Shown one piece after another: positions 1-64,000 of a stretch of 64,000 nt of DNA. The stretch is from Pseudoduganella albidiflava (GTDB lineage Bacteria > Pseudomonadota > Gammaproteobacteria > Burkholderiales > Burkholderiaceae_D), in NCBI RefSeq assembly GCF_004322755.1, contig NZ_CP036401.1:930001-994000 (forward strand), in the 5' to 3' direction. Below the pieces are notes generated by a model. That model searched no databases and was not told the DNA's origin. It was given only the letters and a program-made list of their open reading frames with translations. Position numbers and translations under genes: made by a program. Every line of letters begins with the position of its first letter. Within the stretch, counting starts at the first letter, position 1.

Positions 1-1
1 G

Positions 2-289
2 CGCGGCATGGCGATCCAGGTCAACTACCTGCTCGACCAGGGCGGTTTCGTGGCGCATGCCGACGGCACGTTCTCGGTCGACTTCCGGAAGATCCGCCAG
101 GCCGTGACGAGCCTCGACCGGGAATTCCTGACCATCGAAGCCACCGGCGACTACGCCCGGGCGAAGGAGATGATGGCGAAATACGTGGTGATCCGGCCCG
201 AGATACAGCGCGCGCTGGACCGGATGAAGTCGATCCCGAACGATATCCGCCCGTCGTTTCCCACCGCCGCCGCGCTGATGGCGCAATGA
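2..289 (+). CDS. C-terminal end of a peptidase M49 (dipeptidyl-peptidase III-like) family protein, partial
   Basis: The reading frame is open from the left edge of the window and ends in TGA after about 95 codons, so only the C-terminus is present. The tail (MAIQVNYLLDQGGF, then LDRMKSIPNDIRPSF) resembles, from memory, the ends of bacterial M49-family proteins often annotated as dipeptidyl-peptidase 3 family. The zinc-binding HExxxH region would lie upstream, outside the window, so catalysis cannot be judged. No signal or membrane segment is visible here. A long palindrome follows about 40 bases after the stop and could end the transcript. Family assignment is moderate; a full-length upstream sequence would settle it. 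Confidence 0.55.
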   Translation, partial: RGMAIQVNYLLDQGGFVAHADGTFSVDFRKIRQAVTSLDREFLTIEATGDYARAKEMMAKYVVIRPEIQRALDRMKSIPNDIRPSFPTAAALMAQ

Positions 290-328
290 CCGGAAAGACC
301 GGCAAGACCGGTAAATAGCGCAGCAGCA

Positions 329-356
329 CCGTGGCGGGCAGGCCTGCCCGCCACGG
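329..356 (+). terminator. Perfect 28-bp palindrome, possible terminator of the M49-like gene
   Basis: Two 14-base arms (CCGTGGCGGGCAGG and its exact complement) meet with no loop base, 40 bases after the M49-like stop. The downstream side is only weakly T-rich (ATTTCCCTT), so it is not a textbook intrinsic terminator. The rest of the 337-base gap up to the next gene shows no further gene. Confidence 0.35.
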
Positions 357-563
357 ATTTCCCTTCCTCCGTGTTGGCGCGGCCCCACAGGGCATTTGCG
401 CTTCCGCAAGTTCACTCATCCCGATGCAATTTTTTGCCGGGGCCGGTGCTACCGTCGACGCATTGCCCCCAGTAAATAACCAGGCGGCAGTCGCCAGTGG
501 TGCTGCAAGCCTGCAATGGCCATTAAATATCCGGCAAACTTGTAAGTTTCAGTAAGGAAATAT

Positions 564-615
564 TTTGTAACAGCGGCCCTTCGGCTGTTACAAATTGCCG
601 GGCGGCATGTATAGT
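564..615 (+). promoter_or_regulatory. Candidate promoter with an 11-bp dyad over the -35 region
   Basis: An inverted repeat TTTGTAACAGC / GCTGTTACAAA (564-574 and 584-594) is followed by TATAGT at 610-615. TTACAA at 588-593 could be the -35 element, with 16 bp spacing, so the dyad's right arm would overlap it. This is the arrangement expected of a repressor operator, but no cognate regulator is identified. Start of the next gene is at 639. Confidence 0.4.
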
Positions 616-638
616 AATTCTTCCCGATGGAGTACTTC

Positions 639-1343
639 ATGCCGACGCTCTTCCGCTTTCTCGCCCTTGCCGCAGTCCCCGCGCTGCTGACCACCGCCAC
701 CGCCGGTGCCGCCCAACTTACCGCGCTGGAAACGCGCTGGCTGGCTGCGGCCACGCCGGTCCTGACCTATGCGAAAACCCTGCGGCTGCCGATCGATATC
801 ATCGTGCAGCCCAAGGCCGGCCCGAACGACGTGCCGCTGGCGATGGGGTTCGCCGATGGCCGCTGCAAGCTGGTGCTGTCGATGCGGGGCAATCCCCACG
901 CGGAAACCATCCTGGACGACGTGGCCGACGAGCGGCGCGACGTGCTGATCGAAGCGATGGCGGCGCACGAGGTCGGCCATTGCTGGCGTTATGCGCAAGG
1001 CAGCTGGCATGCGCTGCCGGCCGGCTTCACCGAAGTGGGCCAGGAAGTGGCCGACAACCCGGCCTTGCTGGAAATGTCGAAACAGATGCGCGAAACGCGC
1101 CGCGAGGAAGGGTTCTCGGACCTCGTGGCGCTGGCGTGGACACAGCAGCGCCATCCGGAACAGTACGCGCATGTGTACGGCTGGATGCGCAAGGTCCGCG
1201 ATGACCAGCCGACCGCGCACGGGTCGCACGATACCCGCGCCTGGCTGCAGCTGGCACCGCACGGCGGTGTCTTTGCCGCCGGGGCCGGTCCATTCGAGCA
1301 GGCCAGCGCACTGTGGAGCAAGGGTTTGCTCGTACCTGAGTAA
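639..1343 (+). CDS. Putative secreted HExxH metallopeptidase-like protein
   Basis: A 234-residue protein with an N-terminal hydrophobic stretch (about residues 5-24) ending near AGAAQ, suggesting Sec export. Residues 110-114 read HEVGH, a zincin-type HExxH motif, in the longer context AAHEVGHCW, so a zinc-dependent hydrolase role is plausible. I do not recognise a named family. The start at 639 is chosen because GGAG at 629-632 sits at ideal ribosome-binding distance; an in-frame ATG at 627 overlaps that site and is less likely. The gene stands alone behind a possible regulated promoter. A third zinc ligand was not identified, so the catalytic claim is inference. Confidence 0.55.
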   Translation: MPTLFRFLALAAVPALLTTATAGAAQLTALETRWLAAATPVLTYAKTLRLPIDIIVQPKAGPNDVPLAMGFADGRCKLVLSMRGNPHAETILDDVADERRDVLIEAMAAHEVGHCWRYAQGSWHALPAGFTEVGQEVADNPALLEMSKQMRETRREEGFSDLVALAWTQQRHPEQYAHVYGWMRKVRDDQPTAHGSHDTRAWLQLAPHGGVFAAGAGPFEQASALWSKGLLVPE

Positions 1344-1442
1344 CAAATCGACAACAATCCCCGACCTGTGTTCGCCCGCGCACAGAAGGAAGGCTTGCGG
1401 TAGCGTTTAATCGTCCCTGCCAACCATCCTAAGGGGACTATC

Positions 1443-2315
1443 ATGAAAAAAGCCGCATTCATCACGCTGGCACTGGTCAGCGCATTCGCCACCGCCCAGA
1501 CCGCGAACAACTCGGCCTACAAGGCGGCACACGACAAGGCCGAAGCCAACTACAAGGCCGCCAAGGAGCGCTGCGAAAAGCTGAAGGATAACGCCCAGGA
1601 CGTGTGCGAAGAGGAAGCCAAGGTCGCCCAGGCCCAGGCTGAACGCGACGCCGTGGCGAAGCACAAGAACACCGGCAACGAACTGCAGCGCGCCGACCGC
1701 AAGCTGGCCGAAGCCAAGTTCGAGCTGGCCCAGGAAAAATGCGACGACCTGTCCGGCGACGCCAAGGATTCCTGCCAGGCCCAGGCCCGTTCGATGAAGG
1801 CCAACATGGCCACCACGACGGCCGGCGATGGCCGCACCGCCGTGCTGGTCGATAACGGCACCGGCGCCGCCGTGGCCGGCAGCGCCGCCGACGTGCGCGA
1901 CCGCACCGCTGCCGCCGCCGACCGCGCGGGCGACCGTACCGCCGCCGCCCTGGACCGTGCTGGCGACCGCACTGCCGCCGCCACCGCGAATGCCCGTGAA
2001 AAGGCTTCCGACGTGGCCGCCAATGCCAAGGAAAAAACCTCCGATATGGCCGCCAATGCCAAGGAAAAGACCGCTGACGCGACCGGCACCGCCAAGGCTG
2101 CGATGTCGGACACGATGATCACGGCCAAGGTGAAAGCCGACATGGCCGCCGACAAGACCGTGAAAGCGATGGACGTGCACGTGGAAACCCAGAAGGGCGT
2201 GGTGATGCTGAGCGGCTTCGTGCCGTCGAAGGCGGAAGCCGAACGCGCCGTCGAACTGGCCAAGGGCGTGCAGGGCGTGACGGACGTGAAGAGCTCGATC
2301 CAGGTCAAGAAATAA
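1443..2315 (+). CDS. Exported protein with LEA-like 11-residue repeats and C-terminal BON domain
   Basis: 290 residues. A signal peptide covers about residues 1-19 (MKKAAFITLALVSAFATAQ). Residues 44-55 and 100-111 each form a C-x10-C pair within similar alanine-rich helices, an apparent internal duplication. Residues 153-218 consist of six consecutive 11-residue units beginning DRTAAA or EK(A/T)SD, a periodicity typical of group 3 LEA-like amphipathic helices. Residues about 220-290 form a BON domain (ITAKVKADM, GVVMLSGFV, AVELAKGVQGV), as in OsmY and other periplasmic stress proteins thought to contact membranes. AAGGGGAC precedes the ATG. A stress or envelope-protection role is inferred from the domains, not shown. 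A strong terminator follows. Confidence 0.75.
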   Translation: MKKAAFITLALVSAFATAQTANNSAYKAAHDKAEANYKAAKERCEKLKDNAQDVCEEEAKVAQAQAERDAVAKHKNTGNELQRADRKLAEAKFELAQEKCDDLSGDAKDSCQAQARSMKANMATTTAGDGRTAVLVDNGTGAAVAGSAADVRDRTAAAADRAGDRTAAALDRAGDRTAAATANAREKASDVAANAKEKTSDMAANAKEKTADATGTAKAAMSDTMITAKVKADMAADKTVKAMDVHVETQKGVVMLSGFVPSKAEAERAVELAKGVQGVTDVKSSIQVKK

Positions 2316-2345
2316 GCTTCAACGAGACTTCGGTCTCTCCGGTCT

Positions 2346-2372
2346 GGCCCGCGCGATGCGGGCCTTTTTTTT
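2346..2372 (+). terminator. Intrinsic terminator after the BON-domain gene
   Basis: GGCCCGC stem, short GCGAT loop, GCGGGCC stem and an 8-T run, 31 bases after the stop codon. A classic Rho-independent terminator. Confidence 0.85.
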
Positions 2373-2488
2373 GAATGCGCGGCGGCGCGCCCGCGCTGCG
2401 CGATACCAGCTATCGCAATTGACGGCTTTGTCGCCAGCCGTGACCTGGGTAAGCTCGCTGGTCATTCCAACAACGACGGAGACACCCG

Positions 2489-3442
2489 ATGAACCTGGCA
2501 CTGATCGCCACCCTGGCTGGCAGCCTGCTGCTGGCCGCCCCTGCCATCGCGCAGGACAGCGCCCCGAAGAAGCCCAAGACCATGCAGGAAATGACGGCGT
2601 ACCTGGCGGCCAATCCGCCCAGGCCCATCAGCCCCGCCAGCGAAAGTTCGATCCCGCTGTCGTCCGCCGGATCGGCCGGCACCGAAGTGTGGGTCGAGAT
2701 GTTCGGCCACCGCGTGGTGCGCAACGTGACGCAGCCGGCGCTGTATCCGGTGCGCCCGGCACCCGGCAAGGCGAATGGCGCGGCGGTCATCATCGCTCCG
2801 GGTGGCGCCTTCCTGAGTCTCGCATTCGACAACGAAGGCCTGATGGTGGCGAAATATCTCGCCGAACAGGGCGTGACCAGCTTCGTGCTGAAGTACCGGC
2901 TCGATACGACACCGGTCGAAAGCGGCCAGTTCCTGAAGGTGGTGGGTGAACGCATGCGTGGCGCCGATCCGCGCCGGACGCACCGCGATGCCGACGAGAG
3001 CCGCGCGATTCCGCTGGCGCAGGAGGACGGGCTGGCCGCGGTGCGCTGGGTGCGCGCCCATGCCGCCGACTATGGCATCGATCCCGCCAGGATCGGCATC
3101 ATGGGTTTTTCCGCCGGCGGCATGACGGCCATGAACGTGGCCACCGCCTACGATGCGGCCAGCCGGCCCGATTTCGTCGGCGTGATCTACGGTGCGTCGC
3201 CGCAGCGGGCCGTGCCGAAGGATGCACCGCCCGTGTTCGTCGCGGTCGCCGCCGACGATGGCATCATGGCGTATGCGAGCGTGCCGATCTTCGAGGCGTG
3301 GCGCGCCGCCGGCCGGTCCGCCGAACTGCATGTCTACTCCGCGGGGGAACACGGCTTCAGCATGCGCAACGTGGGCACCAGTGCCGACCACTGGAACGAA
3401 CACTTCGTGCAATGGCTGAAAGGCGGGAAAATCATTCCCTGA
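2489..3442 (+). CDS. Secreted alpha/beta hydrolase (esterase/lipase family)
   Basis: 317 residues with a signal peptide (residues 1-21, ending AIAQ). The fold signature is complete: PGGAF near residue 104 in place of the HGGG oxyanion loop, nucleophile elbow GFSAG with Ser208, an acidic residue in AADDG (about 256-257) and His288 in GEHGF. This matches the BD-FAE / acetyl-xylan-esterase-like branch, enzymes that remove acyl groups from carbohydrates or small esters in the periplasm. Substrate cannot be read from sequence. It is transcribed alone, between the BON gene terminator and phzF. Confidence 0.75.
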   Translation: MNLALIATLAGSLLLAAPAIAQDSAPKKPKTMQEMTAYLAANPPRPISPASESSIPLSSAGSAGTEVWVEMFGHRVVRNVTQPALYPVRPAPGKANGAAVIIAPGGAFLSLAFDNEGLMVAKYLAEQGVTSFVLKYRLDTTPVESGQFLKVVGERMRGADPRRTHRDADESRAIPLAQEDGLAAVRWVRAHAADYGIDPARIGIMGFSAGGMTAMNVATAYDAASRPDFVGVIYGASPQRAVPKDAPPVFVAVAADDGIMAYASVPIFEAWRAAGRSAELHVYSAGEHGFSMRNVGTSADHWNEHFVQWLKGGKIIP

Positions 3443-3530
3443 CGGGACCGGGAACGGCGGCAACGCCGCGAGCGTGGACCACGGCATTCGATCGAGGCCG
3501 GGCTATACTGGCCGCCGAGGAGGATGGCCA

Positions 3531-4379
3531 ATGATCGATGGAGTGAAACGGGTGGCGGCGTTCTGCGCCGGGAACGAAGGCGGCAACCCCGCCGGTGTGT
3601 GGAGCGGAGTGGAACTGCCGCCGGAAGACACCATGCGGCAGGTCGCCGCCGAAGTGGGCTATTCGGAAACCGTGTTCGCCGCGCGCGATGCTGAAGGCGA
3701 AGGCTGGCGGGTGCGCTACTTCTCGCCCGAATCCGAGGTGCCGTTCTGCGGCCACGCCACGATCGCGCTGGGCGCCGTGCTGGCGCTGGAGCATGGCGCC
3801 GGCACCTTCGCGCTGCGCACCAGCCATGCGCGGGTCACCGTCGACGGCAAGGCGGAGGGCGCCGCAATCGCCGCCAGCCTGGTTTCCCCGCCCGCCACCG
3901 GCCAGGCCGCGCCGGCCGAACTCGTCGAGGAAGCGCTGGCGCTGTTCGGCTATACGCGCGCCGATCTCGATGACCGGATCGCGCCGGCCGTGGCGAATGG
4001 CGGCGCCGGCCACCTGATCCTGGCACTGCGCTCGCGCGGGGTGCTGGCGGCCATGCGCTACGACCTGGACGCCGGCCGCGCGCTGATGCGGCGCGAAGGC
4101 TGGGCCACCATCGCGCTGGTGCACGCCGAGACGCCGCGGCTTTTCCACGCCCGCAATCCATTTGCTTCCGGCGGCGTCTACGAAGACCCGGCGACCGGTG
4201 CCGCCGCCGCGGCGCTGGCGGGCTACCTGCGCGACAGCGGCTGGCCCGAAACGGCGATCGACATCGTGCAGGGCGCGGACATGGGCGTGCCCTGCCACCT
4301 GCATGCGCAGGCATTGCCGGGGCAGGGCGGCGCGGTGCGCGTGTCCGGCCTGGCACGGCTGATCGGGGAGGGCGCCTGA
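3531..4379 (+). CDS. PhzF family isomerase/epimerase
   Basis: 282 residues matching the PhzF / diaminopimelate-epimerase-like fold: an N-terminal half with FCAGNEGGNPAGV, the catalytic-glutamate segment GYSETVF (Glu46), FCGHATIAL, and a C-terminal half with NPFASGGVYEDPATGAAAAAL. Family members isomerise small metabolites; most outside phenazine clusters have unknown substrates, and no phenazine genes are present here. The start at 3531 follows GAGGAGGA at 3517-3524; an upstream in-frame ATG at 3474 lacks this. The stop overlaps the next ATG by one base (TGATG), indicating translational coupling with the LprI-like and EamA genes. Confidence 0.85.
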   Translation: MIDGVKRVAAFCAGNEGGNPAGVWSGVELPPEDTMRQVAAEVGYSETVFAARDAEGEGWRVRYFSPESEVPFCGHATIALGAVLALEHGAGTFALRTSHARVTVDGKAEGAAIAASLVSPPATGQAAPAELVEEALALFGYTRADLDDRIAPAVANGGAGHLILALRSRGVLAAMRYDLDAGRALMRREGWATIALVHAETPRLFHARNPFASGGVYEDPATGAAAAALAGYLRDSGWPETAIDIVQGADMGVPCHLHAQALPGQGGAVRVSGLARLIGEGA

Positions 4380-5353
4380 TGCGCCGGCCATGGCTTGCCG
4401 TGGCCGGCCGGGTGCTGGGCAGCGGCATGCTGGCTGCCTTGCTCCCGGCATGCGCGGCAGCGGCGCCGGCTGCCTGCCCCGCGAGCGCGCCCGACGCGCA
4501 ATTGCCCATCATCTTCGACGGCTACAAGGGGTGCAACCCTCTGGGCAAATACTACGAAGCGGTGCGCAGCGCGAGCCCGGACTGGCAGGCCGTGCACCGC
4601 TGCGCCGTGCAGGACCGCAACGACGCGGTGCTGATGATGCTGTATGCGAACGGCCGTGGCGTGCCGCGCGATGTCGACCGCGCCATCGGCCATGCCTGCA
4701 GGGTCGACAGCGCGCAGGCCGAACTGGCAGGGCGCCTCGAACACCTGCAACGGATCAAGGCGGGCCAGGACCGCAAGCCGTTCGACCTGTGCGACGACAT
4801 CACCAGCGGCTTGATGATGGGCTTTTGCGCCAGCGTGGCCGAGGACGCCGACGGTGCCGCGCGCAACGCCGCGCTGGCCGGGCTCGACCGGTCGTTCAAG
4901 GCAGCGCAGCGCAGCCGCTTCGCGGCCTTGCGCAAGGCCACCGACGCGTTTGCGCGCAACGTGGGCGACAAGGAGACCGACCTGTCCGGCACGGCCCGCG
5001 CCGCCATGTCGATCGGTGCCACGGCCGCCGTGCAGGATGAGTTGCTGGCCGATGTGCGCGCGGCCGAACAGGGCAAGCTGCCAGCCGGCACGGACGCGGC
5101 TTTCGCGGCAGCCGACAAGGCCTTGAACGACGTCTATCGAAAGGTGATGGCGCTGCCCGCCGATGACTCGGGCCGGGTGGCCCATAGCACGGTGACGAAG
5201 CCGGACATCCGCGCCACGCAGCGCAGCTGGATCGCCTACCGCGACGCGTGGAGCGCCTTCGCGCAAGCCCGCTATCCGGCGGTGCCGGCCGCCGCGTGGA
5301 AAACCCGGCTCACCGAACGCCGCACGGCGCAGCTGCGCGAGTGGCTGGAGTGA
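4379..5353 (+). CDS. Secreted protein with C-terminal LprI-like (DUF1311) domain
   Basis: 324 residues. A twin-arginine-free signal peptide (about 1-24) is followed by a cysteine-containing N-terminal half and, from about residue 240, a lysozyme-inhibitor LprI-type segment: ALNDVYRKVMALP, then RATQRSWIAYRDAW and a closing [10 protein letters not shown]. Such domains occur in periplasmic proteins, some of which inhibit lysozyme; function here is inferred only from the domain. The middle part (GYKGCNPLGKYYEAV, then MLMYANGRG-like text) hints at a Sel1-type element. It starts one base inside the phzF stop and its stop overlaps the next GTG start by four bases. Confidence 0.65.
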   Translation: MRRPWLAVAGRVLGSGMLAALLPACAAAAPAACPASAPDAQLPIIFDGYKGCNPLGKYYEAVRSASPDWQAVHRCAVQDRNDAVLMMLYANGRGVPRDVDRAIGHACRVDSAQAELAGRLEHLQRIKAGQDRKPFDLCDDITSGLMMGFCASVAEDADGAARNAALAGLDRSFKAAQRSRFAALRKATDAFARNVGDKETDLSGTARAAMSIGATAAVQDELLADVRAAEQGKLPAGTDAAFAAADKALNDVYRKVMALPADDSGRVAHSTVTKPDIRATQRSWIAYRDAWSAFAQARYPAVPAAAWKTRLTERRTAQLREWLE

Positions 5354-6291
5354 GCACCTCGTCCGAGACCGCCACGTCCGTAACCAACTCCCGGCCGCTG
5401 GGCTACCTGTACCTGGCGCTGGCGATGGTGACCGTCGGCAGTGCCGTCGTCGCCAGCAAGATCGTCGCCGCCACGCTGCCGCCGTTCACGGCCACGCTGT
5501 TGCGGTATGCGATGGCGCTGCCGTTCTTCCTCGTGCTGATGCGCTGGCAGGGGACGCGCCTGCCGGAGATGCCCCGCTCGGACTGGGTGCTGCTCGTGCT
5601 GCAGTCGGCGGCCGGCGCGATCGGCTACACGGCCTTGCTGATGGCCGGCCTGCGCGAAGCCTCGGCCGGCGATGCCGCCATCATCGTCGGCCTGCTGCCG
5701 CTCGTGTCGGCGTTGTTTGCCGTGCTGGCGCTGGGCGAGCGGCCCCATGGCGCGTTGTGGCTGGCGCTCGCGGTGGCGCTGGCCGGCGTGCTGCTGGCCA
5801 CCGGCGCTGGAAGCGAGGCAGCGCGCTCCTGGCGCGGCAACCTGCTGGTGCTGGGCGCGGTCGTGTGCGAGAGCGTGTTCATCCTGCTGAACCGGAAGAT
5901 GAAGACCAGCGTGCCGCCGCTGGCGCTTTCGGTCTTGATGACGGCGATCGGGCTGGTGCTGTCGGCGGCGGCGGCGCTGCCCGAGGCCCCCTGGTCGCTG
6001 GCGTATGGCCGGACCGCGCTGCTGGCGATCGCCTATTACGCGCTGGTGCCCACGGTGGCCGGCTACCTGCTGTGGTATGCGGGCGCCGCCCGGATCGGAG
6101 CCGCGGAGGCTTCGCTGATGACGGCCGTGGCGCCGGTAGCGGCGCTGTTCCTGGCCGCCGTGGTGCTGCACGAGCCGGTCACGCCGGCGCAGCTGGCCGG
6201 CACCGGCTGCGTGCTGGGCGCGGTGCTGGCCTATGGCCTGGCGGGACGGCGCGCCATCAGTGCGCCGTCGACTTCGAAAACAGCTGCATGA
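5350..6291 (+). CDS. EamA/DMT family transporter
   Basis: 313 residues with about ten hydrophobic helices in two EamA repeats, the pattern of drug/metabolite transporters that export amino acids, bases or toxic small molecules across the inner membrane. The GTG start at 5350 overlaps the previous stop by four bases (GTGA), which argues for translational coupling and against the longer frame from 5248, whose first 34 codons lie in the preceding gene. The 3' end overlaps the convergent SMR gene by 35 bp. Substrate unknown. Confidence 0.8.
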
Positions 6292-6586
6292 CCAGCACGC
6301 CGGCCACGATCAGGCCGATGCCGACGAGTGCCGGCAGGTCGAGCCGCTGCTGGAACAGGAAATAGCCCACCAGGGTGATCAGCACGATGCCGGCGCCCGA
6401 CCAGATCGCATAGACGACGCCCATCGGGATGGTGCGCAGCGTCAGCGACAGCATGTAGAACGCCACCCCGTAGCCGATCACCACGAGGATCGACGGAATG
6501 GTGCGCGTGAAGCCTTCCGAAGCCTTCAGCGCGGAGGTGGCGATCACTTCGGCCACGATGGCGATCGCCAGGTACAGCCAGTTCAT
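6257..6586 (-). CDS. Small multidrug resistance (SMR/EmrE-like) efflux transporter
   Basis: 109 residues, four transmembrane helices, beginning [18 protein letters not shown] with Glu13, the equivalent of the proton/drug-binding Glu14 of EmrE. The WSGAG and GVVYAIW segments are typical of the family (EmrE, SugE, MdtI/J). It would work as an antiparallel or parallel dimer exchanging protons for cationic compounds such as quaternary ammonium ions or guanidinium. AAGGAGT lies just upstream of the chosen start. The two-SMR-gene operon form was not seen; this is a single gene, convergent with the EamA gene. Confidence 0.85.
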
Positions 6587-6726
6587 TGGGACTCCTTGGA
6601 TGCGAAAGACGCACTGTAGCACCCTGTTCCGCTACTTTGCCGCAACATGCAAGTCATATGGCATCATCGCGCGCACCAAGCCGCTGCTGTTTCCGCCCCC
6701 GACCCGACGCCGAGAGAGGAAATCCG

Positions 6727-7920
6727 ATGCCATCCCGCCCGCTGTTCGCCGCCTCCCAGACTACCCTCAGTACTTCATTCAGTACCTCGCTTGCTACTTC
6801 GCTCGCCACCGCGGTCGCTGCCTGCCTGCTGGGCCTCGCGGCCGCTCCCGCCATCGCCCAGGTGGCGCCGGTTGAAAAAGGATTTACGCTGGAAAAGGTG
6901 GCCGACTTCGGCCACCAGGTCACCGGCGTCACCGTGGCCGAGGATGGCCGCGTCTTCGTCAATTTCCCGCGCTGGACCGAGGATTCGCCGGTGTCCGTGG
7001 CCGAGGTGAAGGATGGCGTCGCGACGCCGTTCCCGAACGAGCAGTGGAATGCCTGGCGCAACGCCCGCAAGGATGAGCTGTCGCCCGGCGAGCACTGGGT
7101 CTGCGTGCAGAGCGTGGTGGCGGACAAGCAGGGCAATGTGTGGGTGCTGGACCCCGCCGCGCCGGCGCAGGGGCCGATCGTGCCGGGCGGACCGAAGCTG
7201 GTCCGTATCAGCCTGGCGTCCAGCGCGGTGCTGCAGAACATCCGCTTCGACGAAAGCGTCGCCACGCAGGGCTCGTACCTGAACGACGTGCGCTTTTCGC
7301 CGGACGGCAAATGGGCCTACATCACCGATTCCGGCGTGCGCGGCGCGATCGTGCTGGTGGACCTGGCCACCGGCGAGGCGAAGCGGCTGCTGGACGGCGA
7401 TCCGTCCACGCAGCCGAAGAAGGGACTGGTCGTGACGGCGGACGGCAAGCCGCTGCGCCGGCCCGATGGCAAGGGCATCGAGTTCGCCGCCGACGGCATC
7501 GCCCTGTCGCCGGATGGCCAGTACCTGTACTGGCAGGCCATCAAGGGCGATACGCTGTACCGCATCGCCACCCGCGTGCTGGTCGAGGAAGGCTGGCGCG
7601 GCGACGATATCGGCGGCCGGGTGGAGACAGTGGGGCGCAACGGCGTGGCCGATGGCCTTCTGATCGACCGCGGCGGCAAGCACATGTACATCACTTCGCC
7701 CGAGGATGATTCGGTCAAGGTGCGCAACCTGCAACTGCCGGGGAGCCTGCCGCGCGTGGTGATCCGCGACGAGCGGCTGCGCTGGCCGGATACGTTCAGC
7801 CAGGGCCCGGACGGCGTGGTGTACGTGACCACCTCGCGCATCCAGGACTCGGCCTTCTTCAAGCCCGGCGCGCCGATCGCGTTGCCCACCTCGCTGTGGC
7901 GGCTGAAGAACGGCAAGTGA
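6727..7920 (+). CDS. Secreted major royal jelly / yellow-family beta-propeller protein
   Basis: 397 residues. A long signal region rich in Ser/Thr (about 1-40) ends APAIAQ. The mature part begins with GFTLEKVADFGHQVTGVTV and contains GRVFVNFPRW, the hallmark opening of MRJP/yellow proteins, followed by repeated blades (NDVRFSPDGKWAYITDSG, DGIALSPDGQYLYW). These six-bladed propellers resemble SMP-30/gluconolactonases; bacterial members have no established reaction. GAGAGGA at 6713-6720 supports the ATG at 6727. It is convergent with the siderophore receptor gene, with only ten bases between stops. Confidence 0.75.
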   Translation: MPSRPLFAASQTTLSTSFSTSLATSLATAVAACLLGLAAAPAIAQVAPVEKGFTLEKVADFGHQVTGVTVAEDGRVFVNFPRWTEDSPVSVAEVKDGVATPFPNEQWNAWRNARKDELSPGEHWVCVQSVVADKQGNVWVLDPAAPAQGPIVPGGPKLVRISLASSAVLQNIRFDESVATQGSYLNDVRFSPDGKWAYITDSGVRGAIVLVDLATGEAKRLLDGDPSTQPKKGLVVTADGKPLRRPDGKGIEFAADGIALSPDGQYLYWQAIKGDTLYRIATRVLVEEGWRGDDIGGRVETVGRNGVADGLLIDRGGKHMYITSPEDDSVKVRNLQLPGSLPRVVIRDERLRWPDTFSQGPDGVVYVTTSRIQDSAFFKPGAPIALPTSLWRLKNGK

Positions 7921-7930
7921 GGCCGCCGGC

Positions 7931-10018
7931 TTACAGGTCGACCTTCAGCCGCGCGACCACGCTGCGTTCGGCGCCCGGCGTGACGTACAGGTTGCCCCAC
8001 GACGCGGTGTAGAACAGGCGGTTCGCCAGGTTGTGCACGTCGACCGACAGGCGGGTGCGCCGGTTGACCTGCCAATAGCTGACCAGCTTGAACGTCGTGT
8101 AGGCGGGCAGGGAATACGTGTCGGCATTGTTGCCGGAGCGTTCGCCCACGTGGTTCACGCCGGCGCCGACACCGTAGCGGCTGCCGCCGGGCAGGCGGTC
8201 TTCGCGGATCGCCAGCAGGCCGGCGCTGTACTCGGGCACATTGGCCAGGCGCGTGCCGGCGGCCAGGGTCTTGTCCTTCGTCACGCGGGCATCGTTCCAG
8301 GCGAAGTTGCCCATCACGCGCCAGTGGCGGCCCGCCTGGCCGTTGACGTCGGCCTCCACGCCGGTGCTCTTGATTTCGCCGGCGGCCACCGAGTAGCCGG
8401 GGATGTCGCTGGCCGTCAGCACGTTGGTCTTGGTGATGTCGTAGATGGCCAGCGTGGCGCCCAGTCGCCGGTCCGGCGTCTGCAGCTTCCAGCCCGCCTC
8501 GTAGGCGGTGGAACGCTGCGGATCGAAGGGCAGGCCGGCGATGTCGGTGCCGTTATTGCCGCGGAACGATTTGCCGGCCGAGAGGTACAGCGAACTCCAG
8601 GCGTTGGGCAGGAAGGTCACGCCGGCGCGCGGCGTGACGGCGCTCTGCTCGCGCGCCACGAAGGTCTTCGCCACGCGGTTTTCCAGCGACTGGCTGTACT
8701 CGTCCCAGCGCACGCCGAGCAGCAGCTTCCACTGCTCGGAAAGGCTCAGCTGGTCTTGCGCGAACACGGCCTTCACGCGCTGGCGTTCGTCGGAACTGCT
8801 GGTGCGGTTCGCCAGCGGCGGCACGGGCTGGCCGTACACCGGCGCGTGGATGTCGATCGGGTAGTTGGCCGAACGGAGGATTTCCGTATTCATGAACAGG
8901 CGCGAGGCCTCGGCCCCGACCAGCAGCGTGTGGCCCACGGCACCGGTCGCGAATTTTCCTTCCAGTTCGGCCTGCAAGGCGCTGTCGCGCGAGGGCAGCG
9001 TGCGCCAGGTAGCCTGGCGGTTCAGCGTGCGGTTGTCGGCCGCCAGCCCGTTCGCTTCCGTGTATTCGCCCTGGAATTTGCTTTCCTTGTAGCTGGCGCC
9101 GAGGCGCACGCGCCAGTGGTCCGACAGACGGTGATCCAGCGTGGCCTGGTGCGTGTCGCTGGAGAGGCGCAGGTTTTCGTCGCCGGGCTCGTTCAGTACA
9201 CGGTCGCGCGGCAGCGTGCCGAGCACGCCGCGCACATTGATCACGCCGCGGTCCAGCGGCGTGTTCGCGCGCAGGAATTCCGATTCCAGGTTCAGCGTGG
9301 TACGGCTGTCGATCACCCAGGTCAGCGCGGGTGCCACCAGGTGGCGCTTGTTGTGCAGCAGCGAGGAGCGCGTATTGCCTTCTTCGGCCATCACGTTCAG
9401 GCGATAGGCCACCGAATTACCCAGCGCGCCCGTGCTGTCCAGCGTGGCGCGCCGCAGGCCGGCGCTGCCGATGCTGATCTCGGCCACGTGGTCGGCGGCG
9501 AACTTCGGCTTCTTGGTCACGATATTGATCGTGCCGCCCGGTTCGCTGCCGCCATAGACTGCGCCGGCCGGGCCTTTCAGGAACTCGAAACGTTCCACGG
9601 TGGCGGTATCGCGCGGCGGGTTGTAGCCACGCGAACCGGGGAAACCATTGACGAGATATCCCATGTCCGTGCTGCTGAAGCCGCGGATCGCGAAGTTGTC
9701 CCAGGTGCCGCCGAAATCGTTGAGGCGGGAAATGCCGCTGACGAAGTCCACGGTGTCGGCCATGCGCGTGGCGCCCAGGTCGTCGATCTGCTGGCTGCCG
9801 ATCACCCGCACCGATTGCGGGACTTCTTCCAGGGGCGTCTCGGTGCGCGTGGCGCCGCGCGACGCTTGCGCATTCCACCCGTCGCCAACGCGCTCGGCAA
9901 CGACGTTCACTTGCGGCATCGGCGTGCCTTCCGATACCTCCGTGCCGGCGGTGGCGGAAAGCGTGGTGGAGAGAATGCACAGCGCAGCAAGACTGGTCGC
10001 CGGAGAGGAAGAGTTCAT
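7931..10018 (-). CDS. TonB-dependent siderophore receptor
   Basis: 695 residues. A signal peptide (about 1-25) is followed by a plug domain (about 50-180: VPQSVRVIGSQQI, NFAIRGFSSTDMGYLVNGF, FEFLKGPAGAVYGGSEPGG, INIVTKKP) and a 22-strand barrel ending VVARLKVDL. The RGF and EPGG signatures are those of ferri-siderophore receptors such as FhuE/FpvA; no N-terminal signalling (STN) domain is present, so it is not of the transcription-inducing FecA/FpvA class. It would import a ferric siderophore across the outer membrane using TonB-ExbBD energy. A Fur-box-like sequence lies 26 bases upstream, consistent with iron repression. No siderophore synthesis or periplasmic uptake gene is adjacent. Confidence 0.92.
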   Translation of the reverse strand: MNSSSPATSLAALCILSTTLSATAGTEVSEGTPMPQVNVVAERVGDGWNAQASRGATRTETPLEEVPQSVRVIGSQQIDDLGATRMADTVDFVSGISRLNDFGGTWDNFAIRGFSSTDMGYLVNGFPGSRGYNPPRDTATVERFEFLKGPAGAVYGGSEPGGTINIVTKKPKFAADHVAEISIGSAGLRRATLDSTGALGNSVAYRLNVMAEEGNTRSSLLHNKRHLVAPALTWVIDSRTTLNLESEFLRANTPLDRGVINVRGVLGTLPRDRVLNEPGDENLRLSSDTHQATLDHRLSDHWRVRLGASYKESKFQGEYTEANGLAADNRTLNRQATWRTLPSRDSALQAELEGKFATGAVGHTLLVGAEASRLFMNTEILRSANYPIDIHAPVYGQPVPPLANRTSSSDERQRVKAVFAQDQLSLSEQWKLLLGVRWDEYSQSLENRVAKTFVAREQSAVTPRAGVTFLPNAWSSLYLSAGKSFRGNNGTDIAGLPFDPQRSTAYEAGWKLQTPDRRLGATLAIYDITKTNVLTASDIPGYSVAAGEIKSTGVEADVNGQAGRHWRVMGNFAWNDARVTKDKTLAAGTRLANVPEYSAGLLAIREDRLPGGSRYGVGAGVNHVGERSGNNADTYSLPAYTTFKLVSYWQVNRRTRLSVDVHNLANRLFYTASWGNLYVTPGAERSVVARLKVDL

Positions 10019-10043
10019 GGAGCCTTCGAAAAAAGGCTCGACT

Positions 10044-10062
10044 ATAAATGAGAATCATTACT
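10044..10062 (-). promoter_or_regulatory. Fur-box-like operator upstream of the siderophore receptor
   Basis: The core AATGAGAATCATTA differs at one base from AATGATAATCATTA, the centre of the Fur consensus. It lies 26-44 bases upstream of the receptor start, where Fur binding would block transcription in iron-replete cells. Strong by sequence and position; binding not tested. Confidence 0.75.
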
Positions 10063-10149
10063 GTTTGCAAGCGGTGAGCGCGTCCGCGGCGCGTTGCATG
10101 CGGTTTGCGTGCGCAACGACAGTGGCTGCCGGGAATGCACGGCCCCATG

Positions 10150-10178
10150 AAAAAGCCAACCGCGCGGGTTGGCTTTCC
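10150..10178 (-). terminator. GCCAACC-type hairpin, terminator of the PEP-CTERM gene
   Basis: Stem AGCCAACC / GGTTGGCT with a 5-base loop and, on the minus strand, a run of five T. It lies about 60 bases beyond the PEP-CTERM stop. A near-identical hairpin ends the tRNA-Lys gene and a third is inside the acyltransferase tail. Confidence 0.7.
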
Positions 10179-10237
10179 AGTGCTACGGGCGCGCTCGCTG
10201 GCGCCTGCTTATGTTGATATTTTCATGCTGATTTTGC

Positions 10238-10963
10238 TTATTTGCGCTTATTTGCGCGGCGCAGACGCCAGCCGAGGCCGGCGAGACCCAGCGTCAGCAA
10301 TGCCACTTGCGATGGTTCCGGTACCGGGCTGACGCCGGCATAGGCACTGACCGCATAGCCGAGTTCACCTTCGAGCGCCGCGTTGCCGCTCGAGAAGGTG
10401 ACCGACAGCAGGCGCTGTTCCGAATTGCCCAGGTAGCTGACCAGGTAGTCTTCGATCTGCGCCGGCTCGCCCGTGACCACATCGTAGGTGCCGCCGAACA
10501 GGGTGCTGTAGCTCGATCCGCCATACGTGGCGTCGGCGCCGACGCCACCCGAGACGCCGGCGTCCGCATACAGGATGACCTGGGTATTGGCGGTGAGCGT
10601 GAACGAATGGCCAACGGCGACCGTGCTGAACAGTTCACCTTCGGAACCTGTGAAATTCGCCGAAACACTGGCTGCGCCGTTGTCCAGCGTGCCCGTGGAG
10701 TTGCCGGCACCGACCGTGGCGGCCACGGTGCCGTCTTCCGTGAGGTATTCGAACGGATCGGGGATGCCGAAGTCGTCGTAGTAGCCGGCGGTCAGCACTT
10801 TGCCGACTTCATCCAGCGTCAGTTGCGCGGTAACGCCATCGTTCAGGTCGAGATCGATGACTTCAAAGCGGAAATTGCTGATCTGCGCCGTGGAGGTGAC
10901 ATCGGCGAACGCGGTCAATGGCAGAGACAGCGCGAGTGCAGCGGCAATAGCGGACAATTTCAT
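10238..10963 (-). CDS. PEP-CTERM sorting-domain protein
   Basis: 241 residues. Signal peptide at 1-20 (ending TAFA), a low-complexity beta-rich middle rich in Gly/Ser/Thr, and a C-terminal tripartite signal: VPEPS (about 214-218), a hydrophobic helix (LLTLGLAGLGW) and a basic tail (RLRRANKRK). This is the PEP-CTERM signal processed by exosortase (EpsH/XrtA-type), usually linked to exopolysaccharide or biofilm formation. The passenger part is not a family I recognise; a similar overall plan is seen in many single-strain surface proteins. No exosortase gene is in the window. A GCCAACC hairpin terminates it. Confidence 0.85.
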   Translation of the reverse strand: MKLSAIAAALALSLPLTAFADVTSTAQISNFRFEVIDLDLNDGVTAQLTLDEVGKVLTAGYYDDFGIPDPFEYLTEDGTVAATVGAGNSTGTLDNGAASVSANFTGSEGELFSTVAVGHSFTLTANTQVILYADAGVSGGVGADATYGGSSYSTLFGGTYDVVTGEPAQIEDYLVSYLGNSEQRLLSVTFSSGNAALEGELGYAVSAYAGVSPVPEPSQVALLTLGLAGLGWRLRRANKRK

Positions 10964-11230
10964 TCAGGCTCCGGCATGTGTTAGAGGAAAAACATGATTT
11001 TAACCGCAGAGTTGGTAGTTTTTTAAGTTATTTATAAGTGAATTTGTCCGTCAGATGCATCGATCCGTCGCTGTCTGGACAGGTTCTGTCGTTGGCCGAG
11101 GCAGCTGCCGGGTGTTGGCGGTCCCGGCCGGGCACTTCTCGGCGCCACGGATGGGCTAACTCGGCTATCCTCCCGTCCTTTACAAAATCATCACGCCTTG
11201 CCGGGCTGATGAGTGGCACAAGGGAAGTGG

Positions 11231-12559
11231 ATGAAGGTAGCAAACAAGAGCGGCGATACGGCCGCGACGACGGCGTCGAACAAGCTGTCGGTTCCGGAAG
11301 CGAACGGGCGGGCCGGGACGGAATTCATGCTGGTGAACTGGCTGAAGGCGGTGGCCGCGCAATTGATCGTGCTGCACCACCTGGCGTTCTATGGCCCGAT
11401 GGCCGACCATGCGCGCACCCTGTTGCCCGAAGTGATGGACTGGCTCGCCGACCCGGCGCGCTTCGCCGTGCAGGTGTTCCTGGTGATCGGCGGGTTCCTG
11501 GCCGCGAAGTCGCTGAGTCCCGAGGGCCGCGCCGGGCTGGTCCGTCCGCGCGCGGCGCTATGGCGGCGCTACGTCAAGCTGGCGCCGCCATTCCTGGCCG
11601 CGACGCTGCTGGCCGCGCTGGCATCAGCCTGGGCCGCCGCGTGGATGACACATGATTCGATTTCCGCACCCGCCACGTTCGCGCAGCTGTGCGCCCACGC
11701 GGTATTGCTGCACGGCGTGCTGGGGTATGAATCGCTGTCGGCGGGCGCCTGGTATGTCGCCATCGATTTCCAGCTGTATGCGGCGCTGGCCCTGATGCTG
11801 TGGCTGGGCGGCCGCGTGGCCGGCACGCGGCCGCTGCCGTGGTTGATGCCGTGCGCTGTCGCGCTGGGCATCGCCGCGTCGCTGTTCTATTTCAACCTCG
11901 ATGCCGGCTGGGACGACTGGGCTCCCTATTTCTTCGGCAGCTATGGCCTGGGCGTCATGGCGTGGTGGGCAGGCGACCGCAGCCGCAAGGGCGGCGCCGT
12001 CGCGTTGCTCGCGGCGCTTGCCGTGTTGCCGGTGCTTGCCGCGCTGGTGCTCGACTTCCGCGACCGGATCGCGCTGGCGCTGGCGGTGGCCGGCCTGCTG
12101 TTCCTGTTCGGCCGCCTGCGCGCGCTGCCGAATGGGCCCGCGGCGTCCGCTGCCAGCTGGCTCGGGCGCATTTCCTACGCCATCTTCCTCGTGCACTTTC
12201 CCGTCTGCCTGGTGGTCAACGCGGCGTTCACGCGGTTTGTGCCGGCCGAGCCGGCATGGCAGCTGCTCGGCATGCTGGGCGCGTGGGGTGCGAGCCTGGC
12301 GGCCGGCGCCGCGTTTTACCGGTGGGTCGAGATGCCGCTCGGCCGCATGGTGCGCTCCGCTGCCACGCGGGTTGCCGCGCCTGCGTGGAAGGGGAGCAGG
12401 CAACGCTGCGCTCGTGAGGTGGCCTGCGCCAAAAAAAAAGGCCAACCGCGCAGGTTGGCCGAAATGGGGGAGGGTAATGCTTTGCTGCTCAGTGTTTACT
12501 GCCGTGCGCCTACTTGCTTGTGCCTGCTTAGTTGTGCCTGCTTAGTTAAGCCTGCTTAG
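11231..12559 (+). CDS. Acyltransferase 3 family membrane protein with abnormal C-terminal tail
   Basis: About 442 residues. The core (about 30-385) has ten hydrophobic helices and the family opening LVNWLKAVAAQLIVLHHLAFYG, whose His-His/Arg-type site is used by O-acetyltransferases (OafA/NodX group) that acylate sugars or lipids. ATG 11231 is preferred (AGGG six bases upstream); a GTG at 11213 is possible. The last 60 or so codons (after RMVRSAATRVAAPAW) look non-native: they run through a GCCAACC terminator hairpin of opposite polarity and into 14-base repeats. A stop at 12415-12417 in another frame suggests stop loss or a frameshift. Target molecule unknown. Confidence 0.7.
   Translation: MKVANKSGDTAATTASNKLSVPEANGRAGTEFMLVNWLKAVAAQLIVLHHLAFYGPMADHARTLLPEVMDWLADPARFAVQVFLVIGGFLAAKSLSPEGRAGLVRPRAALWRRYVKLAPPFLAATLLAALASAWAAAWMTHDSISAPATFAQLCAHAVLLHGVLGYESLSAGAWYVAIDFQLYAALALMLWLGGRVAGTRPLPWLMPCAVALGIAASLFYFNLDAGWDDWAPYFFGSYGLGVMAWWAGDRSRKGGAVALLAALAVLPVLAALVLDFRDRIALALAVAGLLFLFGRLRALPNGPAASAASWLGRISYAIFLVHFPVCLVVNAAFTRFVPAEPAWQLLGMLGAWGASLAAGAAFYRWVEMPLGRMVRSAATRVAAPAWKGSRQRCAREVACAKKKGQPRRLAEMGEGNALLLSVYCRAPTCLCLLSCACLVKPA
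12430..12460 (-). terminator. GCCAACC-type hairpin with 9-T run, inside the acyltransferase 3' end
   Basis: Stem GGCCAACC / GGTTGGCC, five-base loop, followed on the minus strand by nine T. It is oriented to stop leftward transcription, but no minus-strand gene ends here. It may block antisense transcription or be a relic. Confidence 0.6.
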
Positions 12560-12574
12560 TTAAGCCTGCTTCGT
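12519..12574. repeat. Short tandem repeats of about 14 bp (TGCCTGCTTAGTT type)
   Basis: Three to four adjacent copies of GCCTGCTTAGTT(AA/GT), the first also as TACTTGCTTGT. The acyltransferase stop TAG lies in the third copy. The rest of the gap up to the tRNA-Lys terminator (to 12834) holds no gene or clear signal that I can see. Confidence 0.7.
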
Positions 12575-12834
12575 AGCGCGCTCGCGCGGATGCTCCTTCC
12601 TGCTTGCGCCGCAGGCGCCGGGCCAGCTCGCGCGACATGGAGTGCATCCCGCGAAATCGAACGAGCGCTATCGTAGCCGAGCTCGTTGTTTTATTTCTAA
12701 TGGATTGTTAAGCGAAATTGTCATGAATGTATGACATCGCAAGGGCGGAAATATGACGGCGGGCGGCGAAGTGCCTGTACCTGAACGGGCCGGCGGAAAA
12801 GCAAGACAGGATCGCCAACAAGAAGACCAAACAA

Positions 12835-12861
12835 AAAAGCCAACCGCGGACGGTTGGCTTC
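12835..12861 (-). terminator. Terminator of tRNA-Lys
   Basis: Stem GCCAACCG / CGGTTGGC with a short loop and six T on the minus strand, 14 bases beyond the tRNA 3' end. Confidence 0.85.
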
Positions 12862-12874
12862 TCTGATCTATTCG

Positions 12875-12950
12875 TGGTAGGCCGTGCGGGATTCGAACCT
12901 GCGACCAACGGATTAAAAGTCCGCTGCTCTACCAGCTGAGCTAACGACCC
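12875..12950 (-). tRNA. tRNA-Lys (anticodon TTT)
   Basis: A 76-base cloverleaf on the minus strand: acceptor GGGTCGT, D-arm GCTCAGCTGGTAGAGC, anticodon loop CTTTTAA with TTT, T-arm GCAGGTTCGAATCCCGC and encoded CCA. It reads AAA and AAG codons. A near-consensus promoter and a hairpin terminator flank it, so it is a single-gene transcript. Confidence 0.97.
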
Positions 12951-12962
12951 GAAAGAGGCCGT

Positions 12963-12991
12963 ATTATATACGTGTCGTTGCGCTCTGCCAA
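12963..12991 (-). promoter_or_regulatory. Sigma-70 promoter of tRNA-Lys
   Basis: On the minus strand TTGGCA (12991-12986), 17 bp spacer, TATAAT (12968-12963), ending 12 bases before the tRNA 5' end. Confidence 0.85.
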
Positions 12992-13076
12992 GCGCATTTC
13001 CTGTTGATACGCATGCGGCCTCTGCGAATCTTCAGGAAATACGCTTCGGCGCGACACTGCGCCTGGCCCAACGAGG

Positions 13077-14846
13077 TCAGGCAAGCGATGCCGTGGCCTT
13101 CAGCACTTCCTCGGCGGTGGTCGCGCCTTCGCTGATCTTTCCGGCGCCGGCGATGCGCAGCGGTTTCATGCCGTCGGCGATCGCTTGCCGGCGCAGCGCG
13201 GCGATATCGGTGTCTTCCTTGACGAGGGCATTGAATGCGGCGCTGACGGTCAGCAGCTCATAGATGCCGGTGCGGCCGCGAAAGCCCGTTTGCCGGCACT
13301 CGGGGCAGCCCACCGGGCGGTAAACCTGCTGCGGTTTCGGCAGGTTCCAGGACCCGCCGATGCCTTGCCAGATGTCGTCCGGCAGCGTGCCGTCCGGCGC
13401 CTTGCAGTCGGCGCACAGGGTGCGCACCAGGCGCTGCGCCATGATGCCGATGATGGTTGCCTCCAGCAGGTAATACGGCACGCCGAGTTCCAGCAGCCGC
13501 ATCACGGCCGATGGCGCGTCGTTGGTGTGCAGCGTCGACAGCACCAGGTGGCCGGTCAGCGCGGCCTGGATCGCCATTTCGGCCGTGGCCAGGTCGCGGA
13601 TCTCGCCGACCATGATGATGTCCGGGTCTTGCCGCATCAGCGCGCGCACGCCGTCCGCGAAGGACAGGTCGATGCCCGGCTGCACCTGCATCTGGTTGAA
13701 CGATGCTTCCACCATCTCGATCGGGTCTTCCACGGTACACACGTTCACTTCGGAAGTGGCCAGCGCCTTCAGCGTGGTGTACAGGGTGGTGGTCTTGCCC
13801 GAACCGGTGGGGCCGGTCACGAGGATGATGCCGTGCGGCCGCTTCGTCAGCGCATCCCAGCGTGCCGCATCCTCGGGCGGGAAGCCCAGTTCGGGCAGCG
13901 TCTTGACGACGACTTCCGGGTCGAAGATCCGCATCACCAGCTTCTCGCCGAACGCGGTCGGCAGCGTGGACAGCCGTAGCTCGATTTCCTGGCCGCCGGC
14001 GGTCCGCGTCTTGATCCGGCCATCCTGCGGGCGGCGCTTCTCGATCACGTCCATCCGCCCCAGCAGCTTGATGCGCGCGGTCATCGCGATCATCACCACT
14101 GCGGGCACCTGGTATACCTGGTGCAGCATGCCGTCGATGCGGAAGCGGATATTGCCGATGTCGCGCTTCGGTTCCAGGTGGATGTCGGAAGCGCGCTGCT
14201 CGAACGCGTATTGCCACAGCCAGTCGACGATGTTAATCACATGCTGGTCGTTGGCGTCGACCTGCCGGTTGCTCTTGCCCATCTCGACCAGCTGCTCGAA
14301 GTTGTTGCGCAGGGCGAGGTCCTGGCCGTTGGACTTGTTGGCATCCCTGATCGACTTGGCCAGGGAAAAGAATTGCGAGGTGTACTGGGCGATGTCGAGC
14401 GGATTGGCGATCACGCGGCGGATCGAGCGGCGCGAGATCTTGGCGATCTCCGGTTCCCATTCGAGCGCGAACGGGTCGGCGGTGGCGACGGTCAGCGTGT
14501 CGGCCGTGATTTCCACCGGCAGGATGTTGAAGCGCGCCGCATAGCTGGCCGACATCACGTCCGCCACGCGGGTGAAGTCGACCTTCAGCGGATCGATGCG
14601 GTACAGCGGCAGCCGGGCGCGCCCGGCCAGCCATTCGGTCAGCACATCCAGCGTCAGTTGCCGGTGCGGCGGCTGGGCGGACAGGATCTTGCAATGCGCC
14701 ACCGCGCACAGCGGATGCATCGAGCCGGCGGTGTTGCGGAGGATGCCCTGGGCCTGCGCGTAATGGGCCTTGACGCCGGCTTTCTCGACCATGCCGTCGG
14801 CCAGCAGCCACGTGAAGATCTGTTGCAGGTCGAGTGTCCTGGTCAT
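13077..14846 (-). CDS. GspE/PilB-family secretion or pilus assembly ATPase
   Basis: 589 residues. An N-terminal MshEN/T2SSE_N-type region (about 1-200) precedes the motor core: Walker A GPTGSGKTTTLYT, Asp box TVEDPIEM, Walker B with DPDIIMVGEIRD, His box TGHLVLSTLHTNDA, and a zinc tetracysteine motif (CADC, then CPEC). It is a cytosolic hexameric ATPase that powers type II secretion or type IV pilus extension. No gsp or pil partner gene is adjacent, so the machine it serves is unknown. The start at 14846 lies two bases after the spermidine-synthase-like stop, so the two form an operon. The frame stays open upstream, but that part is out of frame with the preceding gene. Confidence 0.88.
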   Translation of the reverse strand: MTRTLDLQQIFTWLLADGMVEKAGVKAHYAQAQGILRNTAGSMHPLCAVAHCKILSAQPPHRQLTLDVLTEWLAGRARLPLYRIDPLKVDFTRVADVMSASYAARFNILPVEITADTLTVATADPFALEWEPEIAKISRRSIRRVIANPLDIAQYTSQFFSLAKSIRDANKSNGQDLALRNNFEQLVEMGKSNRQVDANDQHVINIVDWLWQYAFEQRASDIHLEPKRDIGNIRFRIDGMLHQVYQVPAVVMIAMTARIKLLGRMDVIEKRRPQDGRIKTRTAGGQEIELRLSTLPTAFGEKLVMRIFDPEVVVKTLPELGFPPEDAARWDALTKRPHGIILVTGPTGSGKTTTLYTTLKALATSEVNVCTVEDPIEMVEASFNQMQVQPGIDLSFADGVRALMRQDPDIIMVGEIRDLATAEMAIQAALTGHLVLSTLHTNDAPSAVMRLLELGVPYYLLEATIIGIMAQRLVRTLCADCKAPDGTLPDDIWQGIGGSWNLPKPQQVYRPVGCPECRQTGFRGRTGIYELLTVSAAFNALVKEDTDIAALRRQAIADGMKPLRIAGAGKISEGATTAEEVLKATASLA

Positions 14847-14848
14847 GG

Positions 14849-15670
14849 CTATGCCCCGGCCGAAGCGAGGCCCTTCACCCATAATTTCGCCGGCAGCCTG
14901 GTCTGCGCGTGGATCGCCTTGGCACGCTCTTCCAGGGCAGGGATGTCGAGCGGGCGGGCGCGCCGGAATGCCAGCGCGACCACGTTGCCCTCGTGGACTT
15001 CGGGCAGGCTGACCACTTGCGGGAACGCGTACTTCATCGCCTTCAGGTTCTTCGCATAGCTGGGATGGTCGCCGAACAGGTTCACGGTCATGATGCCATC
15101 CTCGCGCAGGCAGGCGGCGCAGGCGGCATAGAATTCCGCCGAGTCCAATACCGGGCCGCGCGCGGTGGCGTCGTACAGGTCCACCTGCAGCGCATCGAGG
15201 CTGTTGTGGTTGGCGGGATCGCTGACGAAATCCAGCGCATCCATCTCCAGCACGCGCAGCCGCGCATCGTCCGGCGGCAGCTTGAACATCGACTGGCAGA
15301 TGGCGATCACGTGCGGGTTCAGTTCCACCGCCGTCACCTGCGCCTCGGGGAAGGTGCGGTAGCAGAACTTCGTCAGCGTGGCGGTACCCAGGCCCAGTTG
15401 GGCGACGCTGCGCGGCGTATCGATCCACAGCATCCATGCCATCATCTGCTGGGCGTACTCCAGTTCGGGCCAGTCGGGCTTGCGGATACGCATGGCGCCC
15501 TGTACCCATTCGGTGCCGAAGTGCAGGTAGCGCACGCCATCCTGTTCGGACAGCGTGACCGGCGCGAATTTCGGTTTATACGGCGCCAGCTTGCGTGCGG
15601 CGGTTTTCGCCGCCGGCTTCGCGGGACGGGACGATTCTTCTTTTTCGATGGATTTACGTTTGATCAGCAT
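14849..15670 (-). CDS. Spermidine synthase-like methyltransferase-fold protein
   Basis: 273 residues. A basic, Lys/Ala-rich N-terminus (1-40) is followed by a Rossmann core: QLGLGTATLTKFCYR (nucleotide loop), VTAVELNPHVI, DALDFV and LDALQVDLYD. These are polyamine-synthase-like features (SpeE superfamily), but the catalytic Asp context typical of true SpeE is not clearly complete, so aminopropyl transfer is uncertain. Start at 15670 (MLIKRKSIEK) is chosen because upstream codons run through 12-bp tandem repeats. It is transcribed with the GspE-like ATPase, two bases apart; the reason for this pairing is not known to me. Confidence 0.7.
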   Translation of the reverse strand: MLIKRKSIEKEESSRPAKPAAKTAARKLAPYKPKFAPVTLSEQDGVRYLHFGTEWVQGAMRIRKPDWPELEYAQQMMAWMLWIDTPRSVAQLGLGTATLTKFCYRTFPEAQVTAVELNPHVIAICQSMFKLPPDDARLRVLEMDALDFVSDPANHNSLDALQVDLYDATARGPVLDSAEFYAACAACLREDGIMTVNLFGDHPSYAKNLKAMKYAFPQVVSLPEVHEGNVVALAFRRARPLDIPALEERAKAIHAQTRLPAKLWVKGLASAGA

Positions 15671-15778
15671 GGGAGGGATTCCGGTGGGGCCTTCATTATC
15701 CCGCGTCGCTTTGCCCTGGATCAAGCTTTCAATGGCAAGCGTGCCGATGCGAGGGCGCCTCGATGGTGTCATTGATAC

Positions 15779-15826
15779 GCCGATGACTGTGCCGATAAGG
15801 GTGCCGATAAGGGTGCCGATGCGTGC
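15779..15826. repeat. 12-bp tandem repeat, four units
   Basis: Units GCCGATGACTGT, GCCGATAAGGGT (twice, identical) and GCCGATGCGTGC lie between the spermidine-synthase-like and glycine-zipper genes. Because 12 is a multiple of 3 the frame stays open through them, which artificially lengthens the neighbouring reading frame. Confidence 0.8.
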
Positions 15827-15926
15827 GCCAATGCAAACTGCCGGCGCGCGGGCCGGCAGTGTCGTGATGGCATGCCCGCCTGGCCATGCCGTCACGGAGC
15901 TGCTTCATGGAGCTACTTCATGGCGG

Positions 15927-16445
15927 CTACTGGACCGGTTCGACCGAGACCCGCAGGCGCACGCGTTCGCCCGGATCTTGCGACATGTAACTGGTGTAGT
16001 TGCGGCCGCGGTAGTCATACACGACTTCGTAGCCGGTGGTACGCGATTCCCAGCTGTCGACGGTACGGCATTGTTTCACCGCCTGTTCCTGCACGCCCGC
16101 GGGCGCCGCGTTCTGGTTGTCGACGCGGTCGCCGACCACCGCGCCGGCGATCGCACCGGCCGCCGCCGCTGCCGTGCGGCCGCTGCCGCTGCCGACCTGG
16201 CTGCCCAGCAGCGCGCCGGCGATGCCGCCGACGATGGAGCCACCCACGCTGCGCTGCTGCGGCTGCTGGACCTGCACATACTCCGTGCGGCATTCCTGCT
16301 GTGGACGGTTGACCCGCTCGACCTGCGGCGTGACCCGCACGACGCGGCCGTAATCCTCGAAATCGGCGGCCTGCACGGCCGGCAGCGAGCCAAGCAGCAC
16401 GGCCGACAACATCCATTTCAATGGCAACTGAGTTTTCAGTTTCAT
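15927..16445 (-). CDS. Glycine-zipper (2TM) outer-membrane-associated protein
   Basis: 172 residues. Signal peptide 1-27 (ending AVQA). Residues about 65-110 hold a glycine zipper (GGSIVGGIAGALLGSQVGSG, then AGAIAGAVVGDRV), two short amphipathic/hydrophobic helices as in SlyB/RcnB-type and YMGG proteins that sit in the envelope. Cysteines near 50 and 125 may pair. The start at 16445 follows GAGGTACTTC; an open frame upstream to 16616 is not supported. Function unknown beyond envelope integrity, inferred from family. Confidence 0.8.
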   Translation of the reverse strand: MKLKTQLPLKWMLSAVLLGSLPAVQAADFEDYGRVVRVTPQVERVNRPQQECRTEYVQVQQPQQRSVGGSIVGGIAGALLGSQVGSGSGRTAAAAAGAIAGAVVGDRVDNQNAAPAGVQEQAVKQCRTVDSWESRTTGYEVVYDYRGRNYTSYMSQDPGERVRLRVSVEPVQ

Positions 16446-17012
16446 TTGAAGTACCTCTATTGGTGATTGTCTTATTGTCAGTGACGATTGTGGAAATACA
16501 GGGAAGTGTGTATTACGCGGTGCAATGGTAACGCCGGCGTATCGGGCCAATCCGGGGTCATGGCAACAAAATGTAACCCCTGTTCCTCCGGCTTGCAGCG
16601 CATTTGCCCGTGGCAAATGAAGCGGGAGGATGATTGTCGGCAGGGCATCTTAAATGGCGCTGAAAATGACCGGTTTTTAACAAATCTTGCGCGTGCTGCC
16701 ACTTTAAAGTTGATTCATGCTGTACAACACGTTACCCTTACACTCTAGGGATCGAATTGACGGAGAGAAACGCGACTAGCGCTGCCGGTGCAGCGGCATG
16801 CCGCGCACCACGGGGAAGCAGTGTCGCGCGATGCTGGGCAATATTGCGCAGTGTGGCGCATTGATGTGCATTGATGTGCGTTGTTGCGCGTTGTTGCGCG
16901 TTGTTGCGCATTTGCTGACATGCACCTACCTCGCAGTGTGCCGCAGCGTGCCTTGTATAGGTGCCTTCAATATAAAACACATACCGTACAACAGGTCGAT
17001 TTTGAGGGAAAA
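16446..17012. other. 567-bp intergenic region between divergent genes
   Basis: Separates the glycine-zipper gene (minus) from the barstar-like gene (plus). It has an AT-richer part (16600-16750) likely to carry the promoters and a block of 10-bp repeats at 16821-16910, listed separately. No convincing coding sequence was found; two short frames here arise from the repeats. Confidence 0.6.
16821..16910. repeat. 10-bp tandem repeat, nine units, consensus TTGTTGCGCA
   Basis: Nine consecutive 10-base blocks, each ending in GCGCA, GTGCA, GCGCG or GGGCA. The last five (16861-16910) are closest: TTGATGTGCA, TTGATGTGCG, TTGTTGCGCG twice and TTGTTGCGCA. The period matches about one turn of DNA. It ends 102 bases upstream of the barstar-like start. 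Confidence 0.8.
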
Positions 17013-17411
17013 ATGAGTTTGTTCTTAACCGTGCCGCCCAACCTCGTTCAGTCCATCAGGGCATTCAGGATCGCTGAACTGCAAGAGGAGGCCGGCCGCC
17101 TGGGCCAGCATTTTTTATATGCGTATTGCCATGCCGGCCTGACCAAGCAGCAAGTACTGGGCATCATTGCCGAATCCTTCAGGTTCCCCAAGCCCTGCGG
17201 CAAGAATTTCGATGCACTGCGTACCACGTTGACGGAAACGCTGTTCCAGGCCGGAGCCCAGCCCGGCTTCGTGATCGTGCTCGAACAACTGCCCAATACC
17301 CAGAAATTCGACCGTGAAGCGCGTGAAACGCTGCTCGACGTGTTCCGCGACGCGGCCGACTGGTGGGCCGAGAAGAAGGTGCCTTTCCGCGTTTTCTACT
17401 CCTTCGAATAG
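17013..17411 (+). CDS. Barstar family protein (ribonuclease inhibitor-like)
   Basis: 132 residues. The C-terminal part carries the barstar signature: an N-terminal helix region, then FRFPKPCGKNFDALRTTLTE with the Asn-Phe-Asp-Ala segment that in barstar faces the barnase active site, and a final beta-strand (PFRVFYSFE). Barstar-type proteins inhibit guanyl-specific ribonucleases. No barnase-like ribonuclease is encoded in the window, so this is an orphan inhibitor or has another target. GAGGGAA lies just upstream of the ATG at 17013. Upstream is the 10-bp repeat block; purN follows 112 bases downstream. Confidence 0.8.
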   Translation: MSLFLTVPPNLVQSIRAFRIAELQEEAGRLGQHFLYAYCHAGLTKQQVLGIIAESFRFPKPCGKNFDALRTTLTETLFQAGAQPGFVIVLEQLPNTQKFDREARETLLDVFRDAADWWAEKKVPFRVFYSFE

Positions 17412-17487
17412 CGCCGGGGCGGCCGGCTGAAGCTTCCTCCGCCGTTGTCGTACCTGCGCCAGGCGGCGGTCCGCCGCTGGTCCGCCG

Positions 17488-17516
17488 TTGGTCTGCCCTT
17501 CCGCAGCGGGTACAAT
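17488..17516 (+). promoter_or_regulatory. Candidate sigma-70 promoter very close to purN
   Basis: TTGGTC, 17 bp, TACAAT ending 7 bases before the purN ATG. If used, transcription would start at or next to the start codon, giving a leaderless or nearly leaderless mRNA. Confidence 0.45.
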
Positions 17517-17523
17517 GTCGGCC

Positions 17524-18207
17524 ATGAAAAACATCGTCATCCTCATTTCGGGCCGCGGCAGCAATATGGAAGCCGTGGTCCGCGCCGCCGAAGCGGAGCA
17601 GTGGCCGGCCCGGATCGCCGCCGTCATCAGCAACCGCGCCGATGCGAAAGGCCTGGAATTCGCCGCGGCGCGCGGCATTCCCACCGCCGTCGTGCCGAAC
17701 AAGGAATACCCGACCCGCGAAGCATTCGATGCCGCGCTGCAGGCCGTGATCGACGGTTTCGCGCCGGATCTCGTCGTGCTGGCGGGCTTCATGCGGATCC
17801 TCACGCCCGGCTTCGTCGAGCATTACGCGGGCCGGATGCTGAACATCCATCCGTCGCTGCTGCCGCTGTTCCCCGGCCTGCATACGCACGAGGCGGCGCT
17901 GGCCGCCGGCCATGCCGAGCATGGCGCCACCGTGCATTTCGTGACCGCGGAGCTGGATCATGGCCCGATGGTGGACCAGGCGCGCGTGGCGGTATTGCCC
18001 GGCGATACCCCGGAAACACTGGCGCAGCGCCTGCTTGTGCAGGAACACATCCTGTATCCGCGCGCCATCCGCTGGTTCATCGAAGATAAACTGACCGTCG
18101 AGAACGGCCAGGTTTACGGACCGCATCGACCGCACGACAGCGCCCTGTCGTCGGCCACCCCGTCGGCCATGTCGTCGCCCCCATCGCCGGCCCCGGCCGC
18201 GAATTAA
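17524..18207 (+). CDS. purN: Phosphoribosylglycinamide formyltransferase
   Basis: 227 residues. Transfers a formyl group from 10-formyltetrahydrofolate to GAR in step three of purine synthesis. Seen: N-terminal phosphate loop ISGRGSNM, VLAGFMRIL, catalytic Asn and His in LNIHPSLLP, and the catalytic Asp region HGPMVDQ. The last 30 or so residues (PHRPHDSALSSATPSAMSS onward) form a Pro/Ser/Ala-rich extension not needed for catalysis. ATG at 17524 fits the family start MKNIVILISGRG; an upstream ATG at 17488 lies in the promoter. The methyltransferase gene follows 18 bases on. Confidence 0.95.
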   Translation: MKNIVILISGRGSNMEAVVRAAEAEQWPARIAAVISNRADAKGLEFAAARGIPTAVVPNKEYPTREAFDAALQAVIDGFAPDLVVLAGFMRILTPGFVEHYAGRMLNIHPSLLPLFPGLHTHEAALAAGHAEHGATVHFVTAELDHGPMVDQARVAVLPGDTPETLAQRLLVQEHILYPRAIRWFIEDKLTVENGQVYGPHRPHDSALSSATPSAMSSPPSPAPAAN

Positions 18208-18225
18208 TTCATCACCAGGATTCCC

Positions 18226-19542
18226 ATGAGATTGCCTCCAGTCGTGCTCGCCAGCGCTGAAGAAGTGCTGCGCGAGATCTTGCGCTTTACCGCGCCGGCG
18301 GACACCACCTTGTCCCGCTACTTCAAGGACCACCCCCGCCTCGGCGGCCGCGAACGCGGCGCGATTGCCGAATGCGTGTATGCGGTGCTGCGCAACAAGA
18401 ACTTCTTCACCGAGTTTTCCGAGCCCAATGGCGGTGCCACGATGCGCCGGCTGACGTTGCTGGGCATGGCCGACGCCGTCGGCATCGAGGCGCTGCCCGG
18501 CCTGACGGACGAGGAAGTGGAGTGGCTGAAGCGGATGCGGGACATCGACCGCTCGCTGCTGCACAAGTCGCTGCGTACCAATATGCCGAAATGGCTGTGG
18601 GAAAAGCTGGCCGAGCAATATGGCGAAGACGAAGCGCTGCAGCTGGCCGATGCGCTGAACACGCCGGCGCCGCTGGACTTGCGCGTCAACGCGCTGAAGG
18701 CGGACCGCGACAAGGTCATCGAGCAGCTGGCCCAGGCGCCGATCGCCGCGACGGCCACGCCGTTCGCGCCGCTGGGCCTGCGCGTGCTGAAGAAGCCGCA
18801 GCTGCAGAACCTGCCACTGTTCAAGGAAGGCGCGATCGAAGTGCAGGACGAGGGCAGCCAGGTGCTGGCGCAGATCCTCGGCGCGCGCCGCGGCGAGATG
18901 GTGGTCGACTTTTGCGCCGGTGCCGGCGGCAAGACGCTGGCGCTGGGCGCGCAGATGCGCAATACCGGTCGCCTGTATGCATTCGACGTGTCGGAAAAGC
19001 GCCTGGCCAAGCTGAAGCCGCGGCTGGCGCGCTCGGGCCTGTCGAACGTGCATCCGGTGGCCATCGCGCATGAACGCGATGCGAAGATCAAGCGGCTGGC
19101 CGGCAAGATCGACCGCGTGCTGGTCGACGCGCCATGCTCCGGTATGGGCACGCTGCGCCGCAACCCGGACGTGAAATGGCGCCAGCCGGTCGAGGCGATC
19201 GCCGAGATGCACGCGAAGCAGGTATCGATCCTGGATGGCGCCGCCCGCCTGGTCAAGGCCGGTGGCCGGCTCGTGTATGCGACCTGCAGCCTGCTGAAGG
19301 AGGAGAACGACGCGGTGGCCGAACAGTTCATCGCGGCCCACCCGGACTTCCACCTCGTGCCGATGAGCCAGGTGCTGGCGGAACAAAAGATCGACCTGGA
19401 CATGGGCGATTACCTGAAGCTGCTGCCGCACAAGCACCAGACCGACGGCTTCTTTGCCGCCGTGTTCGAGCGCAAGCCGATGGCCAAGGCGGTGCCGGCC
19501 GACGAATCCGGCGACGAGGCCGCACCGGAGACCGCTGACTGA
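18226..19542 (+). CDS. RsmB/NOP family class I SAM-dependent RNA cytosine methyltransferase
   Basis: 438 residues. An N-terminal helical (NusB-like in part) region precedes a methyltransferase domain: motif I VVDFCAGAGGKTLALG, LYAFDVSEKRL, motif IV DAPCSGMGTLRRNPD with one conserved Cys, and motif VI VYATCSLL with the catalytic Cys. Family members make 5-methylcytosine in rRNA (RsmB m5C967). It could be RsmB itself, but the sequence is closer to the betaproteobacterial NOP2-type paralogue, so no gene symbol is given. The stop overlaps the next ATG by one base (TGATG). Confidence 0.88.
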   Translation: MRLPPVVLASAEEVLREILRFTAPADTTLSRYFKDHPRLGGRERGAIAECVYAVLRNKNFFTEFSEPNGGATMRRLTLLGMADAVGIEALPGLTDEEVEWLKRMRDIDRSLLHKSLRTNMPKWLWEKLAEQYGEDEALQLADALNTPAPLDLRVNALKADRDKVIEQLAQAPIAATATPFAPLGLRVLKKPQLQNLPLFKEGAIEVQDEGSQVLAQILGARRGEMVVDFCAGAGGKTLALGAQMRNTGRLYAFDVSEKRLAKLKPRLARSGLSNVHPVAIAHERDAKIKRLAGKIDRVLVDAPCSGMGTLRRNPDVKWRQPVEAIAEMHAKQVSILDGAARLVKAGGRLVYATCSLLKEENDAVAEQFIAAHPDFHLVPMSQVLAEQKIDLDMGDYLKLLPHKHQTDGFFAAVFERKPMAKAVPADESGDEAAPETAD

Positions 19543-20870
19543 TGAAACAGATCCCGCTGTCGGCATTGTGGAACGACCTGCTGGGCGACCTGCGCGATGC
19601 GGGCCTGATGTGGCAGCTGGGAGCGCTGGTCCTGTCGGTCGGGCTGGGATGGATGTTGTCGCGGCTGGTGCTGGCCCGCCTCGGCCAGCGCGACGATCGT
19701 ACCGCCATGGCGCGATTTGGCGTGGAAAGCTTTGCGCGCGTGATCGCGCCGCTGGCGATCGTGCTGTTGCTGTGGCTGTCGCAGATCGTGCTGGGGCGCT
19801 GGTATCACGTCAACCTGCTGAAGGTGGCGCTGCCGATCTGGGGCTCGCTGGCGGTGATCCGTCTCACGTTCTACCTGCTGCGGCGGGTGTTCGCGCGCCG
19901 TGGCGAAATCGGCGCGGCAATGCTGACATTCGAGAAGATCTTCCAGCTGCTGGTGTGGGTGGCGTTCGCGCTGTACATCACCGGGTACTGGGACGATATC
20001 TACCGTTACCTGGATCGCAGCGAGCTGCACCTCGGCAAGAGCAGGGTGACGGTGGCGGAAATCCTGCAAGGCATCGTCTCCGTCGTCGTCACGCTGGTGC
20101 TGGCGATGTGGGCCGGCACGGCGCTGGAAGAGCGGCTGATGGGCGTGGATACGCTCAATTCCAATGTCCGGGTGGTGCTGGCACGGGTCGGCCGGGCGCT
20201 GCTGATCGTGGTTGCCGTGCTGTTCAGCCTGAACCTGGTGGGCATCGACCTGACCGTGCTGTCCGTGTTCGGCGGCGCGCTGGGCGTCGGCCTCGGCCTG
20301 GGCCTGCAAAAGATCGCCAGCAATTACGTGTCCGGCTTCATCATCCTGCTGGACCGCAGCCTGCAGATCGGCGACATGATCACCGTCGACAAGTACAGCG
20401 GCCGTGTAGCGCGGATCAATACGCGCTACACGGTATTGCAGGGGCTCGATGGCGTGGAATCGATCGTGCCGAACGAAATGTTCGTGTCCAGCGCGGTGCA
20501 GAACACCACGTTGACGAACAAGGAAGTATGGCTGAGCACCAAGGTGTTTGTTTCCTACGATACCGACCTGGATTTTGCGCTGAAGCTGCTGGAAAAGGCG
20601 GCGGCGACGGTGCCGCGGGTGCTGCAATCGCGCCCGCCCGGCGCCACGCTGCTGGGTTTCGCCGCCGATGGCCTGGAATTGCAGGTGGGCTTCTGGATCG
20701 GCGACCCCGAGAACGGCCGTGGCGGCGTCACTTCCGACGTCAACCGTGCCATCTGGAAAGCGTTGAAGGAGCATGAGGTCATGGTGCCGTATCCGGCGCG
20801 CGAGATGCGCATTATCGGAGCGGCAACGGCCGCCGTGCAGGATCCGGAAATACCACAGGAAACGGTGTGA
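19542..20870 (+). CDS. MscS family mechanosensitive ion channel
   Basis: 442 residues. About five transmembrane helices, the last being the pore helix LTVLSVFGGALGVGLGLGLQKIASNYVSGF with the Gly/Ala packing typical of MscS TM3, followed by the beta domain (LLDRSLQIGDMITVD, INTRYTVLQGLDGVESIVPNEMF) and a cytoplasmic C-terminus. It opens under membrane tension to release solutes in hypoosmotic shock. Translationally coupled to the methyltransferase gene. The 102-base gap to the desaturase holds a TACAAT element. Confidence 0.9.
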   Translation: MKQIPLSALWNDLLGDLRDAGLMWQLGALVLSVGLGWMLSRLVLARLGQRDDRTAMARFGVESFARVIAPLAIVLLLWLSQIVLGRWYHVNLLKVALPIWGSLAVIRLTFYLLRRVFARRGEIGAAMLTFEKIFQLLVWVAFALYITGYWDDIYRYLDRSELHLGKSRVTVAEILQGIVSVVVTLVLAMWAGTALEERLMGVDTLNSNVRVVLARVGRALLIVVAVLFSLNLVGIDLTVLSVFGGALGVGLGLGLQKIASNYVSGFIILLDRSLQIGDMITVDKYSGRVARINTRYTVLQGLDGVESIVPNEMFVSSAVQNTTLTNKEVWLSTKVFVSYDTDLDFALKLLEKAAATVPRVLQSRPPGATLLGFAADGLELQVGFWIGDPENGRGGVTSDVNRAIWKALKEHEVMVPYPAREMRIIGAATAAVQDPEIPQETV

Positions 20871-20972
20871 CGCGGGCCAATCGTCCTGCCTGTCCCGGAC
20901 GAATACGCGTACAATGGATGGTAACGTCTGCTGGCGATGCGCAAGATTTCCGCGCGACTGGAAATCATTTGA

Positions 20973-22178
20973 ATGGATGGAACTAGTTTGAACGCTGTCT
21001 TGGACTTCCTGACGCATGGCATCACCGGTCTGTCGAACTGGCAAACCGTCATCTATACGCTGATCGTTACGCACATCACGATCGCGGCCGTCACGATCTA
21101 TCTGCACCGCCACCAGGCACACCGCGCGCTGGAACTGCACGCGATCCCGAGCCACTTCTTCCGCTTCTGGCTGTGGCTGACCACGGGCCAGGTCACGAAG
21201 GAATGGGCAGCGGTCCACCGCAAGCACCACGCCAAATGCGATACCGAGGAAGATCCGCACAGCCCCGTGACCCGCGGCATCAAGAAAGTATTTTGGGAAG
21301 GCGCCGAGCTGTACCGCGCTGAAACGAAAAACAAGGAAACGCTCGACAAGTACGGCCACGGCACGCCGGACGACTGGATGGAGCGCAACCTGTACACCAA
21401 GTACAGCTGGCAGGGCGTGGCGCTGCTGCTGATCCTGAACGTCATGCTGTTCGGTGCCAAGGGCCTGACAGTGTGGGCCGTACAGATGCTGTGGATCCCG
21501 ATCACGGCCGCCGGCATCATCAACGGCATCGGCCACTACTGGGGTTATCGCAACTTCGATTGCTCGGATGCGGCCACCAACATCATTCCCTGGGGCATCA
21601 TCATCGGCGGCGAAGAGCTGCACAACAATCACCATACCTATGCCACGTCGGCCAAGCTGTCGTCCAAGTGGTATGAGTTCGACATCGGCTGGGGCTATAT
21701 CCGCATGATGGAAATGGTCGGCCTGGCCAAGGTGAAAAAGCTGCCGCCCAAGCCGAAGTTCGCTGCTGCCAAACTGCATGCCGACATCGAAACGCTGCAA
21801 GCCGTGATCGCCAACCGCTACGACGTGATGGCCAAGTACGCCAAGTCGGTCAAGCATGCGTGGGACGAGGAAGTGGAGCACCTGAAGCACAAGGCGCAGC
21901 TGGAATCGGGCGTGCTGAAATCTGCCCGCAAGGCCATGCAGCGCGAACCGGCGAAGCTGGAAGCGGTGCAAAAGGCGCATCTGACGGAGCTGTTCCAGCA
22001 CAGCAAGGCGCTGGAAACCATGCACACCATGCGCGTCGAACTGGGCGTGATCTGGGAGCGTTCGCACTTCACCCGCGAAGAACTGGTGCACAAGCTTCAG
22101 GACTGGTGCCAGCGCGCCGAGGCCTCCGGCATCAAGGCACTGCAAGACTTCTCGCTGCGGCTGCGCAGCTACGCGTAA
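20973..22178 (+). CDS. Acyl-lipid/acyl-CoA delta-9-type fatty acid desaturase
   Basis: 401 residues, membrane di-iron enzyme that introduces a double bond in fatty acyl chains. Three His boxes are present: HRHQAH, HRKHH and HNNHH, with hydrophobic helices between. Unlike shorter desaturases it has a C-terminal extension of about 140 residues (from about 260), predicted mostly helical with repeated Lys/Glu-rich text, of unknown role. ATG 20973 and 20977 (other frame) are near; a TTG at 20988 is a possible start, since no strong ribosome-binding site is seen. A hairpin terminator follows. Confidence 0.85.
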   Translation: MDGTSLNAVLDFLTHGITGLSNWQTVIYTLIVTHITIAAVTIYLHRHQAHRALELHAIPSHFFRFWLWLTTGQVTKEWAAVHRKHHAKCDTEEDPHSPVTRGIKKVFWEGAELYRAETKNKETLDKYGHGTPDDWMERNLYTKYSWQGVALLLILNVMLFGAKGLTVWAVQMLWIPITAAGIINGIGHYWGYRNFDCSDAATNIIPWGIIIGGEELHNNHHTYATSAKLSSKWYEFDIGWGYIRMMEMVGLAKVKKLPPKPKFAAAKLHADIETLQAVIANRYDVMAKYAKSVKHAWDEEVEHLKHKAQLESGVLKSARKAMQREPAKLEAVQKAHLTELFQHSKALETMHTMRVELGVIWERSHFTREELVHKLQDWCQRAEASGIKALQDFSLRLRSYA

Positions 22179-22199
22179 TCCCTGGCAGCACATTAACCA

Positions 22200-22222
22200 A
22201 CGGCCCTTCGGGGCCGTTTTTG
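22200..22222 (+). terminator. Terminator of the desaturase gene
   Basis: Stem ACGGCCC / GGGCCGT with a TTCG tetraloop-type turn and five T, 22 bases after the stop. Confidence 0.85.
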
Positions 22223-22233
22223 TTTGCCCTTGT

Positions 22234-22283
22234 AAAACATTTCCTAAAACTGGGGTCTGACCCCGGTTCCAGGAAATGTTTCC
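22234..22283. repeat. Dispersed palindromic repeat, copy 1
   Basis: Inverted repeat with arms AAACATTTCCTAAAACTGGGGT and GACCCCGGTTCCAGGAAATGTTT around TCT. A second, partial unit (TCCTAAAAATGGGGTCTGACC) follows directly to 22301. Related copies lie near 29.5, 31.1, 40.3, 44.4 and 58.1 kb. Confidence 0.8.
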
Positions 22284-22301
22284 TAAAAATGGGGTCTGAC
22301 C

Positions 22302-22438
22302 TTAATGCCGCTTAGATAAGCCCACCCCAAGTGCAAATTCCGGGGTCAGACCCGGCGGGTCTGACCCCAGCCCTTCGCTGTTGGGGTGAATGCATGCGCT
22401 TCCGACATATCGGGTAACGCTTAACTTAGCGGCATTTG
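22302..22438. mobile_element. MITE-like 137-bp unit with terminal inverted repeats
   Basis: The ends read AATGCCGCTTAGATAAG and, in inverse orientation, AATGCCGCTAAGTTAAG (14 of 17 positions agree). The unit is flanked by a near-perfect 9-base direct repeat, GGTCTGACC and GGTCTAACC, which would be the target duplication, and carries an internal perfect palindrome GGGGTCAGACCC-ggc-GGGTCTGACCCC at 22342-22368. It has no coding capacity. Alternatively these are chance features of adjoining palindromic repeats. Confidence 0.45.
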
Positions 22439-22471
22439 GGTCTAACCCCGGTTCCAAGAAATGTTTCTGAG
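22439..22471. repeat. Dispersed palindromic repeat, partial copy
   Basis: GGTCTAACCCCGGTTCCAAG then AAATGTTTCTGA: the right half of the copy 1 repeat, apparently cut off from its left half by the MITE-like unit. The remainder up to 22526 shows no gene. Confidence 0.7.
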
Positions 22472-22526
22472 AGCGGGGCGGTTCGGCGTTTCGGCTGTCC
22501 CCGATTTTTTACAACACTCCAGATGC

Positions 22527-22554
22527 AAAAAAGCCGCTCGAGAGCGGCTTTTTT
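22527..22554 (-). terminator. Terminator of rpmB-rpmG
   Basis: AAGCCGCTC / GAGCGGCTT hairpin bordered by A and T runs on both sides, so it can act in both directions. It lies 17 bases beyond the rpmG stop. Confidence 0.85.
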
Positions 22555-22570
22555 CGTGGAACAAGATCGA

Positions 22571-22738
22571 TTACTTGATCTTGGTTTCCTTGTACGTCAC
22601 GTGCTTGCGGGCTTTGGGATCGAACTTCATGATCTCCATCTTGCCAGGCATCGTGCGCTTGTTCTTGGTCGTGGTGTAGAAGTGACCCGTGCCAGCGGTC
22701 GATTCCAGCTTGATTTTGTCGCGGCCAGTTTTTGCCAT
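22571..22738 (-). CDS. rpmG: 50S ribosomal protein L33
   Basis: 55 residues, the normal L33 length: [20 protein letters not shown] at the start and [23 protein letters not shown] end. It is a small zinc-independent (cysteine-free) form, so not a zinc-ribbon paralogue. It binds near the E site of the large subunit. The gene follows rpmB by 12 bases in the usual rpmB-rpmG order and ends before a strong terminator. Confidence 0.97.
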
Positions 22739-22750
22739 GATAGCTCCCTA

Positions 22751-22987
22751 TTAGACTTTTTCGCCGCGAGCGCGCATGTCGGCCAGGACGGCGTCGATGC
22801 CGACCTTGTCGATCACGCGCAGACCGGCGTTGGACAGACGCAGGGAGACCCAGCGGTTTTCAGATTCAACGAAGATGCGGCGGTTCTGCAGGTTCGGCAG
22901 GAAACGACGCTTGGTCTTGTTGTTTGCATGGGAAACGTTGTTGCCGACCATCGGCTTCTTCCCAGTGACTTGGCAAACACGTGCCAT
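22751..22987 (-). CDS. rpmB: 50S ribosomal protein L28
   Basis: 78 residues starting [20 protein letters not shown], with the family end [15 protein letters not shown]. Large-subunit ribosomal protein, cytosolic, here in the classical operon with rpmG. The start at 22987 is fixed by the conserved N-terminus and an AAGGAG site 4-9 bases upstream; a longer open frame to 23056 is the leader. Confidence 0.97.
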
Positions 22988-23027
22988 GTTGCACTCCTTA
23001 GATAACTTCCAAAATTGGAAAAACAGG

Positions 23028-23056
23028 AGTTTATCCAAAAAGCTGAGGTTTTTCAA
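23028..23056 (-). promoter_or_regulatory. Sigma-70 promoter of rpmB-rpmG
   Basis: On the minus strand TTGAAA (23056-23051), 17 bp, TAAACT (23033-23028), about 41 bases before the rpmB start. Confidence 0.65.
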
Positions 23057-23194
23057 TCACTTGTGAAAAACAATTGTGTCACGATCGCGAGGAAAAATTT
23101 AACATTTAGCGGATCTGTGAACGGCCAAGTCCGCCCGGTTGTCCGAAGTCATTGATATCTAACGGTAAACGCCACGCGGGCAGGGAGAGAATTG

Positions 23195-23869
23195 TTACAT
23201 CTGGCCGTTTTCCGCGAAGGAATGCACGCGATGTCCCGCCACAACGAAATGGTCGAGGATGCGGATATCGACCAGCGCCAGTGCCTGTACGAGCGCGCGC
23301 GTGAGCAGCATGTCGGCCTCGCTGGGTTCCGGCGTGCCGGAAGGATGGTTATGCGCCAGCATCACGCTGGCGGCGTTGCGTGTCAGTGCCTCGCGCACGA
23401 CTTCCCTGGGATAGACGCTGGTATGGGTGAGCGTGCCCCGGAACAGTTCGCGCGCCGCGATCAGGCGGTTGCGCACATCCAGGAACAGCACGTGGAACGA
23501 TTCGTAGGGACGGCCAGCCATTGCCAGGCGCAGGTACTGCTTGGCGGCCTGGGGCGAGCAGATCGATTCGCCGGACAGCATTTCGTCGCTGATGGCCCGG
23601 CGCGCCAGCTCGATGACGGCGTTGAGCTGGGCATACTTGGCCGGACCCAGGCCGGGTACCGCGGTAAAATCCTTCAGGCTCGCGCGCAACAGCGCTTGCA
23701 GCGAGCCGAAGTGCCGGACCATGTCGCCGGCCAGTTCGACAGCGTTCTTGCCGCGCATGCCCACGCGCAGGAACACGGCCAGCAATTCCGCGTCCGACAG
23801 GGCTTGCGCGCCTTCGCGGATCAACCGTTCACGCGGGCGCTGGTGCGCCGGCCAGTTCGAGATGCTCAT
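23195..23869 (-). CDS. radC: RadC family JAB-domain protein
   Basis: 224 residues. An N-terminal helix-hairpin-helix-like region ([25 protein letters not shown]) precedes a JAB/MPN-like metalloprotein domain with [14 protein letters not shown], the metal-binding His-His-Asp set. RadC was once linked to DNA repair, but its biochemical role remains unclear; in mobile islands it is a common passenger. AGGAGG five bases before ATG 23869 fixes the start. Divergent from fkpB. Confidence 0.92.
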
Positions 23870-24051
23870 GTGTGCCTCCTTGATCGGAAGGCCATTATCG
23901 GAGGGGGCGAGCCGGGCCATACTGATATGGCGAAGACAGGCGCAAGACTCGTGGCGCCGGCGGCGCCCGGGCAGCGCGATCCGCCGGCTGGCGCCAAGCT
24001 GGCTTACAATACCGGTTTGCCCAGCCAATCGCCCTCAACCCGGGTCATATC

Positions 24052-24495
24052 ATGTCGAACGTCGTCACTCCTTCCGCGTATCTCACCCTGCATTACCGTC
24101 TGGCCAAGCTGGACGGTACCGATATCGTCTCCACCTTCGACGGCAATCCGGCCACGCTGATGCTGGGTTCCGGCCAGCTGGCACCGGTGCTGGAAGAGTT
24201 GCTGCTCGGCTTGCCGGAAGGTACCCATCGAACCTTCGACCTGGAGCCGGGCGTGGCCTTCGGCCCGCGCAATCCGGAGCTGATCCGGCCCGTCACGCGC
24301 GCCACGCTGGACGAGAACTCGGTACCCGGCGCGGAATACCGCGTGGGCGACCTGGTCGATTTCGCGGCACCGGGCGGCGGCCGTTTTTCCGGCATCCTGC
24401 GCGAGCTGCACGACGATGCCGCCATCTTCGACTTCAACCACCCGCTGGCAGGCCAGCCGGTGCGCTTTGAAGTGAACCTGATTTCCGTGTTGTAA
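24052..24495 (+). CDS. fkpB: FKBP-type peptidyl-prolyl cis-trans isomerase (SlpA/FkpB type)
   Basis: 147 residues. A short FKBP domain interrupted by an insert-in-flap region: [48 protein letters not shown], then a second half ending [21 protein letters not shown]. This matches SlpA/FkpB, a small cytosolic folding helper, rather than the His-rich-tailed SlyD. It is immediately upstream of ispH (5 bases), the conserved fkpB-ispH order of gammaproteobacteria and betaproteobacteria. Confidence 0.9.
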
Positions 24496-24500
24496 AACAG

Positions 24501-25445
24501 ATGAACACCGCGATGCAAACCAATAAAGAAATCCTCCTGGCCCAGCCGCGCGGCTTTTGCGCGGGTGTCGACCGCGCGATCGAGATCGTCGAGCGCGCGC
24601 TGCAGCAGTTCGGCGCGCCGATCTATGTGCGCCACGAAATCGTGCACAACGCCTATGTGGTGGCCGACCTGCGCGCGAAGGGCGCGATCTTCATCGAAAA
24701 ACTGGACGATGTTCCGGCCGGCAATACCCTGGTATTTTCCGCCCACGGCGTATCGAAGGCGGTGCGCGCCGAAGCGGAAGCGCGCGGCCTGTCGATCTTC
24801 GACGCCACCTGCCCGCTGGTGACCAAGGTGCACGTGGAAGTGGCCAAGATGCGCAAGTCCGGCTGCGAAATCATCATGATCGGCCACGATGGCCACCCGG
24901 AAGTGGAAGGCACCATGGGCCAGGCCGAAGAGGGCATGCACCTGGTGGAAACCATCGACGACGTGGCAACGCTGCAGGTCGGCAACCCCAACAATCTCGC
25001 CTACGTTTCCCAGACCACGCTCTCCGTGGATGACACGGCCGAGATCATCGAAGCGCTGAAGGCGCGTTTCCCGGCCATCCAGGAACCGAAGAAGGGCGAC
25101 ATCTGCTATGCCACCACGAACCGCCAGGAAGCGGTGAAGTTCATGGCGCCGCAGGTGGAAGTGGTCATCGTCGTGGGCAGCCCGAACAGCTCGAACTCGA
25201 ACCGGCTGCGCGAAGTGGCCCGCAAGATGGGCACGCCGGCCTACATGGTGGACCGCGCCGACCAGATCGACCCCGTCTGGCTCGAAGGCCACCAGCGCAT
25301 CGGCGTCACGGCCGGCGCCTCGGCGCCCGAGGTGCTGGTACAGGCCGTTATCGACCGGCTCAAGGAACTGGGCGCCAGGAGCGTCCGTCCTCTCGAAGGC
25401 GTCGAGGAAAACGTCACGTTCCCGCTGCCGAAAGGCCTTCTCTGA
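24501..25445 (+). CDS. ispH: 4-hydroxy-3-methylbut-2-enyl diphosphate reductase
   Basis: 314 residues. The last MEP-pathway enzyme, reducing HMBPP to IPP and DMAPP with a [4Fe-4S] cluster. The three cluster cysteines are visible: Cys20 ([10 protein letters not shown]), Cys104 (DATCPLV) and Cys202 ([11 protein letters not shown]). The proton-relay segment [11 protein letters not shown] and the substrate-binding [10 protein letters not shown] are intact. Length is normal. [15 protein letters not shown] start lies 5 bases after fkpB, so the pair is one transcript. Confidence 0.97.
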
Positions 25446-25783
25446 TACAAATGTTATAGACTGAATATTGTTCACCATTGCAGCGATTTTTCCACGCGTA
25501 GTTTTCAGCCGGAATCGCTATGATGGCGGGCAAATCAGTACTATTGCCGATCAGACTTCTTTTCACCGGCTTCCAGAACCCCTGCGAAAGTAGTAGGATG
25601 CGAGCCGGTTGCACGGGATGAAACAGCGGCAATGAACAGCGATGCTGGCAAGCATCATGCGGCGGCACTGCGGGGCTATCCTCCGGGTGCCGTTTTTGTT
25701 ACGCGTTGGCCGGCGATACACAGCCGGCCGGCGCATGAGATCGAGCCGATAACACGGTCGAACAAGGTCGAACAAGGGGAGCG
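25446..25783. other. 338-bp leader region before livH
   Basis: No gene is evident. The segment just after ispH is AT-richer (ATAGACTGAATATTGTTCACC) and could carry the liv promoter, but no confident -35/-10 pair is visible. An AACAAGGTCGAACAAGGGG repeat precedes the livH start and includes its ribosome-binding site. Confidence 0.5.
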
Positions 25784-26713
25784 ATGGATACCTTCATCCA
25801 ACAAATTATCAATGGCCTCGTGCTGGGCAGCATGTATGCGCTGGTGGCGCTCGGCTACACGATGGTGTACGGCGTGTTGAACCTGATCAACTTCGCCCAC
25901 GGCGACGTGCTGATGATCGGCGCCATGATCGGCCTGACGATCATGAATATCCTCGGCGCCCATTTCCCTGAAATGAATGGCTGGCTGCAACTGGGCATCG
26001 CGATCCTGGGCGCCATTCCCGGCTGCATCATCGTCAACGTGCTGATCGAACGCATCGCCTACCGTCGGCTGCGCAACGCGCCGCGCCTGGCGCCGCTGAT
26101 CACGGCGATCGGCATGTCGATCCTGCTGCAAACCTTCGCCATGATGATCTGGGGCCGCAACCCGCTGCCGTTCCCGCAACTGCTCCCGGCCGATCCGATC
26201 GCCATTGGCGGCGCCGTGATCAGCGTGACGCAGGTATTGCTGCTGGCCCTGGCCGCGCTGTCGATGTGCGCGCTGGTGCTGCTCGTCGAGAAAACCAAGA
26301 TGGGCCGGGCGATGCGCGCCGTGGCGGAAAACCCCCGCGTGGCAGGCCTGATGGGGGTCGATTCGAACCGCGTGATCGTCTACACGTTCGCGATCGGCGC
26401 CGCTCTGGCCGCCGTGGCCGGCGTGATGTGGGGCGCGAACTATGCGTCGATCCAGTTCGCCATGGGCACGATCCCCGGCCTGAAGGCGTTCTGCGCCGCG
26501 GTGCTGGGCGGTATCGGCAATATCTATGGCGCGATGATCGGCGGGATCGTGCTGGGCATCATCGAAAGCCTGGGCGCCGGCTACATCGGCGACCTGACCG
26601 GGGGCTTCCTCGGCAGCCACTACCAGGACATCTTTGCCTTCATCGTGCTGATCCTGGTGCTGACGGTGCGTCCGTCCGGCATTATGGGTGAACGCGTCGC
26701 CGACCGCGCCTGA
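25784..26713 (+). CDS. livH: Branched-chain amino acid ABC transporter permease LivH
   Basis: 309 residues, about eight transmembrane helices, starting with DTFIQQIINGLVLGSMYALVALG and continuing GYTMVYGVLNLINFAHGDV, the signature of the HAAT-family LivH permease. With LivM it forms the inner-membrane channel for leucine, isoleucine, valine or related substrates. GGGGAG precedes the ATG. First of livHMGF; the binding protein (LivJ/K) is not in the window and must be supplied elsewhere. Confidence 0.92.
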   Translation: MDTFIQQIINGLVLGSMYALVALGYTMVYGVLNLINFAHGDVLMIGAMIGLTIMNILGAHFPEMNGWLQLGIAILGAIPGCIIVNVLIERIAYRRLRNAPRLAPLITAIGMSILLQTFAMMIWGRNPLPFPQLLPADPIAIGGAVISVTQVLLLALAALSMCALVLLVEKTKMGRAMRAVAENPRVAGLMGVDSNRVIVYTFAIGAALAAVAGVMWGANYASIQFAMGTIPGLKAFCAAVLGGIGNIYGAMIGGIVLGIIESLGAGYIGDLTGGFLGSHYQDIFAFIVLILVLTVRPSGIMGERVADRA

Positions 26714-26723
26714 GGAGACCGAC

Positions 26724-27941
26724 ATGGCACTGCTCAATTTCGACACTTCGCGCGATCCGAAAAAGGCCTACCTCAGCATGGCGTTGCTGCTGGCGGTGAT
26801 GGTGGCCTTCCCGTTCTTCGCGCAACACTATGGCAATTCGTGGGTGCGCATCGCCGACCTGGCGCTGCTGTACATCATGCTGGCGCTGGGCCTGAACATC
26901 GTGGTCGGCTTTGCCGGCCTGCTGGACCTGGGCTATATCGCGTTCTACGCGGTAGGCGCCTACCTGACGGGCCTGCTCGCTTCGCCCCAGTTCGCCACGC
27001 TGCTCGAATCGATCATCATGCTGCACCCGGCGTTCGGTGAAACGCTGGTGGCGATCCTCGGCGAGGATATCCGCACCAACGGCATCCACCTGTCGGTATG
27101 GTTCATCGTGCCGTTCGCGGCGGCATTGGCCGGCCTGTTCGGCGCCATCCTCGGTGCGCCCACGCTGAAGCTGCGCGGCGACTACCTGGCCATCGTCACG
27201 CTGGGTTTCGGCGAGATCATCCGGATCTTCATGAACAACCTGAACGATCCGATCAACTTCACCAACGGTCCGCAGGGCATCAACCTGATCGATCCGATCC
27301 GGGTGTTCGGCGTGGACCTGGCCGGCGAACAGGGTTCCGGCGCGATGGTGTCGATCGGCGCCTGGCAGATCCCTTCCGTCAATGCCTACTATTTCCTGTT
27401 CCTGTTCCTGTGCATTGCCACGATCTTCATCACCGCGCGCCTGCAGCATTCGCGCCTGGGCCGCGCCTGGGTGGCGATCCGCGAAGATGAAATCGCCGCG
27501 AAGGCCATGGGCATCAACACCCGCAACGTGAAACTGCTGGCGTTCTCGATGGGCGCCTCGTTCGGCGGCGTGGCCGGTGCCATGTTTGCCGCGTTCCAGG
27601 GCTTTGTATCGCCGGAATCGTTCTCGCTGACCGAATCGATCGCCGTGCTGGCCATGGTGGTGCTGGGCGGTATCGGGCACATTCCCGGCGTCGTGCTGGG
27701 CGGCCTGCTGCTGGCGGCGCTGCCGGAAGTGCTGCGCCACGTGGTCGAACCGGTGCAGATGCAGCTGTTCGGCAAGGTACTGATCGAGGCCGAAGTGCTG
27801 CGCCAGCTGCTGTATGGCCTGGCGCTGGTGCTGATCATGCTGGTGCGGCCGGCGGGATTGTGGCCTTCACCGAAGCACGAGGATCGCCCGGACGGCGATT
27901 CCGACACCAAGGGCAAGGCGACCGGCGTCGTGGCAGCGTAA
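26724..27941 (+). CDS. livM: Branched-chain amino acid ABC transporter permease LivM
   Basis: 405 residues. The family core ALGLNIVVGFAGLLDLGYIAFYAVGAYL and GGIGHIPGVVLGGLLLAALPE is present, with an added hydrophilic C-terminus (SPKHEDRPDGDSDTKGK). The start at 26724 uses GAGGAG that overlaps the livH stop; an in-frame start 36 bases upstream would lie inside livH. Coupled second gene of the operon. Confidence 0.92.
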   Translation: MALLNFDTSRDPKKAYLSMALLLAVMVAFPFFAQHYGNSWVRIADLALLYIMLALGLNIVVGFAGLLDLGYIAFYAVGAYLTGLLASPQFATLLESIIMLHPAFGETLVAILGEDIRTNGIHLSVWFIVPFAAALAGLFGAILGAPTLKLRGDYLAIVTLGFGEIIRIFMNNLNDPINFTNGPQGINLIDPIRVFGVDLAGEQGSGAMVSIGAWQIPSVNAYYFLFLFLCIATIFITARLQHSRLGRAWVAIREDEIAAKAMGINTRNVKLLAFSMGASFGGVAGAMFAAFQGFVSPESFSLTESIAVLAMVVLGGIGHIPGVVLGGLLLAALPEVLRHVVEPVQMQLFGKVLIEAEVLRQLLYGLALVLIMLVRPAGLWPSPKHEDRPDGDSDTKGKATGVVAA

Positions 27942-27950
27942 GGAAAACAG

Positions 27951-28721
27951 ATGAGCGAAGAAGTCATCCTGAATATCCAGGGCGTCAATAAACGGTTCGG
28001 CGGGCTGCAGGCGCTGACCGACGTCCGTATCAACATCAAGCGCGGCCAGATCTATGGCCTGATCGGCCCGAACGGTGCCGGCAAGACCACGTTCTTCAAC
28101 GTGATCACCGGCCTGTACCAGCCCGATACCGGCACCTTCGAACTGGCCGGCAAGCCGTATTCGCCGTCGGCGCCCCATGCGGTGGCGAAGGCGGGCATCG
28201 CGCGCACGTTCCAGAACATCCGCCTGTTCGGGGAAATGACAGCGCTGGAAAACGTGATGGTGGGGCGCCATGTGCGCACGCACCAGGGCGTGCTCGGCGC
28301 GATCTTCCGCCACAAGGCCGCGCGCGACGAGGAAAAGGCGATCCGCGCACGGGCCCAGGAATTGCTGGATTTCGTCGGCATCGGGCAGTTCGCCAGCCGC
28401 ACCTCGAAGTTCCTGTCGTACGGCGACCAGCGCCGGCTGGAAATCGCCCGCGCGCTGGCCACCGATCCGCAACTGCTGGCGCTGGACGAACCGGCCGCCG
28501 GCATGAACGCCACAGAAAAACTGGCGTTGCGCGAGCTGCTGGTGAAGATCAAGGCGGAAGGCAAGACCGTGCTCCTGATCGAACACGACGTGAAATTGAT
28601 GATGGGCCTGTGCGACCGCATCAGCGTGCTCGAATACGGCAAGCTGATCGCCGAAGGCTTGCCGCATGAAATCCAAAGCAACCAGGCTGTCATCGACGCC
28701 TATCTGGGAGGGGCGCATTGA
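27951..28721 (+). CDS. livG: Branched-chain amino acid ABC transporter ATPase LivG
   Basis: 256 residues. Walker A GPNGAGKTTFFN, Q-loop in ARTFQNIRLF, signature SYGDQRRLEIARAL, Walker B LLALDEPAAGMN, His switch LIEHDVKLMMGL. The ARTFQNIRLF and EPAAGMN sequences are LivG-specific. Provides one of two nucleotide-binding subunits. Starts nine bases after livM; stop overlaps livF ATG by one base. Confidence 0.94.
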   Translation: MSEEVILNIQGVNKRFGGLQALTDVRINIKRGQIYGLIGPNGAGKTTFFNVITGLYQPDTGTFELAGKPYSPSAPHAVAKAGIARTFQNIRLFGEMTALENVMVGRHVRTHQGVLGAIFRHKAARDEEKAIRARAQELLDFVGIGQFASRTSKFLSYGDQRRLEIARALATDPQLLALDEPAAGMNATEKLALRELLVKIKAEGKTVLLIEHDVKLMMGLCDRISVLEYGKLIAEGLPHEIQSNQAVIDAYLGGAH

Positions 28722-29452
28722 TGGCGGCAACTGAAAAGAACGTGCTGAAGATCGACGGCCTGCACGTCGCCTACGGCGGCATCAAGGCCGTCAAGGGCAT
28801 CGACCTGGAAGTAAACGAGGGTGAACTGGTCACGCTGATCGGCGCCAACGGTGCCGGCAAGACCACCACGCTGAAGGCCATCACCGGCACGCTGCCGGCC
28901 TGCAAGGTGGAAGGCACGATCTCCTACCTGGGCGCGCCGCTGAAGGGTGTGCAGAGCTTCCACCTGGTGGAAAAAAAGCTGGCGATGGTGCCGGAAGGGC
29001 GGGGCGTCTTCACGCGGATGACGATCCTGGAAAACCTGATGATGGGCGCCTATACGCGCAACGACAAGGCAGGCATCGACGCCGATATCGCCAAGTGGTT
29101 CGACATCTTCCCGCGCCTGAAGGAACGCGCCGGGCAGCTGGCCGGAACGCTGTCCGGCGGCGAGCAGCAGATGCTGGCGATGGCGCGCGCGCTGATGTGC
29201 CACCCGCACCTGCTGCTGCTGGACGAGCCATCGATGGGGCTGTCGCCGATCATGGTCGAGAAGATCTTCGAGGTGATCCGCGACGTGTCGAAGCAGGGCA
29301 TCACGATCCTGCTGGTCGAGCAGAACGCCAAGCTGGCGCTGCAGGCGGCCGACCGCGGCTACGTGATGGATTCCGGCGCGATCACGATGACCGGCAATGC
29401 GGACGCCATGCTGGACGACCCGCGCGTGAAAGCCGCCTACCTGGGCGAATAA
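28721..29452 (+). CDS. livF: Branched-chain amino acid ABC transporter ATPase LivF
   Basis: 243 residues. Walker A GANGAGKTTTLKAI, MVPEGRGVFTRMTILENLMMGAY typical for LivF, signature LSGGEQQMLAMARAL, Walker B LLLLDEPSMGLSP, His switch LLVEQNAKLAL. Last gene of livHMGF, joined to livG by TGATG. ATG 28721 is used (GGGAGGGG at suitable distance) rather than the TTG three bases before. No hairpin terminator is seen; the dispersed repeats and an IS element follow. Confidence 0.94.
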   Translation: MAATEKNVLKIDGLHVAYGGIKAVKGIDLEVNEGELVTLIGANGAGKTTTLKAITGTLPACKVEGTISYLGAPLKGVQSFHLVEKKLAMVPEGRGVFTRMTILENLMMGAYTRNDKAGIDADIAKWFDIFPRLKERAGQLAGTLSGGEQQMLAMARALMCHPHLLLLDEPSMGLSPIMVEKIFEVIRDVSKQGITILLVEQNAKLALQAADRGYVMDSGAITMTGNADAMLDDPRVKAAYLGE

Positions 29453-29474
29453 GCGCCGGCATATCGATTCCATC

Positions 29475-29649
29475 CACCGGTGCGGCACGGCGCTCCCGCA
29501 GGCTCGACACCCGGATTTCCGGAAAATCGGTGACAGTCACCATTTATAGGAAATCGGTGACAGTCGCCATTTTCCTACCGGTCTCAACACCGGTGCGGCA
29601 TGGCTCCCGCTGGCTCAGCTCACGGATTCACCAGAAAATCGGTGACAGT
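29475..29649. repeat. Two direct copies of a 65-bp palindrome-containing repeat
   Basis: Copy A (29475-29541) and copy B (29586-29649) share CACCGGTGCGGCA, GCTCCCGC and AAAATCGGTGACAGT. Copy B is split by the IS3 element. Between them lies a third GGTGACAGTCGCC. All belong to the dispersed palindrome family. Confidence 0.75.
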
Positions 29650-29682
29650 GAAGTGACCCCAGGAAGTTGGACGGTTTGTTAG

Positions 29683-30492
29683 CTATGCTACTTGGAGCTG
29701 AGTTCTGTACTGCACAGGACTCAGCCCGTTCAACCTAAGCTTGATGCGCTTGTGATTGTAGTAGCGGATGTACTTCACCAGGCCTTTCTTCAGCTCCTCG
29801 ATACTGGCAAATTTCTGCAGATGGAAGTACTCAGTCTTGAGTACGGCGAAGAAGCTCTCCATGGCAGCGTTATCGAGGCAATTTCCTTTGCGAGACATGC
29901 TCTGCACGACATTTTTATCCTCCAGCGCCTTCCGGTAAGCGGGCTTCCGATAGTGCCATCCCTGGTCTGAGTGAAGGATTGGCTTGTCGTCTTTGCCGAG
30001 CTTTCGCAGGGCTTTTTTAACCATGTTGGTAACCAAGCTCAGCACTGGCCGGGTGTTCGTCTCGAAGGCGATGATCTCGCCGTTGCACAGATCCATCACC
30101 GGCGAGAGATACAGTTTTTTGCCAGCGACATTGAACTCCGTGACATCAGTTACCCACTTCTCGTGCATGGCCGCAGCTTCAAAATCGCGGTCCAAGAGGT
30201 TATCTGCAGCTTCGCCCACTTCGCCTTTGTAAGAACGATACTTCTTCGGCCGCACCAGCGATTTCAAGCCGAGCTCGCTCATCAAACGCTGTACACGTTT
30301 GTGGTTAACCTTATGCCCGTCCTTGCGGATCTCAGCGGCCACACGGCGATAGCCATAGCGCCCGTGGTTGCCGTCGAAGACGCCCTGAACACGATTTTTT
30401 AAGGCCTCGTCACGATCGCCTAGCTTGGCCACTTGCTGCTGATAGTAGTAAGTGCTGCGCGCCAGGCCTGCTACTTCCAGCAAGCCATCCAA
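29683..30492 (-). CDS. IS3-family transposase OrfB (DDE catalytic subunit)
   Basis: 269 residues from the first ATG, but the frame is open upstream through KVITELRQRFPLDGLLEV, the usual OrfB beginning, and is probably made as an OrfAB fusion. An HTH_21-type segment (GRYGYRRVAAEIRKDG) precedes an rve integrase core with the DDE set: Asp in WVTDVTEF, Asp in LHSDQGWHY and Glu in MESFFAVLKTE. The C-terminal YYNHKRIKLRLNGLSPVQY is typical of IS150 relatives. Intact, so the element may be active. Confidence 0.93.
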   Translation of the reverse strand: MDGLLEVAGLARSTYYYQQQVAKLGDRDEALKNRVQGVFDGNHGRYGYRRVAAEIRKDGHKVNHKRVQRLMSELGLKSLVRPKKYRSYKGEVGEAADNLLDRDFEAAAMHEKWVTDVTEFNVAGKKLYLSPVMDLCNGEIIAFETNTRPVLSLVTNMVKKALRKLGKDDKPILHSDQGWHYRKPAYRKALEDKNVVQSMSRKGNCLDNAAMESFFAVLKTEYFHLQKFASIEELKKGLVKYIRYYNHKRIKLRLNGLSPVQYRTQLQVA

Positions 30493-30518
30493 AGGGAAAC
30501 GCTGCCTCAGTTCAGTGA

Positions 30519-31052
30519 TTACTTTCGCTTTTTGCGCGCTATCGCACGCTGCTGCTTCTCTTCCTGAACCAAGGCATCCAGCTTTTTTAGGTAGGCGTTC
30601 TCCATCCGCAAGTAGTTCACTTCTTTGAGAAGCTCTTCAAGGGTCTTGGCCTCTTCATCGAGAGGCGTTTGCGGCGCGGGCGGCTGGGATGTGGGCATTT
30701 TCTTCGGTCTCTGGCGCGGTCGGGGACTGAGCGCATCTATACCGCCGCTATGATAGCAGCGCTCCCACTGGCCGATGCTGCCGGTGTGGCGCACGTTGAA
30801 AATCACGGCCGTCTCGAAACATGACAACTCATGTTTCCACATGTGCTGCAATATCGACAGCTTGCCCTCAGCGCTGTGCCTATGTTGCTTCTTCTCCAGG
30901 CCCCCCACGCCATGAGCGTCGTATAGCCTGACCCACAAATAGACCAGGCTAGGATCCACGCCCATCTCGTTGCCCAGACGAACGCATCCTAACGGGCCGG
31001 CCCGATATCGATCGACCACCTCTTGCTTGAACTGCACACTGTATTTCGCCAT
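30519..31052 (-). CDS. IS3-family transposase OrfA (DNA-binding subunit)
   Basis: 177 residues. Two helix-turn-helix regions (FKQEVVDRYRAGPLGCVRLGNEMGV-like text and CFETAVIFNVRHTGSIGQWER) for end recognition, a proline-rich linker, and a C-terminal coiled coil (EEAKTLEELLKEVNYLRMENAYLKKL). It ends ARKKRK: the codons AAA AAG at 30528-30533 just before the stop are a slippery site. A -1 shift there continues into OrfB (AKVITELRQRF). Start at 31052 (MAKYSVQFK) is preferred over 31064. Confidence 0.9.
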   Translation of the reverse strand: MAKYSVQFKQEVVDRYRAGPLGCVRLGNEMGVDPSLVYLWVRLYDAHGVGGLEKKQHRHSAEGKLSILQHMWKHELSCFETAVIFNVRHTGSIGQWERCYHSGGIDALSPRPRQRPKKMPTSQPPAPQTPLDEEAKTLEELLKEVNYLRMENAYLKKLDALVQEEKQQRAIARKKRK

Positions 31053-31096
31053 GAAAAACCCCAAAAGTTGGTGTCCAACTTTTAGGGTTCAGTTCA

Positions 31097-31195
31097 CAGT
31101 CACCATTTTTAGGGAAACATTGCCCGGAAAATGGAGCCTGTCACCGTTTTTCGGGAAACATTGCCTGGAAAATGGGGTACGTCCCCATTTTTCGT
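31097..31195. repeat. Dispersed palindromic repeats right of the IS element
   Basis: Contains CAGTCACCATTTTTAGGG, AAACATTGCCCGGAAAATGG, CTGTCACCGTTTTTCGGG, AAACATTGCCTGGAAAATGG and GGGGTACGTCCCC. The last hairpin with its T-run (AAAATGGGGTACGTCCCCAT then TTTT) lies 35 bases beyond the threonine-dehydratase-like stop and could serve as its terminator in both directions. Confidence 0.75.
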
Positions 31196-31229
31196 CTCCC
31201 CATCTTTTATCGCCGTTTCCCGGCGACGT

Positions 31230-32195
31230 TCAGCCGGCCAGTTCGGCGAAGCGGGGCAGGTCGACGTTGCCGCCGCTGACGATGATGCCGACCTTCTTGC
31301 CATGCAGGCTGTCGCCCAGCGCGCGGGCGGCGGCGAGGCCAAGGCAGCCGGTGGGTTCGGTGATCATCTTCATGCGGCTGGCGAAGAAACGCATTTCGTC
31401 GACCAGCCGGGCATCCGGCACCGTGAGGATGTCGTCCACGTCGCGCTGCAGGATCGGAAAGGTCAGCTTTCCCAGGTGCTGGGTCTGGGCGCCGTCGGCG
31501 ATCGTCTTCGGCGTATCGATGTGGACGATGGCGCCACTCCGGAACGATTGCTGGCCGTCATTGCCCGCTTCGGGTTCGACGCCATACAGCCTGGTCTTCG
31601 GCGACAGCGCCCGGGTCGCCAGCGCCGTGCCGGACAGCAGGCCGCCACCGCCCAGCGGCACGAACAGGTAGTCCAGCTCGCCCACTTCCTCGAACAGTTC
31701 CTTGGCCACCGTGCCTTGTCCGGCGATCACGTGCGGATGGTCGTAAGGCGGAATCAGCGTCAGGCCATGCCTGGCCGCCAGGTCGCGGCCGATCTGTTCG
31801 CGGTCTTCGGTATAGCGGTCATAGGTGACGACGGTGGCGCCATAGCCGCGCGTTGCAGCGACCTTGGCTGCCGGGGCATCGAGGGGCATCACGATCGTGG
31901 CGGGAATGCCCAGCAGCTGGGCGGACAGCGCGACCGCCTGCGCATGATTGCCGGAAGAGAAGGCCACCACGCCCGCCTCGCGCTGCGCGCTGTCGAACTG
32001 CGACAGGGCATTGAAGGCGCCGCGGAACTTGAAGGCGCCGGTGCGCTGCAAGTTCTCGGCCTTGAAGTACAGCCGGGCGCCCAGCTGTTCATCGACCGTG
32101 CGCGATGTCAGCACGGGCGTGCGGTGCGCCTGCCCCGCGATGCGGCCGGCGGCGGCCACCACGTCGTCATAGGTTGGAAGCTTCGGTTCTGTCAT
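31230..32195 (-). CDS. PLP-dependent threonine/serine dehydratase-like enzyme
   Basis: 321 residues, fold type II. The PLP lysine is in FKFRGAFN; the substrate loop SSGNHAQAVAL and the phosphate-binding GGGGLLSG are present, as is the C-terminal SGGNVDL. No regulatory ACT domain follows, so it is the catabolic / threo-3-hydroxyaspartate ammonia-lyase / serine racemase type rather than IlvA. It deaminates a hydroxy amino acid to a 2-oxo acid. AAAGGAC lies upstream of ATG 32195. Exact substrate not decidable. Confidence 0.88.
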   Translation of the reverse strand: MTEPKLPTYDDVVAAAGRIAGQAHRTPVLTSRTVDEQLGARLYFKAENLQRTGAFKFRGAFNALSQFDSAQREAGVVAFSSGNHAQAVALSAQLLGIPATIVMPLDAPAAKVAATRGYGATVVTYDRYTEDREQIGRDLAARHGLTLIPPYDHPHVIAGQGTVAKELFEEVGELDYLFVPLGGGGLLSGTALATRALSPKTRLYGVEPEAGNDGQQSFRSGAIVHIDTPKTIADGAQTQHLGKLTFPILQRDVDDILTVPDARLVDEMRFFASRMKMITEPTGCLGLAAARALGDSLHGKKVGIIVSGGNVDLPRFAELAG

Positions 32196-32318
32196 CGTCT
32201 GTCCTTTCAAATCAGGGTGTAAACAGATTATCTGATATTGGATAAAGTGTATAGATGAAGGCGAAAAAAAGCCCCGGGAAAATCCAGAAGAAAAATCCCG
32301 GAACACGTTCGGCAGAAC

Positions 32319-32344
32319 AAAAAAAGCCCCGAACAAGTCGGGGC
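32319..32344 (-). terminator. Terminator downstream of the phasin gene
   Basis: On the minus strand GCCCCG / CGGGGC stem with a 7-base loop and seven T, 92 bases after the phasin stop. Confidence 0.8.
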
Positions 32345-32435
32345 GTGCGAAGGACATCCGCTGAGAGGATCCACGGATGCCGAGGAGACCTGGTACAGCG
32401 ATGCTTTCAGTGCGCCGGCGCGGCCGGCGCGGGTA

Positions 32436-33014
32436 TTACGCGGCAGCGGCGGCCGAGTTGGCGGCGGCTGGTGCGGACTTGACGGCGGCGGTGAACTGGT
32501 TCACGGCGGCGTTCACGTTCGCTTCGTAAGCTTCGGCAGCTTGCTTGGCGGTGCGGGTGAACTGTTCATAGCCGGCGTTGGCGCTGCCCAGGGCGGATTT
32601 GAACAGGGCCACGGCGTTTTCGCTGCCGGCCGGTGCGTTCTTGCTGACTTCGTCGACCAGCGAGATGATCTTGCGGTTCGTTTCCAGGATTTGCGCTTCC
32701 ACGGCTTTCGAGAACTCGGAAGCGGTGCTCTGGGCGATCGATGCCAGGTGGCGGCTGTACGCGATGGCTTTCTCGGCGCTCGGCTGAGCCTGGGCAGCGC
32801 TCAGCGAGAAGAACTCCTGCGGATCCTTGGCGGCCAGCAGCTGCTTCGCGGCGGCGGAGGTATCTTCCAGCGAAGCCTTGGCGGCGGTCAGGTTCAGGTC
32901 GACGAGCTTTTCAACGCCTTCGAACGTCTTGTTCGTCAGGGAGGAGAAAATCGCGAATTGGCTTTCGAAATTCGCCTTGGTCGCATTGGAAAATTGCTCA
33001 GGAATCGAAAACAT
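32436..33014 (-). CDS. phaP: Phasin family protein (PHA granule coat protein)
   Basis: 192 residues, all-helical, opening MFSIPEQFSNATKANFESQFAIFSSLTNKTFEGVEKLVDLNL, the consensus N-terminus of betaproteobacterial phasins (Phasin_2). An alanine-rich coiled region and a C-terminus ending AAANSAAAAA follow. Phasins coat polyhydroxyalkanoate granules and control their number and size. GGAGAA precedes the ATG at 33014. Several phasin paralogues are usual per genome. The upstream region holds TGC-containing repeats, listed separately, which may bind the PHA regulator PhaR. Confidence 0.92.
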   Translation of the reverse strand: MFSIPEQFSNATKANFESQFAIFSSLTNKTFEGVEKLVDLNLTAAKASLEDTSAAAKQLLAAKDPQEFFSLSAAQAQPSAEKAIAYSRHLASIAQSTASEFSKAVEAQILETNRKIISLVDEVSKNAPAGSENAVALFKSALGSANAGYEQFTRTAKQAAEAYEANVNAAVNQFTAAVKSAPAAANSAAAAA

Positions 33015-33061
33015 GTAGTTCTCCAGAAATAAATATCGTTGATGAAAGCTTGCTGTGGTCT

Positions 33062-33473
33062 AGGACAGCTATTGTGCAACGCAACATGCTCAATTCTACG
33101 GTTGCGCAAGATTAAGTCAAGCGAAATTTGTGCATTGCACCAAGGCACGATAGATTGCTCCCCAAACCGCTAGAGCGAAGCGAATTTTGTGCATTGCACC
33201 AAAGCACGAGAGGTTGCTCCCCAAAACACTAGAGTGAAGCGAATTTTGTGCATGGCACCAAAGCGTGATAGCTTGCTCCCCAAAACACCAGAGTAAAGCG
33301 ACTTTGTGCATTACACCGAATCCTGACCGATTGCTTCAGTCAACACCAGAGTAAAGCGGATTCATGTATTGCACTGAAGAACGGATTCGTTACAGTTCAT
33401 AACGCTAGCGTGAAGCATATTTGGTGCCTTGCACAAAAGTACCAATCCATCACTTATAGCAATACGGTCCCGC
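33062..33473. repeat. Tandem array of about 59-bp repeats upstream of the phasin gene, each with a TGTGCATTGCAC dyad
   Basis: Units begin at 33121, 33180, 33239, 33298, 33356 and 33415 (period 59, once 58). Units 1-3 are nearly identical; units 4-6 decay with distance from the phasin gene, and a degenerate unit lies at 33062-33120. Each includes TTTGTGCATTGCACCAAAGC, a dyad GTGCA-T-TGCAC, then GCTCCCCAAAACAC and AGAGTGAAGCG. The period is not a multiple of 3, so it is not coding. It separates the divergent phasin and EamA genes. Confidence 0.9.
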
Positions 33474-33499
33474 CAACTCGACCGTGTTAGACTGAAACG

Positions 33500-34366
33500 A
33501 TGTCCCCGTTCCTTTCGCCGGTTCCCCTGTTCTTTGTTTTCCTGTGGAGTACAGGGTTCATCGTGGCCAAGTTCGGCCTGCCCTATGCCCCGCCGCTGAC
33601 CTTTTTGCTGATGCGTTATGCCTGCGCGGTGGCAGTGCTCGCGCCACTGGTCTGGCTGCTGAAGGCGCCGTGGCCGACAGGCAAGGCCAGGCATATTGCC
33701 GTCTCCGGCCTCCTGCTGCATGGCGGATACCTGGCGGGCGTATGGTGCGCCATCAAGCTGGGCATGCCGGCCGGGCTGTCCGCGCTGATCGTCGGCATGC
33801 AGCCGATCCTGACCGCTTTCGCGGCGCCACTGATCGGTGAGCGCGTCACGCCACGGCAATGGCTGGGCCTGCTTTTCGGACTGGGCGGCGTAGCCCTCGT
33901 GGTGTATGCGAAAATCACCCTGACAGGCCTGTCGTGGCAAGCCATCGCACTGTGCCTGGGCGCGCTGGTGTCGATCACGGCGGGCACGCTTTACCAGAAG
34001 CACTGGTGCCCCCAATTCGATTTGCGTACGGGAACGGCCATCCAGTTTTCGGCGTGCTTCGTTGCAACGCTGCCATTTGCCCTCATGTTCGAAGGATTGA
34101 CCCCGGCGTTGCCGGCGGTCGAATGGACGCCGCGTTTCGTCGCCGCACTGCTGTGGTCGGTATTTGGCTTGTCGATCGGCGCGATCTTCCTGCTGTTCGC
34201 CCTGATCCGCCGGAGCGATGCGACCCGGGTCACCAGCCTGCTGTACCTGACCCCGCCGACCACCGCGCTGATGGCATGGCTGATGTTCGGCGAGGCGTTC
34301 AGCCCCCTCGGCGTGGCCGGTATGGCGCTGGCGGTCACCGGGGTGTTCTTCGTGGTGCGCAAATGA
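33500..34366 (+). CDS. EamA/DMT family transporter
   Basis: 288 residues, ten hydrophobic helices in two EamA halves (start VPLFFVFLWSTGFIVAKFGLPYA; second half ALVSITAGTLYQKHW). Probably exports a small metabolite through the inner membrane; substrate unknown. It is divergent from the phasin gene across the 59-bp repeat array, and the nitroreductase gene follows 22 bases on. Distinct from the two other EamA proteins in the window. Confidence 0.83.
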   Translation: MSPFLSPVPLFFVFLWSTGFIVAKFGLPYAPPLTFLLMRYACAVAVLAPLVWLLKAPWPTGKARHIAVSGLLLHGGYLAGVWCAIKLGMPAGLSALIVGMQPILTAFAAPLIGERVTPRQWLGLLFGLGGVALVVYAKITLTGLSWQAIALCLGALVSITAGTLYQKHWCPQFDLRTGTAIQFSACFVATLPFALMFEGLTPALPAVEWTPRFVAALLWSVFGLSIGAIFLLFALIRRSDATRVTSLLYLTPPTTALMAWLMFGEAFSPLGVAGMALAVTGVFFVVRK

Positions 34367-34388
34367 CCAACAAGGTGGAGGAGCAGGC

Positions 34389-35114
34389 ATGATTTCCAGT
34401 CCCGAACAGCAGGCGGTGGATGCCGCCATCACGTCGCGCCGGTCGATCCGCGCCTTTCTCTCCACGCCGGTCGAGCGTGCGGACATCGCGGCGATCCTCG
34501 AAGTGGCCAGCCGGGCGCCATCCGGTACCAATACGCAGCCGTGGAAAGTATATGTACTGACGGGCGCCGCGCGCGATGCGTTGTGCGCCCGCATCACCGA
34601 AGCCTATCGGGATCCGGAGCAGAACCGCCGGCACCAGGAGGAATACGCGTACTATCCGAGGGAATGGAAGTCGCCGTATATCGACCGGCGCCGCAAGGTG
34701 GGCTGGGACCTGTATGCGCTGCTGGGGCTGACACGCGACAACAAGGAGGGGATGGCCGCCCAGCATGCCCGCAACTTCAACTTCTTCGATGCCCCGGTCG
34801 GCATGATCTTCACGATCGACCGCGTCATGGAGCAGGGATCGTGGCTCGACTATGGGATGTTCTTGCAGGGCATCATGATCGCGGCGCGGGCGCGCGGCCT
34901 CGATACCTGCCCGCAGGCGGCCTTCACACAATTCCATGCAATCATTGCGGAACAGCTGTCATTGCCCGACAATGAAATGGTGGTGTGCGGCATGGCGCTG
35001 GGCGTTGCCGATCCGGCAAGGATCGAGAACGCGCTGGTGACCGAGCGTGAACCGGTGGAACGGTTTGCCACCTTTGTCGACGATGCACCAGGTATCGTGA
35101 ATGACGCATACTGA
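34389..35114 (+). CDS. Nitroreductase family FMN-dependent oxidoreductase
   Basis: 241 residues. Family markers: an N-terminal SRRSIRAFLSTPV with the Arg-Arg-Ser FMN phosphate grip, ASRAPSGTNTQPWKVYVLTG, and a C-terminal MVVCGMALGVADP. It probably dimerises to bind FMN and reduces nitroaromatics, quinones or flavins with NAD(P)H; the physiological substrate is not known. GGAGGAG-type site precedes ATG. Co-oriented and closely spaced after the EamA gene. 12-bp tandem repeats begin right at its stop. Confidence 0.85.
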   Translation: MISSPEQQAVDAAITSRRSIRAFLSTPVERADIAAILEVASRAPSGTNTQPWKVYVLTGAARDALCARITEAYRDPEQNRRHQEEYAYYPREWKSPYIDRRRKVGWDLYALLGLTRDNKEGMAAQHARNFNFFDAPVGMIFTIDRVMEQGSWLDYGMFLQGIMIAARARGLDTCPQAAFTQFHAIIAEQLSLPDNEMVVCGMALGVADPARIENALVTEREPVERFATFVDDAPGIVNDAY

Positions 35115-35208
35115 CGTCAACCGATGCCTCAACCGATGCCTCAACCGATGCATCAACTGATGGTTCAATTGATGTATCCACTAACGCATCAACTGACGCA
35201 TCTGCTTG
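35112..35208. repeat. 12-bp tandem repeat after the nitroreductase gene
   Basis: About eight imperfect units of TCAACCGATGCC / TCAACTGATGGT / TCAACTGACGCA type from the stop codon on. The first units are closest to each other. The rest of the 303-base gap up to the next gene shows only an AT-rich promoter-like stretch before 35400. Confidence 0.8.
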
Positions 35209-35417
35209 ATTATTCAAAGAATAATGTTTCACCGGGTTTCGTTGCTTAGCCGCATCAAGTTCGGTGGTTGCGCTATCTAAGCGCCTGTTTTTTGTGCTCG
35301 ACAATGTGAAATTCTGTTGTGCGAGATCAGTGTTTTGCTACACTGCAACGTATCGTTCATTGACCCGGTCATTGGATCTTCCATGTACCGTTCATTTGCT
35401 GGATTCGGGGATATTTC

Positions 35418-36569
35418 ATGTACAAAGTAATCGTTGCCGCCCTGATTTCTGCCCTGTGCATCGCGGTGCCGGTCACCACGGTGCAAGCGGCGAATGGCGT
35501 CAAGAAGACAGTGGTGAAGAAAACCTCCGCCAAGAAGAAATTCGTCAAGCGTGCCGGCGTGCGGCGCCAGGCTGCCGCCGAACCGCGCGGCAAGGTGGTG
35601 CGCCGCGTGGTGACCGTGCGCGGCAAGAAGCGCGTGGTGTACCAGCGCGCGCTGGTGGCTGCCGCCGCCGTGCCCGCAGCCGTGGCGGCACGTCCGACCA
35701 TGGGCGACATGGCCGGCCTGAACCTCACACGCGATCCGCTGGACCTGAAATCGAACGTGGCGCTGGTCGTCGACCAGGCCAATGCCGAAGTGCTGTTCGA
35801 GAAAAATGCCGGCGTGGCGTTGCCGATCGCATCCATCACCAAGATGATGACGGGCCTGGTGGTCGTCGAAGCGAACCAGGACATGGATGAAATGCTGACC
35901 GTGACCGACGACGACGTCGACCGCGCCAAGTTTTCCAGCTCGCGCCTGAGGGTCGGCGACCGGCTGACGCGCCGTAACATGCTGCATATCGCCCTGATGA
36001 GCTCGGAAAACCGCGCAGCTTCCGCGCTGGGCCGCAACTACCCGGGCGGCTTGGCGGCCTTCGTGGCGGCGATGAATGCCAAGGCGCAGGCGCTGGGCAT
36101 GACGGACACGCGCTATGCCGATTCCACCGGCCTGTCCAAGCAGAACGTGGCCAGCGCGCGCGACCTGGCCAAGCTGGCGATGGCCGCCTACGAGCATCCG
36201 ATCCTGCGCGAGTTTTCCACCGACGCGAAGGCAGTGATCGAGCGTAATGGCCGCCCGGTGCAATTCGGCACCACCAACGGTCTCGTCGTACCGACGTCCG
36301 GCTGGCAGATCGGCCTGCAGAAGACCGGCTTCATCAACGAAGCGGGCCGCTGCGTGATGATGCAGGCGGTCATCGAAGGCCGTTCGGTCATCATGGTGTT
36401 GCTGGATGCGAAGGGCACCGCGGCACGCGTCGCCGATGCGATGCGCATGAAGAAATGGCTGACGGCGCTGAAACCGGCGCCGTTCGCGGAAACCATCGGC
36501 TCCGGCGGCGCCGGCAGCGCACTCAGCGCCGGCGCCGCCGCGATGACTCACTCCGCAGCCGGCATGTAA
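35418..36569 (+). CDS. D-alanyl-D-alanine endopeptidase (PBP7-like, peptidase S11)
   Basis: 383 residues. Signal peptide (1-25), then a strongly basic linker (residues 28-80: KKTVVKKTSAKKKFVKR-type) and the S11 serine peptidase domain with Ser139 in SITK (Ser-x-x-Lys), SxN at 196-198 (SEN), and the KTG triad in LQKTGF (about 285). It cuts peptide cross-links in peptidoglycan in the periplasm. Closest described type is PbpG. The basic linker may bind the wall. The 3' end overlaps the convergent IclR gene by 22 bp. Confidence 0.88.
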   Translation: MYKVIVAALISALCIAVPVTTVQAANGVKKTVVKKTSAKKKFVKRAGVRRQAAAEPRGKVVRRVVTVRGKKRVVYQRALVAAAAVPAAVAARPTMGDMAGLNLTRDPLDLKSNVALVVDQANAEVLFEKNAGVALPIASITKMMTGLVVVEANQDMDEMLTVTDDDVDRAKFSSSRLRVGDRLTRRNMLHIALMSSENRAASALGRNYPGGLAAFVAAMNAKAQALGMTDTRYADSTGLSKQNVASARDLAKLAMAAYEHPILREFSTDAKAVIERNGRPVQFGTTNGLVVPTSGWQIGLQKTGFINEAGRCVMMQAVIEGRSVIMVLLDAKGTAARVADAMRMKKWLTALKPAPFAETIGSGGAGSALSAGAAAMTHSAAGM

Positions 36570-37330
36570 CCCAGCGTGGCGGAAATCTGGTTGGCGGTAG
36601 TGACCAGGTCTTCCAGCCAATCGTCCTGCAGGCGGTCGGCCGGCGCCGAGATCGACAGGCCGGCCACCAGCTTGCCGCTGTCGTCGCGAATGCCGGCGGC
36701 CATGCAGCGCACCCCCAGCTCCAGTTCCTCGTTGTCGCGCGCATAGCCGCGCGAGCGCACCAGTGACAGCTCGCGCTCCAGCTTCCCCAGGTCCGTGATC
36801 GAATTCTTGTTGTGGCCCGCCAGCCCGGTGCGGGTGGCGTAGGCACGGATCGCCTTCGGCTCATCCACCGACAGGAACAGCTTGCCCGTCGATGTCAGGT
36901 GCAGCGGCCCGCGCCCGCCGATCGCGCGCACCACCTGCATGCCGGAACGCTCGGAGAAGGCGCGGTCGATGTAAACGATCTCGTCGCCCTGGCGGACCGA
37001 CAGGTTGATCGTCTGCTGGGTTTTCTTGTGCAGTGCGCGCATGAAATCCAGCGCGGCCTCGCGGACCGACAGCCGGCTCTTCACGACATTGCCCAATTCC
37101 AGCAGGCGCATGCCGAGGCGATAGGTGCCCGGTTCGATGCGGTCGACGAAGCGCGTCAGTACCAGGTCGTTCAGGATCCGGTGTGCCGTCGAGGGGTGCA
37201 GCCCCGAGACCTTCGACAATTCCTTGAGGCTTACCGGGTCCGGGTACTTGGCCAGTGCGTCGAGCAGGCCCACCATGCGTTCGATGACCTGGATGGTCGT
37301 TTTTTGTTCTGGAACGGATTCAATTTTCAT
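36548..37330 (-). CDS. IclR family transcriptional regulator
   Basis: 260 residues. N-terminal winged helix-turn-helix (KTTIQVIERMVGLLDALAKY, VSLKELSKVSGLHPSTAHRIL) and C-terminal IclR effector domain (GMRLLELGNVV, RQGDEIVYIDRA, GRGPLHLTSTGKLFL, LGVRCMAAGIRDDSG). Represses or activates aromatic or small carbon metabolism genes depending on ligand. No obvious target operon adjoins it. Divergent from dgkA. Confidence 0.9.
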   Translation of the reverse strand: MKIESVPEQKTTIQVIERMVGLLDALAKYPDPVSLKELSKVSGLHPSTAHRILNDLVLTRFVDRIEPGTYRLGMRLLELGNVVKSRLSVREAALDFMRALHKKTQQTINLSVRQGDEIVYIDRAFSERSGMQVVRAIGGRGPLHLTSTGKLFLSVDEPKAIRAYATRTGLAGHNKNSITDLGKLERELSLVRSRGYARDNEELELGVRCMAAGIRDDSGKLVAGLSISAPADRLQDDWLEDLVTTANQISATLGYMPAAE

Positions 37331-37424
37331 GATGTGGTTGGTGCGGTGCAGTATGTATGCGCTTCTTTATACCATGATGTGAAAATAATGGGAATTGCAA
37401 GGGTTCATCGGTGCCAGGGGTCGC

Positions 37425-37430
37425 TATAAT
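37425..37430 (+). promoter_or_regulatory. Consensus -10 element upstream of dgkA
   Basis: TATAAT, 28 bases before the dgkA start. No good -35 at 16-18 bp (GTTCAT-like at 15 bp), so the promoter is only partly supported. Confidence 0.4.
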
Positions 37431-37457
37431 GACGCACCTTTTTTGACCCCTATCCCC

Positions 37458-37844
37458 ATGACCCAGCCTGCCAGCGAATTCAAGAGCCGGAGCGGCCTGA
37501 AGCGCATCCAGTCGGCGTTCTTTTACTCGCTCGACGGTTTGAAGACGGCGTGGCGCCATGAACACGCCTTCCGGCAAGAGCTGACGATCTTCATCGTCGC
37601 CGGCATCGCCGCGCTGTTGCTGCCCATCTCCGCTTTCCAGAAATTGGCCCTGATCGGCGTGATGGTCCTGGTATTGATCGTGGAGCTGATCAACTCGGCG
37701 ATCGAAGCCGTGGTCGATCGTATCTCGCTGGAACGCCATGCCTTGTCGAAGAACGCCAAGGACCTGGGCAGCGCGGCCGTGCTGCTGGCCTGCCTGTTAG
37801 CGGCGGCGACTTGGAGCGTGGTGCTGTTCAACCGTTTCTGGTGA
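37458..37844 (+). CDS. dgkA: Diacylglycerol kinase
   Basis: 128 residues, three transmembrane helices, small bacterial DgkA: RIQSAFFYSLDGLKTAWRHEHAFRQEL, ELINSAIEAVVDRIS (the conserved E-x-x-N-S/T-A catalytic site) and KDLGSAAVLLA. Phosphorylates diacylglycerol to phosphatidic acid, recycling lipid from membrane-derived glucan or LPS modification. ATG 37458 is chosen because the region before has no ribosome-binding site and the family starts near FKSRSG. Followed by sbp. Confidence 0.93.
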   Translation: MTQPASEFKSRSGLKRIQSAFFYSLDGLKTAWRHEHAFRQELTIFIVAGIAALLLPISAFQKLALIGVMVLVLIVELINSAIEAVVDRISLERHALSKNAKDLGSAAVLLACLLAAATWSVVLFNRFW

Positions 37845-37944
37845 AGGCCCTTAGAAGTTTTTGGAATAAGGAAGGGACGAAAACTTCGTTCTCTTTCATA
37901 AGCTCAGCAGCTAATCTGCAACCTCCAACAAAAAGGGGAATCAG

Positions 37945-38952
37945 ATGCTGTCCAAAAAACTTTCCACGCTGGCCGCCGCAGTTGTTACGACCCTCGCCGT
38001 ATCGCTGACCGCACACGCGGCCGAAGTTACCCTGCTCAATGTTTCGTATGACCCGACGCGGGAGCTGTACCAGGACGTGAACGCCGCCTTCGCCAAGGAG
38101 TGGAAGGCCAAGACGGGCGACGACGTGAAGGTCAAGCAATCGCACGGCGGCTCGGGCAAGCAGGGCCGCTCCGTCATCGACGGCCTGCAGGCGGACGTCG
38201 TCACGCTGGCACTGGCCTACGATATCGATGCGATCGCCGAGAAAGGCATCGTCGCCCCGAACTGGCAGAAGCGCCTGGCCAAGAATGCCACGCCGTACAG
38301 CTCGACCATCGTGTTCCTGGTCCGCAAGGGCAATCCGAAAGGCATCAAGGACTGGGCCGACCTCGTCAAGCCGGGCGTGGCGGTGATCACGCCGAACCCG
38401 AAAACTTCCGGTGGCGCGCGCTGGAATCACCTGGCCGCCTACGGCTACGCGCTGCGCCAGCCGGGTGGCACCGACGCCACCGCGCGCGACTACCTGAAAA
38501 AACTGTACAAGAACGTGCCGGTGCTGGATTCCGGCGCACGCGGCGCCACCACCACCTTCGTCGAGCGCGGTATCGGCGACGTGCTGCTGGCGTGGGAAAA
38601 CGAAGCGCTGCTGGCGATCAAGGAACTGGGCCCGGACAAGTTCCAGATCGTCGCGCCTTCCGTCTCGATCCTGGCCGAGCCGCCGGTCGCCGTGGTCGAC
38701 AAGGTCGTCGACAAGCGCGGTACCCGCAAGGTGGCCGAGGCCTACCTGAACTTCCTGTACACCGATGCGGCGCAGGAGCTGATCGCCAAGAATTACTACC
38801 GCCCGACGGTGGAAAAGGAAGCCAAGAAATATGCCGCGCAATTCCCGGCCGTGAAACTGTTCACGATCGGCGACGTGGCCGGCGACTGGGCCAAGGCGCA
38901 GAAAACGCACTTCGCCGATGGCGGCGTGTTCGACCAGATCTACCAGAAGTAA
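37945..38952 (+). CDS. sbp: Periplasmic sulfate-binding protein
   Basis: 335 residues with signal peptide (1-25, ending AHA). Mature start [20 protein letters not shown] and internal [31 protein letters not shown] are hallmark Sbp/CysP sulfate- or thiosulfate-binding sequences; [21 protein letters not shown] is present too. It hands sulfate to CysTWA, encoded from 40505. Two other genes intervene. AT-rich sequence upstream is compatible with CysB control, but I could not define a site. Confidence 0.92.
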
Positions 38953-38965
38953 GCAGGGGGAGCGC

Positions 38966-39523
38966 ATGCCGGGCAATCTTTCGCGATTCCGCGTGCTGGT
39001 GGCGCCGGGCCTGCACGACAGCGGCCCGGAGCACTGGCAAAGCCGCTGGCAGCGCCTGTATCCGGCGTTCGAGCGGGTGTGCCAGGATGACTGGAGCGAT
39101 CCGGTCCTGCCGGCATGGCGCGCACGGGTGGATGAAGTGCGCCGGCGCGATGACCGGCCCACGCTGATCGTCGCGCACAGCTTCGGCTGCCTGGCGTCGG
39201 TGCACAGCGTGGCGGCCGACCCGGCAAACGTGGCCGGACTGCTGCTGGTGGCGCCGGCCGACCCCGACAAGTTCGGCGTGGCGGCACTGCTGCCGCGCGA
39301 ACCGTTGCCCGTCCCTTCCATCCTGATCGCCAGCACGAACGACCCCTGGATGCCGCTCGAGCGGGCGCGCCAGTGGGCGCAGCATTGGGGCAGCAGTTTC
39401 ATCGACGCGGGTGCGCTCGGCCATATCAATGCCGAGTCGGGTTTACGCGACTGGCTGTTCGGCCAGCAGCAGTTGCAATTCCTGGTCGATCGGGCGCAGA
39501 ATATGAAACCATTACAATATTGA
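38966..39523 (+). CDS. RBBP9/YdeN family alpha/beta hydrolase
   Basis: 185 residues. VLVAPGLHDSGPEHWQSRW at the N-terminus and nucleophile elbow AHSFG (Ser in IVAHSFGCL), later Asp in NDPWMP and His in GALGHINAESG complete a Ser-Asp-His triad. A small serine hydrolase of unknown substrate, cytosolic. Start 38966 follows GGGGGAG. It sits between sbp and the peroxiredoxin gene in what looks like the sulfate transcript. Confidence 0.82.
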   Translation: MPGNLSRFRVLVAPGLHDSGPEHWQSRWQRLYPAFERVCQDDWSDPVLPAWRARVDEVRRRDDRPTLIVAHSFGCLASVHSVAADPANVAGLLLVAPADPDKFGVAALLPREPLPVPSILIASTNDPWMPLERARQWAQHWGSSFIDAGALGHINAESGLRDWLFGQQQLQFLVDRAQNMKPLQY

Positions 39524-39548
39524 TCTTTGTCTATCACTGGAGATTTCC

Positions 39549-40187
39549 ATGACGTTACGCCTCGGCGATACCGCACCTGACTTCGAGCAGGATTCTTCCA
39601 TCGGCCGCATCAAGTTCCATGACTGGGCAGGCGATTCGTGGGTGGTGCTGTTCTCGCACCCGGCTGACTTCACGCCGGTCTGCACCACGGAACTGGGCCT
39701 GACCGCCAAGCTGAAGCCCGAGTTCGACCAGCGCAACGTGAAGGCGATCGCCCTGTCCGTCGACCCGGCCGAGTCGCACAAGGAATGGATCAAGGATATC
39801 GAGGAAACCCAGAAGACCGTGGTGGGCTTCCCGATCATCGCCGACGCCGACAAGAAAGTGGCCACGCTGTACGACATGATCCACCCGGAGCAATCGGCTA
39901 CCGCCACCGTGCGTTCGGTGTTCCTGATCGACCCGGCCAAGAAGATCCGCCTGCAGCTGACGTACCCGATGAGCACCGGCCGCAACTTCGACGAGATCCT
40001 GCGCGTCATCGACGCACTGCAGCTGACCGACAAGCACACCGTGGCCACGCCGGGCAACTGGAAAGACGGCGACGACGTCATCATCCCGCTGACCGTGCAG
40101 GACCCGGAAGTGCTCAAGCAAAAGTACCCGAAAGGCTTCACGGCCCCGAAACCGTACCTGCGCCTGACGCCGCAGCCGAACAAGTAA
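39549..40187 (+). CDS. 1-Cys peroxiredoxin (Prx6 type)
   Basis: 212 residues. Peroxidatic Cys45 in ADFTPVCTTELG; no resolving Cys in the usual position, and the extended C-terminal arm (TPGNWKDGDDVIIPLTV, PKGFTAPKPYLRLTP) of Prx6 is present. It reduces H2O2 or organic peroxides in the cytosol; sulphur metabolism context suggests protection when sulfide or cysteine is high, which is only inference. A terminator follows. Confidence 0.93.
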   Translation: MTLRLGDTAPDFEQDSSIGRIKFHDWAGDSWVVLFSHPADFTPVCTTELGLTAKLKPEFDQRNVKAIALSVDPAESHKEWIKDIEETQKTVVGFPIIADADKKVATLYDMIHPEQSATATVRSVFLIDPAKKIRLQLTYPMSTGRNFDEILRVIDALQLTDKHTVATPGNWKDGDDVIIPLTVQDPEVLKQKYPKGFTAPKPYLRLTPQPNK

Positions 40188-40207
40188 GCGGCACCTGCAC
40201 CACGACC

Positions 40208-40231
40208 AACCCGGGCCCGCCCGGGTTTTTT
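40208..40231 (+). terminator. Terminator of the sbp-hydrolase-peroxiredoxin transcript
   Basis: AACCCGGGC / GCCCGGGTT hairpin followed by T5, 20 bases after the peroxiredoxin stop. Confidence 0.85.
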
Positions 40232-40310
40232 GTTGCCGAAAATCGGGGGCGTGGTGAGGATTCGCACAGCATGCTCGGCGCTTGCCAAGCCGTTGATGGC
40301 ATGCAAATCC

Positions 40311-40362
40311 AGGAAACATTTCCTGAAACCGGGGTCTGTCCCCGGTTTTAGGAAATGTTTCT
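40311..40362. repeat. Dispersed palindromic repeat, complete copy
   Basis: Arms AGGAAACATTTCCTGAAACC then GGGGT, and complementary GACCCC-like GTCCCCGGTTTTAGG then AAATGTTTCT, with central TCTG. About 25-bp arms. Located between the peroxiredoxin terminator and cysT. Confidence 0.85.
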
Positions 40363-40504
40363 GATGTGCATGCCGCTGCAGGCCGCATGGTTGCGCCATA
40401 TCAGTTCCTGCATCTAAGCAAATGACAAAAGGTTAGTTTGGTTTATAACGTCCAGATGCGAGACTTCGCCCTCAATATCCGAAAATGTAATAAGAGGGGC
40501 CACC

Positions 40505-41380
40505 ATGTCTGCAGTACTGCCGGTTACGCAACCGGTGCCGTTCGAAGCAAGGAAGCGGGCGCCGTACCGGGTGATGCCGGGCTTTAAGCTTTCGCTGGGC
40601 TTCACGATCTTTTACCTGACGCTGATCGTCCTGATTCCCCTGTCGGCGCTGTTCCTGAAGACGTTCACGATGACGTGGGAAGCCTTCTGGAGCGCCGTCA
40701 CGTCCGAGCGCGTGATGGCGTCGTACCGGCTCACGTTCGGCGCCTCGCTGATCGGCGCCACCATCAATGCCGTATTCGGCGGCATCGTGGCGTGGGTGCT
40801 GGTGCGCTACCGCTTCCCCGGCAAGCGCATCGTCGATGCACTGGTCGACCTGCCGTTCGCGCTGCCCACCGCGGTGGCCGGCATCACGCTGACGGCACTG
40901 TACTCGTCGAATGGCTGGATCGGCCAGTTCGTCGAGGGCACGCTGGGCATCAAGGTTGCCTTCACGCCGCTGGGCGTGGTGCTGGCGCTGACCTTCATCG
41001 GCCTGCCGTTCGTGGTGCGCACGGTGCAGCCGGTGCTGGAAGATGCCGAACGCGAGCTCGAAGAAGCGGCGGCGTCGCTGGGCGCGTCGTCCTGGACCAC
41101 CTTCCGCCGCGTGATCTTTCCGACCGTCTTCCCCTCGTTGCTGACCGGTTTCGCGCTGGCGTTCGCGCGTGCCACCGGCGAATACGGTTCTGTGATCTTC
41201 ATTGCCGGGAACATGCCGATGGTGTCGGAGATCACGCCGCTGTTCATCATCACCAAACTGGAGCAGTACGACTACACGGGTGCGACGGCCATTGCCGTGG
41301 TGATGCTGCTGGTGTCGTTCGTCATGCTGTTGGGCATTAACCTGCTGCAGGCCTGGGCACGCGGCAAGTCGGGGAAATAA
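40505..41380 (+). CDS. cysT: Sulfate ABC transporter permease CysT
   Basis: 291 residues with six or so transmembrane helices; [26 protein letters not shown] and the EAA loop ([21 protein letters not shown]) are as in CysT/CysU. Pairs with CysW to move sulfate or thiosulfate inward. AGAGGGG precedes ATG 40505. Two bases before cysW. Confidence 0.93.
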
Positions 41381-41382
41381 CA

Positions 41383-42258
41383 ATGAGTGGAACTTCCCAA
41401 CGGGGCGAACTGCCCTCCGTATCCGAAGTGCTGGAACCGCGCTGGGTGCGCTATGCGCTGATCACCGTGGCGCTGGCCTTCCTCACGCTGTTCCTGTTCG
41501 TGCCGCTGATCGCCGTGTTCGTCGAGGCGCTGAAGAAGGGCACCGAGGTCTACCTCGAATCGATCCGCGAAGACGATGCGATCGCCGCCATCAAGCTCAC
41601 GCTGATCACGGCCGCCATCGCGGTGCCGCTGAACCTGGTGTTCGGCGTGGCCGCCTCGTGGGCGATCGCCAAGTTCGAGTTCCGCGGCAAGAGCCTGCTG
41701 CTGACGCTGATCGACCTGCCGTTCTCCGTGTCGCCCGTGATCTCCGGCCTGATCTACGTGCTGCTGTTCGGCGCCCAGGGCTGGTTCGGTCCATGGCTGG
41801 CCGAGCATGACATCAAGATCCTGTTCGCCGTGCCGGGCATCGTCATCGCGACCATCTTCATCACGTTCCCGTTCGTGGCGCGCGAGCTGATCCCGCTGAT
41901 GCAGGCCCAGGGCAGCGAGGAAGAGGAAGCGGCCGTGGTACTGGGCGCCTCGGGCTGGCAGACCTTCTTCCGCGTGACGCTCCCCAACATCAAGTGGGGC
42001 CTGCTGTACGGCGTGATCCTGTGTAATGCCCGCGCCATGGGCGAGTTCGGCGCGGTGTCCGTGGTCTCGGGCCATATCCGCGGCGAGACCAACACGATGC
42101 CGCTGCAGGTCGAGATCCTCTACAACGAATACAACTTCGTCGCGGCCTTTGCCGTCGCCTCGCTGCTGGCGCTGCTTGCCCTGGTGACGCTGGCGCTGAA
42201 ATCCTTCATCGAATGGCGCCTGCACGAATCGCGCCATGCCGACGACAACGACAATTAA
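41383..42258 (+). CDS. cysW: Sulfate ABC transporter permease CysW
   Basis: 291 residues, about six helices. Characteristic [25 protein letters not shown] and EAA loop [28 protein letters not shown]. The [32 protein letters not shown] sequence is CysW-specific. Couples to cysT (2 bp gap). The 62-base gap to cysA carries short TGGCCAA-type repeats. Confidence 0.93.
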
Positions 42259-42305
42259 TGAATGGCCAATGCATGGCCAACCAACGGCCCATTAATGGCT
42301 AATAC
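42259..42305. repeat. Short degenerate repeats between cysW and cysA
   Basis: ATGAATGGCCAATGCATGGCCAACCAACGGCCCATTAATGG consists of ATGGCCAA-like units of 10-13 bases. No hairpin of terminator strength; probably read through. Confidence 0.5.
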
Positions 42306-42320
42306 AAGCTGGAGCAAGAC

Positions 42321-43394
42321 ATGACCATCGCAGTCAAGAACATCAACAAGCGCTTCGGCGATTTCGTGGCGCTCAACAACGTGTCGCTGGATTTCCCGGC
42401 CGGCGAGCTGACGGCGCTGCTGGGCCCTTCGGGCTGCGGCAAGACCACGCTGCTGCGCTGCATCGCCGGCCTGGAACACCCGGACTCGGGCCAGGTGCTG
42501 CTCGATGGCGCCGATGCTTCCGACCGCCACGTGCGCGAACGCCAGGTGGGCTTCGTGTTCCAGCACTATGCGCTGTTCAAGCACATGACCGTGTTCGAGA
42601 ACGTGGCCTTCGGCCTGCGCGTGAAACCGCGTGCCGAGCGTCCATCCGAAGACCAGATCCGCCGCAAGGTGAAGGACCTGCTGGAACTGGTGCAGCTGGA
42701 CTGGCTGGCCGACCGCTATCCGCCGCAGCTCTCCGGCGGCCAGCGCCAGCGTATCGCCCTGGCGCGTGCCCTGGCGGTCGAACCGCGCGTGCTTCTGCTG
42801 GACGAACCGTTCGGCGCGCTGGACGCCAAGGTGCGCAAGGAACTGCGCCGCTGGTTGCGCCGCCTGCACGACGACCTGCACGTGTCGTCGATCTTCGTCA
42901 CGCACGACCAGGAAGAAGCGCTGGAAGTGGCCGACCAGGTGGTGTTGATGAACAAAGGCACCGTCGAGCAGATCGGCACGCCGGACCAGGTCTATAACCA
43001 TCCCGCATCGCCGTTCGTGTACGGCTTCCTGGGCAATGTCAACGTGTTCCACGGCCGCGTGCACGAAGGGGTGCTGGCCAGCGAAGGCGCGCAGCTCGAC
43101 GTGCCGGACCATACCCACGTGCGCGACGCGAAGGGCACCGCCTATGTGCGACCGCACGAGATGGACGTCGACCGCTACTCCGCCGGTGCGGAAGGCATCG
43201 TCGTCAAGCTGCGCCGTGCGCACGCGATCGGTCCGCTGGCCCAGCTGGACCTCGAGCGCGCCGACAATGCGCAGCTGATCGAGGCGACGATTTCCAATGA
43301 GCGGTTCCAGAACCTGGGACTGAAAGAGGGCGAGACCCTGGTCGTGCGGCCGAAGCGCCTGCGCGTGTTTGTCGATGAAGGAGCGTCCATATGA
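42321..43394 (+). CDS. cysA: Sulfate ABC transporter ATPase CysA
   Basis: 357 residues. Walker [15 protein letters not shown]-loop, signature [15 protein letters not shown], Walker [12 protein letters not shown], His switch [14 protein letters not shown], then a C-terminal regulatory domain ([14 protein letters not shown] type). ATP hydrolysis drives sulfate import. Stop overlaps the regulator start (ATGA). Confidence 0.95.
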
Positions 43395-44323
43395 ACTTCC
43401 AGCAGCTGCGTTCCATCCGCGAAGCGGCCCGCCGCAACTACAACCTGACCGAAGTGGCGAACGCGCTGTTCACGTCGCAGCCGGGCGTGAGCCGCCAGAT
43501 CCGCGAACTCGAAGATGAATTGGGCGTCGTCATTTTCGAGCGCAACGGCAAGCGGCTGACGGGCCTGACCGAGCCGGGCAAGGGTATCCTGAAGATCATC
43601 GACCGCCTGCTGATCGAAGCGGAGAACCTGCAGCACGCCAGCATGGAATACAAGGGCCAGAGCACCGGCACGCTGACGGTGGCCGCCACGCACACGCAGG
43701 CGCGCTATGCGCTGCCGCGCGCCGTGTCGCATTTCCGCAAGACCTTCCCGGACGTGCGGATCGCGCTGCAGCAGAGTTCACCGGAACACATCGCCGAATG
43801 GGTATTGTCCGGCAAGGCCGATATCGGTATCGCTACCGAGGGCCTGTCGCAGTTCCCCGACCTGGTGTCGTTCCCCTGCTACCGCTGGAGCCACCTGATC
43901 GTGGTGCCGGACGACCACCCGCTGCTGAGCCGCACGCCGGTGCGGCTGGAAGACCTGGCCGAGTTCCAGCTGATCACCTACGACGTGGGTTTCACGGGCC
44001 GCGGCCACATCGACGATGCGTTCGACAAGGCCGGCGTGCGGCCCGACATCGTGCTGACCGCGATGGATTCGGACGTCATCAAGCAGTACGTGGCGCTGGG
44101 CCTCGGTGTCGGCCTGGTCGCATCGATGGCGTTCGACCATGGCCGCGACAAGGGCCTGCGCGCGATCGAGGCGTCGCACCTGTTCGCGCCCAACACCACG
44201 CGGCTCGCCGTACGGCGCGGTGCCTACCTGCGGCAGTATGCGTACGAGTTCATCGCGCAATTCGCGCCGGAGCTGAAGCGGGGAGATATCGAGCAGGCGC
44301 TGCTGGGTGGGGAGGCCGCGTGA
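43391..44323 (+). CDS. CysB-family LysR transcriptional regulator
   Basis: 310 residues. N-terminal helix-turn-helix [41 protein letters not shown] and a substrate-binding domain matching CysB/Cbl ([37 protein letters not shown]). Controls sulfur assimilation genes with O- or N-acetylserine or sulfate-related effectors. Overlapping cysA by four bases (ATGA) means it is cotranscribed with the transporter it likely activates. Could be CysB or Cbl; not decidable here. Confidence 0.9.
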
Positions 44324-44354
44324 TGACTGGCTTCGTTGAAAATTTCCATAGTTG

Positions 44355-44382
44355 ATCCCGGCGCAGGCCGGGATTTTTTTTG
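44355..44382 (+). terminator. Terminator of the cys operon
   Basis: ATCCCGGC / GCCGGGAT stem with a short loop and eight T, 32 bases after the regulator stop. Confidence 0.85.
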
Positions 44383-44410
44383 CTCGATGCGACCCGTAGC
44401 GCGTGAGCCT

Positions 44411-44476
44411 GGTATCGGACATGATTTTCCGGGCGATGTTTCCTGGCAAAAGCACCCGGGAAAAATGTCCGACACC
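44411..44476. repeat. Dispersed palindromic repeat, variant copy
   Basis: Arms GGTATCGGACATGATTTTCC and GGGAAAAATGTCCGACACC, about 25 bp, around ATGTTTCCTGGCAAA. It has the AAACAT block in the centre and GGACA at the ends, an inside-out version of the other copies. Confidence 0.75.
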
Positions 44477-44501
44477 GGCGCGCCGCTACCGGCATCGAAA
44501 C

Positions 44502-45548
44502 TTACTGCCCCGGATTCGTGATGCTGGCGTGGATCGCATCGATCCCCTCCAGCACGTGCTGCGGCAGTTTCACCGCATACGCGTCGATGTTTTCCTCCAG
44601 TTGCGCCAGCGTGGTGGCGCCGATGATGGTGGAGCCGACGAACCAGCGCGAATAGCACCAGGCCAGCGCCATCTGCGTGGGCGTCAGGCCGTTGTCGCGC
44701 GCGAGTTTCGTGTACCGCGCCACGGCCTCCAGCACGGCGGGGCGCAGGTAGCGCGGGCTCCAGGTGGGCGGGAAGATCGTCAGGCGGCCATGTGCCTTCG
44801 GATCGTCGTGGTACTTCGCCGTCAGCTGGCCGAATGCCAGCGGGCTATAGGCCAGCAGCGTCACGTCTTCGCGGAAGCAGGTCTCGTCCAGGAAGCTCGT
44901 TTCGTAATGGCGCGCGGTCAGGTTGTACAGGTTCTGGATCGTTGCGATGCGCGGCAAGCCCTTCATTTCGGCCTGCTTGATGAACTCGGAAATCCCCCAG
45001 CTCGATTCGTTCGACACGCCAATGTGGCGGATCTTGCCCTCGTCGACCAGCTTGCCCAGCGCGGCCAGGGTGTCCTCGATCGCCACGCAGGGGCGCTCGT
45101 TATCCGGATTGAACGCGTTGGCGCCGAAGATGGGCACGTTGCGGCTTGGCCAGTGCAGCTGGTACAGGTCGATGTAGTCGGTCTGCAGGCGCTGCAGGCT
45201 GGTCTCCACGGCGGAACGCAGGTTCGCTTCGTCGAAGTTCTGCTGGCCGCCGCGCACCCAGTGGATGCCCGGGTTCGGACCGGCCGCCTTGGTGGCCAGC
45301 ACGAGATCCGAGCGCTTGCCGCTTTTCTTCAGCCAGGTGCCGATATAGCGTTCGGTGAGACCCTGCGTTTCCGCGCTCGGCTGCACCGGGTACATCTCGG
45401 CCGTGTCGATGAAATTGATGCCCCGTTCGATCGCGTAGTCGAGCTGCGCGTGCGCGTCGGCTTCGGTGTTCTGCCGGCCCCACGTCATCGTGCCGAGGCA
45501 GATTTTCGTGACGCCGACGTCGGTACGGCCCAGTGTGATCTTCTCCAT
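44502..45548 (-). CDS. NADP(H)-dependent aldo/keto reductase
   Basis: 348 residues, TIM barrel. Catalytic tetrad visible: Asp in NFIDTAEMYP, Tyr of the same segment, Lys in LATKAAG and His in LYQLHWPSRN. NADPH site GATTLAQLEENI near the C-terminus. It most resembles Tas/YajO-type reductases, which reduce a range of aldehydes. Ribosome-binding AAAGGAG lies before 45548. No clear linkage with the pyrD gene, separated by 12-bp repeats. Confidence 0.88.
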   Translation of the reverse strand: MEKITLGRTDVGVTKICLGTMTWGRQNTEADAHAQLDYAIERGINFIDTAEMYPVQPSAETQGLTERYIGTWLKKSGKRSDLVLATKAAGPNPGIHWVRGGQQNFDEANLRSAVETSLQRLQTDYIDLYQLHWPSRNVPIFGANAFNPDNERPCVAIEDTLAALGKLVDEGKIRHIGVSNESSWGISEFIKQAEMKGLPRIATIQNLYNLTARHYETSFLDETCFREDVTLLAYSPLAFGQLTAKYHDDPKAHGRLTIFPPTWSPRYLRPAVLEAVARYTKLARDNGLTPTQMALAWCYSRWFVGSTIIGATTLAQLEENIDAYAVKLPQHVLEGIDAIHASITNPGQ

Positions 45549-45595
45549 TGCTCTCCTTTATTCGACCTTATTTACCCTTGTTCTTACCCTTGTAC
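45549..45595. repeat. 12-bp tandem repeats between the reductase and pyrD
   Basis: TTACCCTTGTTC, TTACCCTTGTAC, TTATCCTTGTTT, preceded by a degenerate TTATTCGACC block. About 3.5 units, continuing into the first bases of the pyrD 3' end. Confidence 0.75.
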
Positions 45596-46642
45596 TTATC
45601 CTTGTTTGCGGATGGCGTCCGCGCAATCGCGCACCAGCGCCGGGCCCGCGTATATCAGGCCGCTGTACAACTGCACCAGTTGCGCGCCGGCGTCGATCTT
45701 CGCCTTCGCATCCGCGCCGCGCATGATGCCGCCCACGCCGATGATCGGCAGCGCGCCGCCCAGCTCCGCCTTCAGCAGGCGGATCACGCGGTTCGACAGC
45801 TCGAACACGGGCGCGCCGGACAGGCCGCCCGCTTCGGCGCCGTGCTGCATGCCTTCCACGGCGCTGCGCGACAGCGTGGTATTGGTGGCGATCACGCCAT
45901 CGATGTTGTGGCGCACCAGCGCGTCGGCGATGTTCTTCACCTGTTCCTCGTCCATGTCCGGTGCGATCTTCAGGGCCAGCGGCACATAGCGCTTGTGCTG
46001 GTCTGCCAGGCGCCCCTGCGCATCCTTCAGCTGCGCCAGCAGGCCGTCGAGTTCGGAACCGCCCTGCAGCTGGCGCAGGTTCTTCGTGTTCGGCGACGAG
46101 ATGTTGACCGTGACATAGCTGGCATACGGGTAGACCTTCTGCAGGCAGTGCAGGTAATCGTCGGCGGCCCGTTCGATCGGCGTATCGGCGTTCTTGCCGA
46201 TGTTCAGGCCCAGCACGCCTTCCTTGTTCCGGTAGAAACGCGACGATTGCACGTTCGCCACGAAGGCATCCACGCCGCCGTTATTGAATCCCATGCGGTT
46301 GATGATGCCGTGCGCGGCGGGCAGGCGGAACATGCGCGGCTTGGGGTTGCCGGGCTGGGCGCGCGGTGTCACCGTGCCCACCTCGATCGAGCCGAAGCCC
46401 AGGTCGGCCAGCGCGTCGATGTAGGCGCCATCCTTGTCCAGGCCGGCGGCCAGGCCCACCGGGTTCTTGAACAGCAGGCCCATCACCGTGCGCGGGTCGG
46501 CTTTCGGCTGTTGCACGATGGCGCGCATCAGGCCGAGCCTGGACAGGCGCTTCAGGTTGTCGAGAGTGAAATGGTGCGCGGATTCGGCGTCCATCGAAAA
46601 CAGCGCCGGACGCGCGAGGGAATACAGGAATTTGTCGGACAT
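45596..46642 (-). CDS. pyrD: Quinone-dependent dihydroorotate dehydrogenase
   Basis: 348 residues, class 2 enzyme of pyrimidine biosynthesis that oxidises dihydroorotate to orotate at the inner membrane, passing electrons to quinone. N-terminal amphipathic helices ([30 protein letters not shown]), FMN site [10 protein letters not shown], active-site Ser loop in [14 protein letters not shown], and C-terminal [27 protein letters not shown]. Start at 46642 gives the usual length; a longer frame to 46696 is not needed. Last gene of the nudix-aat-bpt-pyrD cluster by position. Confidence 0.95.
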
Positions 46643-46744
46643 GAGGACACTATGGGTGAGCTGCAACCGGGGAGTGGGTTGCACATTGCCCGCCATTTTA
46701 CATGCGGCCGCGGGCGGGCCGAAGGCGGGCCACCCGGCAGGGGC

Positions 46745-47482
46745 TTACTCGGCGGTGCGCGGCATCACGGCCCACACGCCCTTGCGGCGCGCTTCCAGCG
46801 GCTGGAACTTGATCTTGTAGCTCATCTTCGGGCTTTCCTCGATCCAGTAGCCCAGGTAGACGTAGGGCAGGCCCAGCTCGCGTGCCTGCTGGATCTGCCA
46901 CAGCACGTTGTAGGTGCCGAACGAGGCGCCCGGCACGTCGGGATCGAAGAAGGTGTACACGGAGGACAGGCCGTCGGACAGCACGTCGATGATCGAGACC
47001 ATGCGCAGCGTGCCATCGGGTTCGCGGAATTCGACCAGCCGCGTGTTGACGCGGCTTTGCAGCAGGAATTGCGCATACTGGTCGCGGCTGTCCTGGTCCA
47101 TGCCGCCGCCGGCGTGGCGCGTGCTCTGGTAGCGCAGGTACAGCGCATAGTGCTCGTCCGAGAACGACAGCGTGGCCACGCCGGTGCGCAAGTCGTTGTG
47201 CCGGGCCCATGCGCGGCGCTGGCCGCGCGTGGAGGTGAATTCATCGGCCACCACGCGCACGGGGATGCAAGCCTGGCAACCGTCGCAGTACGGCCGGTAG
47301 GTGAAGATGCCGCTGCGCCGGAAGCCGTTGCGCACCAGTTCGGAATACACGTCCGCATTGATCAGGTGCGACGGCGTGGCTACCTGGGAGCGGGCCTGGC
47401 GCGTTTCCAGGTAGCTGCAGGGGTAGGGCGCGGTGGTGTAGAACTGGAGCGCGGCAAAGGGGAGGTCGTTCAGCTGCGTCAT
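46745..47482 (-). CDS. bpt: Aspartate/glutamate leucyltransferase Bpt
   Basis: 245 residues, GNAT-like arginyl-transferase fold. Family sequences: [38 protein letters not shown] with conserved Cys pairs, [14 protein letters not shown], and [20 protein letters not shown]. It attaches leucine from Leu-tRNA to proteins with N-terminal Asp/Glu, marking them for ClpAP through ClpS. Adjacent to aat, which does the related job for Lys/Arg N-termini. The 102-base gap to pyrD and 116-base gap to aat could hold promoters. Confidence 0.93.
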
Positions 47483-47598
47483 GCAGAACCTGTCGTGGGA
47501 TTGGCGGTTGTTCGTATCATAGCGCGTTCAGGAAAGACACTGTGTTCGCCGTCACACCAACCCGGCCGCCTTGCCGAACGCCTGCCCGGGTTGCCGCA

Positions 47599-48327
47599 TC
47601 AACTGCCGGCAACCAGTGGCGGTATCGGCCGCCAGCCGCGGATCCGGGGCTTCGCGATGGCCCCTTTCAGGTGTTCCAGGAAGGCCGCCCGCGGGATGGG
47701 GCGGGCACCCAGCGACGCCAGGTGTCCGGTCTCCTGCTGGCAGTCGATCATCTGCACGCCATGCCGCGCCAGGAAATGCACGAGGTAGGCCAATGCCACC
47801 TTCGAGCCATCCGAGACACGCGCGAACATCGATTCGCCGTAGAACATCCGGCCGATCGACACGCCGTACGCGCCGCCCACCAGTTCGCCATCGAGCCACA
47901 CTTCGGAAGAATGGGCAAAGCCGAGGCCGTGCAAGCCGGTATAGCCGCGGATGATGTCGTCCGAGATCCACGTGCCGGGGCCGTCGCGCCGCGGCGCCGC
48001 GCAGGCGCGCATCACCTGCTCGAACGCGCTGTCGAAGCGCACCTGCCAGCGCCCGTCCGTGCGGCCGCTTTTTTCCACCTTCTTCAGCGTCTTCGCCAGG
48101 CTGTCCGATATCCTGAATTCGGCCGTATGCAGCACCATGCGCGGGTCGGTGCTCCACCACAGGATCGGCTGGCCCTCGGAAAACCACGGGAAGATGCCGC
48201 GCTGGTAAGCCGCCAGCAGGCGCTCGGGCGACAGGTCGCCGCCGGCGGCCAGCAAACCGGGCGCTTCGGTGGTCAGCGCTTCGGAGACATCGGGGAACGG
48301 AGTGTGGGCGCCGAGCCAGGGAATCAT
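47599..48327 (-). CDS. aat: Leucyl/phenylalanyl-tRNA--protein transferase Aat
   Basis: 242 residues. Family signature [82 protein letters not shown] and [15 protein letters not shown]. Transfers Leu/Phe from tRNA to N-terminal Arg/Lys, an N-degron step. Start at 48327 overlaps the NUDIX stop by four bases (ATGA), so these are coupled. Confidence 0.94.
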
Positions 48328-48896
48328 GAGTCGCCGCGCATCGGACGCGTGATGTCCTGCGTATGGAAACCATAGCTGCCGCCCTCCAGCACTTTGGCGC
48401 GGTCGGCAAAGAAATATTCCAGCGTCGTGTGGATCGTGGGGAAGGCCAGGTCGTCCCACGGGATTTCACTTTCCGTGAACATTTGCACATCGAGGCTTTC
48501 CTCGCCGGGCGCGAAGTCGAGATCGCGCAGCGTGGCCAGGTAGAACAGGTGCACCTGGTGCACGTGCTTGACATTGAGCAGCGTGAACAGTTTGCCCAGC
48601 TCGATGTTGGCGCCCGCTTCCTCTTCCGTTTCGCGCTGGGCGGCATCGGCCGTGGTCTCGTTGTTTTCCATGAAGCCGGCCGGTAGCGTCCAGTAGCCAT
48701 AGCGGGGCTCGATGGCGCGCCGGCACAGCAGCACCCGCAACTCGCCGTCACGTTCCCACACGGGGATCGTACCGATCACCATCTTTGGATTCTGGTAATG
48801 GATCGTCGCGCACTGAGGGCAAACGTAGCGGGGGCGGTTGTCGCCGGCCGGGACCATCAGCTCGACCGGGTGGGCGCATTCGGAACAGAATTTCAT
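48324..48896 (-). CDS. NUDIX hydrolase with N-terminal zinc ribbon
   Basis: 190 residues. Cys4-x2-Cys7 and Cys26-x2-Cys29 (CSEC and CPQC) form a zinc ribbon as in NudC, followed by the NUDIX box [23 protein letters not shown]. Shorter than NADH pyrophosphatase NudC, so substrate is unspecified (nucleotide diphosphates or NADH-like). Start at 48896 fixes the zinc ribbon; upstream coding is not convincing. First gene of the cluster with aat, bpt and pyrD. Confidence 0.85.
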
Positions 48897-49027
48897 ACAG
48901 TTCGGTGTCGGTTGTCGTTTGCCTACTTTACACTGTTTGCCCGCCCCCTTGTACCCGCGGCGCACCAGGCCGGGCATGGCCGCTGACGTATATAGCCGAT
49001 CTATCATACGGAAAACGAGCATAAATA

Positions 49028-49056
49028 TTGCCTAAACCCGCGAAAGGGCCTATAAT
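49028..49056 (+). promoter_or_regulatory. Sigma-70 promoter of tRNA-fMet
   Basis: TTGCCT, 17 bp, TATAAT, 14 bases before the tRNA 5' end. Near-consensus, as expected for stable RNA. Confidence 0.85.
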
Positions 49057-49069
49057 TCATTTCATCAGA

Positions 49070-49146
49070 CGCGGGGTGGAGCAGTCTGGCAGCTCGTCGG
49101 GCTCATAACCCGAAGGTCACAGGTTCAAATCCTGTCCCCGCAACCA
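49070..49146 (+). tRNA. Initiator tRNA-fMet (anticodon CAT)
   Basis: 77 bases with the initiator hallmarks: unpaired C1-A72 at the acceptor top (CGCGGGG / CCCCGCA-ACCA), three G-C pairs in the anticodon stem (GGG / CCC) and CAT anticodon loop CTCATAA; CCA is encoded. Starts translation with formylmethionine. Flanked by its own promoter and terminator. Confidence 0.97.
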
Positions 49147-49156
49147 GAATTCCGGA

Positions 49157-49198
49157 AAGCCGTCATCGCTATCGAACAGATGCGATGGCGGCTTTTTT
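49157..49198 (+). terminator. Terminator of tRNA-fMet
   Basis: AAGCCGTCATCGC / GCGATGGCGGCTT stem of about 13 bp with a 12-base loop and six T, starting 10 bases past the tRNA. The remaining 260 bases up to the next gene show nothing clear apart from GAGG upstream of the next start. Confidence 0.85.
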
Positions 49199-49464
49199 CA
49201 TTGGGCCGTCGTCGGCAGCGTGCTGGTCCCGGGGCTTAAGCTCCAGGCTCCAAAGCGCTTGGCTACGCGGCCTGCTGCCCCTGTTGGCTCGCAATCCTGC
49301 CCGGCTCCCACGCTGCCTGGGCCGAACTGCCCGGTCGATCGCTTATTTCCATCGGGGCCTCGACGATTCACGTTCGAACGCCGCATTGTAATTTTCCATT
49401 TCCGGTGGATGATTCCCCGCATCCCATCTGTACAATTGCCATTTCATAAATCGAGGTGGCTGGC

Positions 49465-50109
49465 ATGATGCTAGTGACACGCCGCGTTCATTCCCTGGCA
49501 GGAGTTGCAGCGGTACTGGGCCTGCATGCGTTTTTCCTGTATTTCCTGTTGATCGAGCGGTCCGATTCCGGGAAAGCCTCGGCAGCACATTATTCACAGC
49601 TTCTATTGATCGTCCTGCCGCCGCCGAAGCCGGCGGTGAAAATACCGGAAGCACCGCGAATTCCCGCCGCGAAGCCGGTACGGGAAAAATCCATCGACGC
49701 GCCAATCCCCGCCGAAGTCCAATCCCCACTACCGGTCGAAACCCCGGCCGGAATTCCTCCAGCAGATCCATTCAACGAAAATAGCCGTGTCGATATCGAC
49801 AGCCTCGTAAAACAGGCTGGCAAGGCCGATCGGGAAATCCGCCCGGCCAACGATATGCGGACATACGGGCCAGCACCGGGCTCGATGGAAGCGGTAATGA
49901 CGCGGGCATTCAACGAAGCCAAATTGGCTGTACCGCTGAAATGGTATGAAGCGGCCCGTATTTCGGAAGTGACCCCGCCGGGTGCGCGCAAGCCGATTTA
50001 CCAGGTCAAGACGGCATTCGGCACCTATTGCCTGTATTACCCGGACAAGCTGACGGAAGGTACCGGGCAGCCGAAAATGGCCGACTGCCCGCGCAGCCTG
50101 GGGCGCTGA
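49465..50109 (+). CDS. Hypothetical membrane-anchored proline-rich protein
   Basis: 214 residues. One N-terminal transmembrane helix (about 8-28), then a proline/alanine/lysine-rich segment (PPPKPAVKIPEAPRIPAA type, residues 50-95) that could span the periplasm, and a C-terminal domain with two cysteines (TYCLYY and DCPRS) that may pair. The layout resembles TonB-like or cell-wall-spanning anchors, but no known domain was recognised. GAGGTGG at 49453 supports ATG 49465 or 49468 over GTG 49456. Confidence 0.6.
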   Translation: MMLVTRRVHSLAGVAAVLGLHAFFLYFLLIERSDSGKASAAHYSQLLLIVLPPPKPAVKIPEAPRIPAAKPVREKSIDAPIPAEVQSPLPVETPAGIPPADPFNENSRVDIDSLVKQAGKADREIRPANDMRTYGPAPGSMEAVMTRAFNEAKLAVPLKWYEAARISEVTPPGARKPIYQVKTAFGTYCLYYPDKLTEGTGQPKMADCPRSLGR

Positions 50110-50159
50110 GCCCTGCTTTGGACGTTATCGAGCCGTTTTCACGCTCGAATCTGGTTTGC

Positions 50160-51179
50160 TCATGCTGCTTTCTGGCTTGATTCGACCTTGTAGAGCCATG
50201 CAATCATCTCGTCCGTCATGCCACGCCCGACGCGAAGGAGGGGTTCTTTCTCCAAGGCGGTCTTGAACCTGCCGATCGTTTCCGGGTTATCACCAACCAT
50301 GTCGTGGAATAACGCATACTTTTGCAGCGCCACTGCTCTCGATTCCGGCATGATCCCGGCCGGATCGGCTTCGAATTGAATGCGGATCGCTTCGAACAAG
50401 GGATGCCATTCCTTGCCGCGGGAACGCTGGTGGCGGCGCATACGCTCCACTTCCGCCGGCAGCAGGTATTTTGCCCAGGTGTCGAGCTTTATTTCCCCCA
50501 TTATCTCGGCAATATAATCGCGCATTGCCGCGCTGATCCCCGTGCTTTCCCGGATCGCCGGCTCATTGATATGCATTGAGTCTAGCCGGGCCATCAGCGC
50601 CGCATCGCCGCCGGTATCGCGTTCAAGCATGCCGATCCAGCGCAGTCCCAATTGCTTGGCTTCCAGGCTGCCCGGCAATGTTTTCTCGGCCATGATCTTG
50701 CCGACCTCCGCCACCAATGCCGCCCATTCGGCCCGGCAATCTTCATCGTGCACCATGCGCAGGTTCGCCAGTTCTTCCTTTGAAAAATATTTCTCGTACA
50801 TTTTCATCTGCTCCAATGTGGTCAGCCAATCGGCCAATTCCGGTTGTTCGCCCCGCGCCAGCCGTGCATGCAGTGCCGTTAAATGCGCATGCATGCGAGC
50901 CGCCTCGTCAATCTGGTTTTGCAGCGCGGCCAATTGGCGCTCGACGATGGCCAGCGGGGAAGTGCCGGAATGGGCCAGGAAATGTCCGATGTCGGCCAGC
51001 GGCATGCCGAGCTGGCGCAGCGCCTGGATCTGCTGCAGGCGTGCCACGTCGTCGCGGTGATACAGCCGGTAGCCGGCATCGGTACGGACCGAAGGGCGGA
51101 GCAGCCCGATGTCGTCGTAGTGGTGCAGGGCGCGAACCGTCAGGCCCGCGTGTTTCGCCAGTTGTCCAATCTTCAGCAT
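50160..51179 (-). CDS. MerR family regulator with TipAS-type effector domain
   Basis: 339 residues. MerR helix-turn-helix KIGQLAKHAGLTVRALHHYDDIGLLRPS, a long dimerisation coiled coil (about 80-130), then TipAS-like antibiotic-recognition modules (YEKYFSKEELANL, ESTGISAAMRDYIAEIM, LQKYALFHDMVGDNPETI). Such regulators bind hydrophobic drugs or thiopeptides and activate efflux genes. Possible targets nearby are alkA and the EamA gene, read in the same direction after a divergent gap; this is inference. Confidence 0.85.
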   Translation of the reverse strand: MLKIGQLAKHAGLTVRALHHYDDIGLLRPSVRTDAGYRLYHRDDVARLQQIQALRQLGMPLADIGHFLAHSGTSPLAIVERQLAALQNQIDEAARMHAHLTALHARLARGEQPELADWLTTLEQMKMYEKYFSKEELANLRMVHDEDCRAEWAALVAEVGKIMAEKTLPGSLEAKQLGLRWIGMLERDTGGDAALMARLDSMHINEPAIRESTGISAAMRDYIAEIMGEIKLDTWAKYLLPAEVERMRRHQRSRGKEWHPLFEAIRIQFEADPAGIMPESRAVALQKYALFHDMVGDNPETIGRFKTALEKEPLLRVGRGMTDEMIAWLYKVESSQKAA

Positions 51180-51263
51180 CGTCAGCTCCTCTCTTCGGTA
51201 AGGCTATCCTCAAGCCTGACGTGGCGTGAGGGTCAAGCCCTTTTCGGAGCTGCAATGACGTGG

Positions 51264-52163
51264 TCAGGCGCTGTCGTCGGGCGGGGCCAGGCTGGCCCAC
51301 AGGTGAGCCGCGGCCATCGTACGGTGCGGTTGATATTGTTGCAAGATCTGCTCGGTGCGGAGGATGTCCGGCTTGCTGTCTTCGCCGAGCAGGCGCTGCA
51401 GGGCGGCGCGGATCGCCACGTCGCCATGCAGCGAACAGTCGGCGTACCCATACCCGCGCAGCAAGCCGTAGTTGACGGTCCACGGGCCAATGCCCTTGAT
51501 GGCCAGCAGGCGCTGGCTGATCCGCTCCAGCGGATTGTCCGGGCCGGGGTCGAGATCGAGTTCGCCGCCTGCGACCAGGCTGGCGAAGCGGTGCAGCGTT
51601 TCCGCCTTGGCGCGCGAAAATTTCCTCGCCGTCAGCTCGTCGACGGCGATACGGGCCGCGTCGGGCGCCTCCGGATAGCACCACAGGCCGCTGGAATGCT
51701 GCCGCCCGGCCAGCAGGATGAACGTGCGGCGCAGCGCGATGGCGAAGGGCAGGTTGATCTGCTGGCCGATGATGGCCCAGGTGAGGGCTTCGAACACGCT
51801 GGCCGATTGCACGATCCGCAAGCCCGGCTGGCGCTGCACGAGCGCGCCGAGCAGAGGATCGCCGGCGGCGAACGCGCAGAACGGCGCCGGATCGATGCGC
51901 AGGCCGAGGATGCTGCGGAAGGCTTCGTCGATCCGGCGTTCCAGCGCGGGAGAAATGGCGCCGTCGGCCTGCGCGGTGCAGGTGGCGGCGGATGGGGCGA
52001 AACTGGCCGCCAGCACGACCGGCACGCCAGCCAGGATCACGCCCTTGCGCAGCGAGTCCGGCCCGACGGTTTCGGCGGTGCCTTCGGCGTCGCGGCCGTG
52101 GAAGGCCAGTACGTCGCGCAGGCGGTAGCCCGGCGGCAGCGGGAGCGTGCGCGCCAGCGTCAT
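51264..52163 (-). CDS. alkA: DNA-3-methyladenine glycosylase II (AlkA type)
   Basis: 299 residues. N-terminal AlkA_N region, then HhH-GPD glycosylase: FEALTWAIIGQQINLPFAIALRR, LAIKGIGPWTVNYGLLRGYG and catalytic Asp in HGDVAIRAALQ. Removes alkylated purines from DNA; a base-excision repair enzyme. The start overlaps the EamA stop by four bases, so it is translated after it. Confidence 0.9.
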   Translation of the reverse strand: MTLARTLPLPPGYRLRDVLAFHGRDAEGTAETVGPDSLRKGVILAGVPVVLAASFAPSAATCTAQADGAISPALERRIDEAFRSILGLRIDPAPFCAFAAGDPLLGALVQRQPGLRIVQSASVFEALTWAIIGQQINLPFAIALRRTFILLAGRQHSSGLWCYPEAPDAARIAVDELTARKFSRAKAETLHRFASLVAGGELDLDPGPDNPLERISQRLLAIKGIGPWTVNYGLLRGYGYADCSLHGDVAIRAALQRLLGEDSKPDILRTEQILQQYQPHRTMAAAHLWASLAPPDDSA

Positions 52164-53044
52164 GCCAGTTTGGCCTTGCCGCCGAAACCCGGCCGGTAGC
52201 CGGTGACCAGCGCGGTGCCGGCGATGACGATGGCGGCGCCGGCCAACGTGTACCAGCCCACGACTTCATGCAGGAACAGCGCGCCCCACAGGATGCCGAA
52301 CAGGGGACTGATGAAGGTGACCGTCAGCGCGGACGTGGCGCCGACATCCCGGATCAGCCCGTAGTACAGCAGGTAGGCGACACCGCTGCACAGCACGCCC
52401 AGCGCCACGGCGGCGGCCATGATGCCCACGGTCGGTTCGCCGGGAGCGGGGAAGAACAGCAGCGCCGGCAAGACCATCAGCGCCGCCGTCCACATGCTGC
52501 CGTGCGCGTTGGCGAACGGTTCGACGGCCGGCGCCGCCCTGGCATACGTGCTGGCGATGCCGTAATTGAACGATGCGAACAGGGCCGCGGCGATCGCCAG
52601 CCCGGCGCCCTCGCGCGAACTGGCGTGATCGAAGCCGACCAGCAGCGCCACGCCGGCGGTGCCGAGCACGATGCCCAGCAGCACCCGGACACTCACCATC
52701 TGCCGCTGCCATACCGCGCCGATCAGCGCGCCCCACATGGGCGCCGTGGCATTCAGCACGGCCAGCACCGCGGCCGGCAAGGTGCGCGCGGACCAGGCGA
52801 ATAGCAGGAATGGCAACGCGGAGTTGAAGAAGCCCAGGATGACGTAATGCTTCCAGTGCCGTTTCCAGTCCAGGGGCTTCTTCATCAGCAGCGCGATCGC
52901 CGCGAGGAACAGCGCGGCGAACACCACCCGGTACTCGATCAGCACCGCCGGGCCCAGCACGGGCGCGGCGATGCGCATGAACAGGAACGAGCCGCCCCAG
53001 ATGGCGGCAAGCAGGATCAGGCGGAACAGGTTGGCGGTGGACAT
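52160..53044 (-). CDS. EamA/DMT family transporter
   Basis: 294 residues, two EamA repeats, ten helices (LFRLILLAAIWGGSFLFMRIAAPVLGP start; VGATSALTVTFISPLFGILWGALFLHEVVG near the end). Possible exporter of amino acids or metabolites. The 3' end overlaps alkA (ATGA). Start at 53044 preferred; the upstream frame to 53098 lacks a ribosome-binding site. Confidence 0.83.
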   Translation of the reverse strand: MSTANLFRLILLAAIWGGSFLFMRIAAPVLGPAVLIEYRVVFAALFLAAIALLMKKPLDWKRHWKHYVILGFFNSALPFLLFAWSARTLPAAVLAVLNATAPMWGALIGAVWQRQMVSVRVLLGIVLGTAGVALLVGFDHASSREGAGLAIAAALFASFNYGIASTYARAAPAVEPFANAHGSMWTAALMVLPALLFFPAPGEPTVGIMAAAVALGVLCSGVAYLLYYGLIRDVGATSALTVTFISPLFGILWGALFLHEVVGWYTLAGAAIVIAGTALVTGYRPGFGGKAKLA

Positions 53045-53133
53045 GGTCGTTATCGTTATTGTTCGGCTGACGGTGCGCCCATGCCAGGCAACGCTCATCC
53101 GCCGTGGCCGCCATTGTCGGCGCCGCGGCGGAT

Positions 53134-54168
53134 CTACGCCACCCGGATCTTGCTGTCGAATTCGGCGGCGCAGGCACTGCTGCCCGGCGCTTCGAGGGCC
53201 GCCGCGTGGTTGACCTGCAGCGCCGACGGCACGCCGTTCTTCACCGCCGTCATTTCAGCCAGGATCGAAATGGCGATCTCGGAGGGCGTCTTGCTGCCGA
53301 TGTACAGGCCGATCGGCCCATGCAGCCGCTGCAGCTGCGCTTCGGTCAGGTCGAACTGCAGCAGCCGTTCGCGCCGCCTGGCATTGTTGGCACGCGAACC
53401 GATCGCGCCCACATAGAACGCTTCCGACTTCAGCGCTTCCATCAAGGCCAGGTCGTCCAGCTTCGGGTCGTGGGTCAGTGCGATCACGGCGCTGCGCCGG
53501 TCCAGCTGCATGTCGATGACCAGGTCGTCGGGCATGGCGTGCACCAGGCGCACTTCGGGCAGTGTCCAGCCGGCGCGGTATTCCTCGCGCGGGTCGCACA
53601 CGGTGACGTGGTAATCCATCGCGGTGGCGATTTGCGCGACGAAGCGCGACAGTTGCCCGGCGCCGATGATCAGCAGCCGCCAGCGCGGCCCGTGCTGGGT
53701 GATCAGCGCATCCTCCGTGCGGGTCAGCACGTTGCCGGCGATGGCGCGGTCGAGCCGCACGGCGCCGGTGCGCAGGTCGAGCCGGCGTTCCACCAGCTGG
53801 TGCTGTTCCAGCCGGTCGAGCAGTTCGGCGATGCGGCTGGCCGCGGACAAGGGTTCGAGCGCCAACTCGATGGTGCCGCCGCAGGGCAGCCCGAAGCGAT
53901 GCGCCTCGTCGGCGGTGATGCCGTAGCTGACGATTTCAGGGAGTTCGCGCGTGATGCCTTCGCGCCGCACGCGTTCGATGAGGTCATCCTCGATGCAGCC
54001 GCCGGACACCGAGCCGACCACGCGGCCGTCGTCGCAGATGGCGAGCGTGGCGCCCACCGGGCGAGGGCTCGAGCCCCAGGTGCGGATCACCGTGACCAGT
54101 TCGCAGCGGTGTCCGGCCGCGATCCACGCGGCGCTGGTCTTGAGTACTTCGAGATCGATGCTGTCCAT
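53134..54168 (-). CDS. XdhC/CoxI family molybdenum cofactor-related protein
   Basis: 344 residues. N-terminal CoxI domain (VTVIRTWGSSPRPVGATLAI, VVGSVSGGCIEDDLIE) and C-terminal Rossmann XdhC_C domain (LLIIGAGQLSRFVAQIATAMDYHVTVCDPREEYR, IALTHDPKLDDLALMEAL, FYVGAIGSRANNARRRERL). XdhC proteins insert sulfurated molybdenum cofactor into xanthine dehydrogenases and carbon monoxide dehydrogenases. No such enzyme is encoded nearby. Confidence 0.9.
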   Translation of the reverse strand: MDSIDLEVLKTSAAWIAAGHRCELVTVIRTWGSSPRPVGATLAICDDGRVVGSVSGGCIEDDLIERVRREGITRELPEIVSYGITADEAHRFGLPCGGTIELALEPLSAASRIAELLDRLEQHQLVERRLDLRTGAVRLDRAIAGNVLTRTEDALITQHGPRWRLLIIGAGQLSRFVAQIATAMDYHVTVCDPREEYRAGWTLPEVRLVHAMPDDLVIDMQLDRRSAVIALTHDPKLDDLALMEALKSEAFYVGAIGSRANNARRRERLLQFDLTEAQLQRLHGPIGLYIGSKTPSEIAISILAEMTAVKNGVPSALQVNHAAALEAPGSSACAAEFDSKIRVA

Positions 54169-54181
54169 GGCCCGGACTATA

Positions 54182-54667
54182 CTACGGCGCCGTGTTCGCC
54201 GCCGGCGGCCTGGCGGCGGGCGTCTTCCTTGCCTTGTCCTTGCCGCACACCGCCTTCATCGCCGCGGTATAGCGGCTGCCCTCGCTCACCTGTTCGGCAT
54301 CGAAGGCTTCGAACTTGTAGGTGCCCACGGCCTCGCCCCTGGCCATCGCTTCGGGGTAGAAGGTCTGCGATTGCAGCGTCACGCTGCGCTCGGCGCAGTC
54401 GTACAGGTGCAGCGCCTTGACGGACAGGTACTGCTTGCCGTCCGGCGCGGTCTGCGGCTTGTCAAAGGATTCGAGCGTCCACGCGCGGCGCCCGTCGCCG
54501 CTGCCTGCCTCGCTCTTCCTGATCGAGGCCTTGTCGAGGTACACCCGGCTGTCCTTCGTGCTGCCAGCCTTGCTCCACGTGGCGGCGTGCGCCGGCGACG
54601 GCGCCGCATGCATCAGGCACAGCAGGCAGAGCATGCCCATCGCGGGCGCGGCGGCACGCGGCATCAC
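54182..54667 (-). CDS. Surface-adhesin E-like secreted protein
   Basis: 161 residues. Signal peptide (1-28, ending AHA), then ATWSKAGSTKDSRVYLDKASIR, AWTLESFDKPQTAPDGKQYLSVKALHLYDCAERS and a final Cys, matching the compact surface-adhesin protein E-like family (role in host or surface contact in Haemophilus; in environmental bacteria unknown). Starts four bases inside the peptidase-like gene's end (ATGA), so cotranslated with it. Confidence 0.7.
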   Translation of the reverse strand: MMPRAAAPAMGMLCLLCLMHAAPSPAHAATWSKAGSTKDSRVYLDKASIRKSEAGSGDGRRAWTLESFDKPQTAPDGKQYLSVKALHLYDCAERSVTLQSQTFYPEAMARGEAVGTYKFEAFDAEQVSEGSRYTAAMKAVCGKDKARKTPAARPPAANTAP

Positions 54668-55797
54668 GGCACCAGCGGCTTCTTGGCGGCCTGCCTGGCC
54701 TTGATGTCGGCCACGGTCTTGTCGATCGCGGCCAGCCGCGGCGCCAGGTTCGGATGCACCGCCATGTAGCCGTTCGGCACGGACGCCGGATATTGCGCCG
54801 CCAGCTTCTGCCAGAACGCCTTGTAGCGCTCCACGCCATAGCCGGCGCGGGCCAGCATGTACAGCGCCAGCGTGTCGGCCGCCACTTCCAGGTTGGCCGC
54901 CAGCGGCTTCACGTTGCCCGTGCCGCCCAGTTGCGCCTGGTCGGGCTGCACGCGGGTGACGTTGTCGATGATGGCCGCCACGGCGGCGGTATTGCGCGCC
55001 ACCGCGGCGTGGCCCAGCACGTTGTGGGCGATGTCCTTGGCCAGCACGTAGGCGATCGCTTCATCGCCGCCGGCGAAATTGATCATGCCGCGCGTGACCG
55101 CGATGCGGCCGCCATCGGCATAGGAATTGACGTTGTCGGCATTGCCCAGGTCCACGCGCATCGCGCAGGCGCGCGTGACGGGCACCTTCAGCACCTGGGT
55201 CTGGCCATCGCGCCCGATCGTCATCGACAGTTGCGTGCGGCCGGAAACCAGCGGCGCGAACACCCCGGCGGCGGCCGTTTCGGCCCCGGGGCCGGTGGGC
55301 AGCGCCTTGCCGTCGGCGGCCACCAGCGTGTCGCCCTTGCGCAGGCCGGCGCGCGCGGCACCGCTGCCGGCCAGCACGCCGGACACGCGCAGCGCATCGT
55401 CGTAGCCCAGCACGGCCGCGGCGGCATCGGCGTATTCGCCCGGATACGACCACTTGTTCTTCGCCGTGAAGCCGAGCAGGCCGCGCGCCGCGGTGCGGCA
55501 CAGGTCGACGTTATTGATCAGCAGCGGCGCGGCCACGCGGTACAGGCGATCCTGCTGGGTGACCATGGTGTCCAGCGCGGCCCGTGCCGCCTGCATGCGC
55601 GGCGTGATGGGCACGGCCTGTTCGGCAGGCGTGGGCTGGACGGGGGCGGTGGTGCGGGACGAGGGCGCCGGCGGCGTCGCGCAGGCCGACAGCAGCAGGG
55701 CTGTGGCAATCGACGCCAGCAGCGTGCCGCGCCGCGCGGATGAGGATGAAGTGGGGTGCGACGTTGCGCTGACGCGGGTTACGACGGTTCCTGCCAT
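54664..55797 (-). CDS. M48-like lipoprotein with PDZ-type domain and altered zinc motif
   Basis: 377 residues. Lipobox LSAC with Cys39. Residues about 130-205 form a PDZ-like domain (SGVLAGSGAARAGLRKGDTLVAADG). The peptidase-like part has GGRIAVTRGMINFAGGDEAIAYVLAKDIAHNVLGH: at the place where M48 enzymes have HExxH, this reads Lys254-Asp255-Ile-Ala-His258, so the first zinc His and the catalytic Glu are both missing; a downstream ENxAAD-like motif (LEVAADTLALYM) is kept. Probably an inactive periplasmic relative. AGGAAGG precedes ATG 55797. Confidence 0.75.
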   Translation of the reverse strand: MAGTVVTRVSATSHPTSSSSARRGTLLASIATALLLSACATPPAPSSRTTAPVQPTPAEQAVPITPRMQAARAALDTMVTQQDRLYRVAAPLLINNVDLCRTAARGLLGFTAKNKWSYPGEYADAAAAVLGYDDALRVSGVLAGSGAARAGLRKGDTLVAADGKALPTGPGAETAAAGVFAPLVSGRTQLSMTIGRDGQTQVLKVPVTRACAMRVDLGNADNVNSYADGGRIAVTRGMINFAGGDEAIAYVLAKDIAHNVLGHAAVARNTAAVAAIIDNVTRVQPDQAQLGGTGNVKPLAANLEVAADTLALYMLARAGYGVERYKAFWQKLAAQYPASVPNGYMAVHPNLAPRLAAIDKTVADIKARQAAKKPLVP

Positions 55798-55817
55798 GGT
55801 TCCTTCCTGGTTGATGC

Positions 55818-56267
55818 TCAATGCTTGCCGGTGCTGCCGAAGCCTCCTTCGCCCCGTTCGCTGGCACCGAATTCTTCCACCACGTTGAAGCCCACCTGCA
55901 GCACGGGCACGATGATCAGCTGGGCCAGGCGCTCCATCGCTTGCAGCGTGAAAGCCTGCTGGCCCCTGTTCCACGTCGATACCATCAGCTGGCCCTGGTA
56001 GTCGGAATCGATCAAGCCTACCAGATTCCCCAGAACAATGCCGTTCTTGTGGCCCATGCCGCTGCGCGGCAGGATCATCGCCGCATAGCCCGGATCGCCG
56101 ATGTGGATCGCCAGGCCGGTGGGGACCAGCACGGTCTGGCCAGGCTCGATGGTCAGGGGCGCGTCGATGCAGGCGCGCAGGTCGAGGCCGGCACTGCCGG
56201 GCGTGGCGTAGGCCGGCATCAGGTCCTGCATGCGCGGGTCGAGGATTTTTACGTCGATGGTTTTCAT
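55818..56267 (-). CDS. dut: dUTP diphosphatase
   Basis: 149 residues, trimeric dUTPase. Conserved motifs: [44 protein letters not shown] and the C-terminal phosphate-covering [12 protein letters not shown]. Hydrolyses dUTP to dUMP, keeping uracil out of DNA and feeding dTMP synthesis. One base after coaBC; the dut-coaBC pairing is common in proteobacteria. Confidence 0.97.
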
Positions 56268-56268
56268 G

Positions 56269-57498
56269 TCATTGGAACAGCGAGTGCTTGCTGGTGCGTT
56301 TCGAGATTTCGGAGATCAGCTGGCGGGCCAGCGTCAGTTTCGGTGCCTGCGGCAGGATCGTGTGGCCATGCTCGTCGAACAGCACGATGGTGTTGTCGTC
56401 CTGGCCGAACGTGTGGTGGCCGATGTTGCCGACCAGGAGGGGAATGCCCTTGCGCTCGCGCTTGGCCGAGCCGTATTCGAGCAGGTTTTCCGATTCGGCC
56501 GCGAAGCCCACGCAGTACGGGTGGCCGGCCAGCGTGGTGCGTGCCGCGATGGTGGCGAGGATGTCGGGATTCTGTTCGAACTGCAGTTGCGGGCCTTGCG
56601 CACCGGCGCCGTCGGCGGTCTTCTTGACCTTCTGGGTGCTGGGGTTGGCCACCCGCCAGTCCGCCACCGCGGCCACCGCGATGAATACGTGCTGGCCATC
56701 GATCGTGCGGTTCACCGCATCCATCATCTGCTGGGCGCTCTGCACGTCGATGCGGGTGACGCCATGGGGCGTCGGCAGCGCGGTCGGGCCCGAGACCAGC
56801 GTGACGTCGGCGCCCGCTTCGCGCGCGGCGCGTGCCACCGCATAGCCCATCTTCCCGGACGACAGGTTGGTGATGCCGCGCACCGGGTCGATCGCCTCGA
56901 AGGTGGGACCGGCCGTGATCAGGATGCGCTTGCCGGCCATGACCTTCGGCTGGAACGCCGCCACGATCTCGTCGAGCAGCTGCTCGGCTTCCAGCATGCG
57001 GCCCATGCCCACCTCGCCGCAAGCCTGTTCGCCGGCCGCCGGGCCCAGGATGCGGATGCCATCCTCGCGCAGCTGCGCGGTGTTGCGCACGGTGGCCGGA
57101 TTGGTCCACATTTCCACGTTCATCGCCGGCGCGACCAGCAACGGCAGGTGGCGCGGGCGGGCCAGGCACATGGTCGACAGCAGGTCGTCGCAGGCACCGT
57201 GCGCCAGCTTGCGGATGAAGTCCGCCGAGCAGGGCGCGATGACGATCGCATCGGCATCGCGCGTGACATCGATATGGGCCATGTTGTTGCCGACCCGGGG
57301 ATCCCACTGGTCGGTGTAGACGGGCTTGCCAGACAGCGCCTGCATCGTCACCGGGGTGATGAAGTGGGTGGCGGCATCGGTCATCACCACCTGCACCGAG
57401 GCGCCTTCCTTGGTGAGCGCGCGGCACAGTTCGGCCGCCTTGTAGCACGCCACGCCACCGGACAGGCCGAGGACGATCTTCTTGCCGGTCAGTTCCAT
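56269..57498 (-). CDS. coaBC: Bifunctional phosphopantothenoylcysteine decarboxylase / synthetase
   Basis: 409 residues. N-terminal flavoprotein decarboxylase CoaC ([34 protein letters not shown], and Cys loop [13 protein letters not shown]), then CoaB synthetase ([32 protein letters not shown]). Makes 4'-phosphopantetheine from phosphopantothenate and cysteine in coenzyme A synthesis. Length and motifs are complete. Confidence 0.97.
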
Positions 57499-57541
57499 GC
57501 TGTTTCCTCGCCAGGTTGGATGGGCATAATTTGGATGCGTG

Positions 57542-58051
57542 TTACTTGTTCACGCGCCGCAGTTCGTCGAGGACGAGCAGCGCTGCACCGATGCAGATGG
57601 CCGTGTCGGCCACGTTGAAGGCCGGGAAGTGGCCGATGCCGCGCCAGTGGAAATCGAGGAAGTCGATCACGTGGCCGTGCACCAGGCGGTCGATCACGTT
57701 GCCCACCGCGCCGCCCAGGATCAGCGCCATCGACCAGCAGAACAGCTTCTGGGCCGCATGCTTCTTCAGCAGGTAGACGATGAAGAGCGCCGCGCCGATG
57801 CCGATCGCGGTGAAGAAGTAGCGCTGCCAGCCGCCCTGGTCGGACAGGAAGCTGAACGCCGCGCCCTTGTTATAGGCCAGCACCAGGTTGAAGAAACTGG
57901 TGACGTAGCGTTCTTCGCCATAGGCGAACATCTTCTCGACCGTGATCTTGGTGAGCTGGTCGACCAGGATGATGATGGCGGCGATGCCGAGCCACGGCGC
58001 CATGCCGCCGCCGGAAGGCTTGCTGGAAAAGGTTTTTTTGGATTTTGCCAT
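57542..58051 (-). CDS. lspA: Lipoprotein signal peptidase
   Basis: 169 residues, four transmembrane helices. Aspartate dyad in [22 protein letters not shown] and FNVADTAI. Cleaves signal peptides from diacylglyceryl prolipoproteins in the inner membrane. A hydrophilic N-terminal extension ([13 protein letters not shown]) precedes the first helix. Start at 58051 fits; upstream to ileS lie 176 bases with a dispersed repeat, so the two genes may be separately promoted. Confidence 0.95.
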
Positions 58052-58090
58052 TGTTCTTGTCGGGTCCGTGAGTCCGCCGGAAATATTGCA

Positions 58091-58131
58091 GAAAAACCGG
58101 TGACAGGCACCGGTTCTTAAGAAATGTTTCA
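58091..58131. repeat. Dispersed palindromic repeat, short copy
   Basis: AAAACCGGTGACAGGCACCGG followed by TTCTTAAG and AAATGTTTC, the GGTGACAG-centre version, between lspA and ileS. Confidence 0.7.
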
Positions 58132-58227
58132 AATTAATCAGTGGCGCAGCAGGGTTTCAAGGAGCATGCTCCTTGCTGCGTAGCGGAGATGGCCTGAAGC
58201 CATCTCCTCCCTGTCACCAGTCTCGCG

Positions 58228-61109
58228 TTACGCGAAGCGGCGTGCTTCGCCGGCGCCGAACAGGTTGCTGTAGCAGCGGCCGCACAGCGTGGGGTGCTCG
58301 GCATGCGCGCCCACGTCGGCGCGGTAATGCCAGCAGCGTTCGCACTTGGCCGCCGCCGATGCCGCCACGTTGACCGCCTCGTCGGCATCGTTCGCCACCT
58401 CGACGGCGCGCGCCAGCGATGTGATGAAGACGAACTTCAGGTCGTCACCGAGGCTGGCCAGTTCGCGGAACTTGTCGCCGGCAGCCTTGATTTCCAGCTC
58501 GGCCTGCAGCGAGGAACCGATCGCGCCGGAGGTGCGCAGGTCTTCCAGCTGCTTCGTCACCTCGGCGCGTACCGACAGGATCGTGGCGTACTTGGCCAGC
58601 AGGGCTTCCGCATCGGCCACGGCGGGCAGCTGCCAGAACGTTTGCGTGTAGATCGTCTCGTCGGATTCGGCGAAGGCTTCGCCGGCGGCGAACACGGCCC
58701 ACGCTTCCTCGACGGTGAACGGCAGCACCGGCGCCAGCATGCGCAGCAGGCTTTGCGTGATGTGCCACAGCGCGGTCTGCGCCGAGCGGCGTGCCGCCGA
58801 ATCGACGGCCGTGGTGTACAGGCGGTCCTTCAGGATGTCGAGGTAGAAGCCGCCCAGGTCTTCCGAGCAGTAATTCTGCAGCTTCGACACGACCGGGTGG
58901 AACTCGTACTGCTCGTAGTGCTTCTCCACCGACGCCTGCAGCACGGCCAGGTTGGCCAGCGCGTAGCGGTCCGTTTCCAGCAGGTCGCCGATCGCTACCG
59001 CGTTGGCCTTCGGATCGAAGTCCGACGTGTTGGCCAGCAGGAAGCGCAGCGTGTTGCGCAGCCGGCGGTACGATTCGGTCACGCGCTTCAGGATCTCGTC
59101 CGAGATCGACAGCTCGCCGGTGTAGTCGGTCGAGGCGACCCACAGGCGCAGGATGTCGGCACCCAGCGTATCGGAGATTTTCTGCGGCGCCAGCGTATTG
59201 CCCAGCGACTTCGACATCTTCTTGCCTTCGCCATCCACCGTGAAGCCGTGCGTCAGCAGCGCCTTGTAGGGGGGCGGCCGTTCAGCATCGACGAGGTCAG
59301 CAGCGAGGAGTGGAACCAGCCGCGGTGCTGGTCGGACCCTTCCAGGTACAGGTCGGCCGGGAAGTGCGACTGTTCGGCATGCGAACCGCGCAGCACGGTC
59401 TGGTGCGTGATGCCGGAATCGAACCACACGTCCAGCGTGTCCTTGTTCTTCACATAGTGGGCCGCTTCATCGCCGAGCAGCTCTTGCGGGTCGAGCGCCA
59501 GCCAGGCGTCGATGCCGCCCTTTTCGATGCGCTGCGCCACTTGTTCCAGCAATTCCGGCGTGCGCGGGTGCAGTTCGCCGGTTTCCTTGTGCACGAAGAA
59601 GGCCATCGGCACGCCCCACTGGCGCTGGCGCGACAGGGTCCAGTCCGGACGGTTGGCGATCATGCCGTGCAGGCGCGCCTTGCCCCAGTCGGGGAAGAAC
59701 TGCGTGTCGGCGATGCCTTCCAGCGCCGTTTCGCGCAGGGTCGAGCCGCCGTCGATCGGCTGCACGTCCATGCCGGCGAACCACTGCGAGGTGGCGCGGT
59801 AGACGATCGGCGTCTTGTGGCGCCAGCAGTGCATGTAGCTGTGGTCGAACATCTTCAGCTCGAACAGGGCGCCCGCTTCGCGCAGCGCCTCGCAGATCGG
59901 CTTGGAGGCTTCCCAGATCGTCAGGCCGCCGAACAGCGGCAGGGTCGACACGTATTTGCCGTCGCCCATCACCGGGGTCAGGATCTCGTCATCCTTCATG
60001 CCGTGCTGGCGGCACGACACGAAGTCTTCCAGGCCGTAGGCCGGCGCGGAGTGCACGATGCCGGTGCCGGAATCGGTCGTCACGTAGTCGGCCAGGTAGA
60101 CCGGCGAATAGCGGTCGTAGAACGCATCGCGCGCATGCAGCGGGTGCTTGAAGCGGATGTTCTCCAGTTTCTCGCCGGTGCTGGTGGCGATCACCTTGCC
60201 TTCCAGCTTGTAGCGCTGCAGCGCCGCTTCGACCAGGTCTTGCGCCAGGATCAGCAGCACCGGAGCACCGTCGCGCGTGGTTTCCACCAGCGCGTAGGTC
60301 ACTTCCGGGTGCACGTTCAGCGCCTGGTTGGACGGGATGGTCCAGGGCGTGGTGGTCCAGATGTTGACGAAGCCGGTCTGGGTGGGCAGCGCCGCCAGGC
60401 CGAAGGCGGCGGCGATCTTGTCGTGCTCGGCGAACGGGAAGCCGACGTCGATCGCCGGGTCGCGCTTGTCCTGGTATTCCACTTCCGCCTCGGCCAGTGC
60501 CGAACCGCAGTCGAAGCACCAGTTCACCGGCTTCAGGCCGCGGTAGACGTAGCCTTTTTCCAGCAGCTTGCCCAGCGCGCGCAATTCGTCGGCCTCATTA
60601 CCGTAGGCCATCGTCAGGTACGGGTTGTCCCACTCGCCCAGCACGCCCAGGCGGATGAAGCCGGCGCGCTGGCGGTCGATCTGCTCGAGCGCGTAGGCGC
60701 GCGCCTTGGTCAGCACTTCGGCGGTCGGCAGGTTCTTGCCGTACAGTTTTTCGATCTGGATTTCGATCGGCATGCCGTGGCAATCCCAGCCCGGCACATA
60801 GGGCGCGTCGAAGCCGGCCATGGTGCGCGACTTCACCACGATATCCTTCAGGATCTTGTTGACGGCGTGGCCCAGGTGGATATCGCCGTTCGCATACGGC
60901 GGGCCGTCGTGCAGCACGAATTTCGGGCGGCCCTTGGCAGCCTTGCGAATGCGCTCGTAGACCTTCTTGTCCTGCCATTGCCTGACCCAGTTCGGCTCGC
61001 GCTTGGCCAGGTCGCCGCGCATCGGGAACGGGGTTTCGGTCATGTTGACCGCGTATTTGCTGGTACTCTTGCCGGGGGCCTTGTCGGCCTTTTTTGCGTT
61101 GTCGGACAT
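58228..61109 (-). pseudogene. ileS: Isoleucyl-tRNA synthetase gene interrupted by a -1 frameshift in a C run
   Basis: The N-terminal part (from 61109) has the HLGH ATP-binding motif (78-81) and editing domain, and the C-terminal part has KMSKS ([10 protein letters not shown]) and the zinc Cys motifs (CERC, CGRC). They are in different frames: after [18 protein letters not shown] the first frame ends within about 5 codons (stop at 59253), while [18 protein letters not shown] continues in the next frame. The run is six C (minus strand; 59269-59274) where seven would restore the frame, giving about 960 residues, the normal length. As ileS is essential, a sequencing or assembly error is the simplest explanation, but a real defect (with a second gene elsewhere) is possible. 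Flanked by ribF and lspA as usual. Confidence 0.88.
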
Positions 61110-61171
61110 GGTAATTCTTTATGAAGTGAATCTTGGTGAACTGCGCGGTGAATGTCGGGGCAGGCCGGCAC

Positions 61172-62143
61172 TCAAATTCGGTCGGTGGCGGTAATGGCGC
61201 CGCTGCGTTCGCGGAAGTAGCTGCGCGCCTGCGCCGCGTCGCGCTCGATCGCTTCGGTCAGCGTCGGCAGGTCGATGAACTTTTCCTCGTCGCGGATCTT
61301 GTGCAGGAATTCCACCTTGACGCGCTGGCCGTACAGATTGGCGGCGAAATCGAAGATATGCACTTCCAGCAGCACGCGGCCGGCGTCTTCCACGGTGGGG
61401 CGCACACCCAGGCTGGCCACGGCCGGCAGCGGTGCGCCGGCGATGCCGTGCACCTGGACGATGAAGATGCCGGACAGGGCCGGCCGGTGCGGCACGCGCA
61501 GGTTCAGCGTGGGATAACCCAGTGTACGGCCCAGTTTCTGGCCGTGGATAACGTGCCCGGAAATCGAGTAAGGGTGGCCCAGCAACTGTTCGGCCTGGGC
61601 GAAGTCGCCATCGGCCAGCGCCGTGCGCACCGCGGAACTGGAGATGCGCGTGCTGCCGTTCATCACGGTGGGCAGGGTTTCGACATGGAAACCGTAACGC
61701 TCGCCCGCTTCCTGCAGCAGCTGCACATTGCCGGCGCGGCGTGCACCATAGCAGAAGTCGTCGCCGACCATCAGCCACTTGACGTGCAGGCCGTCGACCA
61801 GCACGCGTTCGGTGAAGTCCTGCGGGGTGAGGGCGGCGAAGCTGTCGGAGAAGTGCTCGACGATGACGCGGTCGATGCCGTTCGCTTCCAGCGAGGCCAG
61901 CTTGTCGCGCAGGTTGGCGATGCGGGGCGGCGCTTTCGACAGGTCTTTCAGCTTGTGGGCAAAGAATTCGCGCGGATGCGGCTCGAAGGTCATCACGGCC
62001 GCTTCCAGGCCGAGGCGCGAGGCGGCGGTGCGGACGTGGGCCAGCAATGCCTGGTGTCCACGGTGGACGCCGTCGAAATTGCCGATCGTGAGGGCGCAGG
62101 GCGCACGGGACGCTGCGTTGGGAAGTCCGCGAAATACCTTCAT
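61172..62143 (-). CDS. ribF: Bifunctional riboflavin kinase / FAD synthetase
   Basis: 323 residues. N-terminal FMN adenylyltransferase domain (TIGNFDGVHRGHQALLAHV, HPREFF, SSSAVRTALADGDFAQAEQLLG) and C-terminal flavokinase (LGYPTLNLRVPH, GIFIVQVHGI, ASLGVRPTVEDAGRVLLEVHIFDF). Makes FMN and FAD. In the conserved ribF-ileS-lspA order, 62 bases upstream of ileS. Confidence 0.96.
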   Translation of the reverse strand: MKVFRGLPNAASRAPCALTIGNFDGVHRGHQALLAHVRTAASRLGLEAAVMTFEPHPREFFAHKLKDLSKAPPRIANLRDKLASLEANGIDRVIVEHFSDSFAALTPQDFTERVLVDGLHVKWLMVGDDFCYGARRAGNVQLLQEAGERYGFHVETLPTVMNGSTRISSSAVRTALADGDFAQAEQLLGHPYSISGHVIHGQKLGRTLGYPTLNLRVPHRPALSGIFIVQVHGIAGAPLPAVASLGVRPTVEDAGRVLLEVHIFDFAANLYGQRVKVEFLHKIRDEEKFIDLPTLTEAIERDAAQARSYFRERSGAITATDRI

Positions 62144-62244
62144 GGATATGAAATCTTTTGCCTGAACCAGGGATTATACGGCGGTTTTACAAATTCACAT
62201 GGGAAATGCCGCAGCGCACCAGAGCAGGCCGCTGGTGCCCATGT

Positions 62245-62278
62245 AAAAAAGCGCCGCCTGCAGAGCAGGGCGGCGCTT
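62245..62278 (-). terminator. Terminator of the TPR-protein gene
   Basis: Stem GCGCCGCC / GGCGGCGC with a loop of about ten bases; T6 on the minus strand follows. Located 21 bases beyond the TPR gene stop. Confidence 0.8.
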
Positions 62279-62298
62279 TCCGGCGAGCGTGGCGGGGA

Positions 62299-63528
62299 TC
62301 AGGCCGCGACGTTCGGGTTGTTGGCGTACAGGGTCCAGTAGCGGGCCAGGTCGGCTTCGCCGGCCGTGCCCTTGACGTTCTTCAGCGCGGAGATGGCCTG
62401 CGACTTCTTGCCGGCGCTCAGCAGTGCAACGCCGTAGTGCAGCTTCATTTCTTCCGGACGGCGCGCGGTGCCGAACTTCAGGGCCTGGTCCATCAGGGCG
62501 ATGCCTTGGTCGGCCTTGCCTGCCGACACCATGGCGTAGCCCATGTTGAACAGGCCGTCGGCATCCTTGTTGGCGATCAGCGTGGTCTGCTGGGTCGCCT
62601 GCGCCGCGGTACTGTCGGCCAGGGTCTTGTTCGCCAGGTCTTTCAGGCGCTGGTGACGGGCCGCGTCGGTACCGGTGCCCAGCGCGCCTTTCTTGTAGCC
62701 CTGGTCGATGATCTTGATCGCTTCAGGCGCATTGCCGGCTTGCAGTGCCAGCTGGGCCATTTCCATGTATTCCGAAGGCTTGCTCAGCTGGCCCAGCGCC
62801 AGGCGCAGGCGCAGCACATCCAGGCCCAGGGTGCGCGAGAAGCCCGGCTTGCCCTGCACGCGGTTCAGCAGGTCGGCCCAGTAGCTGGCTTTCGGGTAGC
62901 TGCCGGCCAGTTTCTCGATGGTCTGCACGTAGCCGGTCTTGTCGTTCTGCTTCAGCTGGATATTGGCCAGCATCTGCAGGTTTTCTTCCGACTGCTTGCC
63001 CGTCTTCAGCGCGGCGGCGGCTTCGTTGAAGCGGCCGCTGATGAAGTAGGTCTGCGTCAGCAGCTGCTGCATCGTCGAGTTGTTCGGGTTGTCCTTCAGC
63101 ACGCCCTGGATCGCGGTGATGGCTTTCGGGTAATCCTTGGCGCGGTAATACATGCCGGCCAGGCCTTCCTGGAACTTGCCTTTTTCAGCGGCCGACAGGC
63201 GGCCGGAGGCGATCAGCGTCTCGAACGCGCGGATGGCGGTCGGCGTGTCGCCCGCGGTCGAGGCGGCGGCGGCGCGCACGCGCTCGATCTGGTATTTCTC
63301 GAATTCAGTCTTGTTGCCGACGGCATCGGCGTCCTTCAGCTTGGCCACCGCTTCGCGGGCCTTGCCGCTGCTCAGCAGGCGCTGCGCTTCCTGCAATGGT
63401 TTGCCCACATCGGCACGGACCGTATCGGCAGCATGGGCAGCGGACACCAGGCCAGCCATGGGAGCTGCAGCGGTAAAGCCGATGGCGGCCATTACCAGGC
63501 CGAGATGGGCGAGACGGAACTTGGACAT
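62299..63528 (-). CDS. Exported tetratricopeptide-repeat protein linked to ExbD
   Basis: About 409 residues. Signal peptide (1-35, ending AHA), then helical repeats with TPR-like motifs (AQRLLSSGKAREAVAKLKDA, GMYYRAKDYPKAITAIQGVL, NNSTMQQLLTQTYFISGRFNEAA, NMGYAMVSAGKADQGIALMDQAL). TPR domains mediate protein contacts; here the product probably works in the periplasm with the ExbB-ExbD-like motor encoded just upstream. Start uncertain: ATG 63528 (this) or ATG 63546. Terminator follows. Confidence 0.78.
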   Translation of the reverse strand: MSKFRLAHLGLVMAAIGFTAAAPMAGLVSAAHAADTVRADVGKPLQEAQRLLSSGKAREAVAKLKDADAVGNKTEFEKYQIERVRAAAASTAGDTPTAIRAFETLIASGRLSAAEKGKFQEGLAGMYYRAKDYPKAITAIQGVLKDNPNNSTMQQLLTQTYFISGRFNEAAAALKTGKQSEENLQMLANIQLKQNDKTGYVQTIEKLAGSYPKASYWADLLNRVQGKPGFSRTLGLDVLRLRLALGQLSKPSEYMEMAQLALQAGNAPEAIKIIDQGYKKGALGTGTDAARHQRLKDLANKTLADSTAAQATQQTTLIANKDADGLFNMGYAMVSAGKADQGIALMDQALKFGTARRPEEMKLHYGVALLSAGKKSQAISALKNVKGTAGEADLARYWTLYANNPNVAA

Positions 63529-63631
63529 AAGCGAGGTATCTTTCATCAAAAAACAAGAATAGGCAGGATAACCCGCCTATCGTGGAAAATAAAGAGCCGT
63601 ACTCCTGAGTTTCAAAAGTTACTCGCACTTA

Positions 63632-63665
63632 CAAAAATCGCGGTACCGAAGTACCGCGATTTTTG
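63632..63665. terminator. Bidirectional hairpin between exbD and the TPR gene
   Basis: AAAATCGCGGTAC / GTACCGCGATTTT with CGAA loop, A/T-rich on both sides. It lies 36 bases past the ExbD stop, so it may end or attenuate the exbD transcript. Confidence 0.75.
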
Positions 63666-63700
63666 TATGCCAGGAATCGAAACTGTCCAGGAAAATACTT

Positions 63701-64000
63701 TTACTGGAACTGCTCGTTACCGACGAGGCCGATCTTCGTGACGCCCAGGCGCTGAGCCGCGGCCATCACGCCTGCAACGGCGTTGTACTCGACCAGCTTG
63801 TTGGGACGCAGGTGCACTTCCGGCTGGTCAGCCTGTGCCGCCACGTTCATCAGCTTCTGCTCCAGCGAAGCGCGATCCGGAACGGTCTGGCCATCCCACA
63901 GGATCGTGCCGTCGAAGTCGACGTCGATCGTCACGACCACCGGTTCCACCGTCGATGGCGGCGGCGTACCGACCGGCATGTTCAGGTTCACCGAGTGGTT
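63701..64000 (-). CDS. ExbD/TolR family biopolymer transport protein, partial
   Basis: About 99 C-terminal residues; the gene continues beyond the window. Seen: VVVTIDVDFDGTILWDGQTVPDRASLEQKLMN, then HLRPNKLVEYNAVAGVMAAAQRLGVTKIGLVGNEQFQ, the periplasmic domain of ExbD/TolR. The N-terminal transmembrane helix with the proton-path Asp lies outside. Works with ExbB and TonB (or TolQ/A) to energise outer-membrane transport. Confidence 0.88.
   Translation of the reverse strand, partial: NHSVNLNMPVGTPPPSTVEPVVVTIDVDFDGTILWDGQTVPDRASLEQKLMNVAAQADQPEVHLRPNKLVEYNAVAGVMAAAQRLGVTKIGLVGNEQFQ

What the first reader, a model, noticed from the sequence alone, without database searches (positions are those of the whole stretch)
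33062..33473. About 59-bp tandem repeats with a TGTGCATTGCAC dyad between a phasin gene and an EamA gene
Six to seven units with a period of 59 (once 58) bp; three are almost identical and the rest decay away from the phasin gene. Each has a GTGCA-T-TGCAC dyad. In other bacteria the PHA regulator PhaR binds TGC-rich dyads at phasin promoters. An array of such sites would be an unusual multi-site control region or repressor sink, tying granule coating to PHA status. Coding is excluded by the period.
Basis: partly seen in the sequence, partly recalled or inferred. Interest (0 to 1): 0.75.

Follow-up and report, generated by a model that had tools for sequence, protein, structure and literature searches.

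The report
Amplified PhaR operators at phasin promoter
Upstream of a gene for a protein that coats bacterial bioplastic granules, a likely regulator-binding site next to the promoter has been copied into a row of about six, which could tighten the gene's control or could be a passing DNA duplication.

Summary
The array is real: six units, 58-60 bp apart (33110-33454), between a divergent phasin gene (Phasin_2) and an EamA gene. The unit nearest the phasin carries the upstream operator (BS1) of an ordinary phasin promoter: dyad 33127-33143, six bases from a -35/-10 pair (TTGACT-16-TAGAAT), with a second dyad (BS2, 33071-33087) over the expected transcription start. That BS1/promoter/BS2 layout, with dyads 56-57 bp apart, is present in 73 of 73 same-genus phasin promoters examined and matches the published PhaR-bound phaP1 promoter of Ralstonia eutropha. 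The BS1 dyad fits the published PhaR consensus with no mismatch; the genome has one PhaR gene, with a similar site upstream. So the PhaR-operator reading is well supported by sequence. What is unusual is the copying: no other of the 73 has more than three sites. One relative (G027) keeps an intact second BS1 at 118 bp and an 11-bp relic at 59 bp. Only units 1, 2, 3 and 6 keep the TGC-N3-GCA triplets; only 1 and 2 fit the full consensus. The array is a labile tandem amplification of a known operator. Likely effect: extra PhaR sites raising local occupancy. A 'sink' is less likely; neutral duplication is not excluded.

The parts
32436..33014 (-). phasin gene (PhaP, Phasin_2), the gene controlled
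   Evidence: ORF; PF09361 E 1.1e-25
33071..33087 (-). BS2: PhaR-like dyad ATGTTGCGTTGCACAAT over the expected transcription start
   Evidence: a site at this place relative to BS1 in 73 of 73 genus promoters
33093..33098 (-). -10 box TAGAAT
   Evidence: 10 of 12 consensus matches together with the -35; the scan finds 0.7 per shuffled region, so it is weak alone
33115..33120 (-). -35 box TTGACT
   Evidence: TTGAC[AT] found 6-7 bp from BS1 in 73 of 73 genus promoters
33127..33143 (-). unit 1 dyad = BS1, TTGGTGCAATGCACAAA, 0 mismatches to the published PhaR consensus
33186..33202 (-). unit 2 dyad, 0 mismatches
33245..33261 (-). unit 3 dyad, 1 mismatch, TGC-N3-GCA triplets intact
33303..33319 (-). 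unit 4 dyad, 2 mismatches, one triplet broken
33361..33377 (-). unit 5 dyad, 4 mismatches, one triplet broken
   Evidence: register set by eye
33421..33437 (-). unit 6 dyad, 1 mismatch, triplets intact
33110..33454 (.). whole array of six units with dyads 58-60 bp apart
33500..34366 (+). divergent EamA transporter gene

Best explanation
The array is a tandem amplification of the upstream PhaR operator (BS1) of a conventional phasin promoter. Shown by sequence: the promoter, BS1 and BS2 are conserved genus-wide, and the array repeats the BS1 segment at about 59 bp. Inferred from published PhaR work: without PHB, PhaR occupies BS1 and BS2 and blocks RNA polymerase; when granules form, PhaR moves to the granule and the phasin is made. 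Inferred, less sure: the extra BS1 copies, at least units 2, 3 and 6, add PhaR sites close to the promoter, so that PhaR (taken to be a tetramer in the Herbaspirillum work) has more partners for BS1/BS2, giving tighter and possibly steeper repression. The array is evolutionarily labile.
For: Dyads of units 1 and 2 fit the consensus YTKNTGCRNYGCANMAR (PMC12849132, passages) exactly; 11 such sites in the genome against 1 for the reversed pattern. BS1 and BS2 56-57 bp apart around TTGAC[AT] in 73 of 73 genus promoters, the arrangement reported for R. eutropha phaP1. One PhaR gene with both domains, next to phaC, with a two-mismatch site upstream. The PhaR of the same family, Herbaspirillum PhbF, has the motif TG-N-TGC-N3-GCAA and lowered phaP1 promoter activity 4-fold in E. 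coli (PMC3206438, passages). R. eutropha PhaR shifts phaP3 DNA with two sites at lower protein amounts than DNA with one. G027 keeps 16 of 17 dyad bases in its BS1 copy against 33 of 58 flank bases (Fisher p 0.003).
Against: No binding or expression data here. Array confined to this genome among 73 genus promoters, plus a relic in G027. In older units 4-6 the dyad (41 of 51 bases kept) is no better kept than the right flank (51 of 66), and 5 of 60 circular 17-column windows keep as many bases as the dyad, so selection on the dyads is not shown. Two of six dyads have lost a TGC or GCA triplet. None of the nine other exact consensus sites in the genome is at a pha gene (own reading).
Confidence: 0.6

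Rival explanations
1. Neutral tandem duplication: the BS1 segment was copied by slippage or unequal recombination, units 2-6 do nothing measurable, and they are decaying. BS1 and BS2 alone control the gene.
For: The plain promoter is the rule (58 of 73 genus promoters have exactly two sites), also in the nearest relative G069 (97% identical phasin). Outer units decay; the right flank is as well kept as the dyad in units 4-6.
Against: G027 keeps the dyad better than its flank (p 0.003; flank window chosen by hand); unit 2 fits the consensus exactly, so some effect on PhaR occupancy is to be expected.
Confidence: 0.33
2. Repressor sink: the array titrates PhaR away from other promoters.
For: Several added sites on one locus.
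Against: The genome already has 9 other exact consensus sites and looser ones; three or so extra good sites are few for that purpose. PhaR copy number is unknown.
Confidence: 0.04
3. The array serves the divergent EamA gene, whose start lies 63 bp from the unit 6 dyad, making it a PhaR target.
For: Array fills the shared intergenic region.
Against: The conserved pair BS1/BS2 flanks the phasin promoter; the sigma-70 scan finds none on the EamA strand, though it would miss an extended -10 promoter; in G026 the upstream gene looks nitroreductase-like rather than EamA (own reading, not searched).
Confidence: 0.03

Closest known systems
Ralstonia eutropha (Cupriavidus necator) phaP1 promoter and PhaR sites (PMC12849132; passages, and conclusion section)
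   Same: BS1 just upstream of -35, BS2 around the transcription start, palindrome YTKNTGCRNYGCANMAR, sigma-70 type promoter
   Different: Its third, predicted site lies inside the gene; no tandem array upstream is described in the parts read
Herbaspirillum seropedicae PhbF/PhaR, same family Oxalobacteraceae (PMC3206438, passages; PMC4873508, passages)
   Same: TGC-N3-GCA core motif; represses phaP1, phaP2 and its own gene in E. coli reporter tests
   Different: Footprint shown for one site in the phbF promoter; no array in the passages read
Sinorhizobium meliloti phaP1/phaP2 promoters (PMC12542648, passages)
   Same: Two PhaR palindromes flanking the -35; site TTATTGTGCACTGCACAAATT close to the dyad here; ppa also a predicted target
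   Different: Two sites 18 (phaP1) and 28 (phaP2) bp apart by the listed coordinates; exoH has four listed sites, not at an even step

Membership tests
PhaR-controlled phasin promoter | Controls a phasin gene | tested here: met
   PF09361, E 1.1e-25; control itself inferred from position
PhaR-controlled phasin promoter | Palindromes fitting the PhaR consensus | tested here: met
   Units 1 and 2: 0 mismatches; BS2: 2
PhaR-controlled phasin promoter | One site upstream of -35 and one at the transcription start | tested here: met
   Positions; start site inferred, not mapped
PhaR-controlled phasin promoter | Layout conserved in relatives | tested here: met
   73 of 73 genus promoters examined (one incomplete genome of 74, G055, left out); and 80 of 80 loci of genome contigs, a set that overlaps the first
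PhaR-controlled phasin promoter | PhaR gene in the genome | tested here: met
   PF07879 and PF05233 on one ORF
PhaR-controlled phasin promoter | PhaR binds and PHB releases it | not testable with these tools
   needs EMSA, footprint and reporter assays
Selected multi-operator array | Array conserved in relatives | tested here: not met
   1 of 73 has more than three sites; G027 has a partial relic
Selected multi-operator array | Dyads kept better than the rest of the unit | tested here: inconclusive
   Better than all outside columns (41/51 against 76/129, p 0.0045) but not than the right flank (51/66); 5 of 60 windows do as well as the dyad; G027 16/17 against 33/58

The most novel reading that the evidence does not exclude
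A phasin promoter whose operator number is a tunable, fast-evolving trait: BS1 segments expand and collapse by recombination at a fixed step near 59 bp, close to the 56-57 bp BS1-BS2 distance, so that PhaR tetramers can bridge neighbouring sites and the copy number sets how sharply granule coating responds to PHB.
Probability: 0.2. Interest if true: 0.6.

Novelty: new variant of a known kind. Interest (0 to 1): 0.36.

Why it matters
PhaR links phasin supply to the presence of PHB in several bioplastic-making bacteria. A natural promoter with extra operator copies, beside relatives with the plain two-site version, gives a ready series for testing how operator number shapes repression and induction. 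If the array is inert, it is an ordinary example of promoter duplication and decay.

Tried and rejected
RNA element: over 32300-33600 the one Rfam match up to E 1 scores 18.5 bits against 38 needed, and the array lies upstream of the phasin -35, so it is not in the phasin leader. Coding repeat: steps of 58-60 do not keep a reading frame. Dispersed repeat: the array is unique in the genome. Each unit as its own promoter: the other units have no TTGACT at that place (alignment), and the scan finds one promoter only, at unit 1.

Genome-wide regulon from the exact consensus: of the nine exact sites outside the array none lies at a pha gene. By own reading, one is about 64 bases upstream of a pyrophosphatase ORF (ppa), one upstream of an aspartokinase-like ORF, one about 210 bases upstream of a DEAD-box helicase ORF, one between a chemotaxis receptor and a TauD-like gene, one in a gap with no family-bearing gene close by among those tested, and four within ORFs. 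Sites at the second phasin, a third phasin (L048) and phaR have one or two mismatches. So the exact consensus alone is not a clean predictor.

Register: searches used a start for unit 5 that was one base off; their unit-5 figures are superseded. In one search the dyad ranked second of 59 windows in that wrong register.

Literature: searches (7 searches; rows listed 20, 12, 10, 0, 8, 8 and 1, the lists of 11, 37, 38, 50 and 51 being cut from longer results) show no title on tandem PhaR operators. Apart from these listings I saw passages of four papers (PMC12849132 with one whole section, PMC12542648, PMC3206438, PMC4873508). The library lacks most subscription papers by its own description; I did not look for the original R. 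eutropha footprinting paper.

Full report
Observation. The window is bases 930001-994000 of a single-contig genome of 7.44 Mb. The closest relatives by phasin are Pseudoduganella species; the listing of 80 loci also holds Duganella, Massilia, Rugamonas, Janthinobacterium and unnamed MAGs. The nearest is P. umbonata, 97% identical in phasin, at the same contig coordinates as handle G069. Between a phasin gene on the minus strand (32436-33014; PF09361, E 1.1e-25) and an EamA gene on the plus strand (33500-34366) lies a tandem array. Tandem Repeats Finder calls period 59, score 287, for the better-kept part. With dyad starts taken from the motif scan (unit 5 set by eye) and a MAFFT alignment, there are six units whose dyads start 129, 188, 247, 305, 363 and 423 bases before the phasin ATG. 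The array has no second copy in the genome.

The first unit is part of a promoter. On the phasin strand the order is unit 1 dyad (33143-33127), six bases, TTGACT (33120-33115), 16 bases, TAGAAT (33098-33093), then a second dyad ATGTTGCGTTGCACAAT (33087-33071) over the expected transcription start. The start is inferred, not mapped. The same hexamer scan finds 0.7 promoters per shuffled region, so the scan alone is weak; conservation carries the argument.

Conservation. The phasin was found in 74 of 74 same-genus genomes. For 73 (the incomplete G055, with only a distant match, was left out) I read 600 bases upstream, allowing two mismatches to the consensus of which one in the core: 58 have exactly two sites, 14 have three, and this genome has six, BS2 included and its unit 5 (four mismatches) not. 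In four of the 14 (G020, G025, G031, G038) the third site reads like EamA coding sequence, so 14 overstates extra operators. With the core intact, 68 have two and 5 have three. Mononucleotide shuffles give 0.04 sites per region. Every one of the 73 has two sites 56 or 57 bp apart, with TTGAC[AT] 6 or 7 bases after the first. In 80 loci of genome contigs, which overlap this set and are the best 80 of 241, 60 have two sites and 20 three; all 80 have the pair and 79 the TTGAC[AT].

Regulator. The published R. eutropha PhaR consensus is YTKNTGCRNYGCANMAR; there BS1 lies directly upstream of the phaP1 -35 and BS2 around the start (PMC12849132, passages). Units 1 and 2 fit it with no mismatch. The genome holds 11 exact sites, two of them in the array, against one for the pattern read backwards; a unit-like pattern with up to three mismatches has 87 strand-wise matches against 30 for its reversed control. 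The looser S. meliloti motif and its phaP1 site (PMC12542648, passages) and the Herbaspirillum motif TG-N-TGC-N3-GCAA (PMC3206438, passages) share the core. The genome has one PhaR gene with both Pfam domains, next to phaC, and a two-mismatch site lies about 150 bases upstream of the phaR ORF, between phaR and phaC. Three of seven phasin-like genes have paired sites: this one, the nearest paralogue (57 bp apart) and L048 (77 bp apart); gene starts for the paralogues are approximate. Against a neat regulon, none of the nine exact sites outside the array is at a pha gene, and four lie within ORFs. One is upstream of ppa, which is also a predicted PhaR target in S. meliloti.

The array in evolution. 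In the nearest relative, G069, one unit stands in place of six: its left side resembles unit 6 and its right side unit 1. That fits either expansion here or collapse there. G027 has a second intact BS1 exactly 118 bp upstream, and an 11-bp exact match at 59 bp where the dyad is gone; 0 of 2000 mononucleotide shuffles gave such a run at 57-60 bp and 3 of 2000 at any step from 40 to 129. A plain 59-bp self-comparison of G027 was near background (0.322, fifth of 90 steps), so the evidence for a 59-bp step there rests on that run. By phasin DNA (480 bases, ungapped), G027 is nearer to G063 and G013 (93%, 92.5%) than to this genome (91%), so a shared ancestral array would need losses in G069, G063 and G013; separate expansions are as possible. 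No tree was built.

How rare. A pattern of three core dyads at spacings like these was found in 14 of 392 genomes sampled from the family (not all of the genus among them), the reversed control in none. Seven of the 14 are at phasin promoters: this one, G031, G057, G058 and G067 by position, and G104 and G170 by Pfam. The other seven were not examined, except that G068's is on another contig than its listed phasin matches. By reading, the other six phasin cases are BS1, BS2 and one more site, not an array; in G104 the third site lies at the start of the gene. A stricter pattern across a sample of the order found 2 of 399, this genome and G671, whose genes were not identified.

Function of the extra units. 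The Herbaspirillum paper points to the triplets TGC and GCA as highly conserved and, citing Rhodobacter work, apparently essential; units 1, 2, 3 and 6 keep them, 4 and 5 do not. In units 4-6 the dyad keeps 41 of 51 bases of the consensus of units 1-3, against 76 of 129 outside (Fisher p 0.0045); 1.9% of random sets of 17 columns and 5 of 60 circular windows do as well. But the right flank keeps 51 of 66, about the same as the dyad, and only the left flank is poor (24 of 63), perhaps because it is not homologous in the outer units (ties in the consensus were broken differently there, hence 75 and not 76 outside). So selection on dyads is not established here. In G027 the dyad is better kept than its flank (16/17 against 33/58, p 0.003), the flank window having been chosen by hand. 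R. eutropha PhaR shifts two-site phaP3 DNA at lower amounts than one-site DNA, and its authors propose dimer-dimer contacts that strengthen repression (section read). From this I infer that extra BS1 copies most likely raise PhaR occupancy at the promoter. The step of 59 bp is about 5.6 helical turns at 10.5 bp per turn, so neighbouring units do not face the same side of the DNA; this argues against a simple regular filament (own arithmetic).

Verdict. The array is a lineage-limited amplification of it. Whether it alters regulation can be settled by a reporter comparison with and without units 2-6.

Noticed in passing
window 33485-33502: TGTTAGACT (33485-33493) ends six bases short of the EamA ATG; a similar TAGACT is visible in several relatives' sequences, suggesting an extended -10 and a leaderless EamA transcript. 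Own reading, not tested.
   Followed up: no
window 29683-31064: Two adjacent minus-strand ORFs that look like an IS3-type transposase pair, with short tandem repeats at 29515-29572 and 31099-31194 on either side. Identification is by eye.
   Followed up: no
window 16844-16912: About seven copies of a 10-bp repeat near TTGCGCATTG, in a stretch not examined for genes.
   Followed up: no
window 12508-12571: 14-bp repeat GCCTGCTTACTTGT, 4.6 copies.
   Followed up: no
L040 1501-1517: Exact PhaR consensus site about 64 bases upstream of an inorganic pyrophosphatase ORF, also a predicted PhaR target in S. meliloti.
   Followed up: partly
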